Source: Thermoplasma volcanium GSS1 | GTDB lineage: Archaea; Thermoplasmatota; Thermoplasmata; Thermoplasmatales; Thermoplasmataceae | Assembly: GCF_000011185.1 (NCBI RefSeq) | Contig: NC_002689.2 | Location: 930,001-994,000 of the forward strand | Length of the DNA stretch: 64,000 nucleotides | Reading direction: 5' to 3' | Shown: positions 1 through 64,000 of the stretch, one piece after another | Layout: each line of letters opens with the position of its first letter | Numbering within the stretch: the first letter of the stretch is position 1 | The notes under the pieces: model-generated | Seen by the model: only the letters and a program-made list of their open reading frames with translations | Told to the model about the DNA's origin: nothing | Database searches by the model: none | Made by a program: the position numbers and the translations under genes

Positions 1-643
1 AAAGAGACAATCTGTTTAATGTTGAAGGCAGTCACTTAATGAAGACCCTTCTGACTTGAGAAGATATGGAAAAGGGTAAATAACCTCAAGATAATTTAAG
101 CGAACATGTAGTGATTAATAAAGCTTAAAAATTATTTGATAGTGGAATAACAAATAATAGTTGAGAGTCACTAATATCCTGACCATAGATCTCCTAAAAA
201 TGTAGATGAAAGCTAAATTAGATTAGATAATTTTCAGTGAATAATACCTGATATTGGTAAACGTCTTGGGATTAAATAAAATGCGAAAAAATGTGGTATA
301 ATGTATCTAAAAGAACAGCTCACTATATCTCATCCCAACCGTTTCAGTGGTATGTATACTGGACTGTGGGTAGTATCGCACAATTAAGCAAAATTTTTAA
401 CAGTGAAATAGACGTACTTATTTTATCGTGTAGTTGTTTATTGCACACTTTGATTAACTATTCCTTATATTGTTTCTAGTGGAAGGTCCTCTTGATTGTA
501 TATAGACTTTACAGACAAATAAGAAATAATATTTATTTTTTAGAGTTATATTGAGATCTCTTATTATGAGAAAAATTCAGAAAGAGTTTCATATTAATAG
601 CCAAGGCAAATAATTTTTAAACTACATTCATTATTTCGTATCT
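1..643. other. Non-coding stretch before first gene
   Basis: I see no convincing gene here. Every frame is broken by frequent stops, and the AT-rich, gene-poor texture resembles the decayed-transposon stretches further on, although I could not align it to any of them. The last 30 bases hold the promoter of the next gene: a TATA-like run at about 614-621 lies about 26 bases before the ATG at 644, the spacing expected for a leaderless archaeal transcript. Confidence 0.5.
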
Positions 644-2389
644 ATGGATGCACGCGAGGCTTATTCTCTAAAACTAATGTCACAGCCAACCATATATGAT
701 AAAAAGGCCTATTTCACGCTTACTTGGATAGATGGATCGGAATACAGATCGTCAATTTACTCGTTTGATGGCAAAAATTCAGAACGGATGACGTTCGGTG
801 GCAGAGAATCTTCCCCTAAATTCATAAATGACGATCTGTACTACATAAGGTCGGATGAGAATACAGACCACCTAATGGTTTTGCGGAGATATTCTGAACC
901 TACCGAAATCTTCAGCTATCATAAAATATTAAAGTATGTCCCTTATTTGGATGGGATAATAGCAATAGTCGAGGATGACCCTGGAAAAAGCACTATGTTC
1001 ATTACCGATAGACTAAAATATAGATTCGATACAAGAGGACTCATTTGGAAAAAACGGAAGCTTGTATATTTCGATGGTACTTTTCATGATTTAGTTAGTG
1101 GAAATTTCGACGTGACCGATATAGAAACCGAGGGGAAGCGAATAATATTTTCTTCTACGCAAACAGATGATGATACCGGACTCGAAGACGTTTACGTTCT
1201 TCAGGACGGAAAGATAGAAAAGTTAACTGAAGGCCAGGGCTCCATTTCGGCTGTATCCATAGGGGATGGAAAGATAGCATATGCAGGTCATAGAAAAGGT
1301 TTATGGCCACCTGCTGTTTCAAATCTCATGTTCCCCGAGGAAGGCAAGGAGATACCAATTGGAAAAGGCATAGGCAATATCTTGTTGGATCATTTTGTAG
1401 AACCCCCAGTGAAGCTAAAATACTCAAAGAGGTTTTATACGATCGCCCTGGATGGGGGGAAAAGTGCAATTTATTCCTATACAAATGCAGTTAAAAAGGA
1501 AACAGACATTGAAGGGACGATAGTCGACTTTGACGTTTCTGAAAACGAAATGGCCTATATTTATACAAATTTTGAAAAACCATCAATTCTTAGTTTTCGA
1601 GGAGGCGAATTTGATCCTAACAATGTTAAAGGCATAACCGCTGATAAAAATGAAGTTGACGGACTTGATTATTGGTCAATAATAACAGATAAAAATAATC
1701 CGACGATACTCTTTGTGCACGGTGGGCCTCACGCCAGTTATGGGAATGCATACTACATAGAATTTAACTACCTGGCCAGCAATGGCTTCAACGTTATATT
1801 CGGAAATCCACATGGAAGTGGCGGTTATGGTGAAGATTTCGCTGCCTCTGTAATTGGAGATTGGGGTGGCAAGGATTACGAGGAACTTATATCATTTGTC
1901 AGAGATGCTAAGGATAAATATGGCCTATTCGACAATTTCCACGTTACCGGAGGTTCTTATGGCGGTTATATGACAAATCATATTGTAACTAAAACGGATT
2001 TATTTAGATCTGCCGTTTCGGAGAGAAGCATATCGAATTTTTTGAGCATGTGCGGTACTAGCGATATAGGGTTTTGGTTCAATGCCATAGAAAATGCCGT
2101 TAAGGATCCTTGGATATCTGAAAATCAAATTACACTGATGAAAATGTCACCAATTTATCACGTAAAGAGAGTTAAAACGCCAATATTGTTTATACACGGA
2201 GAGAACGATTCCAGATGTCCTATAGAACAGGCCGAACAATTTTACACGGCTTTGAAGATAAACGGAGTGGAAACAAAACTTGTCAGAAGTATCGGTGATT
2301 CACATGAACATGCCCGAAAAGGAAACCCAGAGAACATGAGAAAGAGGCTAGAACTCAAACTTGAATGGTTCAAATCACATTCTAAATAG
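644..2389 (+). CDS. S9 family (acylaminoacyl-peptidase type) serine peptidase
   Basis: A 581-residue protein with the prolyl-oligopeptidase (S9) layout: an N-terminal half rich in short repeated strands, as expected for a beta-propeller, then an alpha/beta-hydrolase domain from about residue 340. The nucleophile motif GGSYGGYM puts the catalytic serine at 438. Asp522 (GENDSRCP) and His554 (GDSHEHAR) complete a plausible triad. The family removes acylated or free N-terminal residues from short peptides in the cytoplasm. The length fits S9C enzymes. The start is chosen because ATG 644 lies about 26 bases after a TATA box. It is not in an operon; a decayed insertion sequence follows. A second S9 peptidase starts at 33693. 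Family assignment is firm, substrate is not. Confidence 0.9.
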   Translation: MDAREAYSLKLMSQPTIYDKKAYFTLTWIDGSEYRSSIYSFDGKNSERMTFGGRESSPKFINDDLYYIRSDENTDHLMVLRRYSEPTEIFSYHKILKYVPYLDGIIAIVEDDPGKSTMFITDRLKYRFDTRGLIWKKRKLVYFDGTFHDLVSGNFDVTDIETEGKRIIFSSTQTDDDTGLEDVYVLQDGKIEKLTEGQGSISAVSIGDGKIAYAGHRKGLWPPAVSNLMFPEEGKEIPIGKGIGNILLDHFVEPPVKLKYSKRFYTIALDGGKSAIYSYTNAVKKETDIEGTIVDFDVSENEMAYIYTNFEKPSILSFRGGEFDPNNVKGITADKNEVDGLDYWSIITDKNNPTILFVHGGPHASYGNAYYIEFNYLASNGFNVIFGNPHGSGGYGEDFAASVIGDWGGKDYEELISFVRDAKDKYGLFDNFHVTGGSYGGYMTNHIVTKTDLFRSAVSERSISNFLSMCGTSDIGFWFNAIENAVKDPWISENQITLMKMSPIYHVKRVKTPILFIHGENDSRCPIEQAEQFYTALKINGVETKLVRSIGDSHEHARKGNPENMRKRLELKLEWFKSHSK

Positions 2390-2449
2390 TTTAGTATTAC
2401 ACGATCATCTTAATACTAAATTTACTATTAAGTACCTTTTTCTAACGTA

Positions 2450-3560
2450 GTGTCCCAAATCTTGTGTATTTACAAAGGATATCTCCTCTAGAGCATCTTA
2501 ATTTCTCATATATGCATTTATAGTATTCCCTTAATGGCCTTCGATGATCTTTCATTTATTTCTATAGAACGAAGATAGATTATCCTCATCGTACTCTTCT
2601 GAAGGCAATGAACCAGAGATCTTTATTCTCCTACTTATCTTATGTTCGTTAATTCGATGAGATTAGTAGAATGTATCGATCTCCTTATTTATTAGACCAA
2701 TAGTATTTTAGGAGTGAGTTTAAGTTCTTCTCCATATTGTATATTATTTCTCATTATTTGAGTAACATTTGTTTTTAGTTCCCTGGATATGTTCAATGCC
2801 TCTTTTAGTTTGTGATAGGAATCGATATGATCACGATCATAAAATCTTATATTTGATACTTCTTCGATATATTCCTATATTACGTATCGGCTATGAACAA
2901 AGTAGGCCCTTACATACCTCTGTTATAGAGATCAATAAGTACATTCCTGTAGGCGATGCGTTTCTCAACAGGATTCATGTAAAATTGTAGGATTTTTAAT
3001 TGTCCGTTATATCGTATCACCATTGCAAATATTACATGTCCGTTTGTACTGTATCCCTTCTCAATGAAAAGAACATTGTATCTATGAATACTGTACGTAC
3101 TTATACGATTTCCGTTGTAAACATCCCTCTATCTCCAGAGTTGTTATGACTGTTATTCGTGATGTTATTGATTTGCTGTATCTATTGTGAAATAATTATT
3201 CTAGGATATCAGCAATCTTCCCTGTTGGCATATCCTTTGTAGACATTGGTATTATTCTGTCCATAACAATATTCAATTGATACTTATCAAACAAAGCAGT
3301 ATAGAATTAATTTTTACAATCCGTACGCACATGTATCATCGATCCTTCCATACCTTGCTCCAAAATACATCTCGTAAGAACCGTTTCTTTGCACTCCTTT
3401 TTGTTCAATGAATTTAGGGAAATAACCGTTTAGAGATTACGTGAATTATTTTAGAGCCGATCTAACATCTCATATGTCTCTTTATCCAGTTCTTCCACTA
3501 TATCTTGCTTCCTCTTGGAAAAGGTATTTTTTTATGAAATTTTTATCATTATCGTACTAG
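2450..3560 (-). pseudogene. Decayed IS256-type (mutator) transposase, nearly full span
   Basis: Read on the minus strand across several frameshifts and stops, this stretch gives the order of an IS256-family transposase. Near 3490-3530 is an N-terminal piece (KRKQDIVEELDKETYEM). Near 3180-3260 are KIADILE and LFHNRYSKSI, and near 3070 MFFSLRRDTVQ, the region around the first catalytic aspartate. Near 2960-3010 are FYMNPVEKRIAYRN and LIDLYNRG. Near 2580-2680 is a C-terminal piece matching the TNLIER...RRIK...G..PSEES pattern. All sections are present, so a whole element once sat here; nothing can be translated as one protein. I could not define the terminal inverted repeats. Confidence 0.75.
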
Positions 3561-3645
3561 AATCACACAAAATTTGGATACTATCCCATTTCTGTGACTG
3601 GTCAGATCAAAAGCTTTATAACTTGCGAATATACACGTTTCCATT

Positions 3646-4671
3646 ATGATTAACTTTATTAATATTAACCCAGTTTATTCTGGGATATATAAAATAACAA
3701 GATCCTATTACGAATCACTTGAAGATAAAAATATAGAAGCTAAATGGATAAACATCAGATTCGACGCAAGACATAATTTTAGTGAATTTATTAATCCACC
3801 TCTATACCATTTTACTCAACTAGTAGGAAACGGATACTTTCTTAATCAACTGGTAAACAGGTTTCTGAAGCTGAACACTGGAAATATTTTTTCAATTTTA
3901 ACATCTCCAGATATATATGTTAGCAATGTAAAAAATGTTCTATACGTTATTCATGATTTCTTCCCAGTCGATGACGAGCTCTCGGAGGAAAGAACTGAGA
4001 AAGTAAGGATTATTGATAAAATAGGAACTAAGAATGTTTTTAATTATATATTAAGGAACGACATCCCTGTTATAACGCCATCCATTTTCGTTGCTAATAT
4101 CGCAAGGAATAAAGGATATAACGTTATCACTCCACTTTATTATAAAAAAAGGATGTCAGAAATAAAAAGGGTAAGAGAGACGGTGAAAACAATATTATCT
4201 ATTGGAAGTAACGATCAAAGAAAAAGACCTGATTTGGTAATTGATTTTCTCAATTCGCTTCCTGCCGAATACACATTCATAAGAGTTGGTGGCGATCTCT
4301 CAACGCTGCATGGAAAGGAAATAAAACCAAAATGCAAATTTGAATACTACCATAATTTAAGCGAAGATCAACTCGATGCTTTATATAATAGGGCTGACAT
4401 ATTATTTTTCCCCTCTGAGAAAGAAGGGCTTGGTTTGCCGATTATAGAGGCATTAATTCATCGTATTCCAGTACTTATTAATTCAAAGCTTGAAACAGCG
4501 AAAGAACTAGACTACGGGATGGGGACTTTTATATATTTCGAGGATGTAAATGATATAGATCTAGAAACGGTTTATGATAAGAGACCGGATTTCGATGGAT
4601 GGTACAAAAAATATTCAGAAATCAGCGAAGGTCAACTTAATAATTTGGTAGATTTTATAAAAGGAAGGTAG
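3646..4671 (+). CDS. GT4-family glycosyltransferase
   Basis: A 341-residue GT-B fold glycosyltransferase. The C-terminal half shows the GT4 nucleotide-sugar signature: ILSIGSNDQRKRPDLVIDFL, then FFPSEKEGLGLPIIEALIHR with the paired glutamates that contact the sugar nucleotide. The N-terminal half (MINFININPVYSGIYKIT) fits an acceptor-binding domain. It probably adds a hexose to a surface glycan, lipoglycan or glycoprotein at the cytoplasmic face of the membrane; donor and acceptor are unknown. A TATA-like run at about 3612-3620 lies 29 bases before the ATG. Transposase remnants flank it on both sides, so it belongs to a decayed glycan island. Confidence 0.85.
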   Translation: MINFININPVYSGIYKITRSYYESLEDKNIEAKWINIRFDARHNFSEFINPPLYHFTQLVGNGYFLNQLVNRFLKLNTGNIFSILTSPDIYVSNVKNVLYVIHDFFPVDDELSEERTEKVRIIDKIGTKNVFNYILRNDIPVITPSIFVANIARNKGYNVITPLYYKKRMSEIKRVRETVKTILSIGSNDQRKRPDLVIDFLNSLPAEYTFIRVGGDLSTLHGKEIKPKCKFEYYHNLSEDQLDALYNRADILFFPSEKEGLGLPIIEALIHRIPVLINSKLETAKELDYGMGTFIYFEDVNDIDLETVYDKRPDFDGWYKKYSEISEGQLNNLVDFIKGR

Positions 4672-4679
4672 GAATAATG

Positions 4680-5150
4680 CAATACCTTCTTTAAAAAGTA
4701 TATGCTGTTATTCGTACATGTTTCGTCTTCCAATACGCGCTTTATGATCTGTATAATCAAATGTTGCTTTTTCTTAGGGATACGTTTCATTACATTCCTC
4801 ATGAAGTGTAGATGGCAGTATTGTCGATATATAAAAAACATCTCGATGATATTTCCGAGCAATTAGATAATTAATTACATTTCGTGTATATATGTATTAT
4901 AGGTATTATTCCAGGATTATATAATCCAAAGCTTTCTCTTTTCTTCAATATATCCAGAATCCATTTGTTTCGAAAAACGAACATATCTGATATTCGTTTT
5001 ATCCGGTTTTTCTTTAACTGCATTGAGCTTTATTTTTCGGTATCCTTTTCGATAAGATCTTTCTTTTCGTTGGGTCAGGAACGTACTTATGCTTCCTTCG
5101 CTATTTTCAATTTCTCTGCACATTCGCTCACCTAAATTTCCAAACATTGC
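4680..5150 (-). pseudogene. IS256-type transposase fragment
   Basis: Two minus-strand fragments in different frames. The fragment from about 4862 contains CHLHFMRNVMKRIPKKK, the segment of IS256/mutator transposases that follows the second catalytic aspartate. The fragment from about 5147 contains ERSYRKGYRKIKLNAVKEK, which resembles the N-terminal GYR..RKL region of the same family. The middle and the C-terminus are missing. It lies directly against the 3' end of the GT4 gene. The sequence does not look like a simple continuation of the remnant at 2450-3560, so it is probably a separate insertion. Confidence 0.65.
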
Positions 5151-5208
5151 TGGGCCTTTTCGATTTTACAACAGAATCTGTATACTATCAATTTGATGCA
5201 CTTAAGAT

Positions 5209-6231
5209 CTATATGTTAAGTAATTTAATCATAACCGTTTTAAACGGGGTGTTACAAAGATTAAATATTGTCAGATATAGGTATATGAATACCGTATATA
5301 GTTTGACCCATTTTCTTCTCCTTAAATTAAAAATATTAGGCTTAATTTTTTTGCTCTTTAGTATATAGATGAGCATTGAACGTTTAACTTCCGACTTAGC
5401 ATAGGATTTACATGAGTAGAAATTTAGAAAAAGACATTCCATGTTATATCTAAAGTTTATGAGCTCCTTCAAAAATTTATTTTCGAAGATTTGTAACATA
5501 AAAAAAGAAGCTTCGCAATATCCTTTAAGAATGTTTGCTTTCAACAACGCGTATTGTTGGGTATCAATTTTGTCATTTATCCTTATTCCCATATTGCTTG
5601 CACTTGCATGATATCTATAATACGTTAAGAAGGCTTTATCTACATAAATGTATGTGCTTTCATTCAATGCACAAAATAACATGAAGTCGTCCAGATGGGT
5701 TATTAAGCTACTTAAATTATCAGCATACTTGGCATAATACGACCTTCTTATTGAGATAGAGCTCATATTAAATAACATCGGATTTATGTCAAGCGGACTC
5801 TTTCGTACTTCTGTAGAATTCAACTTTCTTTCGTTTAACACGCCGTTTTTCCTTATTTCCTTACCATTTTCATCTATGATTATTTGGTTATTGTGGTAAT
5901 ATACTATATCTGGGTTTTCTCTAAATTTTCTATATACAGTTTCCAGCTTCTGTCGATCGAACATATCATCGTCTTCCAAAAATGATACTATCTCACCCTC
6001 TGACGCCTTGAGTGCTTCAGATATTTTTCCGCCCAGTGATTTATTCTCGCTTATTATTCCTTTAATATTATTTTCTTTAATGAAATTATCTATCGTATCC
6101 TCCTGAAAATTTTTGATAACTATAATTTCATAATATTTTCTGTCTAATGTTTGATTCAATGCACTTTTTATAGCATCCAACAAAAATTCCTTTCTATTGT
6201 AGGCTGTTATAATGACTGAAATATACTTCAT
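5209..6231 (-). CDS. GT2-family glycosyltransferase
   Basis: A 340-residue GT-A fold glycosyltransferase. It opens with the family signature ISVIITAYNRKEFLLDAIKS, followed by IIVIKNF and the DXD-type metal site FLEDDDMF at about residues 86-93. The C-terminal 120 residues are lysine-rich and without clear motifs. It is a clear paralogue of the GT2 encoded at 22290-23267: the two share I.IKNF, the EDDDMF/DDDDMF site, IVYYHN, IDE.G and YR.H motifs in the same order. Its role is probably sugar transfer in a surface glycan pathway; specificity is unknown. A TATA-like run at about 6251-6260 precedes the start by about 25 bases. Remnants of transposases lie on both sides. Confidence 0.85.
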   Translation of the reverse strand: MKYISVIITAYNRKEFLLDAIKSALNQTLDRKYYEIIVIKNFQEDTIDNFIKENNIKGIISENKSLGGKISEALKASEGEIVSFLEDDDMFDRQKLETVYRKFRENPDIVYYHNNQIIIDENGKEIRKNGVLNERKLNSTEVRKSPLDINPMLFNMSSISIRRSYYAKYADNLSSLITHLDDFMLFCALNESTYIYVDKAFLTYYRYHASASNMGIRINDKIDTQQYALLKANILKGYCEASFFMLQIFENKFLKELINFRYNMECLFLNFYSCKSYAKSEVKRSMLIYILKSKKIKPNIFNLRRRKWVKLYTVFIYLYLTIFNLCNTPFKTVMIKLLNI

Positions 6232-6419
6232 GCTGGATGAATATGGAACAAGTGTTTATTACTTTTTTTAGATTAATAAATAGACATTAAAAACTTAGTA
6301 TACAAAACTTTCAAAAGTTACAGATTGTGGTGTAATTTCCCAGTTATGCGTTAATAAATACTATCTCCTTTAAAGCATTTCTATGATCTAATCCCTACAT
6401 CCATACAATCATATTAGTA

Positions 6420-6700
6420 CTGAGAGTTTAACCTTTGTTCATTTTGGTCCATCTAATGTATATTACTTCCATAGCACCATCATCTGGAGGTAAATAATTC
6501 ATTGATCTTTATTCTATTTCCTATCTTATAGTTTATTTCAGCAGGTTGTCGAACTTATTGATCTTACTATTATTTCTAGATAATAGTTTTTTGAAGGTAC
6601 ATTCAAGTTTTTCTCAATACTGTACACAATTCCGTCTTATCTACGTACTATTTTTTTGAATACACTAAATATCTTCAAGAATTCCATTTATAGAAATAAT
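6420..6700 (-). pseudogene. IS256-type transposase C-terminal remnant
   Basis: On the minus strand this reads as the C-terminal end of an IS256-type transposase, with stops. Near 6440-6510 it gives YLPPDDGAMEVIYIRW, matching the family's P.EE(S/A)..K.IYLR pattern, preceded by NLLK*TIR*EIE, matching NLIER.N.EIRRR. The plus-strand DNA at 6460-6660 also resembles 2560-2760 base by base, so this is a second, independently worn copy of the same type of element. The rest, up to about 7000, holds nothing recognisable. Confidence 0.65.
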
Positions 6701-7009
6701 AACGTGTATTTGGGGATCGAAGTCTACACGCCCATTATCCAGAACACAAATATTCTATCTGAAATGCCAGGACTAAGGCAGAATAGAGATCTTATGTATG
6801 TGATCTGTGCCATAGTACCTAGATTAAATGCCCATATTTGAATAATATCTACAAACAAATGTTAAGTATGAAATCAAATGCAAAGATCACATATGATATA
6901 GAAAGTGCATTAGCTTCGAATACCTTAACTCCATCATTAAATAAGGGTTTGGGTATTATGGGAAGTTAGGGGACTTAAGCCCATATCAAATAAGTTTTTC
7001 TTCAAGTAC

Positions 7010-7495
7010 ATGTATCGAATAAGAATTATAAAGCTAGCATTAATGAACTATAAAAAGGCAAAACAATCGCTTGAACATCCAATCGAAGGTACGATAAAGA
7101 TCGCTTTTGGAAAAATTCCATTCAAGGTTAAGTACAAAGATGGTCACGTCTTCGAGAATTATGACCCCTTCAAATTTTACGATATTAGATCAGCTCCACA
7201 AAAGGATTTCGTATACTTCTTCAAAGGAAAGAAGATCCTGATAAAACACGCAGAAAGGGGAGAAGCAGAAGAAATCTTTGTTCACAATTCGTAAAAATGG
7301 CTTCCAGTGGAGGGTAGGAAAGTTTTAGACATCGGAGCCAACATAGGAGATTCAGCTATTTATTTCGCATTAAAAGGAGCAGCACATGTTTACGCGTTTG
7401 AGGTAGTTCCATCCACATCTGAGATATGTAAAGAAAATGTTAGGCTTAATAATTTAGATGGAAAAATTACTGTTTTTAATTATGGATTAACATAA
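7010..7495 (+). pseudogene. FkbM-type methyltransferase, interrupted and truncated
   Basis: An N-terminal region (from MYRIRIIKLALMNYKK) runs to a TAA at 7292-7294 and then continues in the same frame without any further change into KWLPVEGRKVLDIGANIGDS, the S-adenosylmethionine-binding motif I of FkbM-family methyltransferases, and on to HVYAFEVVP. A stop after NYGLT at 7493-7495 ends the frame at about 160 codons, while family members usually run to 230-300. So there are two lesions: one in-frame nonsense codon, easily derived from a tyrosine codon, and loss of the C-terminal half. It was probably a glycan-modifying enzyme of this island. A GTG at 7307 could start a remnant, but that would lack a useful C-terminus. 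Confidence 0.8.
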
Positions 7496-7733
7496 GGAAG
7501 TTTGAGGTCTATGGATATCAACTCTATCTAATTACGTAATATTCAATACTTTTTGTGTTCCGAATGCTGTGCCCTAATAATGAAATGAACGGCATAATTC
7601 ATAACTGTATCAACAAAGTAAATTCATCTGGCATAGTTTTCCATTATGCACTCTATATAGAAACAAGAATTATTTATCTGTTTATTCCTTTATTTAGTTC
7701 GAAAAACTATTCTAAGCACACACCCTCAAGGTT

Positions 7734-9251
7734 ATGATGAGGCCAACCGTATTTTCAAGCAAGGCTGTTATATCAAGTTCATCCCTGAGCGCTTCATTGG
7801 CTGGCGCAAAAATAATTGAAAAAGGGGGCAATATATTTGATGCAGCTATTGCAGTCAGTTCTGTATTGTCCGTTACTCAGAACAACTTATGCGGATTAGG
7901 AGGGGATGCCTTTGCCCTGGTTAGATACAATGGAAGAGTTAAAGGATACAACGGCAGTGGGAAATCTTCAAGAAATGTGAATAGGGGATTATATTTTGAA
8001 CTAGGGTACAGCAGGATACCTGAAAGGGGCATTTATTCCGCAATTACTGTACCTGGCTTGGTTGATCTATGGAATTCCTTATATTTAGAGTACGCAACGA
8101 TGAGGTTTTCTGATCTTATTTCTGATGCAATAAAATATGCGGAAACCGGGTTTTACATAACAAGACATTATGAAGAATCTCTAATTGCTTCTTCGCCTAT
8201 TCTTGGTCAATATAACTGGTCCAATCAATTCATGCCATATGGAAAAATACCAGCTGAAGGTGATCTATTTATACAAAAAGATCTTGCAGGTACGCTGAGA
8301 GAAATCGCAGAGGAAGGCCCCAGATCATTTTACGACGGCTACCTTTCAGATATAATATTCAAGGCTATGGAAAAAACAAATTTATTAATTGATTCTAAAG
8401 ATCTATCCGATCACAAAACACTAGCTGCGAATCCAGTAAAGAGCACCTATATGGACTATGATGTATTCGAGACTGCACCAAACAGCCAAGGTGCTACAGT
8501 AAACTACTGGCTGGCTCTACTTGAACAAAAAATACAAAATAAAATACCTAGACCAGTGGATATAGTTGAGAGTGGCTTGGAAGCATACCGATGGCGTTCT
8601 ATGTTCATTGGTGATCCAGAGAGAATGCCATTTAATGGCGATCTTCTAAGCAAAGGTGCGGGCCCATATTATAATAATCCTAGAGTTCCTGAAGACAAGG
8701 GGGATACTACCTACTTTTCGATTTCCGACGCAAATGGCAATTCTATATCGATGATACAGAGCAACTACATGGGCTTCGGTTCCGGAATAATACCGGAAGG
8801 CACGGGCTTCGTGCTTCAGAACAGGGGGTCCTACTTCACGCTTGACGACAAACACCACAACTCTTTGGAACCTAGGAAACGTACGTTCCATACATTAGCA
8901 GCTTGCATAATAGAAAAGGATGGCGAATTAGTTTACTCTTTAGGAACTATGGGCGGGGATATACAGCCACAGGTTCAGGTACAGATCATAACTGGTCTCA
9001 TCAATCAAGACCTAATGCCACAGGAAGCCATTGAGAGACCGAGGTGGGCGTTCCCAGCAACAATATACGAACAGCCATCGGTGCTAAACGTAGAAGATAC
9101 TTCCCTAATAAATGAAAATGAGACAAGGCTCAGGATTAACCCGATGAAATACTCTTCATCGTTTGGAACAGCACAGGTTACAGCACTACTTAATGGAAGA
9201 GTAGCTGGTGGTTCCGATCCAAGAGGAGATGGGTTTTCGATCCCTGTTTAA
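7734..9251 (+). CDS. ggt: Gamma-glutamyltranspeptidase
   Basis: A 505-residue Ntn-hydrolase that hydrolyses or transfers gamma-glutamyl groups, for example from glutathione-like or polyglutamyl compounds. The N-terminal region has the family patterns GG.IFDAAIA and GLGGDAF. The autoprocessing site is GDTTYFSISD, so Thr325 would become the new N-terminus and nucleophile of the small subunit. Later motifs are SYFTLDD and MGGDIQPQVQVQ. I see no signal peptide, so it is probably cytoplasmic, unlike many bacterial homologues. Tandem ATGs at 7734 and 7737 follow AAGGTT; the second has the better spacing. It stands alone, 56 bases before the transporter gene. Family assignment is firm; the true substrate is open. 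Confidence 0.9.
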   Translation: MMRPTVFSSKAVISSSSLSASLAGAKIIEKGGNIFDAAIAVSSVLSVTQNNLCGLGGDAFALVRYNGRVKGYNGSGKSSRNVNRGLYFELGYSRIPERGIYSAITVPGLVDLWNSLYLEYATMRFSDLISDAIKYAETGFYITRHYEESLIASSPILGQYNWSNQFMPYGKIPAEGDLFIQKDLAGTLREIAEEGPRSFYDGYLSDIIFKAMEKTNLLIDSKDLSDHKTLAANPVKSTYMDYDVFETAPNSQGATVNYWLALLEQKIQNKIPRPVDIVESGLEAYRWRSMFIGDPERMPFNGDLLSKGAGPYYNNPRVPEDKGDTTYFSISDANGNSISMIQSNYMGFGSGIIPEGTGFVLQNRGSYFTLDDKHHNSLEPRKRTFHTLAACIIEKDGELVYSLGTMGGDIQPQVQVQIITGLINQDLMPQEAIERPRWAFPATIYEQPSVLNVEDTSLINENETRLRINPMKYSSSFGTAQVTALLNGRVAGGSDPRGDGFSIPV

Positions 9252-9307
9252 TTAACAATATATAGAAAAACGTCAAATTAAAATATATATCTTATATTCG
9301 ACATTGT

Positions 9308-10537
9308 ATGCAGTCAACACGAAACATAGTATCAAATAACAAGATATGGATGTTGATCATTTTCGTAGTGGGTGCAATTCCCGCTCTAGTATCTGACTTC
9401 GATGGTTCAGCTTATACATACGCAGCACCATACATACTCTCAAGAATTAGCCTCCCCACATTTTATTTCGGCATATTGATAAGTGGATATGCCGCAGGGA
9501 TCGCTATATTTAGTCTCGTAGGCGGCTTCATGTTCGATAGGTTTTCGCCTAAATCTACGGTAGTTTACTCAGTACTGCTTTTTTCAATATTCACAATATT
9601 AACGGGTTATTCAACGAATGCGATTGAACTTGTAATATCGAGGGTCTTGGTTGGATTCGGAGTTGGAATGTTCCAGTCTGCTTCAGTTTCATTCCTCGGA
9701 GACGCAAACCCCGAGACAAGAGGCGCCGGAGTAATGGTCTGGGGTGTCCTCGCAGGTCTCGGCACTTTTATTGCGCCATATATAATCTTGCCCTTTCTTC
9801 CAAACTACAGAATACCTTTCCTAATATCTGGAATACTTGGCTTTATAGTAGCAGCTGTGTTTTATTTCGTGGTGCCTCCTGTGTTCAAAAAGGAGGAAAA
9901 GCTGAAAAATCCATTTAGACACGTATTGAACAGGTATTCAGTATTCCCGATGGTATCGATGTTCTTCTTCGGTTTCACCTTGCTGGGCCTTCTTGGCTAT
10001 TACTCGGATTTCCTCAGCAGTGTGGTCGGCTTCGGAAAGACAAGTGTCGCAATAATCATCTCTTTCCTAGGTGTAGGTGGTGTTATATTCGGAATACCAG
10101 CAGGCATATTCAGCGATATGGTGGGCAGGAAGATTGTACTAATAATAGCCATAACGCTCATCTCGATCTCCATGCTTGCAATAACTTACGCGCCAAGGGA
10201 TTTAATTCTATTTCTGCTTGCGACACTGGCTTTCGGCACCGGCTGGAGCATATTTTCAATACTCAGCCCTGCAACTGGGCAGGATATGGTTCGTGACGAG
10301 GCTGTCGGTAGCGTTAGTGGTGCCATATTGATGACTTTTAATATAGGTGGCATCATAGGGCCGCTTATGATCGGTCTAATCCTGGCCAAAGGCTTCACGC
10401 TTAGGGCAGGCTTCCTCTACTTTATCGATATACCCGCTATCCTAGCACTGCTCCTTACAATTGCAATGAAATATCCTAAGAATATAAAGGAGATAGTAAA
10501 GCAGCAGCTTTTAGAAGATGCTTCAATTTCAAAATAA
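9308..10537 (+). CDS. Major facilitator superfamily transporter
   Basis: A 409-residue protein with about 12 hydrophobic segments. Both halves carry the loop 2-3 type motif: GFMFDRFSPK at about residue 76 and GIFSDMVGRK at about residue 265. The first half also has SRVLVGFGVGMFQSAS. This is typical of proton-coupled major facilitator carriers. The substrate cannot be read from the sequence. The neighbours, gamma-glutamyltranspeptidase upstream and tricorn protease convergent downstream with 10 bases between the stops, make an amino-acid or peptide-related solute plausible but unproven. An AT-rich TATA-like run at about 9280-9290 sits 24 bases before the ATG, suggesting its own leaderless transcript. 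Confidence 0.88.
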   Translation: MQSTRNIVSNNKIWMLIIFVVGAIPALVSDFDGSAYTYAAPYILSRISLPTFYFGILISGYAAGIAIFSLVGGFMFDRFSPKSTVVYSVLLFSIFTILTGYSTNAIELVISRVLVGFGVGMFQSASVSFLGDANPETRGAGVMVWGVLAGLGTFIAPYIILPFLPNYRIPFLISGILGFIVAAVFYFVVPPVFKKEEKLKNPFRHVLNRYSVFPMVSMFFFGFTLLGLLGYYSDFLSSVVGFGKTSVAIIISFLGVGGVIFGIPAGIFSDMVGRKIVLIIAITLISISMLAITYAPRDLILFLLATLAFGTGWSIFSILSPATGQDMVRDEAVGSVSGAILMTFNIGGIIGPLMIGLILAKGFTLRAGFLYFIDIPAILALLLTIAMKYPKNIKEIVKQQLLEDASISK

Positions 10538-10547
10538 GTATATAAAT

Positions 10548-13500
10548 TTATTTTTTAGGGAGCTCGATCTTATACTTCTCTAGATCCGCAAGTACCATCT
10601 CAATTGCTCTCTCAAGCTGGGGATCTACATTTACATTATACATCTCAGGCGGATACTCTATTACAACATCAGGATCTACGCCGTAATTTTCAACGGAAAA
10701 TCCAGATCCTTTGAACCAAAACGCATACTCTGGCTGTGATAAAACAGTCCCATCTATTAGCTTTCTCCTTGGAGATATGCCAACCACGCCTCCCCACGTT
10801 CTTGTTCCAATGAGAGTCCCGAGATGGAGCGCCTTAAAGGAATAGCTGAATATATCTCCGTCAGAACCTGCATATTCATTTGTGATTGCTATCATTGGCC
10901 CTTCAATTGAATTCATAGGATATGGTTCCAAAGTCCCGCGTCTTGGGTTATCGTATCCTAGCCTCTTCATGTATAGCTTCTCGAGTATAAGCTGTGAAAC
11001 AAAGCCACCACCGTTAAATCTAACATCTACGATCAGGCCATTCCTTGAAGCTTCCGTTACATATTGCCTGTAGAATTCGTTGAGGCCCATTATGCCCATG
11101 TCCGGAATGTGTATGTAACCGATTCTTCCATTTGTTCTTTCGTGTACAAATTTCTTGTTCTTCTCAACCCATGCCCTGTACCTTATATACCTGTCGTCCT
11201 GGAGTACATCCACAAATCCAGACCTAACTGAATTATCTTTTTTCCTTATTTTTACCAATACAGAACGATTCCCCTTGCCTACGAGTGCTTCGTATATACT
11301 CTTACCCTTGCCGATAGGAATGCCATCAATTTCTATCACGGCATCCCCTATATCCGCATCCAACGTAGATAAGAGAAAAGGCGACTTCTCGTTTTCGTTC
11401 GATGGATCTCCGTACAATATGTCTGATATGACATATTCTCCGTTGGAGTATTTGAAGTCGCATGCAATTCTTCCGGCCCTCGGCATATCAATATCTGTGA
11501 AGTATCCGCCCATCTCATAGGAGTGTGATGTTCTGTATTCTCCCTGTATCTCTGTTATCAAGTAGCTCAGATCCCAACGAGTAACGCATCTCTCAACAAG
11601 TTTCCTATATCTCTCGTATATCTTCTCTGATATCGTAAGGGCATGTTCCTTATCCCAATAATTGTCCCTTGCAAGCTTCCAGGCCTCATCGTACATTTCC
11701 GCAAAATCTTCCTTTACATTTGATACTATAGTAATTGCATCGATATTCAGGCTCTTCTCTTCCTCTGGTTTTTCCATTCTAAACGTGTACAGCTTTCCGT
11801 CCTGTTTAGAGAACATTATCTTCGAACCATCTGTTGATATTTTGAAATCCACTACCTCCTTCTTGATCTCTTTGACTTTTTTGTCCTTGAATTCGAATTT
11901 CACTATAATCCCCTTTTCAGGTTGGCCCGAATAATATGAGGAGAATTCTCCATGAATCGGTACGCTGAATAGCAAGACGCCATCCTTCAATGGTGTAATG
12001 GATCTATAGTCCGCTTGGTCAACTGGCAAAGGTTCGGAAATATACTTTAACCTTTCTAGGTCGTATTCACCCTTTTCCGGTTCTATATCCTGTGGCATAT
12101 TCCTTGCAGGGCTTACGTATCCTTTTTTCAGCGGGACAACGAAAGGCCTTGTTATGTTTAAATACCCGAAATTGAAAGTGAACCTGTCAGTAGACGGATC
12201 TAGACTCCTATTCGAAAGATAATACAGATAATTTGTATCCGCATCAAAAGCGGGCGCAAAGTCGTTGGCAGTTTCTGTCGTTACATCATAATGCTTATCG
12301 TTCAACATGTCGAATAACTTGATGTGCCTTTGAACGTACGATGCCAAATCCGAAGACTTAACTGGAAAACTGTATGCTATGAATCTAGAATCCTTAGATA
12401 TGGCAAAGTCGACTATCAAGCCTTCCCTGCTCTGGTCTATCTCCTTAACAGTACCGTTGCTTACGTCTATGAGAAGGATCTGGAAATTATCGTTTCCCAC
12501 GACAAGATATTTTCCGTCTGCGGATGATTTCACCGAAAAGATATTTCCGAGAGGCCCTATCTTTCTCTTCATCTCACCTGTACCTGCGTCGAATACGCCT
12601 ATACTATCTCCATCCTTATCGCCAATGACCAATGATATCTCATTTTTGCTTAGGAACCTTGAATACCGAACACGGCCATCTGACTTTACAGGAATGCTAT
12701 AGTTTACGTTTTCATTAAAGATGAAGGCCTTACCTCTGGAAACTGTGGAGTACATATCGCCTGGAGACATTGAAAAATCTTCGAGAAACTTTGAAGGAGC
12801 ATAGCTCTGGTTTAGGTCTGTGTCGAAAACAGGTCCAATGTCCAGAGACTTGACGTTATCGTTGGTAGGATCGAATGTGTAAATATCTCCTCCCATGGAA
12901 AATACTATGGTTTTTCCATCAGTATTCAAATGCCTTGGATAGTACTCATGAAAATCGGTATGTTTCTTCAAGTCATTGCCGTCAAGGTTTGTTGAATATA
13001 TGTTGCCAGCCCCGTCTATATCAGTTATGAAATATATCCTGTCTTTTACTATCACCGGACACGATATGTGGTTCTCAAGATCTATGATCTTCTTGAAACC
13101 CTTCTCGATAGTGCCAGACCAGATCTTTCCCCTTGTGCCGCCCTTGTATTCTTTCCAATGAGGCAGATCATAAGTATCTCTGCCTATGTAAATACGTCCA
13201 TTTTTTTCTATGTAATGAACAGCGGGGCCTAAATTTAAAGGATCGAGAGAGCCGTCATCTCCCAATTTGTATAGCATCGGTACAGAAAATGGTTGAAAAG
13301 CATCAGTGCTCACTATTATGCTTCCATCCTTAGAGAATCCCGCTACGTCGGTAAACTTTCTCCGGCCAACGCTCTTACCCGTAATGAATGTTAGCCTTTT
13401 CAATTCTCCGCTTTTCAGATCGATAGAGAATAGATCGGCTGCATCGAGGCTCTGGCCAAACATAACACGAAAAACAACCTTAGTACCATTATCGTAGTAC

Positions 13501-13640
13501 CTTGCATTGTTAACTACACCAAGATGCGATGTTAGCCTTTTCTTTTCGCCTGTTGAGAGCGAATACTCCCAAAGTTCGTCACAGCAGGTAAAAAGTATCC
13601 TATCACCGTATATATCAGGGTTTTGGAGTAAATTAGCCAT
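10548..13640 (-). CDS. tri: Tricorn protease
   Basis: A 1030-residue homologue of Thermoplasma tricorn, the giant cytoplasmic protease that cuts proteasome products into short peptides. The N-terminal two thirds are WD-like repeats for the six- and seven-bladed propellers. A PDZ-like segment (DAVIEIDGIPIGKGKSI) follows at about residue 760, then the two parts of the C-terminal catalytic domain. The catalytic residues are visible: Ser-His in RTSHSYEMGG (about 706-707), Ser926 in NEYAGSDGDIF with Asp927 next to it, and Glu984 in VENYGVDPD. The 58-residue spacing between Ser926 and Glu984 equals that of Ser965 and Glu1023 in the T. acidophilum enzyme. F1 is encoded at 30913. The start is the ATG at 13640, with a weak TATA about 28 bases upstream. 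Confidence 0.97.
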   Translation of the reverse strand: MANLLQNPDIYGDRILFTCCDELWEYSLSTGEKKRLTSHLGVVNNARYYDNGTKVVFRVMFGQSLDAADLFSIDLKSGELKRLTFITGKSVGRRKFTDVAGFSKDGSIIVSTDAFQPFSVPMLYKLGDDGSLDPLNLGPAVHYIEKNGRIYIGRDTYDLPHWKEYKGGTRGKIWSGTIEKGFKKIIDLENHISCPVIVKDRIYFITDIDGAGNIYSTNLDGNDLKKHTDFHEYYPRHLNTDGKTIVFSMGGDIYTFDPTNDNVKSLDIGPVFDTDLNQSYAPSKFLEDFSMSPGDMYSTVSRGKAFIFNENVNYSIPVKSDGRVRYSRFLSKNEISLVIGDKDGDSIGVFDAGTGEMKRKIGPLGNIFSVKSSADGKYLVVGNDNFQILLIDVSNGTVKEIDQSREGLIVDFAISKDSRFIAYSFPVKSSDLASYVQRHIKLFDMLNDKHYDVTTETANDFAPAFDADTNYLYYLSNRSLDPSTDRFTFNFGYLNITRPFVVPLKKGYVSPARNMPQDIEPEKGEYDLERLKYISEPLPVDQADYRSITPLKDGVLLFSVPIHGEFSSYYSGQPEKGIIVKFEFKDKKVKEIKKEVVDFKISTDGSKIMFSKQDGKLYTFRMEKPEEEKSLNIDAITIVSNVKEDFAEMYDEAWKLARDNYWDKEHALTISEKIYERYRKLVERCVTRWDLSYLITEIQGEYRTSHSYEMGGYFTDIDMPRAGRIACDFKYSNGEYVISDILYGDPSNENEKSPFLLSTLDADIGDAVIEIDGIPIGKGKSIYEALVGKGNRSVLVKIRKKDNSVRSGFVDVLQDDRYIRYRAWVEKNKKFVHERTNGRIGYIHIPDMGIMGLNEFYRQYVTEASRNGLIVDVRFNGGGFVSQLILEKLYMKRLGYDNPRRGTLEPYPMNSIEGPMIAITNEYAGSDGDIFSYSFKALHLGTLIGTRTWGGVVGISPRRKLIDGTVLSQPEYAFWFKGSGFSVENYGVDPDVVIEYPPEMYNVNVDPQLERAIEMVLADLEKYKIELPKK

Positions 13641-13730
13641 GTACGCGTATAGGAATCGATCTATGATAATGTTTTCTTCATCATTACTAGCAAAAGAAAA
13701 TCTTTATTCTTTACGCAAGAATAAAAGGAT

Positions 13731-14468
13731 ATGTCAGACAATCCATTTTTTAAGAAGTTCGCTGAAGATTATGCAAAGAGCAAATCTCACGAAAAAGGCC
13801 AAGACCTAACAGAACTGCTAGGACTCATAAATACTCATAGGGATACATGCTTGGATGTAGCCACTGGCACAGGGTTCACTGCAGCGTCCATATCACAAAT
13901 ATGTGCGCATGTAACAGCTTTAGATGAAACACGTGCGATGATCGAACAGGCACAATCATTAATCGAATCAAGGGCAACCAAGAACGTAAAATTCGTTCTG
14001 TCTACCTTTGAGGATTTCGATGATGGAAAATTCGATTTGATAACCTGCAGAAGAGCTCTGCATCACTTTAAGGATAAGGAAGCCTTCTTTAAGAAAGCGA
14101 GGACTATGCTTAATCCAGGTGGTATTTTGGCCATAGCGGATATGGTCTCACCTGCCAATGATAGAAAAGACAACTTCAACGTATTGGAAAGGATTAGGGA
14201 TCCTACACACATAGGCGCACTCAAAGTTGAAGAAATGATAAAACTGTTCGAAGAAAATAATTTCCAAGATATAAAATATAAGATCATAACTGAAGAATTG
14301 ACCTTCGAAGAATGGCTATATCCTATCACAAAAGAATCAGAGGTAGGAAAGAAGTGTTTGGAGTTTTTAAATTCGCTCAGCACTGAAGAACTTAACCAAA
14401 TCCGATTAGATGCGAATAGGCTAACGCTATCTAAACAAAGGATTGTAATAGCAGCTTCGGTGCAGTAA
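13731..14468 (+). CDS. Class I SAM-dependent methyltransferase
   Basis: A 245-residue Rossmann-fold methyltransferase of the UbiE/Methyltransf_11 type. Motif I is LDVATGTGFTAASI at about residue 42, motif II is VTALDETRAMIEQA, and the motif IV region reads FDLITCRRALHHFKDKEAFF, followed by MLNPGGILAIADM. Substrate is unknown; UbiE-like enzymes often methylate quinones or small metabolites, and Thermoplasma does make menaquinone-type quinones, but nothing here proves that role. It is divergent from tricorn with a 90-base shared promoter region; a TATA-like TCTTTATTC lies about 27 bases before the ATG. It converges with the next gene, with the stop codons touching. Confidence 0.85.
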   Translation: MSDNPFFKKFAEDYAKSKSHEKGQDLTELLGLINTHRDTCLDVATGTGFTAASISQICAHVTALDETRAMIEQAQSLIESRATKNVKFVLSTFEDFDDGKFDLITCRRALHHFKDKEAFFKKARTMLNPGGILAIADMVSPANDRKDNFNVLERIRDPTHIGALKVEEMIKLFEENNFQDIKYKIITEELTFEEWLYPITKESEVGKKCLEFLNSLSTEELNQIRLDANRLTLSKQRIVIAASVQ

Positions 14469-15050
14469 TTAACCAAAAAAGTATATGTATGCTGCAGTAA
14501 GCAATAGGACGACAACTACTATTCTATCTACGGTAACAGGCTTAAGGGAACTAAGCTTTCTTAGGAGTCCGATGTTGACAAGGAACACTACGGCAAGTAG
14601 GGCTATTGTACTAGCTGCTACGTATATAAGGCCCGTGGATATCACGAAATATGTTCCGTACGTATAAGCTATTATGGCCATAGGCAGAAAGGCGGGATCA
14701 GGAAAAGCACTTACCAAAAGTGAAGTTTCCTCTATTTCCCTCGCTTCTCTGCTCTCCCGTATGCTGTTAATTAGTATGTAGAGTGATACGAGAACTAAGA
14801 TTATGACGGATGCTACCCTTATATATTTCGAACCGATGAATGCTATTCCGATGTAAAGTATGGCCAAGGATAGTATAACTGACGATACGCCGTGTGCCAT
14901 GCCTATGTATGCAGAAAGGGCTCTCACTTTGCTATCTGAGTATTTCTTTTTAAGTGTCAAGGCAGCGAGCGGCATCCAGTGATCTGGGGCGATCATGTGC
15001 ATCGAGGCGATCAGTATTACGACAGCCATAACTGCTAGAGGAGAGATCAC
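14469..15050 (-). CDS. NicO/UreH-like membrane protein (possible metal transporter)
   Basis: A 193-residue integral membrane protein with five or six hydrophobic segments. The first segment contains MHMIAPDHWMPLAALT, which resembles the His-x4-Asp-His metal motif of nickel/cobalt transporters of the NicO, RcnA and UreH group. It is followed by GMAHGVSSVILSL, like the second conserved histidine of that group. If so, it would move nickel, cobalt or a similar ion; the cobalamin operon at 38.9-46.7 kb would be a user of cobalt, but there is no direct link. It is short for the family and the match rests on two motifs only. Alternative: a related sulfite- or cation-exporter protein. Confidence 0.55.
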   Translation of the reverse strand: MISPLAVMAVVILIASMHMIAPDHWMPLAALTLKKKYSDSKVRALSAYIGMAHGVSSVILSLAILYIGIAFIGSKYIRVASVIILVLVSLYILINSIRESREAREIEETSLLVSAFPDPAFLPMAIIAYTYGTYFVISTGLIYVAASTIALLAVVFLVNIGLLRKLSSLKPVTVDRIVVVVLLLTAAYIYFFG

Positions 15051-15252
15051 GGAACCTCATAACATATACTTTATTTAAGTGTAGGTAAGAGAAAAAGCTA
15101 ATTTAATCTAAATAAGGTGCTTTGTGATGTTAGAATTCACATTTTAAGTATATCTTTCAATTCTTGTTCGTTAATAATACAATATTCTACATAATCGTTT
15201 AAAATTTATCAAAAATACTTAAATAGCGATAAATCACTTTCCCAGCTTGATT

Positions 15253-16674
15253 ATGTCAAGCAACACGTACACTTTAAAAGAGGGAGTAATCGGAGAATTC
15301 AGACTTGTATGGCAGGCCATGGGAGCGCTTTCTATAGCTGCAGATGCTTCTTACCTTCTAACAGGAGTTGCATTGTTCGCTCTGGGAGCAACACCACTAT
15401 CCATATTGCTTGGAGTTGTATTTTACCTCTTTATCATGAACTCAGGATATCAGTTTTCCAAATACATATCCTCAGCGGGAAGCTATTATACCTTTGCTGC
15501 GAAAAGCCTTGGCCCAAAAATTGGCATATTTCAAGCATGGAATATGATATTCTATTCCATTCTTGGGTATTCAAGCTTCGGATTTCTAGGATTGGCAGCG
15601 TTCATCTCGATGATTAATCCTTCATTGAATTCCACCGCCGTATGGGTAACAATCGCTGTTGCAGCTGCAACTATAGCCTTCCTCTTCACGTACTTTGGCA
15701 TTAAAACATCAACAGATTACCAGATTCTTGGCGGAGTAATCGAAGTCTCTGTTTTAATAATTGGTTCTATACTGATAATAATTAGCGCTGGAAATTCAAA
15801 CACACTATCGGTCTTTACTACAAAATATATTCCGGGCGGCCTTTCCCAGATATTTTATTCAATGATATACTCAGTTGTTTTATTCTTCGGTACAACACTT
15901 TCTATAACTTCGCTTGCCGAAGAAGCTAAGAACCCACACATAGCTGTAAGGAGGGCCCTCATATCTACAATTGTTGTAGCGGGCATAACTCTGATACTTG
16001 TGTCATATGCATTCACCATAGGCTACGGGCCTACCAACATGGGTGCTTTCATCAAGTCACCAGATCCAGGATTAGTAATGTTTAAACATGTAAGTTACAT
16101 TCTATACATACTTCTAATCGCAGTTACAGTCAACAGCTTTATGGGATACAACGTTTCCGTTAGTAATGCGAACACAAGGATATACTACAGCTTTGCACGT
16201 TCAGGGATACTATTTCTGCCGAGATCTTTGAAAAAAATCCACGAAAGGTACGGATCACCCTACAATTCTGCAATATTTGTATTCATAGTTTCTCTCTCAG
16301 TAGGATTAGCATTCGGATTTGCTTTCGGACCTGAAATCGGCGGTCTTGTGATGCTATTCGCAAACGGATATGCAGCTTACACGGAGCACATAGTTGCATC
16401 AATCGGCTTGCCATTTTATGCGAAAAAAATGGGCGATTTCAAAGTGTTACAGCACTTGGTATTTCCTATAATTGCGGTAGGAGTACTTGCAGCAGTCATA
16501 TTTTTTACCTTATATCCTGCCCCGCCAGCATATCCATACAATATAGCAGCATATGTTGGAATAGGGTGGATACCGTTCGCTGGGCTGATGACCCTTATAG
16601 AACTTAAGAAACGGGGAATTTCAAATACCTTAGAAACTGAGCCGGAAGTTGCAAAGACAGCAGAAAATGCTTAG
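15253..16674 (+). CDS. APC-family amino-acid permease
   Basis: A permease of about 473 residues with 12 predicted membrane segments of the amino acid-polyamine-organocation superfamily. The first helix region (AMGALSIAADASYLL) and the SSAGSYYTFAAKSLG loop are characteristic, as is the middle SLAEEAKNPHIAVRRA, equivalent to the ...EE.K.P....P.A loop. It probably imports an amino acid with protons. A TTG at 15247 is also open, but the ATG at 15253 is preferred; a TATA-like ACTTAAATA at about 15217-15225 puts the transcript start close to either. Two further relatives in the window start at 33184 and 62007. Substrate unknown. Confidence 0.87.
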   Translation: MSSNTYTLKEGVIGEFRLVWQAMGALSIAADASYLLTGVALFALGATPLSILLGVVFYLFIMNSGYQFSKYISSAGSYYTFAAKSLGPKIGIFQAWNMIFYSILGYSSFGFLGLAAFISMINPSLNSTAVWVTIAVAAATIAFLFTYFGIKTSTDYQILGGVIEVSVLIIGSILIIISAGNSNTLSVFTTKYIPGGLSQIFYSMIYSVVLFFGTTLSITSLAEEAKNPHIAVRRALISTIVVAGITLILVSYAFTIGYGPTNMGAFIKSPDPGLVMFKHVSYILYILLIAVTVNSFMGYNVSVSNANTRIYYSFARSGILFLPRSLKKIHERYGSPYNSAIFVFIVSLSVGLAFGFAFGPEIGGLVMLFANGYAAYTEHIVASIGLPFYAKKMGDFKVLQHLVFPIIAVGVLAAVIFFTLYPAPPAYPYNIAAYVGIGWIPFAGLMTLIELKKRGISNTLETEPEVAKTAENA

Positions 16675-17208
16675 ACAATTTATCATCAATATGGTAAAAT
16701 TCGGTCTTGTCAAAATATATTTACATTTTATACACAGATGAACAGACTTTACTTAATATTAACAGCTAAATTCCTACTCATTGCTGACAATACCATGAAC
16801 AAATAAAACTATTTACTCAATTTTCAACGATTAAAACTACCCTAATATTGAAAGGCTATAATAATGTTATGTGGAAGAATAGACAAATGAAGATAATCGA
16901 AAAGGCTAATCTCATGGATCCGGAAACGTATCCATAAATTTATACACTCAATAGAAGAGAAATTCAAGATTATTGTGGAATCCTTAAAGTATAATGTTCT
17001 CATATAGGAGTACGCTATAAGTATGGCACATGCCCTTCTTTATTGATAATGTGAAGTGAGCCCTTTGTACGAGGGAGCAGATAAGTTTTTTATGGATTTT
17101 TAGAACATCCAAATTTTAATGTTATCCTTTTACTGAAGCCGCTGAGATTTTAAAATGAGAAAGAGCAAAGAAATATTAAATATTGAGGAAGGAATTATTA
17201 TCATCAAT
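16675..17208. other. Intergenic region, probably decayed sequence
   Basis: Between the permease and the rhamnose operon I find no intact gene. Short translatable scraps (for example around 16900-17060) are broken by stops and I could not assign them to a transposase family with any confidence. The last part contains an AT-rich TATA-like stretch at about 17171-17183, which would place a transcript start at about 17200, just before the ribosome binding site of rmlA. Confidence 0.4.
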
Positions 17209-17222
17209 AAGGAGATGTGTAT

Positions 17223-18272
17223 ATGAAGGGTATTATTTTGCATGGAGGGAGTGGTACTAGACTGCGCCCTCTCACTTATACTGATGTAAAACAATTGCTT
17301 CCAATAGCGGGAAAGCCTATAAGCGAGTACGCTCTTGAGAATTTAATAGAGATTGGGATTAAAAATATAAATATTGTAATAGGTTCGGTAGGAGGATTGG
17401 AAGTTAAAAAATTCTATGGCGACGGATCAAGATGGAATGTTAACATATCGTATACATATCAACCCGAGCCGCTTGGAATTGCCCATGCAATAGGGTTAAC
17501 AAAAGCATTTGTTGGGAATGATGATTTTGTTGTATTTTTAGGAGACAATTATCTTCAAAATGGTATCTCTAATCTATATGAAGATTTTACAAATGCTGGA
17601 TCGGATGGCCATCTAGGTTTAGTTCCAGTTGATAATCCTTCCCAATTCGGTATAGCTGAGGTCGACAATGGCAAGATTTCTAAGCTAGTAGAGAAACCAA
17701 AAACGCCTACATCAAACCTGGCTATTGTCGGGGTTTATTTTTTGACTCCAAAGGTATTTGAATCCATAGATAGACTCAAGCCTTCAAAGCGGGGGGAATA
17801 CGAAATAACAGAAGCATACCAGGATATGATAGACAGAGGATTGAAAATAAGCTACTCCATTATTTCTGGCTGGTTTAAGGATACGGGCACAGTCGATGAC
17901 TTTCTTGCATGCAATAGATTAATTTTAGACAAGTTAGGAGACAATGGTAGGAGGGATAACGTTTCTGGAAGGTTCGATATACATCCAACAGTAAAGATTT
18001 CTTCAGATTCAGAAGTAGTAGGCCCTTGCTTTATCGGTGAAGGTACAAGAATTGAGCACTCTTACATAGGGCCCTATACTAGCATAGGTTCAAACTGTAT
18101 TATAAAGAATGCTGAGATTGAAGACTCAATTATAATGGATGGCTGCGAGATAGATTTGTTGAACGAAAACAGGATTAAAAAGTCACTTTTAGGCCCAAAT
18201 GTAAGGGTTGTAAGCGGATCGAAATACGGAATGAGGCTTGTGCTGGGACGTGACTCAAAGTTGGAGCTGTGA
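17223..18272 (+). CDS. rmlA: Glucose-1-phosphate thymidylyltransferase, long form
   Basis: It makes dTDP-glucose from glucose 1-phosphate and dTTP, the first step of dTDP-rhamnose synthesis. The N-terminal nucleotidyltransferase domain carries GGSGTRLRPLTYTDVKQLLP and the metal-binding FLGDNYLQNG. Residues from about 240 to 349 show hexapeptide-like repeats (VVGPCFIGEGTRIEHSYIGP), the left-handed beta-helix that marks the long, archaeal and antibiotic-cluster type of RmlA rather than the short enterobacterial enzyme. The start is the ATG at 17223, because an AAGGAG ribosome binding site at 17209-17214 is correctly spaced for it; the GTG at 17217 is too close. First gene of a four-gene operon. 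A UDP-sugar specificity cannot be excluded, but the operon supports dTDP. Confidence 0.92.
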   Translation: MKGIILHGGSGTRLRPLTYTDVKQLLPIAGKPISEYALENLIEIGIKNINIVIGSVGGLEVKKFYGDGSRWNVNISYTYQPEPLGIAHAIGLTKAFVGNDDFVVFLGDNYLQNGISNLYEDFTNAGSDGHLGLVPVDNPSQFGIAEVDNGKISKLVEKPKTPTSNLAIVGVYFLTPKVFESIDRLKPSKRGEYEITEAYQDMIDRGLKISYSIISGWFKDTGTVDDFLACNRLILDKLGDNGRRDNVSGRFDIHPTVKISSDSEVVGPCFIGEGTRIEHSYIGPYTSIGSNCIIKNAEIEDSIIMDGCEIDLLNENRIKKSLLGPNVRVVSGSKYGMRLVLGRDSKLEL

Positions 18273-18278
18273 GCGTTA

Positions 18279-19121
18279 TTGCCAAACATACTTATATTTG
18301 GGCATACAGGGCAGTTAGGAAGAGAGCTCCTCAAACTTGTTCCTAACGCTATTTCTGGATCTATCAATGGAAAACGAGTAGATATTACGGATTATTCAGA
18401 GATAGCTTTGCTGTTCTCTCAAGCAAGCCCAGACATAGTAATAAATTCCGCTGCTTTTACTAATGTGGACAGATGCGAAAAAGAAAGAGAAAAGGCTTAT
18501 TTGGTCAATGCAATAGGCGTTAGGAACATCGTAAAGCTCTGTGACAAGTATAATTCTAAATTAATTCAAATATCTACTGATTATGTATTCAATGGAGAGA
18601 GAGGAAATTACAAAGAAGACGATATACCCGACCCGATCAATTACTATGGTTATACAAAATCAATAGGAGATGCATATGCACTATCAAGTGACAATACAAT
18701 TGTCGTAAGAACATCTGGAGTTTTCGGAAATGCCAATAATTTTCCTTTGTTTGTATACAATAGGCTTAAGGCTGGCCTCGAAGTCGATGTTATTAAGGGT
18801 TATTATTCTCCAATTCATGCCAATCTTCTTTCTAAGGCCTTATACGTATTAATATCCAAAGGAACGCATAGGGGCATTATCAACATTGCTGGACAGAGGA
18901 TATCGCGATTTGACCTAGCGACTGCCATAGCAAACAGATTTGGATTTGATCAAAAGTTAATTAGGGAAGTTCCGGATCTAAAAGAAATGGTTGCAAGGAG
19001 GCCTTTTGATTCATCTCTCGATATATCTTATGCAAAAAAGTTGATCGACTTTGATTTCTACACACTCGAGAGTAATCTAAATAGTTTTGAAAGATCACTA
19101 AAGAAGGATGGTGAAGAATGA
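18279..19121 (+). CDS. rmlD: dTDP-4-dehydrorhamnose reductase
   Basis: It carries out the last step, reducing dTDP-4-keto-L-rhamnose to dTDP-L-rhamnose with NAD(P)H. The 280-residue short-chain dehydrogenase-like protein has the nucleotide-binding FGHTGQLGREL at residues 7-17, INSAAFTNVDRCE, and the catalytic pair in NYYGYTKSIGD (Tyr-x3-Lys). The start is TTG at 18279, seven bases after the rmlA stop; no in-frame ATG fits the conserved N-terminus. Its stop overlaps the rmlC start. The order A-D-C-B differs from the common bacterial B-D-A-C, but all four steps are present. Confidence 0.93.
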   Translation: MPNILIFGHTGQLGRELLKLVPNAISGSINGKRVDITDYSEIALLFSQASPDIVINSAAFTNVDRCEKEREKAYLVNAIGVRNIVKLCDKYNSKLIQISTDYVFNGERGNYKEDDIPDPINYYGYTKSIGDAYALSSDNTIVVRTSGVFGNANNFPLFVYNRLKAGLEVDVIKGYYSPIHANLLSKALYVLISKGTHRGIINIAGQRISRFDLATAIANRFGFDQKLIREVPDLKEMVARRPFDSSLDISYAKKLIDFDFYTLESNLNSFERSLKKDGEE

Positions 19122-19657
19122 CATTTATATTCGAGGAAACAGAGATACCCGATGTTATCCATATTGTGTGCAATAGATATGAAGATAACAGAGGGTATTT
19201 TGAAGAGCGTTACAAAGCTTCAGAATTTGATCGAATACTACATGTTAGATTTGTTCAGGATAATCATTCTTTTTCAAGAAGAGGTGTCATTCGAGGGTTG
19301 CATTTCCAAAGAGAACCCATGGCTCAAGGAAAGCTTGTTGGGGTTATAACTGGAAGGATATATGATGTTGCTGTTGATTTAAGGAAAGATTCTGTAACAT
19401 TCGGCAAATGGGTATATAGGGTGTTGAGCAACAATGAGATGCTTTGGATACCCAGGGGTTTTGCACACGGTTTTCAAGCCTTAGAAGATTCGCATGTTGT
19501 TTACAAAGTAGACAATGAGTTTTCTCGCCAACACGAAGATGGCATAATCTTTAACGATCCAGACTTGGCTATAGACTGGCCAATCAAGGATCCAATTGTA
19601 TCTGAGAAAGATATTAAGCTTGGGACGTTCAGAAACTTTAGGGGTAGTTCAAAATGA
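19118..19657 (+). CDS. rmlC: dTDP-4-dehydrorhamnose 3,5-epimerase
   Basis: It epimerises C3 and C5 of the dTDP-4-keto-6-deoxyglucose ring. The 179-residue cupin shows the family's DNRGYF-like start (EDNRGYFEERYKASEF), the substrate and catalytic-histidine segment RRGVIRGLHFQ, the second active-site part IPRGFAHGFQALED, and the C-terminal FNDPDLAIDWP. The length is typical. Four-base overlaps (ATGA) with both neighbours show translational coupling in the operon. Confidence 0.95.
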   Translation: MTFIFEETEIPDVIHIVCNRYEDNRGYFEERYKASEFDRILHVRFVQDNHSFSRRGVIRGLHFQREPMAQGKLVGVITGRIYDVAVDLRKDSVTFGKWVYRVLSNNEMLWIPRGFAHGFQALEDSHVVYKVDNEFSRQHEDGIIFNDPDLAIDWPIKDPIVSEKDIKLGTFRNFRGSSK

Positions 19658-20610
19658 AATTGTTAGTAACTGGTGGTGCAGGCTTCATAGGGTCAAACTT
19701 CATAAATTATTGGTTAAAAAAGCACCAGAGAGACAGCATTGTCAACGTAGACAAATTAACGTATGCTGCAAATCCTGATTATGTTGATCATAAATCATTC
19801 TCGGACAGATACGAACTCATTAAAGCAGACATTGCAAATGCAAAACAAATAGAATCCATTATAAAGGATGTAGACTGTGTTGTCAATTTTGCAGCGGAAT
19901 CCCATGTTGACAACTCCATAAAATCTCCCGAACCATTCATACGCTCAAATTACGTTGGCGTTTACAATATTCTTGAGGCAGTTAGAAAATATGACATAAG
20001 ATTCCACCAGATTTCGACTGATGAAGTTTTTGGCTCTTTACCTCTGGATTCGTCTCAAAAATTCGATGAACATTCACCCTATGCTCCACGTAATCCGTAC
20101 TCAGCTACCAAGGCGGCTGCTGATATGCTTGTAAGATCGTATATCAATACCTACGGAATCAAGGCAACCATATCAAATTGCAGCAACAATTATGGTCCAA
20201 ACCAGCATCGTGAAAAACTAATTCCTAAGACTGTTTACAATGCAATTCACAATTTTAGAATACCTATTTACGGAAGTGGAAGGCAAATTAGAGACTGGAT
20301 ACATGTACTGGATCACTGTAGTGCGATCGAAGCTATACTGGAAAGAGGCAGAATTGGTGAAACGTACCTTGTGAGCGCCAGAAATGAACAACACAACATT
20401 GATGTTGTAAAAAAGATACTTGGTATTTTAGGCAAAGATGAATCGCTAATAGAATACGTATCAGATAGGCCAGGACACGACGTGAGGTATGCAATAGACC
20501 CCAAGAAAATCGAGAATGAACTTGACTGGAAACCTTCAATACCTTTTGATGAGGGCTTGAGAGATACGGTGAATCACTATGCGTCATTATTTTCTAATGA
20601 GCTAAGATAA
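19654..20610 (+). CDS. rmlB: dTDP-glucose 4,6-dehydratase
   Basis: It converts dTDP-glucose to dTDP-4-keto-6-deoxyglucose. The 318-residue extended short-chain dehydrogenase has the NAD site VTGGAGFIGSNFINYW, the substrate-contact motif NFAAESHVDNSI, the dehydratase-specific STDEVFGSL (Asp-Glu pair) and the catalytic YSATKAAAD (Tyr-x3-Lys). Later motifs CSNNYGPNQHREKLIP and RDWIHVLDHC are also family-typical. It is the last gene of the rhamnose operon; the following DNA holds transposon debris. The product should feed glycosyltransferases such as the one at 22290. Confidence 0.95.
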   Translation: MKLLVTGGAGFIGSNFINYWLKKHQRDSIVNVDKLTYAANPDYVDHKSFSDRYELIKADIANAKQIESIIKDVDCVVNFAAESHVDNSIKSPEPFIRSNYVGVYNILEAVRKYDIRFHQISTDEVFGSLPLDSSQKFDEHSPYAPRNPYSATKAAADMLVRSYINTYGIKATISNCSNNYGPNQHREKLIPKTVYNAIHNFRIPIYGSGRQIRDWIHVLDHCSAIEAILERGRIGETYLVSARNEQHNIDVVKKILGILGKDESLIEYVSDRPGHDVRYAIDPKKIENELDWKPSIPFDEGLRDTVNHYASLFSNELR

Positions 20611-21111
20611 AAACTGAAAAACTTTTACTAAGTCATATTGACATATTCTTCTTAATTTCATTCAATTTTTATCGCTAATTGCTATAGAATCGGTCTAAGG
20701 AGTTTATACGCAAGTAGTGGAACCCTCCTTTGAGGAATAAAATAGTTTGTGGATTATTGAAAAACCATTTGTTTCGGCAACGCGCCTTCTCCAAGGGAGG
20801 TAGGTATATTGTTATGCCCTCTTCAGTAATCATGCTGCAATGTTAAAAAAAGGCAAAAGATTATTTCCATCCTACCACTGCAGAATACGGAATAATCAAC
20901 AATTCTGTAGAATAGAACTTTCCTTAAGACAGATAGTTTGCTAACAGCATGTTCCAGAGCTTTAGTGAAAAGTAATTGCCGTATTAGGGTAAAGCTCATA
21001 CTTATGAGTAAGCTAGGGTTCTGGGAAGTAGTAAAACCTCTGTGCTTTAGCTTGAGGATACACGGACTCCCCAACAAAAGTTAAATAACTTCCTACCTGT
21101 ACTATTAATAG
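20611..21111. other. AT-rich region upstream of tnpB relic
   Basis: No intact gene is seen. At 21030-21060 there is a CTCTGTGCTTTAGCTTGAGG hairpin-like sequence, which resembles the CTTTAG-type motif at the right end of the tnpB element (22240-22260). It may be the left part of the element. A Y1 transposase (tnpA) for the element would be expected here, but I could not recognise one in any frame. Confidence 0.4.
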
Positions 21112-22253
21112 ATGTTCAGAACTATTAAACTGAAATTGCCATACCGTAGGGCTATTGCAGAAACTGCTATACAATTTAGAGATCCAGTGGAAATAGTTAT
21201 GGACTAAGGGTGTGAGAATAAGACATTCAATAGAAACGGGCTCCAAAAAGGAATATAAAGGAAGGTGAGGGAGACAATACCAACACTGCCATACGCACTT
21301 GTACAAACAGGAAGGGATAAAGCATCTGAATCATTGAAAGCAACAAGGCCGGAGAAAAGGATTGAAAGGAAATCATTGACAGAAAGGTATGATAAAAGGA
21401 CATTCAAGTTCTATTTAGATTCTTATACTATTTCAATAACCACAGTTCAAGATATGTTAGTATTCTAAGTATTTTAAACACAAATCATAGACAAGTACAG
21501 AGGCGAATACGCAAATGCGGAACCTGTAATAGACAAAAAGAATAGAATTTCTGTAATGGTTCAGGTGGATACGTCTGAAAAGAAGGCAATAAACAAAGGC
21601 CAAGAGACATCAAAATAATTTACATAGACAGAGAGATAAAGATAATAGCAGTTTTATCGAAAAATAAATTTCTCAACAGCAGGCACTTAAGGGAAGCGAA
21701 AGGCTGGTATCAATATCTAAAGAGGAAGTTACAGCACTTATGCCATCGTTCTCCGAAGAAGAAATTGAGGAAGATTGAAAGGAAAGAGAGGGTGTTCGTG
21801 CGCGATGTGAATCATTTAATATCAAAATAGGTCGTATCGCTTCCCTATGATGTAATAACTCTTGAGGTATTGGGACCTGCAAAAAAGAAGAAAAAAGGAA
21901 AAGAGAAGAAATTCAGGAGGGAGCTAGGATCGTGGTCAGCGGTAGAACTTGAGAAGTTCATAGAATACAAGGCAGAAGATGCAGGCAAGAAAGTAATATA
22001 TATAAATCCAAAGTACTCTCCTCAGAAATGTTCAAGATGTGGATATGTAAGCAAAGAAAATAGGCATGACTCGGTGTTCAAGTGCAAAAACTGCGGCTTT
22101 GAATTAAACGCAGATCTGAATGCCTCAAGAAACATTGAAGTTATCCGCGTGTCTGAGTACTTCAGGCTGTTGTCAGCAAGCCAATCGTTGCTGTTCAATG
22201 AAACTCCACTTACGGGTGGAGCCGGAGACCAACGGCAAGCTCCAAAGCTTTAG
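21112..22253 (+). pseudogene. tnpB: Decayed tnpB (IS200/IS605-type OrfB)
   Basis: The start (MFRTIKLKLPYR at 21112) is typical of archaeal TnpB. It is followed by fragments in several frames: PTLPYALVQTGRDKA near 21280, YLREAKGWYQYLKRKL near 21700, and the intact C-terminal part from about 21850. That part ends with the nuclease/zinc-finger module: INPKYSPQKCSRCGYVSKEN, then CKNCGFELNADLNASRNI. The two CxxC pairs and the RuvC aspartate in ADLNA are intact, but the upstream frameshifts and stops prevent a working enzyme. TnpB proteins are RNA-guided nucleases of IS200/IS605 elements. It separates the rhamnose operon from the glycosyltransferase at 22290. Confidence 0.85.
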
Positions 22254-22268
22254 CGTGGAGTAGCTGAC
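22196..22268 (+). ncRNA. Right end / reRNA (omegaRNA) relic of tnpB element
   Basis: The 3' end of the tnpB relic overlaps a compact structured sequence. CTCCAC (22204-22209) pairs with GTGGAG (22216-22221), and a second stem joins CTCCA near 22240 with TGGAG near 22256-22260 around CTTTAG. This arrangement is what is found at right ends of IS605-type elements, from which the guide RNA of TnpB is processed. The cleavage end would be near GTAGCTGAC at 22260-22268, so the guide-like segment would be the following 16-20 bases. The match is by family pattern; I have no expression evidence. Confidence 0.5.
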
Positions 22269-22289
22269 TAATATTTGGGTGATCCATAA

Positions 22290-23267
22290 ATGATGGCCAA
22301 TGTAAGCGTTATAATCTCTGCCCACGATCGCAAAAAATATGTGATGAATGCCATTAAAAGTGTTCTGGATCAATCAGTCGGCAGAGATAAGATCGAAATA
22401 ATACTCGTGAAGAACTTTTCTGATGTAGCCTTAGATAATTTCTGCGAAAAAAATAAGATCAAGAACGTTCTCTTCTTCGGCCCAACCCTTGGCGAAAAGA
22501 TGGCTAGGGGTATTATGGAATCGAGCTCAGAAATTATATGCTTTCTGGACGATGATGACATGTTCGAGCCTAACAAAGTAGAAAATGTGCTAAAGGCTTT
22601 TAATGAGGACGATATTGTATACTACCACAATGGCGTAAGAATCATAGATGAAGATGGCCGGATTGTAGAGAAGAACTATACTGGCAGGATGCGCGTTAAT
22701 GTCAGGCTAAATGATGCCAGAAGCATTAAGATGGCCAGAAAGTTAAACGGAGACTGGTACATGAGCTGTATAAGTGTGAGAAGGGACTTTGCGGTATCGA
22801 TGATTGATACTTTGAAATCTCTACCAGCTAGCTTTGATAAGCTGATGTATTATTCTGCTCTTGCATCCAAAGGCGTATTAATAGTCGATAATGCTCCTTT
22901 AACTAGGTATAGATTGCACTCGAGCCTGACTACAGTTATTGGGGATCAGGATCACTTTCTGAAAAGGAAATTGATTTTCTTCAACAAGAGTGCGGATACA
23001 GCGAAATACCTTTTAAATAAATACGGAGATCCTAAAACTTCAAGCCCATACCGGCTATTTTACCTCCACGAACTTATGATGCTCTCTGCCCTAGGATCTG
23101 TAAACAAACTTTCGTATAGGGAAACGCTAAATGCATTGCAGGATATCTTTCATTACGGAAACCGAGCGGATCTAATTTGGCTTATCTTAAGCCTTTTCAG
23201 TAAAGTATCAGGCAAGATGACATCAACTATAGTTTATCGGTATATGATGAATTATTTTTTGCTATAA
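22290..23267 (+). CDS. GT2-family glycosyltransferase
   Basis: A 325-residue GT-A glycosyltransferase, paralogous to the one at 5209-6231. It has NVSVIISAHDRKKYVMNAIK at the start, IILVKNF, the metal site FLDDDDMFEPNK near residue 90, and IVYYHNGVRIIDEDG. The C-terminal third is helical with no clear motif. It is likely to transfer a sugar, perhaps rhamnose made by the adjacent operon, to a surface glycan; this is inference from position only. The ribosome binding site GGGTGATC at 22277-22284 is strong and well placed for the ATG at 22290 or 22293. That site sits just past the tnpB element's right end. Confidence 0.87.
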   Translation: MMANVSVIISAHDRKKYVMNAIKSVLDQSVGRDKIEIILVKNFSDVALDNFCEKNKIKNVLFFGPTLGEKMARGIMESSSEIICFLDDDDMFEPNKVENVLKAFNEDDIVYYHNGVRIIDEDGRIVEKNYTGRMRVNVRLNDARSIKMARKLNGDWYMSCISVRRDFAVSMIDTLKSLPASFDKLMYYSALASKGVLIVDNAPLTRYRLHSSLTTVIGDQDHFLKRKLIFFNKSADTAKYLLNKYGDPKTSSPYRLFYLHELMMLSALGSVNKLSYRETLNALQDIFHYGNRADLIWLILSLFSKVSGKMTSTIVYRYMMNYFLL

Positions 23268-23313
23268 TAGAATAGATTGCTTACTTTTTTATACATTTTA
23301 ATTATGTATTGCT

Positions 23314-24084
23314 ATGATGATTCTTGTTACAGGCCACAGGGGATTTATAGGTTCGCACATCTATTCCTATTTCAATGGAAACAGTGAGGTTTATGGCTTT
23401 GATATTGGGGATAAATTAGAAGATCGAAGGTATGATGTAATTATTCATATGGCTGCGAGAGGCCTTATCCGGAAATCTATAGAATTTCCATACGATTATT
23501 TCCAGGACGATTTATCTTTGGTTGTTAGATTTTTAGAATTAGCCAGGAAAAATGATAGTGTATTTATTTTTCCAAGTTCAGGTTCTACTGCAGAACCAAC
23601 AAATCCATATTCTCTCGCCAAGAAAAATGCAGAGGAATGGATAAGGCTTTACGGAAAATTGTATGGTCTGAAATATTACATACTCAGGTTTTTCAACATA
23701 TACGGAGATGGCGCAAAGAAAGGTGCCGTTTATTTATTCACTAAAGCTGCATTATCTGGAGAAGAGGCGATAGTATATGGTGATGGAAGTCACATTAGAG
23801 ATTTCTTGTACGTTGGTGACGTACCAATAACAATCGAAAGGATACTAAATGAAAAATACAGAACTGGAGAGTACGAGGTAGGATCGGGGAAGGGAACATC
23901 AGTAAACGATTTGATATCGCTCATTGAAAAGGTTACTGGAAAAAAGATTAGAACTAGGCATGAAGATTACATTGTCCCAGAGGCAAGCGAACTTGTTGCA
24001 AAGAATACAATAGTCAAAAATCCAACACCGCTTGAAGTTGGGGTAGAAAGAGTAATGGAATTCATACTTAAAGATAATCAGTAA
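23314..24084 (+). CDS. NAD-dependent sugar epimerase/dehydratase
   Basis: A 256-residue extended short-chain dehydrogenase. It shows the NAD-binding VTGHRGFIGSHIYSYF, IIHMAARG, the catalytic YSLAKKNAEEW (Tyr-x3-Lys) and FFNIYGDGA and RDFLYVGDV, the last two typical of UDP-glucose 4-epimerase-like enzymes. It is shorter than most (about 310), with a compressed first half. It could supply a nucleotide sugar to the neighbouring glycosyltransferases; the precise reaction is unknown. A TATA-like TTTTTATACA at about 23288-23297 lies about 20 bases before tandem ATGs at 23314 and 23317, so it may have its own leaderless transcript. Confidence 0.85.
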   Translation: MMILVTGHRGFIGSHIYSYFNGNSEVYGFDIGDKLEDRRYDVIIHMAARGLIRKSIEFPYDYFQDDLSLVVRFLELARKNDSVFIFPSSGSTAEPTNPYSLAKKNAEEWIRLYGKLYGLKYYILRFFNIYGDGAKKGAVYLFTKAALSGEEAIVYGDGSHIRDFLYVGDVPITIERILNEKYRTGEYEVGSGKGTSVNDLISLIEKVTGKKIRTRHEDYIVPEASELVAKNTIVKNPTPLEVGVERVMEFILKDNQ

Positions 24085-24539
24085 CTTTATTGCTTTATAA
24101 CCAATTCTAGATTTTAAATTAAATTGCTATAAAATTTAGCCCTTTACAGAAATTAATGTATTTCTAAATGTTATCCCGTTGACTTTAAATTTTTATATAA
24201 TGCCTTTTGCTATTTGCGATAGTATATATTCAATAAACATTATTTACTTATATAATCTGAAAAACATATATACAGATATTGCTATACCTAATTGGAGGGG
24301 AAGATACGTCTTCTGAGCAAGAAGGATTATCAAAGAATGCTATGGGCCTCCCTGGACTGATCCTAGTATCATTAACCCTAGAGCGGTATCAGAGCATGGT
24401 TTATCAATTAGTATTGATAAAAACTATAAAATATCCAAAAAAATAATATCTTTTATCATTGAATAGGAAATCCGTTTATACTGATCTAATTATGAGGCTT
24501 CTGGTGCACTATCAAAATTTAAATTTCACATTCCAATAA
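24085..24539. other. AT-rich intergenic DNA, no gene seen
   Basis: Very AT-rich DNA after the epimerase gene. I see no ORF, RNA gene or recognisable repeat. A small translatable scrap at about 24290-24360 is interrupted by stops and does not match a family I know. Confidence 0.45.
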
Positions 24540-25320
24540 GGTATTAGTGATTTATTATTTCCATATCTAGTGGGTCAGGAAGCCTGATTATGTTCGAAAT
24601 CAACCATTACTGATGCAGAGGAATATACATTTATTCCAGGCATTGTCATAAGAATATGGGTATCATCCCTATTCTCAGCTATACGGGATATCTCATCACC
24701 GATTATATATTCGATATCCCATATTTACGATGGACTGTTCATCATGTCTGCTAGTACAATAGGATAGACCAGGTGCATAGATCCTTTCGTAAGATTCGTC
24801 GATTTAATTCAATCCGTGACTTCGGAATATATCCGTAACAACGATACTTATCCCATACCCTGAAAGCATTTCGTATACCCTGGTCTTTATAACCGCAACA
24901 TCTTCACCCAACATCTTTCATCTCAGAAGTATATGACGATCATGATTCCAGTGATGGAAGATAAACTTCATGCATCTCATAAAGCCTAAAAAGTTTTATA
25001 AGCATTTACGGACACTCTTTTATCATTCTTCTTGAATTTATTAAATGTGAAGGCAAGCTTTGAATGTTCTGCAATATGTATGGAGAATCCCGTGCCCCTC
25101 AACACCCTGAATACGTACATTCCCGTTGTTTGCATTTCCAAGGCAATTTCACATCCCATACACAAATATCTAGATCAGAATTCATTCTATGCATCCTCAT
25201 TGTTCGATATTTCTCACTGTTCACGGATTTCCCGTATTTTTCAATTTCCGTAACGAATACAGTATTTTATGAAAATTTAGCCATATATAGACATCGATCA
25301 CTTCCTGTTGTGGTTAGAAT
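24540..25320 (-). pseudogene. Decayed IS110-type transposase
   Basis: Read on the minus strand with frameshifts, the fragments follow IS110-family order. Near 25230-25290 is VFVTEIEKYGKSVNSEKYRT, the DEDD N-terminal region after the first catalytic aspartate. Near 25040-25130 is GMYVFRVLRGTGFSIHIAEH with HSKLAFTFNKFKKNDK, the part leading into the K.D site. Near 24640-24730 are IGDEISRIAENRDDTHILMT and MPGINVYSSASV, which match the C-terminal helix-hairpin-helix region (L.tiPGvg..tA). No frame is intact. IS110 elements carry their catalytic domain in this unusual order and use a bridge RNA, but no bridge-RNA region was identified here. Confidence 0.7.
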
Positions 25321-25765
25321 TTAAAGTATAACGAAATGGCAGACTTCTATTCACCCTTGTCTTGCGGAAATATGTAAAAGCGAAGTGCAGTCAATCTTTT
25401 CTACGAAGTACTGGCCAAATATACGATAAACTACTTTTCCAACTCTCACGCTTGCAGCGCCCTACAAAGTCGGTAAAAAGAACTTTTTAATGACATATAT
25501 CCCCTATGTTAATCTGGAAAAACGATATTGTCTATAATAATCACAATTGATGGAATTTGTTCCAATATATCATACTATCATTATCTTCTTAATAATTTTC
25601 TGAATTAACCAGATATTTAATAAAATCAGATATCTCTAATTGGAATAAATAAAAACTCATCACAAGATGCCAACTCGTGCATCAAAAATTTGATAATTTC
25701 CGTTTATCTACATTTTAAATTCGCTGTATTAGAAAAAAGATAAATACATCCTAGAGCATATATAT
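25321..25765. other. Intergenic DNA before Bat-type regulator
   Basis: I see no gene here. Near the end, GATAAATAC at about 25739-25747 is a TATA-like element 23 bases before the ATG at 25766, so the next gene is probably transcribed without a leader. Confidence 0.45.
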
Positions 25766-26419
25766 ATGATGTATTACCTCTCATTCTCAATATCTAGCAA
25801 CTGCGGGTTATCCGCGGCTGCCGAACACTTACAAAATAAAATAGTAACTCTAAACGTTATAAATTCTACGGATTTTAATACCGTCATTGCTTTCACTCTT
25901 GCTAGAGATATAGACGCAATGAGAAATGATTTTGCTAAGGACTTCAAAACAGTCTATATAGCAAGAGGTAAAAAAGCAGCCTTCATCAACGGTACTAAAA
26001 TATCCCATGGCATAGTGCCAGCAATGATCTCAGAACAGATAATACCTTTATACCCGATATTTGCAGAAAACGGATCGGAGTGGTTCAATGCCATTGTATT
26101 GGAGAAAGAACATATTGATAATTTTGTCGCTTTAATAGAAAAGAAGAATAACATTGAAACACTTGATTATGAAAGGATCAGGAACGGCGACTCAATGTTT
26201 TCTATCATTAAGAATGCGAACAGAGGGATATTCACTTTGGAGCTTACAGAAACTGAGCGCAGGATAGTAAATTCATCTTTGAGACAGGGGTTCTTTTCAT
26301 GGCCGAGATCCTATGACTTAACGTCTATTTCACGGGAGTTTGGCCTAACTAAGCCCACTATACTCTATCACATTAGGAATGCAGAGCGAAAAGTTATGGA
26401 AGCTCTTTTCGGTTCTTGA
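25766..26419 (+). CDS. Bat-type (HTH_10) transcriptional regulator
   Basis: A 217-residue protein. The C-terminal 60 residues form a helix-turn-helix of the HTH_10/Bat class seen mainly in archaea: LTETERRIVNSSLRQGFFSW, then SYDLTSISREFGLTKPTILYHIR with the recognition helix at TKPTILYHI. The N-terminal 150 residues resemble the small ligand-sensing region found in such proteins (MMYYLSFSISSNCGLSAAAE), but I cannot name a ligand. It is alone, with non-coding DNA on both sides, so its targets cannot be read from its neighbours. The start is uncertain between ATGs at 25766 and 25769. Confidence 0.8.
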   Translation: MMYYLSFSISSNCGLSAAAEHLQNKIVTLNVINSTDFNTVIAFTLARDIDAMRNDFAKDFKTVYIARGKKAAFINGTKISHGIVPAMISEQIIPLYPIFAENGSEWFNAIVLEKEHIDNFVALIEKKNNIETLDYERIRNGDSMFSIIKNANRGIFTLELTETERRIVNSSLRQGFFSWPRSYDLTSISREFGLTKPTILYHIRNAERKVMEALFGS

Positions 26420-26953
26420 ATCATAGCTCTTGATGTATTCAATTATTATTTTTATTTAAGTATATCCGTAATCTTCTACTTTGATGCATGAATTTATAGC
26501 GTTTATTTCCACATTGAACATGATTTTTCAATATCTCCCAAATGGCTAAGCACCACCGGTCAATTTGAGCATATTTTTGAAAGAAAGATGGTACCAGAAA
26601 ATCAAAACTGGCTGTTACGTTATTTGTTCCACATTAAGTATCAATCAGCGACTCTTATGCTTCTGTTTGCGTAATTCATTGATTCTACAAATCATCATAC
26701 AACCATTATTGTTTACACTGTCCAATTTTTCTTATAACAGGTGTCAATTTACAGCAACCAGACTTTTTTCGTGCTTTATTCAATGGATAAACAATCTTTC
26801 CAGCTGCTCTATCATAAGTGATCTGAGAGTATCATACGAACAGATTAAGCTGGAAGATACCAATATATATTCTCCTTTTTTTTTAAGATGTTATTCATTG
26901 CTCATAGTCTTTTCTATTAGAATCATCAGAAATATATTTTTAGAAAAAATAAA
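26420..26953. other. Long intergenic stretch, no gene assigned
   Basis: There are plus-strand ORF-like stretches here but they are low in complexity and lack homology that I can recognise; one continues into the antisense of the transporter gene. A worn segment at about 26590-26650 could be part of a dead gene, but its identity is not supported. I report it as empty of confident features. Confidence 0.35.
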
Positions 26954-28336
26954 TTATTGGGCTATTGCCTCAACTCTTAATTTAGAAGTTTTAGGCCCTA
27001 ATAGCGCAAGGTCAAAAACAACTATTGCTATGAACACCCATATTAGTCCAAAGGATGCCAGTAGCCCGTGCGGTAGGAAGAAGGCAGTTATAAATGGTAC
27101 GAGTATTGATGTGGATATCCTGCTTACGCTGTATACTGTTCCTGCTGCGGTAGGCCTTACCCTCGTTGGAAAGATCTCAGCTTGGTAAGTATGATAGAAG
27201 TTTGAGAAGTTCCATAGTACGAATGTGGTGATGAAGCCGAATATTACTGTAGCTGTAACATTGGGTATAATACCGAACAAAGTTCCAAAAACGCCGGCGA
27301 GCACGGCGGATGCTATTATACCCCATTTCCTCTCAACCTTATCTATTATGAAAACGTTGAATATACTCCCGAAGAAGAATCCGGAATATATTATAAAGGA
27401 GAATTCTAGGGAATGTACCAGTGTTATCCCTTTATACAGAAGGAATGTAGGGGCTAAAGAAGTGAAGCCGTAGAATATACCAGTTTGGAAGAATTGGAAT
27501 ATAAGCATCATTATAGTCCTCCTCCTTAAGTCTGGTGCAAATATGTCCTTGTAACGGGACTTCCTCTCCGATACTTCCGTCTCTGACTTTGGTTCAGGGA
27601 GGCTCTGTAGGTGCTTTTCTTCTATTACCCTCTGCTCCCAATCCTTAACAATCGCATCAGCTTCCTTGTACCTCCCATGAACTTCGAGCCATCTTGGAGA
27701 TTCTCTCAACTGTGTTCTAACAGCCCAAATGGCTATTCCAACTATTCCCATGAACCAGAACAGTATCCTCCATGATACGTAGGGAGGAGCAACTATCTTC
27801 ATCTCGTAAGTCAGAAAGGCAATTACTGGACCGGCTGTTACGGCTATAGTGTAGACAGTTGCAAGCCTCTTTCCCCTTTCCTTGCCAGGCATCATTTCTG
27901 ACGTAAAAGTATCGACAATAGGGAATTCACCGCCTACACCAATCCCACCGATGAAGACGAAGATAGCTATAAGTATGGCAGTAGACATTAATCCTGCAAT
28001 TATCATGCCACCAGAGAAGACAAGCAAGTTGTATAAAAAGACTGTCCTCCTTCCTCTCTGGTCTCCAAGCCAGCCGAAGAATATACTTCCAACAAATTCG
28101 CCCAGGAAAAAAGCGGTTGGAACGACTAGCGTAGCCAGTACATGGGAAAAGTGCAGGACTGATGCCACAAGTGCTAGTATCACTCCGTTTCCAAGGAGCA
28201 TAAGCGTCTCAGCCCATTCACCACCCGTTACCATCAGAAGGAAGTTCCGTTGCGGGCTCCCGAAAGGTATCCTTTCAAGCCTGTCCGATACACTTCCCTT
28301 GTAAGTTTTTTCATCTACCATACGTGACTGAAACAA
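26954..28336 (-). CDS. MFS transporter, sugar porter/MHS type
   Basis: A 460-residue carrier with 12 predicted helices. It shows the major facilitator motif GWLGDQRGRR between helices 2 and 3, FIGGIGVGGEFPIVDTF (the G..GGE..... motif of the sugar porter and metabolite-proton symporter groups) and the ESPRWL loop, followed by a long cytoplasmic loop with many charged residues at about 190-250. It is encoded 62 bases downstream of a CoA-transferase and aldolase gene pair, so it is likely to bring in the organic acid that these enzymes process. That substrate link is inference from position. Confidence 0.85.
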   Translation of the reverse strand: MFQSRMVDEKTYKGSVSDRLERIPFGSPQRNFLLMVTGGEWAETLMLLGNGVILALVASVLHFSHVLATLVVPTAFFLGEFVGSIFFGWLGDQRGRRTVFLYNLLVFSGGMIIAGLMSTAILIAIFVFIGGIGVGGEFPIVDTFTSEMMPGKERGKRLATVYTIAVTAGPVIAFLTYEMKIVAPPYVSWRILFWFMGIVGIAIWAVRTQLRESPRWLEVHGRYKEADAIVKDWEQRVIEEKHLQSLPEPKSETEVSERKSRYKDIFAPDLRRRTIMMLIFQFFQTGIFYGFTSLAPTFLLYKGITLVHSLEFSFIIYSGFFFGSIFNVFIIDKVERKWGIIASAVLAGVFGTLFGIIPNVTATVIFGFITTFVLWNFSNFYHTYQAEIFPTRVRPTAAGTVYSVSRISTSILVPFITAFFLPHGLLASFGLIWVFIAIVVFDLALLGPKTSKLRVEAIAQ

Positions 28337-28398
28337 ACTAAATATAAGAATAAAGGTTCTAACGGGTTAAATAAAAATACGGTTTATCTTATGAACAT

Positions 28399-29517
28399 TT
28401 ATACGATACCGTTGTGCTCCATATAATCAATCTCATAATCAGAATATCCGAGTTCTCGCAATACTTCCCTAGTATAATCGCCTAATTTTGGAGGATCCGA
28501 GACATAGTTATAGCCGATTGGAGAATAAGGAACCATTATTTTCCTACCACAGTACTCTTCTGAGATCATTTTGGCCGAAGCATGCGGATCATTTAATAGA
28601 TCCCATGGCTTATTGAGTACAGCGTAGCTAATGTTCGCACTCTCTAATCTTTCTACTAGTCCGGTTGAATCGAATTTACCCATTACATCTTGAAGCATGG
28701 GTATCAGCGTATCACGCTTGCTATAACGTATAGCATTTGTAGGAAACTCATCGCAAAAACTTAGCGAAAATACCTCGCAGAACTTTTTCCACTGATCTTC
28801 TGTAGTCACAGCTACGAATACCTTCTTGTTGTCTTTCGTTGTAAAGAAATCGTATATCCCCCAAGCAAACCCATCTTCGTTTATTGGTTTTAACTCTTTT
28901 CCTATCAATTGATAGGTTGTTATGTGCTGTCCCATAAAGAAAAGCGCTGTTTCGAACATACCGATAGTTACCTGCTTGCCTTTTCCTGTTTTCTCTCTTT
29001 CGATTATGGCATCTAGAACAGCTATGACTCCAAACATTGCAGCACTCATATCAATCATTGAGGCCCCAACGCGCATGGGCTTTTCCAGTGTTCCAGTCAT
29101 GTAAGCAAGCCCGCTATGTATCTCTATTGGAAAATCGAGTGACTTCCTCTTCTCATATGGACCATTGCCGTAGCCCCTTATTGATAGGTATATGAGCCCT
29201 GGATTATGCTTCTTCATCTCATCATAAGATAAACCTGCAGATTCCAGGGCTCCATATCCGAGATTATCTATAAGAACATCGGATGTCCCTATGAGTTTCA
29301 TCAGGACATCTCTACCTTCCTTCTGTTTGAAGTCTATAGTCACGCTTTTTTTATTCCTATTGTAGAATGCGAAAGCACCTGAGCTAGTTCCAGTTAGGGA
29401 TCTTGCGATATCGCCAGATTTTGGACGTTCTACTTTTATGACTTCAAAGCCCAAATCTGATAGAAGGAGCCCAGCAGTAGGTCCTGCTACAATGTGTCCT
29501 ATTTCGATAGCTCTCAT
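28399..29517 (-). CDS. Class III CoA-transferase (CaiB/BaiF family)
   Basis: A 372-residue class III CoA-transferase that moves CoA between organic acids by way of an aspartyl-CoA thioester. The N-terminal part has IVAGPTAGLLLSDLGFEVIK and VERPKSGDIAR, typical of the family. Then come FYNRNKKSVTIDFKQKEG and IDNLGYGALE. The nucleophile Asp should be the one in MIDMSAAMFG at about residue 159. C-terminal LGDYTREVLRELGYSDYEID is also family-typical. The start overlaps the upstream aldolase gene by four bases (ATGA), so they are coupled. Substrate probably a short dicarboxylic or hydroxy acid; not determined. Confidence 0.9.
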   Translation of the reverse strand: MRAIEIGHIVAGPTAGLLLSDLGFEVIKVERPKSGDIARSLTGTSSGAFAFYNRNKKSVTIDFKQKEGRDVLMKLIGTSDVLIDNLGYGALESAGLSYDEMKKHNPGLIYLSIRGYGNGPYEKRKSLDFPIEIHSGLAYMTGTLEKPMRVGASMIDMSAAMFGVIAVLDAIIEREKTGKGKQVTIGMFETALFFMGQHITTYQLIGKELKPINEDGFAWGIYDFFTTKDNKKVFVAVTTEDQWKKFCEVFSLSFCDEFPTNAIRYSKRDTLIPMLQDVMGKFDSTGLVERLESANISYAVLNKPWDLLNDPHASAKMISEEYCGRKIMVPYSPIGYNYVSDPPKLGDYTREVLRELGYSDYEIDYMEHNGIV

Positions 29518-30548
29518 AGTATACCACCATAAATCTTTAGCACTTCGTCCTCCCCAACTACCCGGCCTTCATTAGACGACAAGTCCTTGATTTTAGAGAC
29601 AAGTAGTTTAACTTTTCTTTCATCTGGTTCTATTCCATTTTTCCTAAGGATACTTGCAACTAGGCGTGAGCCAGCATAAACATTCAACGAAACACGGGAA
29701 TTTGGAAAAACCTTGGATGTTGAATGCGTACCAGCAGTTATTGATAGAACGTTCCTCCCAAAGATAGGCATGTTGTCTGCAAAAAATCTGTATCCAGCTT
29801 TTCTAAGGATGAGCTCACTCATTAAGTCGTATGTCTTTCTGAGCATTTCAAAGTTAATTTTGTCCTCGTATCCAGCTTTTTCAAGGTAACTTGCTATTGA
29901 AGCCGTATCAGCTATTCCGTTTCGTTCACCTATACCAAATATGGTAGTATCTACGTAATCACATCCAGCTTCTATGCCAGCTATACTGTTCGCAATCGCT
30001 AATCCATGATCGTTATGGCAATGTACCTCCACTTTAACTTTGAGATTCTGCTTAATGTAAGACACGACATCGTGTACCCGCTTGGGGGTTGCCCGGCCTG
30101 TCGTGTCCGGTATTTGCACAATTGAGGCACCGCATTCCCATAGCTTCTTCGCTAAATCGAATATCTTCTCTTTCTCATATTTTACCATGTCAACTATGGC
30201 TATTTCTACAGAATCAGAATGATCTGAAGCATACTTTACCACATCGCATATCTTATTTATATCATAATCACCGAACGGCAAGTGAAGTGTGACCTTCGAA
30301 CCGGTAGAAATGATAGAATCAACGTCTTCTTTAATTGACCTGCCCAACGAATACGTATCATCAAATAAATGCAGATCAGTAATTTTTCTAGCTGCTTCCA
30401 CTTCGCTTTCATGGGCGGATGGATATGAAACAAGCGCTCTCTTTATTCCGCTCTTGCTTATTGATTGGGCAATCCGTATTTTCTCATCCAAGGTGAAGGC
30501 AATTCCAGGAGCCTGCATGCCTTCACGCAAAGTATCGTCAGTTAGCAT
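29514..30548 (-). CDS. DRE-TIM metallolyase (homocitrate/citramalate synthase- or HMG-CoA lyase-like)
   Basis: A 344-residue TIM-barrel enzyme of the isopropylmalate synthase/HMG-CoA lyase superfamily. It has the signature LTDDTLREGMQAPGIAFT (Arg-Glu for metal and base), VEVHCHNDHGLAIAN (HxH metal ligands) and GIGERNGIADTASI. These look closest to the synthase branch. It lacks the C-terminal regulatory domain of leucine-type LeuA, so feedback by leucine is unlikely. Paired with a CoA-transferase and a transporter, it could condense or cleave an acyl-CoA ester. The exact reaction (homocitrate, citramalate or lyase type) cannot be told from sequence alone. Confidence 0.82.
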   Translation of the reverse strand: MLTDDTLREGMQAPGIAFTLDEKIRIAQSISKSGIKRALVSYPSAHESEVEAARKITDLHLFDDTYSLGRSIKEDVDSIISTGSKVTLHLPFGDYDINKICDVVKYASDHSDSVEIAIVDMVKYEKEKIFDLAKKLWECGASIVQIPDTTGRATPKRVHDVVSYIKQNLKVKVEVHCHNDHGLAIANSIAGIEAGCDYVDTTIFGIGERNGIADTASIASYLEKAGYEDKINFEMLRKTYDLMSELILRKAGYRFFADNMPIFGRNVLSITAGTHSTSKVFPNSRVSLNVYAGSRLVASILRKNGIEPDERKVKLLVSKIKDLSSNEGRVVGEDEVLKIYGGIL

Positions 30549-30912
30549 AACTGATTATCCACATTCCATATTTGAACTGGATATCTAACATATTTCAACG
30601 GTCAATTCTTTCTCTTATATTTAGTCAACTCTTCTTTTTGTATATTCCTGCTTAGCTTGATTATTATTAGAGATTCTACTTTTTCAAAGAATATTTGTCG
30701 AAACACTTCTAAAAGTTCACGATTGGCCATTTTTATATTCGCTGAATCCTGCACTTTAGTAACTCACCATCGATTTTTACTCAAAGTTTGTTAGCTGATT
30801 CCATAATCTAGCCAATATGCGAGAATAGTAGAAAGCTTAAATGGATCCATTATAAAAAAGAATATTAGCAATATTAAAACAACTGAAGGCTTTATTCAGG
30901 ACTTAGAAACTA
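30549..30912. other. Intergenic region between lyase and F1 genes
   Basis: The 364-base gap contains the promoter of the metallolyase operon and the end region of the F1 gene. Between them I see no strong RNA or repeat. One small open frame on the minus strand (30602-30730) is described separately. Confidence 0.4.
30602..30730 (-). CDS. Possible 42-residue small protein
   Basis: A minus-strand ATG at 30730 opens a short frame coding for 42 residues beginning MANRELLEVFRQIFFEKVES, mostly charged and amphipathic, with no cysteine or clear motif. It ends 53 bases upstream of the metallolyase start. I see no TATA at 25 bases and no strong ribosome binding site, and random open frames of this length are common, so I include it as a low-confidence candidate only. 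Confidence 0.2.
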   Translation of the reverse strand: MANRELLEVFRQIFFEKVESLIIIKLSRNIQKEELTKYKRKN

Positions 30913-33184
<2,272 letters not shown>

Positions 33185-33692
33185 GTCAACACCTAGCGCA
33201 CAATAAGAAACTCATATATTTAAACATTCTGCTAACATATATATCCGGTAGTAATTCTTTTTCGTACACCTCTAGACGAGAGAATGGAGTTAAAAATATT
33301 CTTTGGAATGATGAAATAATCATAGATTGAGTTATTTAAAAAATTTAACCATATGGCAATCGAAGCCCATAAACCTATTTTCTTCACATAGGTCTATTAT
33401 AGGTAAATTGGCCATCCACTATTAGGGATGATAATTGATTTAGCGAATATAAGATAAAGAATTACAGCAAAATTAAAAACTGAGCATCGCAATAATTAAA
33501 GAAGGTAAAAAAAAAAGCACCTCTAATAATTTTGCCAAAATGCATATAAAATTACAAGGCTGATATCTTTCTGTAAAATGTCAATTAATCGCTATCGACG
33601 ATTATCATAATTCCTATTATTTTTGAGGCCTGGCACAAACCGTTGTCTGATTTAGCATGATAACTTTAAATCAATACAATCATTGATATGCT
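33185..33692. other. Divergent promoter region with non-coding spacer
   Basis: This 508-base gap separates the permease (minus) and the S9 peptidase (plus). The two ends hold the respective promoters, including a TTTAAATC TATA-like element at about 33664-33671 for the peptidase. The middle contains a poly-A run (33503-33520) and no open frame or repeat I can recognise. Confidence 0.4.
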
Positions 33693-35471
33693 ATGAGAGG
33701 ACAACAAATAGAAGATCTGCTGACACAGAAAAATATAGAAGAGGTAAAATTAGATAAGGATGGAAGGAGGCTAGCATATATAGCTTCTGAGCCTTTTCGA
33801 GAATATAAAAAAGATAAACCGAAAAAGTATCTATACGTAACAGATTGTAAGTTCAACACTTTGTTCAATGCTGAAGGCTATGGTATCAGCTCTATGGACT
33901 TTTCAAGTGATGGCAGGCTTCTTTACGTTGAGGAGAATGAAATACACCTGATCACACAAGATTATAGAGAAGAGAGAATACATTTCAAGGGCAATATAGA
34001 AGAGGCTAGATGGTACGGCAATGATATACTTTTCTCAGCTTCCATAGAAAGGGAGGATAATGAGGATGATGGGTACTTTTTTGAAGAATCTGACCCTTTC
34101 ATCGATCTTTATCTTCTGCAGCCTGGCCATGGAATAAAAAAATTAACCGATAACCTAAATGTCTGGGAATTTTCCACCAACGGCAGAGAAATAGCATTTA
34201 TCGGATCTAGATGCCAACAGGAGAGCTGTTGGTACAGGCCGTCTATTTACGTTATTGATGCTGGTGGCGATATAATAGAGAAACATAGGCCGAAAGATAG
34301 GCAACTAGGCAAGTTAACTATTGGGACGTCTGGAGAAATAGCATTTATTGAAAGCACGATGAGCGATAGGGGCGTCGTTTCAGGAGACGTTATTGTATTG
34401 TCCGATTCAGATAAGAAAAATCTTACTGAGGGTAACGAATCTAGCTATTCGCACATTGTATTCTATGATGGGGAAATATACGTACTTGAAAACCATGAAA
34501 CACACTTTCGTGTGATTTCACTCTTAACCAGAAAAGTTCTCTGGAGTGGAGACGGTATTGTATATCCAGCCTATTCTCCATCTTTTCATATTTCGTCCGG
34601 AAAATTGGCGTTAGCCTTTTCATCTCCAGATCAACCGCAGGAAGTTATAGTCAAGAACATCGATACTGGCGTAGAGGAAAGATCGGCAATAAATTCTGGC
34701 CTTCTTGATCTAAAGGCTTATCCGTCAGAAATTGTTGAATGGAAGGCTTCGGACGGAAAAAAGATATATGGCATACTTCGTACATTGGATCCTAAAAATC
34801 CGCTTATCGTATATGTCCATGGAGGCCCGACATCGTTTTCATACGGTGCCTTCCTTGATCGAACAAGCGTATACCTCGGCTATGGTTTTTCTGTATTCAT
34901 GCCTAACTACAGAGGAAGCGTTGGACTCGGCAGAGAGTATGCAGAATCGAACATAGGCGATCTAGGCGGCATGGATTTTGAAGATGTAATCAGCGGAATA
35001 AAGTATTTGCAGCAGAGTGGAAAGATAGATACAAAGAATATATTCATAACAGGCGGGTCATACGGCGGGTACATGTCAGCCTTGGCTGTGATGAAGACAG
35101 ATATCTTCAACGCATCCGTATCTCTTTTCGGAATTTCCGATTGGATAAGCTTCCATGGAACAAGCAACCTATACGAATGGGACAGGATCCACTTGGACGC
35201 TGACCCATGGTCGTTTGAAAAATACGATCGCTACTCGCCAATAAGGATAAAGCGCAAACCAAAAACACCTGTACTGCTAATGCACGGCGTAAACGACAAG
35301 TACGTCCCAATAGGCCAGTACTACGAATTCTATAGATTTTTAAAGGAAAACGGGGACGAGGTAAAGATGATCGTATATCCAAGGGAAGGACACGGCTTTA
35401 CTGAACGGGCCCATATTATCAGGCAGTACAAAGAAACTATCGACTTCTTCAAATCACATCTAAAGAAATAG
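33693..35471 (+). CDS. S9 family (acylaminoacyl-peptidase type) serine peptidase
   Basis: A 592-residue prolyl-oligopeptidase relative, the second in the window. The N-terminal part is a propeller-like region; the alpha/beta-hydrolase domain begins at about residue 350 (PLIVYVHGGPTSFSYGAF). Catalytic residues: Ser456 in TGGSYGGYMSALA, Asp535 in HGVNDKYVP and His567 in PREGHGFTE. It may be an acylaminoacyl or aminopeptidase-like enzyme for short peptides in the cytoplasm. A TATA-like element at 33664-33671 is about 26 bases before the ATG, so the message is probably leaderless. The closest relative in the window is at 644-2389. Specificity not known. Confidence 0.92.
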   Translation: MRGQQIEDLLTQKNIEEVKLDKDGRRLAYIASEPFREYKKDKPKKYLYVTDCKFNTLFNAEGYGISSMDFSSDGRLLYVEENEIHLITQDYREERIHFKGNIEEARWYGNDILFSASIEREDNEDDGYFFEESDPFIDLYLLQPGHGIKKLTDNLNVWEFSTNGREIAFIGSRCQQESCWYRPSIYVIDAGGDIIEKHRPKDRQLGKLTIGTSGEIAFIESTMSDRGVVSGDVIVLSDSDKKNLTEGNESSYSHIVFYDGEIYVLENHETHFRVISLLTRKVLWSGDGIVYPAYSPSFHISSGKLALAFSSPDQPQEVIVKNIDTGVEERSAINSGLLDLKAYPSEIVEWKASDGKKIYGILRTLDPKNPLIVYVHGGPTSFSYGAFLDRTSVYLGYGFSVFMPNYRGSVGLGREYAESNIGDLGGMDFEDVISGIKYLQQSGKIDTKNIFITGGSYGGYMSALAVMKTDIFNASVSLFGISDWISFHGTSNLYEWDRIHLDADPWSFEKYDRYSPIRIKRKPKTPVLLMHGVNDKYVPIGQYYEFYRFLKENGDEVKMIVYPREGHGFTERAHIIRQYKETIDFFKSHLKK

Positions 35472-35580
35472 AATAAAACGTTGTAAATCACGACTTCAAT
35501 ACACTTTTTTTATAAATTGCAAAAGCAATCTAATGCTATCCTAGATCATGATTTTTAAGAGGGAACGCTATTAACCTTCC

Positions 35581-35928
35581 ATGAAGTTTGAGTTTGAGTA
35601 CTTGAAGACGCCTGAGGACTTGATGATATCGCTATCTGGAAGTTTTGCAATGGCAATGCGAAATGTAGCCGAAATATACAGCTACAAAGGGTATCTCGCA
35701 TACTACAGTCCATCTCTTTCGGACGGAGACGATTCGATGATCATAGTATCCCTAACAAGGGGAACACTAAATCCTGGACTCGTAGATTTCGATTCTGAAA
35801 CGAAAAAGATAGAGTACGTTAAGAGATCGACAAATCCAGAGAGGTATCACTTCTTAATAATAGAGCCTGAATTATCCACGATCTTAGATAAGGCTATCTA
35901 TGAATTCGAGAAGCTAGGCAAAAAATAA
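35581..35928 (+). CDS. Conserved-looking hypothetical protein, 115 residues
   Basis: I do not recognise this family. The 115-residue protein has mixed alpha/beta character, no cysteines, no membrane segment and no signal peptide. Segments such as DDSMIIVSLTRGTLNPGLVDF and YHFLIIEPELSTILDKA suggest a small globular domain. A TATA-like TTTTTAAG at about 35551-35558 lies 26 bases before the ATG, so it is a genuine leaderless gene candidate. It sits convergent with the amidohydrolase, with only 3 bases between the stops. Confidence 0.6.
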   Translation: MKFEFEYLKTPEDLMISLSGSFAMAMRNVAEIYSYKGYLAYYSPSLSDGDDSMIIVSLTRGTLNPGLVDFDSETKKIEYVKRSTNPERYHFLIIEPELSTILDKAIYEFEKLGKK

Positions 35929-35931
35929 TAA

Positions 35932-37317
35932 TCAATTTGTATAAATTTTTCCGTTAATTATAGTTATTTCAGGCTTTGCTGCTTTTATTCCCCTTAAATC
36001 TTTAAGCAGCTTTTCATCAAAAACAGCCATGTCTGCGGAATACCCTACCCTTAACATGCCCATATAGCCTTCTGTACCGAGAAGATATGAGCCGCCTTCA
36101 GAGTAGCACCTTACTGCCTCCTCAAGCGTTATTTTCTGCCGCTGGTATTCTGAGTTGACAGCATAATATATTCCATACATTGGGCCGATGGGCATTGAAT
36201 CCGATCCAAAAGCTAGGTGTATGCCCCTATCGATCATCCACCGAAACGGGTTATTCTTATAAAGCCATTCGCCCCCAACCCTGTCTTCATACATACCGCC
36301 TTTTCCAGCCCATTCTAGGAAATTGGGCTGTGAAGAAATTATTGTTGTTTTTGTAATATAATCTAGTACGTCATCGTCAACTAATTCAAAGTGTTCGATC
36401 GAGTTCCTATTCCTTCCGGCATTTCGGTAGAATACTTTCGCTGCAGTTTCGACAGCTACCTCTCCTATAGCATGGACTGCAAGCGGCAAATTATGCATCC
36501 ATATCTGCTTAGCAAAATTCTCGAACTTACTTTCATCCATCTTTAAATTAGACGCATCCCAGCCCTTGTGCGCTGCAGTCCGTGAACCGAGAGATCCATC
36601 TAGGAAGGCCTTGATCCCCCAGTCGTTCTGCGATGAAGTTCCGAATTTGTCGAAAATAGAATCGGAATAAAGCACCTTGTATATTTTTAACGGTGTTTTT
36701 ATGTTCTTATATTCGTTATACGTCGAAATATCAACCATATCCCTAACGGCTACGATGCCAAGGCTTATTGCCCTGTTCGCAGCTGTGTTAAGCGCATCCC
36801 GTATTTCGGCTTCGTTAGGTTTAACTAGAGGCTCTAAAAGTTCAATGTCATCTTCCTTGAATATGCCCTCCTTCCGGGTAGTTCCTATTACATCCATCGC
36901 TTTTTGATTTGCAACGGCCATATGTCCGTCTCTTCTAAATGCAACAACAGGTACTGGAATTCCATTTATGTCAGAAGATGTGAGGTAGCTCGATTGAGGT
37001 TTCCACATAGATTCATCCCATCTATATGCTATGACCTTTTCCTTGCCTTTCGAATATTCAGCGATTCTTTCAACAACCTCCTCCTTGCTCTTCGTATGAT
37101 AAAGATTCAGACGAATATCTTCCAGCCCCGTTGAAAGCAGATGCGCGTGAGAATCTATGAAGCCAGGAAATACGATCTTGCCCGAGAGATCAATTCTCTT
37201 CTTTGCGCGAAGATCTCTATCAATCCCAATGAAAGCTATCCTTCCTTCGTTAATCCCAATTGCATCAGAACCTTCTCTACCGAAAACGGTACAGTTCGAG
37301 ATCAATAGATCGAACAT
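35932..37317 (-). CDS. Amidohydrolase, YtcJ-like (Amidohydro_3)
   Basis: A 461-residue metal-dependent amidohydrolase. It has the N-terminal KIVFPGFIDSHAHLLSTG (HxH metal ligands), the family marker KAFLDGSLGSRTAAH, then PLAVHAIGEVAVETAAK, SIEHFELVDDDV, and the C-terminal ligand motif HLAFGSDSMPIGPMYGIY. These are characteristic of the Amidohydro_3 (YtcJ-like) group, which hydrolyses N-acyl or similar amide bonds. Substrate is unknown; the peptide-processing context is suggestive only. Confidence 0.88.
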   Translation of the reverse strand: MFDLLISNCTVFGREGSDAIGINEGRIAFIGIDRDLRAKKRIDLSGKIVFPGFIDSHAHLLSTGLEDIRLNLYHTKSKEEVVERIAEYSKGKEKVIAYRWDESMWKPQSSYLTSSDINGIPVPVVAFRRDGHMAVANQKAMDVIGTTRKEGIFKEDDIELLEPLVKPNEAEIRDALNTAANRAISLGIVAVRDMVDISTYNEYKNIKTPLKIYKVLYSDSIFDKFGTSSQNDWGIKAFLDGSLGSRTAAHKGWDASNLKMDESKFENFAKQIWMHNLPLAVHAIGEVAVETAAKVFYRNAGRNRNSIEHFELVDDDVLDYITKTTIISSQPNFLEWAGKGGMYEDRVGGEWLYKNNPFRWMIDRGIHLAFGSDSMPIGPMYGIYYAVNSEYQRQKITLEEAVRCYSEGGSYLLGTEGYMGMLRVGYSADMAVFDEKLLKDLRGIKAAKPEITIINGKIYTN

Positions 37318-37871
37318 AGTTACTAGATTAAAACGAATGGTTTAATCTTCTGCAGCCTCAAGTGACATCGTATCGATGGTGTTATGATTAATACGCGGAT
37401 GGATGGCAGAAATACCTATGCATAGAAAAGGCTTACGCAGAATTGAACATATGTAGAGGCCAAGCCTCCTTAGCCTACATAAAGGATATTTTCGCTTATT
37501 GCCCAACAAATGAAAAATCCTCACAACACCATGCCAATGCATTAACTAAGACTTGCAGATGCAAAATACGCCTATGTAAAAGCATCAGACATAATGAAAA
37601 CAATGAAATCGTCAAGTTGCGTGCATTCTTTAGCAATGAAAAGGCAATGCATAACAATTTTGGACGTTGCGTCAAATATAGAAGGCTTAGATTAATCTGC
37701 GTTGCCTGTGGGATAATGTTAAGGCTGGGATTAGTTATGTATTGGAGATTAATGCTTTTTAAATATAAAACGCCACGTTAATATTTAACAAAAATTATTA
37801 TGAAATCGTATACAAATGAATTAAGAAAGCATTTAAATTTTTAACGCATGGTTGAGAATTAGGTGCATAAA
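37318..37871. other. Intergenic stretch, possible decayed mobile element
   Basis: Several interrupted reading frames run through this gap. Scraps such as the one around 37510-37560 (in-phase stretches broken by stops) look like remains of a coding sequence, perhaps of a transposase, but I cannot assign a family. At the end, a TATA-like TTTAAATTT at about 37833-37841 precedes the crotonase gene, followed by an AGGTG ribosome binding site at 37861-37865. Confidence 0.35.
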
Positions 37872-38612
37872 ATGCCGCGTTGCGTCCTCGAAGAAGTGGA
37901 TGATATAGCAATTCTTAAATTTACCAGAAGCGAAAAATTGAATGCGTTTGACTTTGATTCATGGAGAGAATTTAGTTCGAACGTTGATGAAGCATCGAAT
38001 TACAAAGGCTTAATCATTACCGGAGAAGGGAGGGCGTTTTCATCTGGAGACGATATAAATGCAATGTATAAATTTGAGGATTATGCTGAGAGTAAGTCCT
38101 TCTTTAAAACTTTATTTGATGTTTTACAAAAACTTATGCACTATCCACATCCAATTATTGCCGCTGTAAACGGTCTGGCAGCTGGAGGAGGGGCAGAGAT
38201 CCTTTTAACTTTAGATTATGTTGTATCTGTAAAAGATGCGTGGTTCTGGTTTCCAGAGGCCAGAATAGGGCTTTATCCTCCTATTTTAACTTCATTGGGC
38301 GTATACGTTTTTGGAATTAAGAACGTGAAGAAGCTGGCTATTAACATGCCAAGGCTCACCTCAGAAGAGGCACTAAACCTAGGCTTAGTCGACATGATCA
38401 TCGAAGATAAGAATAAACTCACAGAGATCGCTGTTAATAAAGTCAGGGAATTGAACAGGGTTCCGACTGTTTCATATACGAGCATGAGAAAGGTCCTGGC
38501 GAGTATTGTGCTTCCACATCTAAAACAGTCACTAGATACGCTAGCAGAGACAGCAGTTGAGGAAGAAGCTAAGAGGAGTATGGAGCTTTTCATTAAATCC
38601 AGGAAAAAATAA
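37872..38612 (+). CDS. Enoyl-CoA hydratase/isomerase family protein (crotonase)
   Basis: A 246-residue crotonase. It has the oxyanion-hole segments ITGEGRAFSSGDDINAMY and AAVNGLAAGGGAEILLTLDY, the latter with the first catalytic glutamate (GGGAE), and the second glutamate in FPEARIGLYPP. Both glutamates that bind and activate water in hydratases are present, so hydratase activity is plausible. It may act in acyl-CoA degradation. The start is the ATG at 37872, with an AGGTG ribosome binding site 6 bases upstream; a GTG at 37863 is also open. No clear partner genes adjacent. Confidence 0.87.
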   Translation: MPRCVLEEVDDIAILKFTRSEKLNAFDFDSWREFSSNVDEASNYKGLIITGEGRAFSSGDDINAMYKFEDYAESKSFFKTLFDVLQKLMHYPHPIIAAVNGLAAGGGAEILLTLDYVVSVKDAWFWFPEARIGLYPPILTSLGVYVFGIKNVKKLAINMPRLTSEEALNLGLVDMIIEDKNKLTEIAVNKVRELNRVPTVSYTSMRKVLASIVLPHLKQSLDTLAETAVEEEAKRSMELFIKSRKK

Positions 38613-38890
38613 AAAATAATGAGGGCAAAAGGCCAACATACCATCCTTGCCTAATTTCCCAATGCTTCCAGACATGATCTTACACAGATTTTTCTTTTGC
38701 GATCCGACCTTTTTTCGAAATACTGTGAATAAGCAATCATTGCTTAACTACTTTAAGACTCGGGAAGAAAATACCGAATCTAAATGGCACTATTAGGCGA
38801 TTCGTTTGAATCATCCATGTAATAAATGTGGAGGAGCCGGAAGAGAACCATTATCGACCAAAATTTATCGCGAATAACTGAATAGATCAA

Positions 38891-40615
38891 TTAATGCAGT
38901 AGTGAATTGCCGATTGCCATTATTGATATGTCTGAGAAGTCTTTATGTTTTATTTGCTCCAGCGTATTATGTGTTACCCTCTCGTTTTCTGAAGTTAAAT
39001 ACTCCATGACCGTAACCTCAGTGCTTCCGGATATTCCGTTTTCGATAAGATAATCTGCTATTTTAGAAGGCATGAAATCATATGGCCTCGGTATTACAAG
39101 CACCCTTCCATTTCTGCGAAGAGAATCAAGCATTTCCTTCTTTCTATCTTCGATGTATCCGGTAACATGAAAGGAAATGACAGGCGTAAGTTCTAAAGGC
39201 ATACCGGATCTAGCCGATGCAGCCTGCACCGAACTTATGCCTGGTATTATCTCGTAATTTCTACAGCGCCCTATAAACCTCCTTATAAGTTCCGATTCTG
39301 AGAAACATGAGTCGCCGGTGAATAGGAAGGCTATCCTATAGCCTTTATCGTATAGATCTATTATCCTTTCCACATATTTCTGCTGATCCTTCCAGTGCAA
39401 TACGATTTGTTCTTTTTTCCCAATTGCGTTCCTTGCAATACGCATAGGCATCTCGTATCCTGCTACAATGTCCGCCTTAGCAATTCGATCTATCGCTGCC
39501 AACGTCATCAGGCTTGGATCGGACGGCCCTACCCCAATGAACCATATTTTCCCTTCGAATAGCTTCCTTCGTGATGCAACAGATATTGTCATAGAATGGT
39601 CGAACTTTGTGAAGGGGTAAATAATCCTAGAACCTGGACCTAATGATAAAAGTGCAGACGGCTCTGCAGAACCAGGAATCCCTAATTTTTCCTCTGCTTC
39701 TTCGGATATATGGCTCAACAGCGAAACATCGACGGATTTTAGATCATCGGCAGAAAAAGTCCGGAATTCTGTTCCGTTATCCTTAATCAATTCCGATAGA
39801 AATTTGTTATACCGAAGTGAAGATACACAATTTACATCATCATATCCAAGTCCGAGGCTTAACAATACCTCTTCGATCCTTTTCTTTATATTATATGGGT
39901 CTGCTTTTCCCGTGAAACCAATGCCAACTGATATATCGTCCGGAACAAGATAGCATATCTCGCCTCCTTCTCCTGGCCTATCTGTTATTATTATCTTTGC
40001 ATCATCTGATCTGCTGTAGGTTTTCCAAGGGTACTTTATCATTTCAAACGCGTGTTTTCTCTTCGAACTTTCATTCCTTGCAAAGACAGGATCACCGTTA
40101 GCTAGTGCAGTGTTGATCTTTAATACGCACTCAGGGTTAGCTATAGTGCAGTAGAGGCGCCTAGACATCTCCTCGACTGACATCAATCCATTCAGTTCTA
40201 CAGCGTCCGTTATTATATACTCACTTCCGATGAGTTCTGAGATGAGCCGTGCGAAGACATTCGCTGATCCAGAATGGCCATTGACGATAGGAATTGCATA
40301 TCTGCCGTAATCGTCTACTACGATCACTGCTATGCCTTCCTCTTTCAATATTGACGCTTTCTCTATTATTCTTACAGCACCGCCAAGAGACATTACAAGA
40401 ACTAAAACATCGCTTTTTCGTACTTCACTCAAGACAAAGTTTTGCGTGCTTCCGATGTACGTATTGCACCCTTTCAAATTCGATCTGCTATAGCATTTAA
40501 CAGCCAGGCCTTTTTCTGAGAGCTTTTCGCTTATTTCCAAGGCGGTCTCAGATCCTCGTTTTGATATTCCGGCAACGGTTATCTTTCTCCCATAGAACAG
40601 CGCCAATTCATTCAA
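38891..40615 (-). CDS. cbiGE: CbiG-CbiE fusion: cobalt-precorrin-5A hydrolase plus precorrin-7 methyltransferase
   Basis: A 574-residue two-domain protein. Residues 1 to about 350 are CbiG: LVMSLGGAVRIIEKAS, VIVVDDYGRYAIPIVNGHSG (the G.HxG signature) and a C-terminal region SVGIGFTGKADPYNIKKRI. From about 355 to the end is a complete CbiE-type tetrapyrrole methylase: IWFIGVGPSDPSLMTLAA, then LFTGDSCF, then YEIIPGISSVQAASARSG. So two enzymes of the anaerobic cobalamin ring pathway, the C2 lactone-opening deacetylation step and C5 methylation, are one polypeptide. TTG at 40615 is preceded by AGGAGG and overlaps the cbiF stop by four bases. CbiE is more often fused to CbiT (as CobL) or separate. 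Last gene of the cobalamin operon. Confidence 0.9.
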   Translation of the reverse strand: MNELALFYGRKITVAGISKRGSETALEISEKLSEKGLAVKCYSRSNLKGCNTYIGSTQNFVLSEVRKSDVLVLVMSLGGAVRIIEKASILKEEGIAVIVVDDYGRYAIPIVNGHSGSANVFARLISELIGSEYIITDAVELNGLMSVEEMSRRLYCTIANPECVLKINTALANGDPVFARNESSKRKHAFEMIKYPWKTYSRSDDAKIIITDRPGEGGEICYLVPDDISVGIGFTGKADPYNIKKRIEEVLLSLGLGYDDVNCVSSLRYNKFLSELIKDNGTEFRTFSADDLKSVDVSLLSHISEEAEEKLGIPGSAEPSALLSLGPGSRIIYPFTKFDHSMTISVASRRKLFEGKIWFIGVGPSDPSLMTLAAIDRIAKADIVAGYEMPMRIARNAIGKKEQIVLHWKDQQKYVERIIDLYDKGYRIAFLFTGDSCFSESELIRRFIGRCRNYEIIPGISSVQAASARSGMPLELTPVISFHVTGYIEDRKKEMLDSLRRNGRVLVIPRPYDFMPSKIADYLIENGISGSTEVTVMEYLTSENERVTHNTLEQIKHKDFSDISIMAIGNSLLH

Positions 40616-41375
40616 GATGAGCCCCTCCTAAAAGAATGCGTATAGCTTGGATCGTAAAGTTTCGTGCTGTAAACCCTCTCAGGATTGACAACTTTACCTA
40701 CAACAATTATTGCTGTTCGATATATCCTGTTGTCCTTCACCTTCTGAACTATATCTTCGAGTGTCCCGCGTATTACCTTTTCGTCCTTCCAGGTAGAGTG
40801 GTAAACTACACCCACTGGAGTATCTTTCGGGTATCCTCCTTTCAGGAGATCTTCAACTACCTTCTCGATTATGTGTATAGCTGTGAAGATAACCATGGTA
40901 CTTTGATGGCTTGACAATGCTAATATAGACTGCTTTTCTGGTACTGGTATCCTCAGCGATCCTCTGGCTATTATAACAGACTGAGATATGTTGTCCATGG
41001 TAAGCTCTATTCCTAGTGAGGCCGCCGCAGACGTAAGCACACTGACACCGGGAATAACCTCGAAATCTATGCCCTTTTCCCTCAGAAGTGAGAGTTGCTC
41101 CATAAGTGCACCGTACAAGTGCGGGTCTCCAGAATGGAGCCTTACTACATCCTTCCCCTCTGCTATAGAATTATCGATATATCCATTATTTTGTTTATGT
41201 CCATTTCGGCGCTGTTGTATATCTCTGCACTCGGATTTGCGTATTTTAATATCTCAGGATTAACAAGGGATCCAGCGTATATTACTACGCCTGCCTTTCG
41301 AAGGATATTATATGCTTTTAGCGTCAAAAGTTCAGGATCTCCCGGCCCTGCCCCAACTATATACACCTTTGGCAT
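40612..41375 (-). pseudogene. cbiF: CbiF, cobalt-precorrin-4 methyltransferase, frameshifted
   Basis: The N-terminal part ([19 protein letters not shown]) starts at the ATG at 41375 and runs into a stop after MDISIIL at 41163-41165. The other part, in a second frame, starts [20 protein letters not shown], the second signature of the family, and continues to YEI-type motifs EVIPGVSVLTSAAASLG and to the normal end at 40612. The span is 764 bases, one short of a multiple of three. A missing base near 41175-41180 in the run ATATCGATAATTC would restore a protein of the family's normal length. Whether this is a real mutation, a sequencing error or programmed shifting is open. It overlaps cbiL by one base. 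Confidence 0.85.
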
Positions 41376-42076
41376 CAGTATCGCCTCGCTATTACAAGTG
41401 AAAAGTAGTCGCCGTCCTCATTTCCAGCTTTTTCCGTTATAAATTCACTGTCCATTGTGCATCGTCTTGCATATATGTATTTCATCCCATCACCCATTAA
41501 ATTCCTTATTCTTTCTAAAGAAAAAGATCCTGTCGGAACTTTCATTATAACTACTGTGTCATATTTTTCGAAACTGCCTATTTCCAATAATTTTCTGTAC
41601 GTAGTTACGAGAACAGAATCATCACCGCTAGCTATGTTAATGGAGGATCTAGCTGAACACGCATCTACAGAATTTACGCCAGGCACGTACTCTATGCTGA
41701 CTCCTTTTTCCTCCAGCATTTGCTTTATTTTTCCGAATGTACTGTAAAATGTAGGCGAACCTATTACAGCATATGATAGAATTTTATGTTTTGCCAAATC
41801 AGAAATTATCTCTGCTACATTTTTCTCCAGGAAGGATTTGTTGTAATTATGATCCCGTGTCATAGGAAACTCCAGATCTTTCACCTGTGGTAAAGATCCT
41901 TCATTTTTTCCTGCAAAGAGCTTCTCTAGAATTGACCTTGCGATCCTATGTTCACCGCCGGAACATGGTACGTAGATTATATCGCTTTTCAAAACTGTAT
42001 CAAGGGCTTTTAATGTAACCAATGATGGATCTCCAGGGCCGAGCCCAACAACGTAAAGCTTCATATCTGCATTCAA
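41375..42076 (-). CDS. cbiL: CbiL, cobalt-precorrin-2 C20-methyltransferase
   Basis: A 233-residue tetrapyrrole methylase that puts a methyl on C20 of (cobalt-)precorrin-2. It shows the first glycine-rich motif [23 protein letters not shown], the conserved [12 protein letters not shown], then [16 protein letters not shown]. The GSPTFYS segment and YVPGV..V are typical of CbiL/CobI. The start is TTG at 42076, spaced 6 bases from an AGGTGAG site; an internal ATG at 42064 is a poorer choice. The TTG overlaps the cbiT stop (four bases), and its stop overlaps the cbiF start. Confidence 0.92.
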
Positions 42077-42678
42077 GGCTGCTCACCTGAAACTACGAAT
42101 ATTGGGTTCCTTGCTATCATAGCGTAGCTCGAGCCTGTCTTCATCCCTACAGAAATTTGTACTTCTATCACTGATACGTTCCTGAAATTATTCAGCTCCA
42201 ATGATTCAACTGCGTCATTCAAAGTCTTGACCTGAATTGCATTAATAACAACACGAGCACCACTCTTTAAGAAAGGCACATACTTGCTAACAAGATTTGG
42301 GAGATCGCCTGTCCCCCCTCCAATAAAGATAGCATCGAATGAATCGGCAGGCGAATAGGCATATGCATCCGCAAGAACTAATTGTATGTTCTTGTATGGA
42401 GATAAACGATCAAGATTTATCCGGGCTAGTTTGATAGCTTTTTCATCGCGATCCAAGGCTATTATTTTACCATTTGGACCTGCAAGCCTAGACATATCTA
42501 CAGCAACTGAACCAGTACCCGTTCCTATATCAAGAAAATGGCCTCCATTACGGACTCCCAATCTGTTTAGAGAGATGAGGCGAATTTCTTCCTTGGTCAT
42601 AGGTATGCCATCCACTCTTTCAAAAAGACTGTCTGGAGTTACGATATAATAATCGAATTTCGACTTTTCACTTTCCAT
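42073..42678 (-). CDS. cbiT: CbiT, cobalt-precorrin-6B C15-methyltransferase (decarboxylating)
   Basis: A 201-residue Rossmann-fold methyltransferase, distinct in fold from the CbiL/F/H/E family. It has the family start TPDSLFERVDGIPMTKEEIR, motif I FLDIGTGTGSVAVDMSRL, IIALDRDEKAIKLARINL and DAIFIGGGTGDLPNL. It methylates C15 with loss of the C12 acetate carboxyl. A GGAGGTTC ribosome binding site lies 7 bases before the ATG at 42678, which overlaps the cbiD end by 11 bases. Here it is a free-standing protein and the CbiE half is fused to CbiG instead. Confidence 0.93.
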   Translation of the reverse strand: MESEKSKFDYYIVTPDSLFERVDGIPMTKEEIRLISLNRLGVRNGGHFLDIGTGTGSVAVDMSRLAGPNGKIIALDRDEKAIKLARINLDRLSPYKNIQLVLADAYAYSPADSFDAIFIGGGTGDLPNLVSKYVPFLKSGARVVINAIQVKTLNDAVESLELNNFRNVSVIEVQISVGMKTGSSYAMIARNPIFVVSGEQP

Positions 42679-43804
42679 ATTTGAGAACCTCCTTTATATG
42701 CCCGTCTAAATGCGATCCTATAATCTTCCCATCATGATCTATAATCACAACTGAAAACCCGACGGATCTGGAAAAATCAGCCTTAAGCCTGTTAGATATT
42801 CTAGATGCTATTGTATTCAATACTTCAGCTACAATGCCTTCTTGTTCTATAATTGATATGGCCTCCCCAGTGTTGCTGGATTCCATTATTCTCTTTACAG
42901 CACCTTTGGAAATTCCGTACATAGCAGCCACAGCCGCAAGTGTCTCCATACGGCCATCTGCTACCTTGCTGTGTGTATTGTATATCCCTGCAGCGATCTT
43001 TACAAGCTTTCCTGGAAGCCCGAAGATTACGACATGATCGTATGCAGATTCGATCGAGGCGCTGACCGCTGCACCTACCTTATCGCCTATTAGTACGAAG
43101 GCTTTATCTGGAAGCGCAAAGTACTTTTTAGCGAACTTTAATGCAGTGTTTCCCGGACATAGCACGATAATTTTAGAGACGCACCTTCCGGCTGCAACTA
43201 TATACTTCAAGTGCAACTCATACTCTTCAGTAGAAACAGGTTCTTCTATGCCAGTAGTGCCAAGTACAGATATGCCGCCGAAAACCCCTACCTTTTCATT
43301 CATAGTCAACTTTGCAAATTCTTCACCATTGGGAACGGAAATTGATAATTCCACATCATAGCCACCAGCAGCTTCTCTTACGGCATCTTCTATCATTTTT
43401 CGTGCTCCCTGGCTTATTGCTTTTTCGCCCGGCCTTATGCCCAATCCGTCTTTCTCGACTACGCCTATGCCTGCATTTCCGGATATGGTTATTTTACTTC
43501 GTCCATTTTCCTGTTTTTTCACGACCTTGCAGTGGCACCTGATCGTTATGCCATTCAACTGATCCGGATTGTCTCCTGAAAACTTCTCTGCTGAGGCGTA
43601 TCCACTGCTTTCGTCTATTCGTACGCTCTCCACCACTTTAACTTCAATTCGTATGCCAATAGGCGTCGGGACTACAACCCTATTCTGTACGCCCTTCAAT
43701 ACGGTGAGCGTACAAGCCTTTGCGGCGGCAGCCGCAGTAAGGCCCGTAGTGATCCCGTACTGCTGAAACGGATTTACGCCAGAGCCATCAGAAGCGTACA
43801 TCAT
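42668..43804 (-). CDS. cbiD: CbiD, cobalt-precorrin-5B C1-methyltransferase
   Basis: About 378 residues. It has the CbiD signature near the N-terminus, FQQYGITTGLTAAAAAKAC, followed by the long conserved core (VEKDGLGIRPGEKAISQGAR, GVFGGISVLGTTGIEEPVS, VIFGLPGKLVKIAAGIYN). CbiD methylates C1 in the oxygen-independent pathway and is a marker of that pathway as opposed to the aerobic one (CobF). The start is at the tandem ATG at 43804/43801, overlapping the cbiH end by 14-17 bases. A longer frame from 43870 would run 83 bases into cbiH and lacks conserved residues. Confidence 0.92.
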   Translation of the reverse strand: MMYASDGSGVNPFQQYGITTGLTAAAAAKACTLTVLKGVQNRVVVPTPIGIRIEVKVVESVRIDESSGYASAEKFSGDNPDQLNGITIRCHCKVVKKQENGRSKITISGNAGIGVVEKDGLGIRPGEKAISQGARKMIEDAVREAAGGYDVELSISVPNGEEFAKLTMNEKVGVFGGISVLGTTGIEEPVSTEEYELHLKYIVAAGRCVSKIIVLCPGNTALKFAKKYFALPDKAFVLIGDKVGAAVSASIESAYDHVVIFGLPGKLVKIAAGIYNTHSKVADGRMETLAAVAAMYGISKGAVKRIMESSNTGEAISIIEQEGIVAEVLNTIASRISNRLKADFSRSVGFSVVIIDHDGKIIGSHLDGHIKEVLKYGK

Positions 43805-44543
43805 ACTTACCAGAATAGCCTCTCCTTGTAGCCATCCACCGGCCAGATACATACGTCTCGCTGTTCCCAATAATGACAGTGGTCAACATGTCTATCTCTG
43901 AGCATGAGAAGTCTTTCAATTGCACTATCTTTGCGCTTTGATCAGGCCTGTAGGCATTTCTTACTATACCTACAGGCGTATCGCCACTCCTATACTTCAA
44001 GAAATATTCCATTACTTTCTCGAGATTGTTTGGAAAGCGGGAGCCTCTTGGATTGTAGATGACGGTTACCAAATCAAGGATAGCAGCCGCCTCGGCTCTT
44101 TTCCTGATGACTTCCCAAGGCGTTAGGAGATCGCTGAGGCTAAGGACCATAAAGTCGTTGGATAGAGGGGAACCGAGAAGGGAAGCACAAGAAGAAAGTG
44201 CACTTATCCCTGGCACTACACTTACCTCAGGCATATTGTCTTCAAGAGTTGATAATATCTCGAATACAGCACCGGCAATTCCATATATCCCAGCATCGCC
44301 GCTGGATATTATGGATACGTTGTGCCCTGATCTCGCCAGTTCTATAGCTTTCTTAGCCCGTTCTATCTCACCCTGCATACCGTTTGAGATGTATATTTTG
44401 TTAGGAAACTTCTCCTTTATAAAGGAGACATAGAGGGAAAAGCCTATTACGTATTCCGATCTCTCAATAGCTAAGCTGGCTTGGGGAGTCATAAGATCAT
44501 TCGATCCAGGCCCTATACCGACAACAAACAAAGAACTCACCAA
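43788..44543 (-). CDS. cbiH: CbiH, precorrin-3B C17-methyltransferase
   Basis: A 251-residue tetrapyrrole methylase. It has FVVGIGPGSNDLMTPQASLA, YVIGFSLYV, the marker ISSGDAGIYGIAG and VSVVPGISALSSCASLLGSP, followed by the family's SDLLTPWEVIRKR and YNPRGSRFP. These are typical of CbiH/CobJ, which methylates C17 and causes ring contraction. The start is TTG at 44543 (or GTG at 44540) after a GGTGAT site; it overlaps the cbiC stop by seven bases. Fourth gene of the operon. Confidence 0.93.
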   Translation of the reverse strand: MVSSLFVVGIGPGSNDLMTPQASLAIERSEYVIGFSLYVSFIKEKFPNKIYISNGMQGEIERAKKAIELARSGHNVSIISSGDAGIYGIAGAVFEILSTLEDNMPEVSVVPGISALSSCASLLGSPLSNDFMVLSLSDLLTPWEVIRKRAEAAAILDLVTVIYNPRGSRFPNNLEKVMEYFLKYRSGDTPVGIVRNAYRPDQSAKIVQLKDFSCSEIDMLTTVIIGNSETYVSGRWMATRRGYSGKYDVRF

Positions 44544-45352
44544 TCAAGCATCACCCCAAAAGCATTTATCACAGAAGCTGCTATAGGGCTTCCACCCCTT
44601 GACCCAAGAATGGTGAGGTAATCGATGCCAGAAGATACCAAGGAATACTTTGCCCTCGCTGCCTGCACGAAGCCAACCGGAACACCTATCACAGCAGGAG
44701 GCTTTTCTTTTGTATCTCGAACAATGTTCAATAATTCTATCAATGCTGTAGGGGCGTTTCCTATCACAAAAATCGCGTCTCTTACACCATCCTCTGAAGC
44801 GATGCGCATAGCAGAAGCAGATTTCGTTATTCCCATTTGTTTGGAGATGCGATCTACTCTTTCGTCGTCCCCATAATACATTATTCTGCATCGATCCAGT
44901 AAATTCTTGTTGTATATTCCTGCCTTGACCATCTTCGCATCTACGACTATCCTGCATCCATCCCTCAACTTCTCAGCTACTGTGTCAACGAAACCAGGAG
45001 ACATCCTTATTAAATCAATCAGACGGAAGTCCCCGGCAGCATGAACTATTTTGGAAAATAGGTACCTCTCCCTGGCATTCTCTATGCTCTCCGTTACGGT
45101 CTCTATGATGTTTATGCTTTCCTCCTCAATTTTTTCTGGATCCGCCCACTCCTTTAAGTGTTCTGCCCAGGAATTTAGAATGTGCGATGATATCGAATTG
45201 TTTATAGATTTTGCATCGCCGGCTATTTTTCTAAAGAGGTCTGAATCCATATTTATTTTGTATTCCTTATTTATTATGAAAGATCCATTACGTACGCTCA
45301 CACTTAGCAAACCCTCTTCACTTGTTATATCCAGCGTATACTCTATATTCAT
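44537..45352 (-). CDS. cbiC: CbiC, precorrin-8X methylmutase, with N-terminal extension
   Basis: It moves the C11 methyl to C12, giving (cobalt-)hydrogenobyrinate. The core from about residue 80 to 271 is typical: IEEESINIIETV, IVHAAGDFRLIDLIRMSPG, IVVDAKMVKAGI, and VIGVPVGFVQAARAKYSLVS. The catalytic histidine is the one in VHAAGDF. About 60-80 residues precede the normal start, with no motif I recognise (NIEYTLDITSEEGLLSVSVR). The ATG at 45352 is chosen because GGGAGGTGG lies 6-7 bases upstream; it still overlaps cobA by 35 bases. A further start at 45382 lacks such a site. Confidence 0.9.
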   Translation of the reverse strand: MNIEYTLDITSEEGLLSVSVRNGSFIINKEYKINMDSDLFRKIAGDAKSINNSISSHILNSWAEHLKEWADPEKIEEESINIIETVTESIENARERYLFSKIVHAAGDFRLIDLIRMSPGFVDTVAEKLRDGCRIVVDAKMVKAGIYNKNLLDRCRIMYYGDDERVDRISKQMGITKSASAMRIASEDGVRDAIFVIGNAPTALIELLNIVRDTKEKPPAVIGVPVGFVQAARAKYSLVSSGIDYLTILGSRGGSPIAASVINAFGVMLDW

Positions 45353-46076
45353 CAAAACCACCTCCCAAAGAAAGGATCTCATTGAGTTTTCGACCTAAAA
45401 TAATTATAGATGGCTTAGAACAATAATGTTCATCCAAATTCTCGGCATCTTTTAATAACGAGATCTTTGCACTCGGTAATGTTCCATTTTCGACTATAAG
45501 CATATCGGAATGGCCTAAGATAGACTGGCTCAGCCTGGCTATTTGCTTTAGGAATCTAGATCCCATAAGCACGACTACAACATCAGCGTACTTTAATGCG
45601 TCCCCCAAAGATGATGCATTGAATTTGCCTTCCGATATGGAGGCCGTTACGATAGCTATATGTCTGGATACATCTTTGACAGATAGCGGTATACCATAAA
45701 ATGTCGGGACGCCTATCGCTGATGTTATTCCAGGAACCACGATTACGTCAAAACCTAGGGTGGAGACCGCCCGTATTTCCTCAGAAAGCCTTGAAAATAT
45801 ACCTGGATCGCCTGACTTAAGGTGTACGGCTACATCGAAATTGTTTGCGTTTTCCTTGATATAGTTAAGGATGATCTTTAGGCCCACGTCTGAGGAAGTC
45901 CCTTGCCTGTGCCCTACGTTTACCTGTACTTTATTAGTACAGTATTTTTCTATAAGATCATCTGATACAAGGGCATCTTTAAACACTACCTGCGACTCTC
46001 TTATTGCTTCCAAACCCATGACCGTGATCAGGTCAGGTTCGCCAGGCCCAGCACCTACAATGTAGAATTTTTTCAT
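45318..46076 (-). CDS. cobA: Uroporphyrinogen-III C-methyltransferase (SUMT)
   Basis: A 252-residue enzyme that methylates uroporphyrinogen III at C2 and C7 to give precorrin-2, the entry point of the pathway. It has [34 protein letters not shown], and VVPGITSAIGVPTFYGIPLS, all family-typical. It is translated right after the dehydrogenase-like protein with ATGA overlap. The last part includes SKPSIIILGRKL, a normal end. The conserved G.P...R region is changed from usual KGGDPF to KSGDPG, an unremarkable variant. Confidence 0.92.
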   Translation of the reverse strand: MKKFYIVGAGPGEPDLITVMGLEAIRESQVVFKDALVSDDLIEKYCTNKVQVNVGHRQGTSSDVGLKIILNYIKENANNFDVAVHLKSGDPGIFSRLSEEIRAVSTLGFDVIVVPGITSAIGVPTFYGIPLSVKDVSRHIAIVTASISEGKFNASSLGDALKYADVVVVLMGSRFLKQIARLSQSILGHSDMLIVENGTLPSAKISLLKDAENLDEHYCSKPSIIILGRKLNEILSLGGGFDEYRVYAGYNK

Positions 46077-46717
46077 CTTCCTGCTGCACCATTTAGTATC
46101 TTTGCAATGGCCTCATCAGCCATCACAGGGTTTAAAACAGAATATTCTCTAATCCGCCTATCAACAGCAATTCTGTACATCATTATGCGTCTCTTTTTTG
46201 GCTCCTTCACTGATGATATGATCTTTTCCCTGTTTCTGGCTATAGCTTCTACAACTGACTGATCCATATTATCGATCAAAGCGTATTTTTTGATAGAAGC
46301 TGCAATTCTTTTCTTCACCATAACGGTCATGGCTGGGCTCTTACCAGACGTGGACACCGCAATCTTAATAGGCCCATACTGAAGTATGGCGCATAGGTTG
46401 ATATCATTTAAGTCGTTCCTGTCCGGCACATAAACAAGTTTCGAATGTCTCCTAGCGAAATAGGCTAATTTTGTGTCTAAATCACGATCTTCGGTTGATA
46501 TAAAAGCAAGGAAAGGTTTCACAGACTCGATGGCATCGTAACTATCCTCAAAACTCGAAGACACACGAATAACGTTTGCATCCTCTAAAAGAACTTCGTC
46601 TGATATAACGTATACAGTGCCGAATTCAGAGTGATACAATTCGAATTTATCCCTGAACTCTTTTCCGTGGCCGATAAATAGTGAAGTACTCTTACTCAAA
46701 CGTAAATCAACTATCAT
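46073..46717 (-). CDS. Precorrin-2 dehydrogenase-like protein (Met8/CysG N-terminal type)
   Basis: A 214-residue relative of siroheme synthase N-terminal domain, which oxidises precorrin-2 to sirohydrochlorin with NAD. It has LCAILQYGPIKIAVSTSGKS, corresponding to the family's ...(R)G.l.iaisT.GkSP, and a helical C-terminal domain with YALIDNMDQ. The NAD-binding loop is unusual: IGHGKEFRDK instead of the usual GGG.VA...K. If active it would supply sirohydrochlorin for cobalt insertion in the anaerobic route. It is the first gene of the operon. A TATA element in the middle of nested repeats precedes it. Confidence 0.82.
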   Translation of the reverse strand: MIVDLRLSKSTSLFIGHGKEFRDKFELYHSEFGTVYVISDEVLLEDANVIRVSSSFEDSYDAIESVKPFLAFISTEDRDLDTKLAYFARRHSKLVYVPDRNDLNDINLCAILQYGPIKIAVSTSGKSPAMTVMVKKRIAASIKKYALIDNMDQSVVEAIARNREKIISSVKEPKKRRIMMYRIAVDRRIREYSVLNPVMADEAIAKILNGAAGR

Positions 46718-46729
46718 TAAACGGAAAAT

Positions 46730-46763
46730 ACTAAAGTATATTTAAACTTTAGTAAGTTTACTT
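46730..46763. promoter_or_regulatory. Cobalamin operon promoter with nested inverted repeats
   Basis: ACTAAAGT (46730-46737) and its perfect inverse ACTTTAGT (46746-46753) flank the AT-rich core ATATTTAA, which is the TATA box for the minus-strand operon starting at 46717. Overlapping it are AAACTT-TAGT-AAGTTT (46744-46759) and AAGT-TT-ACTT (46754-46763), also perfect inverted repeats. So a stack of symmetric sites covers the promoter, a layout expected of a repressor that blocks TATA-binding protein. The regulator is not known. Confidence 0.6.
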
Positions 46764-46778
46764 AACATATAGTGAAAT

Positions 46779-47111
46779 TTAGAGGGAATAATACCAACGA
46801 TAAACTGAATCAGCGTTTATGTACTGAAGGAGGAGAGAAACTTTATAAGTACCATGAACAAGTACGAAACTGCCAGCCGCAGGAATTGGACCCGAGTAGA
46901 CAACGGTTATGTTTTGACCGTATGCATACAGAACGAATATAGATCTGTTCGTACTTTGCAATTCATAGACTATTTCACCATATATATAGTACGAGTGGCC
47001 TTCTTTCATCTCTGAAACAGGTGTTGAGGAGATCGGCGGTATCATGCCGTATACTAGAAGCACAACTGCAACGAGTGCTAAGATTGAAAGAAATAGTGTT
47101 TTTTTATACAT
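46779..47111 (-). CDS. Small membrane-anchored protein, possible CcmE-like OB fold
   Basis: A 110-residue protein with an N-terminal hydrophobic segment (LFLSILALVAVVLLVYGM) that should anchor it in the membrane or act as a signal sequence. The remainder is predicted beta-rich: YYIYGEIVYELQ, IFVLYAYGQNITVVYSGPIP, and VLVHGTYKVSLL. The pattern of a strand-rich sequence with ...vsY.G.lP......v.v.G.. resembles the OB fold of the haem chaperone CcmE, but the haem-binding histidine motif is absent. A TATA-like CTTATATAC about 26 bases upstream points to a leaderless message. Function open. Confidence 0.55.
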   Translation of the reverse strand: MYKKTLFLSILALVAVVLLVYGMIPPISSTPVSEMKEGHSYYIYGEIVYELQSTNRSIFVLYAYGQNITVVYSGPIPAAGSFVLVHGTYKVSLLLQYINADSVYRWYYSL

Positions 47112-47120
47112 TGGTCAATG

Positions 47121-47136
47121 TATACGATAGCGTATA
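47121..47136. promoter_or_regulatory. Inverted repeat near the start of the OB-fold-like gene
   Basis: TATACG (47121-47126) and CGTATA (47131-47136) form a perfect inverted repeat with a 4-base spacer, lying between the predicted TATA box (about 47135-47142) and the ATG at 47111 on the minus strand. It is at the position where a repressor would interfere with transcription initiation, but the sequence is short and AT-rich, so chance is possible. Confidence 0.35.
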
Positions 47137-47290
47137 TAAGAATTCGTTTTAGTGATTCAACACATTGGCCCTAGGCGAATTTACGGACAAGTTTAAGCAT
47201 CCTTAGGGATTGATTTATGGCTGGTTGGCAAACAAAAGTGTCTCGAAGAATAAATTCGGATAATTTCCGGGATTTATCATTAGAGGTGTA

Positions 47291-47893
47291 TCAGAAAAAG
47301 TCAGTAAGTGATTTATAAGCAGGAATTGAATCTTCTCTCTTCAATACGATCATTGTCTCGTTTGAGCATGATATGAGCTGTATAATGTTTATGCCCATAG
47401 AATATACACGCTCCACAACATTCAACGCAAACCCTGGGGTGCTAACTATCTCAGGAGGAGAAAAGATGTGGATTAAGCTCACGTCCCTCTGTACCTGAAC
47501 GTCTTTTGGTACTGTTTTTGTTCTCGATTCATCGATAATGTATACCACAGAATCAGTTAAAAAAGTAGCCGATAAATAATCTACATCTACCTTATGCCTC
47601 GAGGTTATGACTGTTACCTTGTCCTGCAGAACAATTTTACTTTTTCTGAGAAGATCATCGGTATATTTTCGATAGTCTTTGAACCCGGCTTGCTGCAACA
47701 GCTTCTGAAGGGAGGCCCTGACAGATAGGGGATTCAGATTCGTGTACTTTTCGCTTATCATCTTTGCAAGTGCGTTAAGATTAAGAAGCCCGTCCCTAAA
47801 GGTGAGGTAAACTTCAGGCCTCAATGAAACGTACTCTAAGACCTTCCTTTCAACGTCGCCTTTGCCACTTCTTTTCATAATCTCAGAAATCAT
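47291..47893 (-). CDS. Winged-helix plus ACT-domain protein (probable amino-acid-responsive regulator)
   Basis: A 200-residue protein. The N-terminal half (VERKVLEYVSLRPEVYLTFR, ALAKMISEKY, PLSVRASLQKLLQQAGFKD) looks like a winged helix-turn-helix. The C-terminal 60 residues form an ACT-like domain: VSLIHIFSPPEIVSTPGFAL, VVERVYSMGINIIQLISCSN, ETMIVLK. ACT domains bind amino acids. It is divergently transcribed from argG-argH with a 107-base spacer, so I infer that it may control arginine biosynthesis in response to an amino acid. The TATA-like AATTTATG sits about 25 bases upstream. The match to known aspartate-kinase-type ACT modules is by eye and the DNA-binding role is untested. Confidence 0.65.
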   Translation of the reverse strand: MISEIMKRSGKGDVERKVLEYVSLRPEVYLTFRDGLLNLNALAKMISEKYTNLNPLSVRASLQKLLQQAGFKDYRKYTDDLLRKSKIVLQDKVTVITSRHKVDVDYLSATFLTDSVVYIIDESRTKTVPKDVQVQRDVSLIHIFSPPEIVSTPGFALNVVERVYSMGINIIQLISCSNETMIVLKREDSIPAYKSLTDFF

Positions 47894-48000
47894 AAACTAA
47901 TATTAATTCTTCGCACATAAATTGAAAAATTATGATTAAGTCTACTGATATATGATATTTTACAAAAGATTAGATATAATCGATAAATATCAAACGGTTA

Positions 48001-49194
48001 ATGAAAGAATTACTCCTTTTGTATTCAGGAGGATTAGACACATCAGTGATGATCAAGTGGATGAACGAAAATCTAGGCTACGACGTATCAACCCTTACCC
48101 TGGACATAGGTAATAACGACCTCAAATCCATAAGAGAAAAGGCGGAGGCCATAGGTGCAGTAGAAACATTCGTAGAAGATGTTTAACAAGAATTTTCATA
48201 CGAATACATTTCTAAATCAATCCTCGCTAACGGAAGTTACGAAGGCTACCCGTTATCTACAGCGCTGGCAAGGCCGCTTATGGCAAAGAAGGCTGTTGAA
48301 CTTGCTGAAAAACATGGTTTTGAGGCCATAGCACATGGATCAACAGGTAGAGGCAATGATCAGGTAAGATTCGAACTTGGAATAAAGGCACTAAACCCAA
48401 GCTTAGAGATGCTTGCCCCAGTGAGAGACTGGAACATGCTGCGATCCGAAGAAATAGAATATGCAAAGAAAAATAATATTATAGTACCATCAGACGGCAA
48501 GTATTCAGTTGATGAAAACCTGTGGGGCAGATCCATAGAGGGATCGGAAATTGAGAACATGTCCTTGCCTGTACCAGAAGATGCCTATGAGTGGCTCGTA
48601 CCGCCCTGGGAAGCCGGTCCTGGCGAAGTTATAAAACTTGAGTTTAGCAATGGCCTGCCCGTGGCAATTAACGACAGTGATTTTGAATTACAGAATTTGA
48701 TAGCCAATTTAAATATAATAGGTGGCAGGAATTCAATAGGGCTTATAGATCACGTTGAGGATAGGATAACTGGAATAAAGAGCCGTGAAGTTTATGAATG
48801 CCCTGCCGCAGAGATAATAACGTATGCGCATGGATACTTGGAATCTCTCATATTAAACAAGCATGAAATTTCTATAAAATCGTTCTTAGATTCAAAATTT
48901 TCACAATTTGTCTACAACGGGCTCTGGTATGATCCTGCTATGAAACCATTGATAGCCGGAGAGGAGATCTTGAACAGCGAGATAAATGGATCAATATCTC
49001 TTAAATTATATAAGGGGAAAATTTACTTCAACGGATCCAAAGGAGCAAACTTTAGCTACAACAGTAATGTAGCCAATTATAGCACGTATGAGTTTGATCA
49101 GAAATCCTCAAAGGGCTTCATAGACATATTCAAAAATGATACCGTATACTCCATTCTTGCTAGGCAAAAGGCAAAGGAGGAGGCTTTAAGTTGA
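48001..49194 (+). pseudogene. argG: Argininosuccinate synthase with one in-frame TAA
   Basis: The whole gene is present: 397 codons in a single frame, from the PP-loop start LLLYSGGLDTSVMIKWMNEN to IDIFKNDTVYSILARQKAKEEALS. The only defect is TAA at 48184-48186 after VEDV; the next residues, QEFSYEYISKSILANGSYEG, continue without a frameshift and match the family, as do HGFEAIAHGSTGRGNDQVRF and DENLWGRSIEG. The natural codon was probably AAA, GAA or CAA. As written, the strain cannot make a full-length enzyme, so arginine synthesis would fail unless the stop is read through or is a sequencing error. The TATA-like GATATAAT lies about 25 bases upstream of the ATG. It overlaps argH by four bases. 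Confidence 0.88.
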
Positions 49195-50504
49195 AGATAT
49201 GGCAAGGCGGGGCAGCAAAACCCTCGGAATATGATCCGATGGAATACCTGGTCAAATTAGATGTTTCAGCTGATACAATACTCGAAAAGTACGAAATAAT
49301 CAACTTGATGGCCTATCATTATGAATTAATAAAAATTGGCATCATAAACGAAGAAGATGGCAAATGCTTACTAAATGCTTTAATAAAAGCCTACGAGGGA
49401 AAAATAACGATAGATGTAAAGGATGAAGATGTGCATACTGCAATTGAAAATTGGGTAAAGGGCCTATGCCCCAAAAATTGGGAGAATCTAAGGCTATTCC
49501 TGTCAAGGAATGAACAAGTCCACGCAGACATGATACTTTATCTGTTGGATTCATTCTATAAGATGAATAAAATATTCCAGTCATGCATAGAAAAGACAAT
49601 AGGGGTAAATGGCGAAGGCTATCTACCAGGGTATACCCATTTCCAGCAGGCGATGCCGTTTACTTTCAAAAGTTTTATGAATTCGGTGTTACTGCTTCTG
49701 GAAAGAAATATTTTGAACGTTCATGATTTTTTCCAAAAGATCAGGATAAACGTATATGGATATGGTTCAGGATATGGTTCTCCAATTTCTGCCAAATTTG
49801 ATAAGATGGGTGAATTATTGGGTCTAAGATATGATCATAAGAACCCCATATTCTTATCTTCATTGTATCCTCAAACCCTTCTTGAAGCTTCCCAACTCAT
49901 CGTTACCATAATGATGCCCCTTTCAAGGTTGTCATCAGACACAATAAATTACTATTCAAGAGGAATAATGGACATACCAGACGAATTCACAACTGGCAGT
50001 TCTCTAATGCCAAACAAGAGAAATCCGGATTATCTTGAGATGATCCAAGGTTTAGCAGCTGAATCTGTCGGTGTATCATCTTCAATAGCTTCAATAGCCC
50101 TGAATAAACAAATTGGCTATCATAGAGATTTTCAGATTGCAAAAGATTCCATCGTGTTTCTGATTGAGAAGCTAATAGCGCACCTGGATCACTTGCCGGA
50201 CCTTTTAGGCCGTATTGAGTTTTTTAAGGAAGCATCGGAACGTGCTGTAGAAAATTCTTCATATGCAACCATGAATGCGTGGAATGCCTTCTTTAAAGGA
50301 ACGAGATGGAAGGAGGCATACGCTCGCATCGGGAATATGGTAAGGGAAAACAACGAACTTGAGAAGGTAGATTTCGAGACCCCTACTGATAATCTGGATA
50401 TCGCTAACACAAGAAGGATAATATATGAAGAAAAATATATTGTGGATAGTTTTCTATCGGTTCCGGAGAGATTGAAAAACTTGATCAGGATTACCGAATC
50501 TTAA
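49191..50504 (+). CDS. argH: Argininosuccinate lyase
   Basis: A 437-residue lyase that releases arginine and fumarate from argininosuccinate. It shows the N-terminal MKIWQGGAAKPSEYD, the DEDVHTAIENW motif, YTHFQQAMP, the YGSGYGSPI segment, and the signature GSSLMPNKRNPDYLE (residues about 268-282), which carries the catalytic serine loop. The reading frame is intact. It starts with TTG at 49191, overlapping the argG stop (TTGA), after a GGAGGAGG ribosome binding site. Its 3' end overlaps the convergent lactonase-like gene by 14 bases. Intact here although argG upstream is interrupted. Confidence 0.95.
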   Translation: MKIWQGGAAKPSEYDPMEYLVKLDVSADTILEKYEIINLMAYHYELIKIGIINEEDGKCLLNALIKAYEGKITIDVKDEDVHTAIENWVKGLCPKNWENLRLFLSRNEQVHADMILYLLDSFYKMNKIFQSCIEKTIGVNGEGYLPGYTHFQQAMPFTFKSFMNSVLLLLERNILNVHDFFQKIRINVYGYGSGYGSPISAKFDKMGELLGLRYDHKNPIFLSSLYPQTLLEASQLIVTIMMPLSRLSSDTINYYSRGIMDIPDEFTTGSSLMPNKRNPDYLEMIQGLAAESVGVSSSIASIALNKQIGYHRDFQIAKDSIVFLIEKLIAHLDHLPDLLGRIEFFKEASERAVENSSYATMNAWNAFFKGTRWKEAYARIGNMVRENNELEKVDFETPTDNLDIANTRRIIYEEKYIVDSFLSVPERLKNLIRITES

Positions 50505-51339
50505 ACACGAAAGTAGGCGTTCCTTTGTACTGTGTTTCTAATTCAAACAAGGAACCCCCTAAATCCTCCGGATCGCCACTTGATGCTGATGATACGTAGA
50601 GTGTGTTTAAGCCTTTTCCTGCGAAGACTGCTGATGTTATGTTTTTAGCAGGCAGGTCATATTCATCTATCTTTCTCTTCCTCTCTGGATCCCAAACCGA
50701 TAATTTCGATCCACCCCAATGGGCAACGAAGAGATTTCCGTCTGAGTCTATCGTCATGCCATCCGGTGATCCCTGCTCTTCTTTAAAATCCACTGCTATA
50801 TCCTTCGATATTATGTTCATTTCAGCATCGAAGGAATATGCCCTAACTTTCCTTGTTGGCGTATCGATATGGTAAAAGATCCGCCTTCTTGTATCCCAAG
50901 CTATGCCGTTCGATATCGTCAAGTTACTGAGAAGCCTTCTTACTCCTTTGCCGTTGAACACGTAAAGCGAGCCGATTGGCCTTGATTCCTTCAAATCCAT
51001 TGTTCCAGCTACGTATCTACCTTCTGGATCAGCCTTTCCATCATTGAACCTAGTTTCATTGCTCTCATCTTTGAGTTCGAAAAGAAGGGTGTGATTTGCC
51101 TGATCGTCTATTGAATAGAATCCATGACCTATAGTTGCAGCCATCAGATCTATGTTTGTCGGTACTATAGACGATATCATGCCTACCGATTCAAAGTTGT
51201 ATATGCTGCCATCGTTTAGATCCAGGTAGTGAAACTTCTTGCCTGTTATATCTATCCAGTACACTCTATTTCTTTTCGAATCATAGGTCGGGCCTTCCCC
51301 GAGCTGATCGATCTTCTTTGCTATAATTTTCATGTCCAT
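50491..51339 (-). CDS. SMP-30/gluconolactonase-like protein
   Basis: A 282-residue six-bladed beta-propeller of the SMP-30/regucalcin/gluconolactonase family. Motifs: LGEGPTYDSKRNRVYWIDI near the start, the metal-binding IVPTN, RFNDGKADPEGRYVAGTMD (Asn-Asp-Gly and Asp residues for the metal), NLTISNGIAWD and DEEQGSPDGMTIDSDGNLFV-like segments. It probably hydrolyses a sugar lactone; in Thermoplasma, gluconolactone in the non-phosphorylative Entner-Doudoroff pathway would be a natural substrate, which is inference from known physiology. Convergent with argH. Confidence 0.85.
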   Translation of the reverse strand: MDMKIIAKKIDQLGEGPTYDSKRNRVYWIDITGKKFHYLDLNDGSIYNFESVGMISSIVPTNIDLMAATIGHGFYSIDDQANHTLLFELKDESNETRFNDGKADPEGRYVAGTMDLKESRPIGSLYVFNGKGVRRLLSNLTISNGIAWDTRRRIFYHIDTPTRKVRAYSFDAEMNIISKDIAVDFKEEQGSPDGMTIDSDGNLFVAHWGGSKLSVWDPERKRKIDEYDLPAKNITSAVFAGKGLNTLYVSSASSGDPEDLGGSLFELETQYKGTPTFVFKIR

Positions 51340-51500
51340 AATTTAAGATATCGCTTTCTCCCTAAATCATTTGGGGTACTAATCTGAACTCATAGATATT
51401 AAATGGATAGAGCATAGTTTCAAACCAATGGAAAACGCAATCGGTATTTCATTAGAATGAGCCTTGATCATTATTTTATAGGTAAAGTACATTAAACGGC

Positions 51501-52439
51501 ATGCAGACTCACGTTGAGACCTTTACAGTACCAATTGCGATCAGGGCGCTCAAGACAGCAAATATTTATCGAGTTCCTTCAGACAAGGGATATATTTTAA
51601 TCGATACAGGAATGTCAGGCGATTCCGTCGATCAAATAGTAAAGGAATCAAATGATATTCAGGCTGTTTTTTTGACACACCTCCACATAGATCATGTCGG
51701 GGGTGCACTAAGAATACACGAAGAGTTAGGAGTGCCTGTTTATATGAACTCAAAAGATATAAATCTCATAAGGCAGGTAGCAAATGATAAGGAGGCCTAC
51801 ATTAAAAAATATGTTGATATATTCCGTGGAAATGGAGTTCCTTTAAGCATGCAGGAAGATCTAATACACATGCATCCGGTCATAAATTTCTATGAATACT
51901 ACTCTAAACTTGGTTTCCTGCAGGACATCAGCAATCTAAAATTAAAGGAATTGAAGTTCGTACCGGTACCAGGGCATTCTCCGGGTTCGACCGCCGTAAT
52001 TACGGAAGACGGATACATGATGTTTTCCGGGGATCACATATTAGAGAGAATAACGCCAAATATTAGTGTATATGGAGAGGAAGATGATCTTGGAAATTAC
52101 CTAAAAAGCCTTGAACTTGTCAAGAAATTATCGCCGAAGATCATATTCCCAGGGCACGGATCGAGAATAGATGATCCGCTAAAAAGGATATCTGAAATAG
52201 AAGAACACCACGCTGAGAGGATAAGAGCAATCGCACAAGCCCTCAACGAAAGTAAAACTGCCTTCGAAATCGCTGAGTCCATTCCTTGGAGCAAGGGGAG
52301 AAAAATGGATACTATGAACTTTATGGAGAAGAATTTCGCAATACTTGAGACTATTTCTCACCTTCGCCATATGGAAGCTATAGGGATGGTAGATTCTAAA
52401 GATGAAAATGGTATCATAAAATATCGCATCATAAAATAA
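51501..52439 (+). CDS. Metallo-beta-lactamase-fold hydrolase
   Basis: A 312-residue MBL-fold protein. The zinc site is FLTHLHIDHVGGA (His60, His62, Asp64, His65), followed by VPVPGHSPGSTAVI, MFSGDHILE and IIFPGHGSRI. The C-terminal 80 residues contain a winged-helix-like region (HHAERIRAIAQALNESKTAF, FAILETISHLRHMEAIGMVD), a combination found in archaeal MBL hydrolases of unknown substrate. TATA-like TTTTATAG lies about 24 bases upstream of the ATG. It is 46 bases before trpB2 but they appear to have separate promoters. Confidence 0.85.
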   Translation: MQTHVETFTVPIAIRALKTANIYRVPSDKGYILIDTGMSGDSVDQIVKESNDIQAVFLTHLHIDHVGGALRIHEELGVPVYMNSKDINLIRQVANDKEAYIKKYVDIFRGNGVPLSMQEDLIHMHPVINFYEYYSKLGFLQDISNLKLKELKFVPVPGHSPGSTAVITEDGYMMFSGDHILERITPNISVYGEEDDLGNYLKSLELVKKLSPKIIFPGHGSRIDDPLKRISEIEEHHAERIRAIAQALNESKTAFEIAESIPWSKGRKMDTMNFMEKNFAILETISHLRHMEAIGMVDSKDENGIIKYRIIK

Positions 52440-52460
52440 AAGCATAACGCATATATTTAA

Positions 52461-53765
<1,305 letters not shown>

Positions 53766-53804
53766 TCAATATTGATTAGGATTAATTTTTAATACAATGT
53801 AAAA

Positions 53805-53819
53805 CTACAACTTTTGTAG
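53805..53819. other. Perfect hairpin in intergenic DNA
   Basis: CTACAA (53805-53810) and TTGTAG (53814-53819) form a perfect hairpin with a 3-base loop between trpB2 and the tetraether-synthase-like gene. It is 40 bases after the trpB2 stop. It may be a weak terminator or a regulator site; without expression data I cannot decide. Confidence 0.3.
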
Positions 53820-53980
53820 CTGAATTATAAAAAACATATCTTTTTCTAAGTCCTATGTACATCAGAAAAGTTAATATATTTGTAAAATCAACCGCTACTA
53901 TCGTTTTTAGGTTATTAGCTGATTTGAAAACAAAACAATTTTAATAGGGGATACTTTTATAGTGTTGGTGAATTGAAGAG

Positions 53981-55801
53981 ATGCTTTCAGTTGAAAAGGA
54001 AAAATACCCTAACATTAGGTTCGCCAGTGATTTTGAAATAAGCGAGAATGCTCCATTTAAGACGGTCGATGAGTTTGTTAAGGAAATGGGCCACCTCATA
54101 AACGAAGACATGCTTGTTATAAGAGTAACAGAAAGCCTCTGCCCTGGCTGCGTCGATGAAGAGAAATTCGACCAGATGAGGATCCCAGCAATAGTATACG
54201 AAGAAGGCGGAGATGTAAAGTTAATAAAAGAATGCCCAGAGCACGGGATAACCACAGAGAAGTATTGGGAAGACTATGAGATGTTTGAGGAGGCAAAGAA
54301 ATGGCAGGATCCAGGTATAAAACTTATGAATCCTAACGTTGCCTACTATGCTTCCAAGATTGTTTGCCCGACTCACTGCGGGCTCTGCGTCAAACACAAA
54401 TCGCATACTGGATTGGGCAATATAGTAGTCACGAATAGGTGCGATCTGTCATGCTGGTACTGTTTCTTCTATGCTAAAGAGAATGAGCCAATATACGAAC
54501 CGACACAGGATCAGATAAGGATGATGCTCCGCCGCATGAAGAATGAAAAGCCAGTCGGGGCAAACGCAGTGCAGATAACTGGTGGAGAGCCCACAATGAG
54601 AGACGATATCATAGACATAGTAAGAATAGCGAGGGAAGAAGGTTACGATCACGTACAGTTAAACACCAATAGCGTAAGGGCAGCGTTTGACCCAGACTTT
54701 GTTAGGAAGGTAAGGGAAGCTGGATCAAACGTTATATATACTAGCTTTGATGGTCCAACACCAAGGTCAAACCCAAAGAACTTCTGGGAAATACCTGATG
54801 CACTAGAAAATTACAAGAAGGCACCGCTTGGGGTAGTGCTAGTTCCTACTGTGATAGGCGGGGTCAACGATATGTATCTGGGGGATATCATAAGGTTCGG
54901 ATTATCGAACATAGACGTGGTCCGTGCAGTAAACTTCCAGCCTGTCAGCCTGGTAGGAAGGATGCCAGACAGGGCCAGAGCGAAGCAGAGGATAACGATT
55001 CCGGGAGCAATAAAGAAAATAGAACAGCAGACCGATGGTCTCATAGGTAGGGAAGATTTCTTCACTGTACCGTCTTCAGCAGCTGTATCTAACTTCGTTG
55101 CTGCACTTAAGGGCAGACCGACATACAAACTATCAATCCACTATGCGTGCGGTATGGGAACATACCTGTTCAAGGATGACGAAAAGGTAATACCCGTAAC
55201 TAGGTTCGTAGATGTGAAGGGTATGTTCGAGTATATACAGAATCTTGCTGATGAGATAGAAGATTCTACATTTAAGAGCCTCAAGAAAGTGGAGACTACC
55301 ACAAGGCTGCTCTACAACCTCAAGAAATTCGTAGATTATGAAAAAGCTCCAAAGGACTTCAAGTTGAAGGACATGGTTTATAATGCATTTACAGAAGGGG
55401 ACTATCATGGGCTTAAGGCTTTCCACTACAAATCCATGTTCATAGGCTTCATGCACTTCCAGGATCCGTACACATACGATGTAGATAGGGTAGAGAGATG
55501 CGATATCCACTATGCGATGCCTGATGGCAGAGTTATACCATTCTGTGCATTCAACGTTATACCAGAGCTATACAGGGACTCAACACAGAGGAAATACTCG
55601 ATACCTGCAAAAGTATACGAAGAAAAGACAGGAAGGAGCCTTAAGAAAGAGAAATACTTCAGGGAATACAGTATGGAGGATAAAAAGAGGATAATAGCCT
55701 TCTATGAGAGGAGCATCGGAAGGAAATTGACAGAAGAGGAGATAGGGCAGAAACTAGAGGATCCAATACCTGTTATTTCATCACAGAATCCAGATATGTG
55801 A
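53981..55801 (+). CDS. tes: Radical SAM tetraether lipid synthase-like protein
   Basis: A 606-residue radical SAM protein with the layout of tetraether synthases (Tes; the methanogen MJ0619/MA_1486 type). The N-terminal zone has ESLCPGCVDE (Cys54, Cys57) and ECPEHG (Cys85). Then come IVCPTHCGLC (Cys129, 133, 136), and the SAM cluster motif NRCDLSCWYCFFYA (Cys154, Cys158, Cys161). GGEPT and NTNSVRAA follow. The C-terminal part has RCDIHYAMPDGRVIPFC. This multi-cluster pattern fits an enzyme that couples phytanyl chains tail-to-tail to form tetraether (caldarchaeol) lipids, which dominate Thermoplasma membranes. A TATA-like ACTTTTATAG sits about 26 bases before the ATG. Function is inferred from family resemblance. 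Confidence 0.85.
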   Translation: MLSVEKEKYPNIRFASDFEISENAPFKTVDEFVKEMGHLINEDMLVIRVTESLCPGCVDEEKFDQMRIPAIVYEEGGDVKLIKECPEHGITTEKYWEDYEMFEEAKKWQDPGIKLMNPNVAYYASKIVCPTHCGLCVKHKSHTGLGNIVVTNRCDLSCWYCFFYAKENEPIYEPTQDQIRMMLRRMKNEKPVGANAVQITGGEPTMRDDIIDIVRIAREEGYDHVQLNTNSVRAAFDPDFVRKVREAGSNVIYTSFDGPTPRSNPKNFWEIPDALENYKKAPLGVVLVPTVIGGVNDMYLGDIIRFGLSNIDVVRAVNFQPVSLVGRMPDRARAKQRITIPGAIKKIEQQTDGLIGREDFFTVPSSAAVSNFVAALKGRPTYKLSIHYACGMGTYLFKDDEKVIPVTRFVDVKGMFEYIQNLADEIEDSTFKSLKKVETTTRLLYNLKKFVDYEKAPKDFKLKDMVYNAFTEGDYHGLKAFHYKSMFIGFMHFQDPYTYDVDRVERCDIHYAMPDGRVIPFCAFNVIPELYRDSTQRKYSIPAKVYEEKTGRSLKKEKYFREYSMEDKKRIIAFYERSIGRKLTEEEIGQKLEDPIPVISSQNPDM

Positions 55802-55805
55802 TGAA

Positions 55806-55823
55806 ACTTTTTTATCTTTTTTA
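55806..55823 (+). terminator. T-rich probable terminator after tes
   Basis: Directly after the tes stop, the sequence reads ACTTTTTTATCTTTTTTAA, two T-runs of six. Archaeal RNA polymerase terminates in T-rich stretches on the non-template strand, so this is a plausible terminator. It also lies upstream of the archease start and may act as its promoter's AT-rich element. Confidence 0.45.
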
Positions 55824-55838
55824 ATCATTAAGGTAATA

Positions 55839-56240
55839 TTGACATACGAAATTCTTGATCATGAAAGCGATATCGGTATAATGGTCTACGGAACCACCTA
55901 TGAAGAGTTGTTTTCTAACGCCGTATATGCCATGGCCGATCTTATTTTGGACGTGGGCAAGCTTAAGGAAAAAAGAAAAATGCATGAAATTATAAGAGGC
56001 AATACACCAGAGGATATAATGGTAAACCTCCTGTCCAGAGTCCTTTTTTACGTTGACACATATTATACTCTTTATTTCAGGGCCACATGCAAGTACGAGG
56101 ACAGTACTTTGGATGTATATCTCTACGGTTCGGAAATACCAGAAGAGGTAGAGTACAGGAACGTAATAAAGGCCGTTACGTACAGTGAAATAGCTGTTAA
56201 ACCCGAAGACGGTTTTGCAAGGGTTATATTCGATTTATAA
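55839..56240 (+). CDS. Archease
   Basis: A 133-residue archease, the small protein that speeds up the RNA ligase RtcB (tRNA splicing and RNA repair). It shows the conserved start TYEILDHESDIGIMVYGTTY (with the metal-binding Asp-His and Asp), FSNAVYAMADLILD, and the C-terminal IKAVTYSEIAVKPEDGFARV with the ending VIFDL. The length is typical. The start is TTG at 55839 after an AAGGT site 5 bases upstream. It follows tes closely, but no functional link is known. RtcB itself is not in the window. Confidence 0.92.
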   Translation: MTYEILDHESDIGIMVYGTTYEELFSNAVYAMADLILDVGKLKEKRKMHEIIRGNTPEDIMVNLLSRVLFYVDTYYTLYFRATCKYEDSTLDVYLYGSEIPEEVEYRNVIKAVTYSEIAVKPEDGFARVIFDL

Positions 56241-56345
56241 TTGCCTTGAGTTCTAAATTTCTTGCCAAGAATTGGATTTAACTTATTGCGGGAGGAATAG
56301 CGATATTTATTTGTCAATAATATTAGCAAAACACTTATCAATTCT

Positions 56346-56366
56346 ATATCGATATCGATTTCGATA
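56346..56366. promoter_or_regulatory. Tandem palindromes ahead of padR (probable operator)
   Basis: ATATCGATAT (56346-56355) is a perfect 10-base palindrome. TATCGA-TT-TCGATA (56353-56366) is a perfect inverted repeat overlapping it. Both lie just before the TTG start at 56370 of the PadR-type regulator gene. PadR proteins commonly repress their own promoter through inverted repeats, so this is a likely operator. Binding is untested. Confidence 0.5.
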
Positions 56367-56369
56367 ACG

Positions 56370-56825
56370 TTGTTTGACAAGTTCAATTTCGTAAAGAGGA
56401 GGGGGAATCTCAAGTATTGGATATTGTACCTCGTTTCTACCAAGCCGATGAATGGAGCCGAAGTTATGGATGAGATCGAAAGGCACAGCTTTGGGATGTG
56501 GAGGCCGTCACCAGGATCGGTTTATCCTGCTCTAGAACAACTAGAAGCTGACGGCTTAGTTATAAGAAACGAAGACGGGAGATACGCGGCCACTGAGCAA
56601 GGGAAGGAAGAGCTGGGGATAACGAGTGCAGAGTTTTCCAGATCTCCAAAAACTGTATCCGGCATAGTAGATGAAATAGAAAGCATGGTAATGTACCTCT
56701 CCGACGTCATGCCTGTTCAGCCCGAAGATTCCAAGCTGAATGTTACAAGGCTAGAAAATGTCGTTTCGAAGATCAATGAACTCATTTCCAAGTGGAGCGG
56801 TGAAAATGCCGATAATAAAAACTGA
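56370..56825 (+). CDS. PadR-family transcriptional regulator
   Basis: A 151-residue regulator. The winged helix covers residues 10-75: LKYWILYLVSTKPMNGAEVM, SVYPALEQLEADGLVIRNED, GRYAATEQGKEELG. The C-terminal region (IVDEIESMVMYLSDVMP) is a helical dimerisation segment. PadR proteins often repress adjacent exporter genes until a toxic ligand appears; here an ABC exporter pair follows. The start is TTG at 56370; an in-frame ATG would not include the conserved helix 1. It overlaps the ATPase gene by 20 bases. Confidence 0.88.
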   Translation: MFDKFNFVKRRGNLKYWILYLVSTKPMNGAEVMDEIERHSFGMWRPSPGSVYPALEQLEADGLVIRNEDGRYAATEQGKEELGITSAEFSRSPKTVSGIVDEIESMVMYLSDVMPVQPEDSKLNVTRLENVVSKINELISKWSGENADNKN

Positions 56826-57795
56826 GAACCTAACTAAAATTTATTCGGGGAACATAAAGGCCGTATCGGATCTAAACATAGAGATTGAAGAAGCCGAGAT
56901 ATACGGTCTGCTAGGCAAAAATGGGGCAGGCAAAACGACTACAATAAAAATGTTGACTACAGCTATAGAACCCACCTCCGGCAATGCAAAAGTTGCTGGT
57001 TACGACCTTTTGAAAGATCGCGAAAAAATAAGGAATATAATCGGTGTAGTCCCGCAGGACTTGACCACCGACGCTGATCTAAAGGGAATAGAAAATCTAA
57101 GAATGATAGCGGCGTTCTACGATATACCAAAGTCTGTAGCTGAATCAAGGATAAACGATCTCCTCAACATAGTTGATTTGACTGATTGGGGAAATAAGTA
57201 TGTATCGCAGTACTCAGGCGGAATGAGAAAGAGGCTTGAGCTAATATGCGGCCTGGTAAATGCCCCAAAGATCCTGTTCCTAGATGAGCCAACGCTTGGT
57301 CTCGATGTAAATACCAGGGCGAAGATGTGGAAATATATAAGGGACATACAAAAGGAGCTTGGAGTAACGATAATATTGACGTCGCACTACCTTGAGGAGG
57401 TTGACGAGCTCGCAAACAGGATCTCAATAATTGATCACGGCAAGATACTCGTTACTGGTACGCCGGATGAACTAAAATCAAGCCTCAAGGGAGACATTAT
57501 AACTATGCAGTTTTCAGGATCAGATGAAGCCGAGGCGGCCCGCTATTATCCAAACGCCTTATATTCTTCTATTTCTGGAGAAGACAAGGTGAGAATAAAA
57601 GTTGAAAACTCTGACGTAGAGCTACCAAAAATACTCTCTTATCTAACGCAGAAAGGCATATCCCCGTTGACAATAAACGTTAAGAAGCCCTCGCTTGACG
57701 AAGTATTTCTTGAGTACACTGGGAGCTCAATTGATGAGGATATAGGCCCGGAACAGTTCAGAAGGATGATGCAGAACGTAAGGAGGTTGAGGTAG
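56806..57795 (+). CDS. ABC exporter ATP-binding protein
   Basis: A 329-residue ATPase of the DrrA/CcmA type. Walker A is GLLGKNGAGKTTTIKML, the signature is YSGGMRKRLELICGL, Walker B is ILFLDEPTLGLD, and the switch histidine is in LTSHYLEEVDEL. The C-terminal part (from about 240) includes a region found in DrrA-like proteins (INVKKPSLDEVFLEYTG). It probably energises export of a toxic compound or lipid. The start is the ATG at 56806, which has a GGAGCGG site upstream; a longer frame would cover the padR coding region. Confidence 0.93.
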   Translation: MPIIKTENLTKIYSGNIKAVSDLNIEIEEAEIYGLLGKNGAGKTTTIKMLTTAIEPTSGNAKVAGYDLLKDREKIRNIIGVVPQDLTTDADLKGIENLRMIAAFYDIPKSVAESRINDLLNIVDLTDWGNKYVSQYSGGMRKRLELICGLVNAPKILFLDEPTLGLDVNTRAKMWKYIRDIQKELGVTIILTSHYLEEVDELANRISIIDHGKILVTGTPDELKSSLKGDIITMQFSGSDEAEAARYYPNALYSSISGEDKVRIKVENSDVELPKILSYLTQKGISPLTINVKKPSLDEVFLEYTGSSIDEDIGPEQFRRMMQNVRRLR

Positions 57796-58599
57796 ATGGG
57801 TGGACTTTTACCCCTTACAGCTAGGGAGATTAAGAAATGGTACAGAAATCCAGTGTATTTAATTGTAGGCTTGCTACAGCCTGTTTTTTGGATTATACTC
57901 TTTGGGAGCGCCTTTGATATATCTAAGTTCGGCGGGCCTTTTGTATCAAGCTTCTTCAACGGTGCGCCTGACTACATAACATACATGATTGGAGGGATAC
58001 TTACAATAACAGGCTTATTTACAGGCATGTTTTCCGGTATAAACATAATATGGGACAGAAGGCTTGGAATACTTCAAAGGTTTCTTGTATCACCGATAAA
58101 GAGGAGTTCAATAGTATTTTCGAGAATACTCGCTTCTGTCGTGAGGATAATTGTACAGGTGATCATATTAATTGCTATTGCACTCGTTATTCCAAATGGC
58201 CTAAGGATATCCAACAGCTTTACAGTTATAGATGCACTCATAATGGTATCAACGGTTCTGATGATATCGTTCATCTTCTCTTCCATATTCAGTATAATAG
58301 CTATCAGGATGACAAGAATGGAAACAATAATGGGCATAACGAATATGGTCAATCTTCCACTAATGTTCGCAAGTTATGCACTCTTCCCCCCTGATCTTAT
58401 GGTTTCCTGGCTTAGTACCATAGCGAAGTATAATCCTGTATCATGGTCGGCCGAATCTATAAGGCTTCTGATAATATATGGATCGCTTAATTCCAGCCAG
58501 ATGGCACAGCTTGGAACTTATCTGCTCTATCTATTCGCCCTGACCGTCGCAATGATCGTTCTAGTGTACTTCGTAGCTGAAGGAGGAATAAAGGAATAA
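57796..58599 (+). CDS. ABC-2 type permease
   Basis: A 267-residue membrane protein with six hydrophobic segments, of the DrrB/ABC-2 type. Start region REIKKWYRNPVYLIVGLLQP, followed by FWIILFGSAF, and ERRIGILQRFLV-like motif DRRLGILQRFLVSPIKRSS, the conserved cytoplasmic loop. It follows the ATPase stop directly (ATG next to the TAG), so the two form one exporter. Substrate unknown; its operon with a PadR repressor points to a drug or toxin. Confidence 0.9.
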   Translation: MGGLLPLTAREIKKWYRNPVYLIVGLLQPVFWIILFGSAFDISKFGGPFVSSFFNGAPDYITYMIGGILTITGLFTGMFSGINIIWDRRLGILQRFLVSPIKRSSIVFSRILASVVRIIVQVIILIAIALVIPNGLRISNSFTVIDALIMVSTVLMISFIFSSIFSIIAIRMTRMETIMGITNMVNLPLMFASYALFPPDLMVSWLSTIAKYNPVSWSAESIRLLIIYGSLNSSQMAQLGTYLLYLFALTVAMIVLVYFVAEGGIKE

Positions 58600-58666
58600 A
58601 CAGTTAATTTCGAAATTATACTACATGAGAGAAAAAGCGTTAAACCATTTAGAAATGACGTTACAA

Positions 58667-58686
58667 TGCACAAGACTTATTGTGCA
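58667..58686. promoter_or_regulatory. Inverted repeat ahead of radical SAM/DtxR pair
   Basis: TGCACAA (58667-58673) and TTGTGCA (58680-58686) form a perfect 7-base inverted repeat with a 6-base loop. It ends 3 bases before the GGGAGG ribosome binding site for the radical SAM gene. It could be an operator of the DtxR-like regulator encoded downstream, or an RNA hairpin that affects translation. Confidence 0.45.
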
Positions 58687-58702
58687 CTGGGAGGCTCATT
58701 AA

Positions 58703-59851
58703 ATGGATACTAATGGAAAAATCGAAAACGGTATAATCAGCGTTGAGAAAGACAACAAGATCGTCTTTACCCTTGATCTTTCCGGTAGATTTCTATTCTA
58801 TGATAATGGAGATGCAACCTACAGGCGATCACTTGATAATAAATTCCTGCGTTTAAAGCACACTGAATCTGGAAGATCAGTGGAATTGGTCGATAAAGAG
58901 GCCGGCAATAAAATAGCTGATGAAGCATACAATTTCCTAGGATCGATAGCTGAAGATTTGCCGCAGGAACTATCAATATACGCTAGGAGGTTTTCCTCTT
59001 TAAACCATGAGTTTCTGGAGGAGGATGCCAAAAAACTCCATGGTATATATGGGATGAGTGTGCCAATAGTACCACCTGACCAATACTTCCCTGTTTATAT
59101 TCAGGCTGAAAAGGGATGTTCTTGGAACAGGTGCACATTCTGCAAGTTGTATAGAGATAGAGACTACATGGTAAGATTACCTGATGAATTCAAGGAACAC
59201 GTAAGACAGGTCAAAGACTACTTTGGTGAGGGCCTTTCTGCAAGGAAAACAGTCTTCTTGGGAGATGCGAATGCAGTAAATTTAGAACAGAAAACTCTCC
59301 TGTCTTATCTTGACTTAATAAAGGAAGAATTTGGGCTGCCAGTGTATGCATTTGTTGACGCAATCTCAACTCAGAAAAGAAAGAGCGAGATGCATTTTCG
59401 AGAGATGAAGGATCACGGATTAAAGAGGGTTTATCTCGGTCTCGAATCGGGAGATCCGGGTGTCCTGAGATTACTCAACAAAATGATGAACCTTTCGGAG
59501 GCCATAAACCTTGTAAACCAGATAAAAGATGCCGGATTGAATATAGGCATAATCTTGATGGCGGGCGCAGGAGGCAGGAAATTCTACGAAAACCACGTGA
59601 AGAATACTGCATCGGTCATCTCTCAAATGGACCTTGGAAGAGGTGATATAATCTACATCTCGCCTATATACGAGTTTGATGATGCTGATTACTATAATAT
59701 ATCTAAAGGCCTCGGCTCGCTTGATGACAACGAAAAGGAGAAACAGATAGGGGACTTGAAGACGTCAATTTATGAAACATACCAAGACATGAACGGTAAA
59801 AAACTAGAGGCGCCAATAGTAAAATACGATTTGAAGGAGGCTATATATTGA
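58703..59851 (+). CDS. Radical SAM protein
   Basis: A 382-residue radical SAM enzyme. The cluster motif is AEKGCSWNRCTFCKLY, with Cys-x4-Cys-x2-Cys spacing as in the GC..NRCTFC branch of the superfamily. It is followed by KTVFLGDANAVNL, AFVDAISTQKR, KRVYLGLESGDPGVL and MLMAGAGG-like IILMAGAGG. The N-terminal 130 residues are variable and have no clear domain. Substrate unknown. A GGGAGG ribosome binding site lies 8 bases before the ATG. It overlaps the DtxR-type gene by four bases, so both are one operon and its role may concern metal or haem metabolism, which is inference. Confidence 0.82.
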   Translation: MDTNGKIENGIISVEKDNKIVFTLDLSGRFLFYDNGDATYRRSLDNKFLRLKHTESGRSVELVDKEAGNKIADEAYNFLGSIAEDLPQELSIYARRFSSLNHEFLEEDAKKLHGIYGMSVPIVPPDQYFPVYIQAEKGCSWNRCTFCKLYRDRDYMVRLPDEFKEHVRQVKDYFGEGLSARKTVFLGDANAVNLEQKTLLSYLDLIKEEFGLPVYAFVDAISTQKRKSEMHFREMKDHGLKRVYLGLESGDPGVLRLLNKMMNLSEAINLVNQIKDAGLNIGIILMAGAGGRKFYENHVKNTASVISQMDLGRGDIIYISPIYEFDDADYYNISKGLGSLDDNEKEKQIGDLKTSIYETYQDMNGKKLEAPIVKYDLKEAIY

Positions 59852-60507
59852 AAGTAATGAGGGTGCGTTCTGTTACCGAAGAAGATTACCTTAAAATAAT
59901 ACAAGAACTCGTGCTATATCAGGACTATGCACAGTTGTCTGATATAGCCAAGAGCCTACAGGTGAAAAGGCAGAGCGCTAGGGACGAGATAAACCACTTA
60001 ATAGACCTTGGGATGGTGAAGAAAATCGATAGGGGTAAGTATGTGTTGACCGATCAGGGAGACATAGAGGCCAATATATTCCTAAGGAAACATAGAACAG
60101 CTGAAGTCCTTCTTTCTCAATGTGTAGGAATAGAGTGGGACGCTGTTGACAGAGAAGCGATGGGTATAGAGCACGGAATGACGGAAGAGATCATACATAG
60201 GGTCATCGAAAGATTTAATGCAAAGAGGTGCCCTCATGGAAATCCCATACCTAGCCCAGAAGGATATGTTGAAAAGATTGACGATGTTAGGATAACGGAT
60301 CTGAATGAGACGGGAGATGTCATAATATCACGTATAATATACGAGACGGATGAGATACTTAACTATCTTTACGCTAACCAAATTCTTCCCGGAGCTAAAG
60401 TTAAGATAATAAGAACTGGCTTCCCTCTACAAATAGAAAAAGATGGAAGGCTATTGTCGCTAGATCCTAGCATAGCCAAAGCGATAAGAGTCTCTTCGAT
60501 AAAATAA
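59848..60507 (+). CDS. DtxR/MntR-family metal-dependent regulator
   Basis: A 219-residue regulator with winged helix (LSDIAKSLQVKRQSARDEIN, LIDLGMVKKID), dimer/metal domain (HRTAEVLLSQCVGIEWDAVD, REAMGIEHGMTEEI, KRCPHGNPIPSP) and C-terminal FeoA-like SH3 domain (GAKVKIIRTGFPLQIEKDGR). Compared with IdeR/MntR, the conserved His-Arg, Glu and EH residues are kept, but the position of IdeR Cys102 (MntR Glu99) is Met and that of IdeR His98 is Asp. The metal it senses may thus differ from iron or manganese. The start is TTG at 59848 after GAAGGAGG (59833-59840). Confidence 0.88.
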   Translation: MKVMRVRSVTEEDYLKIIQELVLYQDYAQLSDIAKSLQVKRQSARDEINHLIDLGMVKKIDRGKYVLTDQGDIEANIFLRKHRTAEVLLSQCVGIEWDAVDREAMGIEHGMTEEIIHRVIERFNAKRCPHGNPIPSPEGYVEKIDDVRITDLNETGDVIISRIIYETDEILNYLYANQILPGAKVKIIRTGFPLQIEKDGRLLSLDPSIAKAIRVSSIK

Positions 60508-60513
60508 AAAAAT

Positions 60514-62007
60514 TTAAAGGCTAAAATCGCCCAAATATTCCAGTTTTTCCTTAAATTTAGCCCTCATTACCAACGTCGATATTATTATTATTGCTATTAA
60601 AGCGAATGACGCGTATATTGCATCGACTAAGAACAAGTTGAAGTATATACCTGCTACTATAGCAGCAATCAGCGTCACTGTAGAAACAGAAGGAATCACA
60701 AGATATTTGAACAAATCCTTCGCTTTCATCTTTGTTCTTTTCTTCATGTAGCTGTAGAGAGATGTGTTCGTCAATATGTGTACAATGTATGTTATTGGGC
60801 TTTCAAGGATAAGTAGAAATACAGATGATGTAAGCAGAGCATTGACTGGTGAAAAATGGCCGAAGAACTCAAAGCCTGCTCCTACCCCTATTACTATGGC
60901 TATCGATATGGCAGTAAGCACTATCATTGCCATAGTCGGCGTGCCATTGTTCCTGTTCATTTCAGAGAGAAAAGAAGGAAGTGCACCTTCCCTTGCCATT
61001 GAGAATATAACTCTGGTCGCGTTCGTTCCAAGTGACACTGTTGCTGTAAAGAAAGAGTTGAGGACAATGATAATTATAGCCCAAAATAGGATTATACTAA
61101 GTGGCCCAAACGCCGAATGGTATATGGTTAACAGAGGGTATGGGTCTGAGCTGCTCCCAAATAGATCTATTCGGTTTAAGCCCCAGCTTACTACCTGGGC
61201 GTACGAAGCTAATATTATAGTTATGCCAAGTACAGCTATAGTAACGAGTATCGCCAAAGGAACGTTTCTCTTCGGCTTTTTCGTCTCTTCAGCTATGGGA
61301 ATTGAACCCCCTATTCCTACGAAGGCGCCGATAGCGTATATCATCATTGCAAAAATTGCGTATGGATCGTTTCCCATAGGGGTAGGCGTAAATGGTTCAA
61401 GATTAACGGAAGTATGATGCATGACTATCAATGCCACAGACGTAAAGATCAAGAATGCTACTTCAATGAATACAGTGTAGGACACGAAACGAAGGGACGG
61501 CTTGATACCCAAATAAATTAAAAGCGATACAAGGCCAATAAAAACAAAAGCAACAGGCATCCAGAGAAACTCAGGATCAGGTATTGCGATTCCAAGTGAG
61601 GGGAAAATTGCATAGGCAAAACCAAGGAACCCTAAAATGCCAAAACCAGTAAAACTGAGAATTTCATAAGTAATGTAGGAAAGCGCAGTAACGAAACCTG
61701 CAGAGTTGCCAAGGCCGCGTGAAACGAAAGTGTAGTAACCACCTGCACTTGACAATTTTCTAGAGAATTCGTACATCGAATAACTCATTAGTGCATAGAC
61801 TACTAGTGAAAGAAGCAGTATTAAGGGTATTGCATAGGAGCCAAATGGATGCGTTATGAAAGTAGAAGTTATAATAGACGCAGTACCAGCCACATAAAGA
61901 ACAATTGTGCCCGCAGGTGCGTTGAGCGCGACAGCCTGAGAGATGGCATGCCTCAGGCCCAACTGATTAACTATCAAATGCTTAAACTTATCCGAACCTG
62001 TTTCCAC
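60514..62007 (-). CDS. APC-family amino-acid permease
   Basis: A 497-residue permease with about 12 membrane segments, the third of its kind in the window. The motifs are AVALNAPAGTIVLYVAGTAS in the first helix region, SSAGGYYTFVSRGLGNSAGF, and GSIPIAEETKKPKRNVPLA in the central loop. It converges with the DtxR-type gene, 6 bases between the stops. An AT-rich region upstream of 62007 likely holds the promoter. Substrate unknown. Confidence 0.88.
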   Translation of the reverse strand: METGSDKFKHLIVNQLGLRHAISQAVALNAPAGTIVLYVAGTASIITSTFITHPFGSYAIPLILLLSLVVYALMSYSMYEFSRKLSSAGGYYTFVSRGLGNSAGFVTALSYITYEILSFTGFGILGFLGFAYAIFPSLGIAIPDPEFLWMPVAFVFIGLVSLLIYLGIKPSLRFVSYTVFIEVAFLIFTSVALIVMHHTSVNLEPFTPTPMGNDPYAIFAMMIYAIGAFVGIGGSIPIAEETKKPKRNVPLAILVTIAVLGITIILASYAQVVSWGLNRIDLFGSSSDPYPLLTIYHSAFGPLSIILFWAIIIIVLNSFFTATVSLGTNATRVIFSMAREGALPSFLSEMNRNNGTPTMAMIVLTAISIAIVIGVGAGFEFFGHFSPVNALLTSSVFLLILESPITYIVHILTNTSLYSYMKKRTKMKAKDLFKYLVIPSVSTVTLIAAIVAGIYFNLFLVDAIYASFALIAIIIISTLVMRAKFKEKLEYLGDFSL

Positions 62008-62081
62008 TTTTGAAGTTATTACTCTGTATTATTTAAGTTTCACTTTTTAGGCTAAAAATAGTTTAATATGGTGTACGTTAT

Positions 62082-62372
62082 CTAATACTTTAGTTCAGAT
62101 ATCTTTTTCTGGACGCTGTTCTCCGCGTCTATCCTGTGATCGATCTTCAGGTAGGTCTCCACCCTCTTTATGCCTTTCTGTATTATTGCTTCCTCGCCTC
62201 TCTTCACAGCTTCAAAGATAGTCTCTAGATCTTTCGCTTCTATCACAGTGCCCATGCTATTGGGGTAGAAAGCTATGCCCATCTTTTTAAACTCAGCCAA
62301 TGCAGCGTTAACATATTTAGAAGCAGACGTCCCCTCGCCTATTGGTATATACGTTATTTCTGCCAATATCAT
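62082..62372 (-). CDS. MTH1187/YkoF-like thiamine-binding protein
   Basis: A 96-residue ferredoxin-like-fold protein of the MTH1187 (DUF77, now thiamine-binding) family. The start AEITYIPIGEGTSASKYVNA, the middle FYPNSMGTVIEAKDLETIFE, and KRVETYLKIDHRID are family motifs. Homologues bind thiamine or related compounds as tetramers; the purpose in this organism is unknown. It stands alone. Confidence 0.88.
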   Translation of the reverse strand: MILAEITYIPIGEGTSASKYVNAALAEFKKMGIAFYPNSMGTVIEAKDLETIFEAVKRGEEAIIQKGIKRVETYLKIDHRIDAENSVQKKISELKY

Positions 62373-62507
62373 AATACTATATCATGCCATCCAATATATG
62401 AATATTCCTTTAACTGGCATTAAAATGTCTGACATGCATTGAATTATACGAATGAACAAAGTTAGTTTGGGAAAAAAATTTAAGTACTTATAATAGCTAT
62501 TTTCATA

Positions 62508-63143
62508 ATGCGTCAGACATTATCGTTCCTGATCTTAATTTTTGCCGTATTTGCCTCATCGATGGTGGTAACTACAGGCATTGCCCTTCAGGAACAAGGT
62601 ATGACGTCTGTCGCTATCGTAGGCCCGCTTACTATAAAAAACATAGAAAATGTTGATTCCCACTACTATCTAAATGTTAGAATTGCTCTTGTGAATAGGG
62701 CATATACAGTCTCAGAGGTGACATTCTATCATGACGAAGTCATTGTCCCCGCTCTCACCTCCGTCCAGGCCAATGTACTCATCCCATTAGATATGAATAC
62801 GTTATTAAAGAGCTGGCCAACACACTCTGTAAACATAACCATACCTTTTGAGGAACACGTATTCTTTGTAATATTCCAAAAGCATATAGATTTGAAACTG
62901 CCTAAGTTGTTTGATAATTTCACTATTGAACAAAATGGGAGCAATATGGTCTTGACGGTTAAGCCATCTAACTTCACCAGTGGGAACACAATAACAGTAT
63001 ATGCAAATGGAAACCAGAAAAGCGGACAATTAGAATTAGGTCGTAGTTGGAGTTACGAATTTACCATTGTGTCCAACGACTCCTCTGGATATGCTGGCAT
63101 TGCTATTTCTATTTCCAATTTTACCTTTTATTATGTGCTCTGA
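62508..63143 (+). CDS. Secreted or membrane-anchored hypothetical protein
   Basis: I do not recognise this family. The N-terminus ([20 protein letters not shown]) is a signal peptide or membrane anchor. The remaining 180 residues are rich in beta-strand patterns and contain several N-glycosylation sequons (NIT, NFT, NGS, NFT, NDS, NFT), in line with a surface protein that would be glycosylated in Thermoplasma. A TATA-like AATTTAAG about 28 bases before the ATG suggests a leaderless message. Its 3' end overlaps the convergent phosphatase gene by 13 bases. Confidence 0.65.
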
Positions 63144-63754
63144 GATTTACTCTCAATTTCCTCTATTATTTTGATTAAATCAGATATGTTTTCAATTTCA
63201 TAGTCGGCAAACGGGCTGTGGACGTCTCTTCCATGCTTAACTAAAACAGTTGTGCACATGATTTTTTTACCTGGTACCAAGTCATTTTCTATATCTCCTA
63301 CAACCACGCATTCCTTTGGCTCGACTGCCATCTTCTTCAATGCAATTATGTAAGGTTCTGGATCCGGCTTTCCTTTCGATACATCATCTATAGTTACTAC
63401 AGTATCAACGGGCAGATCAAAACGATTCATCACAGATCTACGCGTAGAAGTAACGACGGATACTTTAATGCCACGATCTTTTAACCTGTGTATGGTAGGT
63501 ATCACGTCTTGAAACAGTTTTACGCTGTCTATTTTTTTAAGAAAATAGTCTTCTTGTAGCATCTCAACATCCAAAGGATTATTGACAAACTTCCTGGCAA
63601 GATCTACTCCTGGATATCCTATCATTGGCTTGATCACGTCCCTAGGCACGTTAACTCCAAAGTCCTTAAATGCCTCTTGCCATGAAGTTATTCTGACGTC
63701 TACGGAATCCAAGAGTGTACCATCGAAGTCAAAGATCACTCCTTTAATTTTCAT
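63131..63754 (-). CDS. HAD-superfamily hydrolase (phosphoglycolate phosphatase-like)
   Basis: A 207-residue HAD hydrolase. The four motifs are in order: [10 protein letters not shown] (nucleophile Asp), VVTSTRRS (motif II), KGKPDPEPY (Lys) and VVGDIENDL (acidic pair). The cap domain is an alpha-helical insertion after motif I, as in phosphoglycolate phosphatases and beta-phosphoglucomutases. Substrate is unknown. It lies next to the ThiF-like gene, 12 bases apart, on the same strand. Confidence 0.88.
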
Positions 63755-63766
63755 TCAACACCACAG

Positions 63767-64000
63767 TTACGGTAAAAACTCTAGGCCTATATTTTTATAG
63801 CGATCGCTAAGATACTCGAAATGCTTTAAAACACAGCATTCACAGTCGTCCATCCTATCAATTGCTATGCGGTCTATCTCTTGTGTCCATGCGTCTATAT
63901 TGAACAGGCTACCATCTACCTCTTTTCCTGTAAGCACTTTAATGCCGAGGGTCCATGCTATCGAAGCCACCATTGTGACTAAAGAACTTAGGACGCCTAC
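63767..64000 (-). CDS. ThiF/MoeB-like protein, C-terminal part (cut by window end)
   Basis: The frame is open through the window edge, so the gene starts beyond 64000 and only the C-terminal 77 residues are seen. VLSSLVTMVASIAWTLGIKV matches the helix of ThiF/MoeB/HesA-type enzymes that follows the ATP- and adenylate-binding site, and the end contains DDCECCVL, where the paired cysteines could bind zinc. Such enzymes adenylate the C-terminus of small sulfur-carrier proteins. A longer sequence is needed to place it in a subfamily. Confidence 0.65.
   Translation of the reverse strand, partial: VGVLSSLVTMVASIAWTLGIKVLTGKEVDGSLFNIDAWTQEIDRIAIDRMDDCECCVLKHFEYLSDRYKNIGLEFLP

Follow-up and report, generated by a model that had tools for sequence, protein, structure and literature searches.

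The window, a stretch of 64,000 nucleotides from the genome of the thermoacidophilic archaeon Thermoplasma volcanium GSS1 (a single contig of 1,584,804 bases), carries the adjacent genes argG and argH together with a cobalamin cluster. The features relevant to this study are:

40612-41376, minus strand: cbiF, cobalt-precorrin-4 methyltransferase, with a single-base-type frameshift near 41178-41187 (congener alignment, profile match)
47291-47893, minus strand: divergent conserved neighbor that weakly resembles the C-terminal regulatory part of aspartate kinase, a synteny marker shared with all four congeners
48001-49194, plus strand: argG, argininosuccinate synthase, with one in-frame TAA (translation, homologue alignment, profile search)
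48184-48186, plus strand: premature stop TAA at codon 62, with an inferred ancestral AAA and one A-to-T change at 48184 (homologue column, codon comparison)
48280-49194, plus strand: longest post-stop ORF starting from ATG, GTG or TTG, 304 amino acids, without the N-terminal SGGLDTS loop (ORF reading)
49191-50504, plus strand: argH, argininosuccinate lyase, intact, with its TTG start on the argG stop and the GSSLMPNKRNP signature kept (profile match)

Translation of the window places argG in a single frame of 397 codons, which ends in a proper TGA overlapping the TTG start of argH and is interrupted once, by TAA at codon 62 followed by CAA. The sequence-only reading had described one frame of 397 codons with the TAA at 48184 as its sole defect, and all of its coordinates proved accurate. 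The peptide it quoted around the stop, VEDV*QEFSYEYI, is exact, and both flanks are recognized as argininosuccinate synthase. Residues 1-61 hit PF00764 at 1.4e-15, and the part past the stop matches the NCBIfam models PRK00509 and TIGR00032 at 5.8e-113 and 6.8e-99, respectively. Against TIGR00032 the full-length gene reached 399.8 bits with the search tool reading through the stop (cut-off 268.2), which places it in the family, and the 335 residues past the stop alone gave 331.8 bits. The SGGLDTS ATP-binding loop sits in the 61-residue stub before the stop, and no ATG, GTG or TTG occurs in frame between the stop and the ATG at 48280. That argH directly downstream is intact, as had also been claimed, is borne out by 781 bits against the equivalog model NF005000.

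The lesion is specific to this genome among those compared. In 46 of 117 genomes of the order argG scored above the cut-off, and an internal stop was present only in T. volcanium GSS1; the four congeners and the other 41 above-cut-off matches are stop-free. A comparison with related strains had been proposed as a check; all four congeners hold an intact argG orthologue, uninterrupted, beside argH and in the same neighborhood. The divergent gene at 47291-47893 (minus strand) is conserved in all Thermoplasma, and its product may be an amino-acid sensor. In the column of the stop, 84 homologues carry K in 66 cases, R in 10, T in 4, and I, V, L and N once each. Among the congeners, the three codons read at this column were AAG in two and ATA in one, whereas the nearest outgroup contig (L008) has GAT-GTT-AAA against GAT-GTT-TAA in the window. 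Given the GTT-AAA of L008, one A-to-T change from AAA (Lys) to TAA would be the simplest history of the stop. The genome has one argG; a second match to PF00764 is weak and lies in a 245-aa frame. Thus, as in a nonsense pseudogene, the lesion is absent from the orthologues and there is no functional second copy. In a separate case within the order, a genome of 50% completeness (G101) has argG in two pieces one base apart (G101:C9:24466-25636), probably owing to a frameshift or an assembly error.

Apart from the stop, argG looks like a gene under selection. It keeps the residue at 72 of 75 near-invariant columns; of the three exceptions, those at positions 107 and 357 are in columns at which L008 deviates too. 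Its mean distance to outgroups is 1.53, compared with 1.68-1.74 for the congeners, and we therefore rejected faster evolution, which would have been a sign of older decay. Differences from the congeners amount to about 0.35, 0.23 and 0.65 at codon positions 1, 2 and 3, which as a sequence pattern is that of a gene under selection. The retained residues together with a rate no higher than in the congeners argue that the change is recent. Since no second stop or frameshift was found in argG and about 4.5% of the possible substitutions would give a stop, we estimate that neutral drift since the lesion is bounded to roughly 2-6% per site.

The genome has intact genes for ornithine carbamoyltransferase, carbamoyl-phosphate synthase and argininosuccinate lyase. 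In contrast, no recognizable ArgB or ArgC was found in any Thermoplasma genome searched, with nothing near either cut-off. At any length, aspartate-semialdehyde dehydrogenase is all that the argC model picks up, and the argB model, among the hits identified, gave carbamate kinase and an aspartate-kinase-like protein. Matches to ArgC and ArgB in the congeners had at first looked like a pathway lost only in T. volcanium; this idea was rejected once they turned out to be these three proteins. Hence, none of the Thermoplasma genomes searched shows a known path from glutamate to ornithine, and ArgG and ArgH would serve the last steps only, from ornithine or citrulline to arginine. The statement that this lineage "has just lost arginine synthesis" is for this reason too strong, because the genus has no known way from glutamate to ornithine that could have been lost. 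For a cell that scavenges peptides, losing genes that close only these last steps would probably cost little. The genome also encodes a member of the arginine deiminase family (147 bits to PF02274, below the arcA equivalog cut-off); this protein, carbamate kinase and ornithine carbamoyltransferase together agree with the arginine fermentation described in a related species, Ferroplasma acidiphilum (PMC5473848).

Dispensability of argG is also visible across the order. Among 51 near-complete genomes, 28 have a full match and 23 have none (about 45% without), so that the expectation that such a nonsense change should be rare to catch was overstated, the more so with a second lesion in cbiF 7 kb away. 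Furthermore, aspartate-semialdehyde dehydrogenase is absent in T. volcanium GSS1 and found in 4 of 4 congeners, which suggests that loss of amino-acid pathways is under way in this lineage; a homoserine-dehydrogenase homologue has been kept. In genome G001 the aspartate-semialdehyde dehydrogenase gene adjoins a 272-aa aspartate-kinase-like gene (region L164:8302-10133).

The second lesion lies near 41178-41187 (GGATATATCG). Residues 1-66 and 67-250 of congener CbiF align in two abutting frames of the window, and we read the frameshift as one that a one-base deletion would account for with the congener spacing kept. The gene is whole in the congeners, and the other genes of the cobalamin cluster (about 38891-46717) align without breaks. 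Lesions were sampled by comparing 184 kb of the T. volcanium genome with 280 kb of the nearest complete congener. Among the 58 congener ORFs with a counterpart, argG and cbiF carried the only convincing lesions; 5 of 7 candidates were rejected on reading as 5' extensions, antisense ORFs or degenerate short ORFs, including an upstream extension ahead of a likely true start at 870774 and a degenerate 122-aa ORF at 901023. A different feature of the window is a 606-aa protein (53981-55801) that is 97% identical to its G001 copy, while most neighbors reach 40-80%; this gene is perhaps strongly conserved or recently shared.

The sequence-only reading had offered fresh loss, sequence error and read-through. 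This was the right set of options, and our data favor the first, leave the second as its main rival and lend no support to the third. A sequencing or finishing error, hiding a whole ArgG and a sense codon at 48184-48186 that would most likely be AAA (Lys), is possible, although we regard it as rather unlikely. It would explain why argG is otherwise unblemished and under constraint. The change from GTTAAACAA to GTTTAACAA sits within runs of T and A, where base calls can slip, and the cbiF frameshift, likewise in a short A/T run, affects an unrelated pathway in which the remaining genes are undamaged. That the only two convincing lesions of the 184-kb sample lie 7 kb apart raises the odds of such an error, although they fit fresh or laboratory-fixed mutations equally well; neutral drift has been reported to prevail for Ferroplasma in laboratory culture (PMC5473848). 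Arguing against an error, argG loss is common in the order, the genome was finished as a single contig, and stop-yielding substitutions are a small share of those possible in argG. Moreover, the outright loss of another amino-acid pathway enzyme makes a real loss unsurprising. Viral contigs scanned with a pattern that left the base at 48184 free gave no same-species sequence, and a literature search found nothing on T. volcanium argG, proteome data included.

If the TAA were translated as an amino acid efficiently enough to be useful, ArgG would still be made, and conservation downstream of the stop as well as the TAA-CAA context could be taken in this sense. A published survey argues that prokaryotic genes often tolerate an in-frame stop for a short time through read-through (PMC7918605); it considered only stops shared by at least two genomes, whereas the argG stop occurs in no relative, and a very recent mutation would be expected to leave just as much conservation as is seen so far. 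A covariance-model search found no tRNA with a UUA anticodon among 45 tRNAs (tRNA-Trp was not recovered), and an intron-bearing tRNA at 1061497 was taken by us as tRNA-Tyr. TAA acts as a normal stop: in 184 kb, 60 of 141 long ORFs end in it, with TAA-CAA in one case. The predicted fold of the 100 nt past the argG stop does not surpass that of shuffled sequences (z = 0.63). We therefore judge read-through to be improbable, and a UAA-suppressed archaeal enzyme with a real TAA read as lysine or another residue to be very improbable. The two pieces might also each be functional, with the 61-aa ATP-binding stub and the 304-aa remainder made separately and either cooperating or having taken on a new role. 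The ORF from ATG 48280 is formally open; however, with no earlier in-frame start residues 63-93 would be missing, and the same break is found in no relative among the 117 genomes of the order, which makes this proposal extremely improbable.

Thus, argG of the sequenced strain, as seen in this one genome, is probably a genuine and very recent nonsense allele. The stop would be real DNA and not a base-calling error, the allele would be null, and it would be tolerated because arginine is supplied. A single A-to-T change would have turned Lys codon 62 from AAA to TAA, so that ribosomes would halt there and release a stub of 61 residues that includes the ATP-binding loop, but no synthase would be made; restart at ATG 48280 would give a product without this loop. 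Such a cell should be unable to convert citrulline and aspartate to arginine and would instead obtain arginine from peptide-rich surroundings or the growth medium, as the many relatives without argG most likely do.

If real, the allele adds another recent case in which a lineage of peptide-scavenging archaea has lost an amino-acid biosynthesis gene, and it is useful as a dated loss event. It would also caution against pathway predictions that credit T. volcanium GSS1 with the ability to finish arginine. If it is an error, a reference genome is to be corrected. In either case the mechanism is ordinary.

In domain content (TIGR00032, NF001770/PRK00509, PF00764 and PF20979) the window copy equals argininosuccinate synthase, and its argG-argH order is that of the congeners; it differs by one internal TAA at codon 62. 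With recoded or read-through stops, such as selenocysteine TGA, pyrrolysine TAG and leaky TGA, it shares an in-frame stop inside a conserved gene. In contrast to these, the codon is TAA, no matching tRNA was found, neither stop nor structure is conserved, and relatives carry Lys. Although the argG lesion is known here from one strain's sequence, it resembles an ordinary recent nonsense pseudogene of a free-living prokaryote in its single lesion, otherwise pristine gene, dispensable pathway and lineage-specific occurrence.
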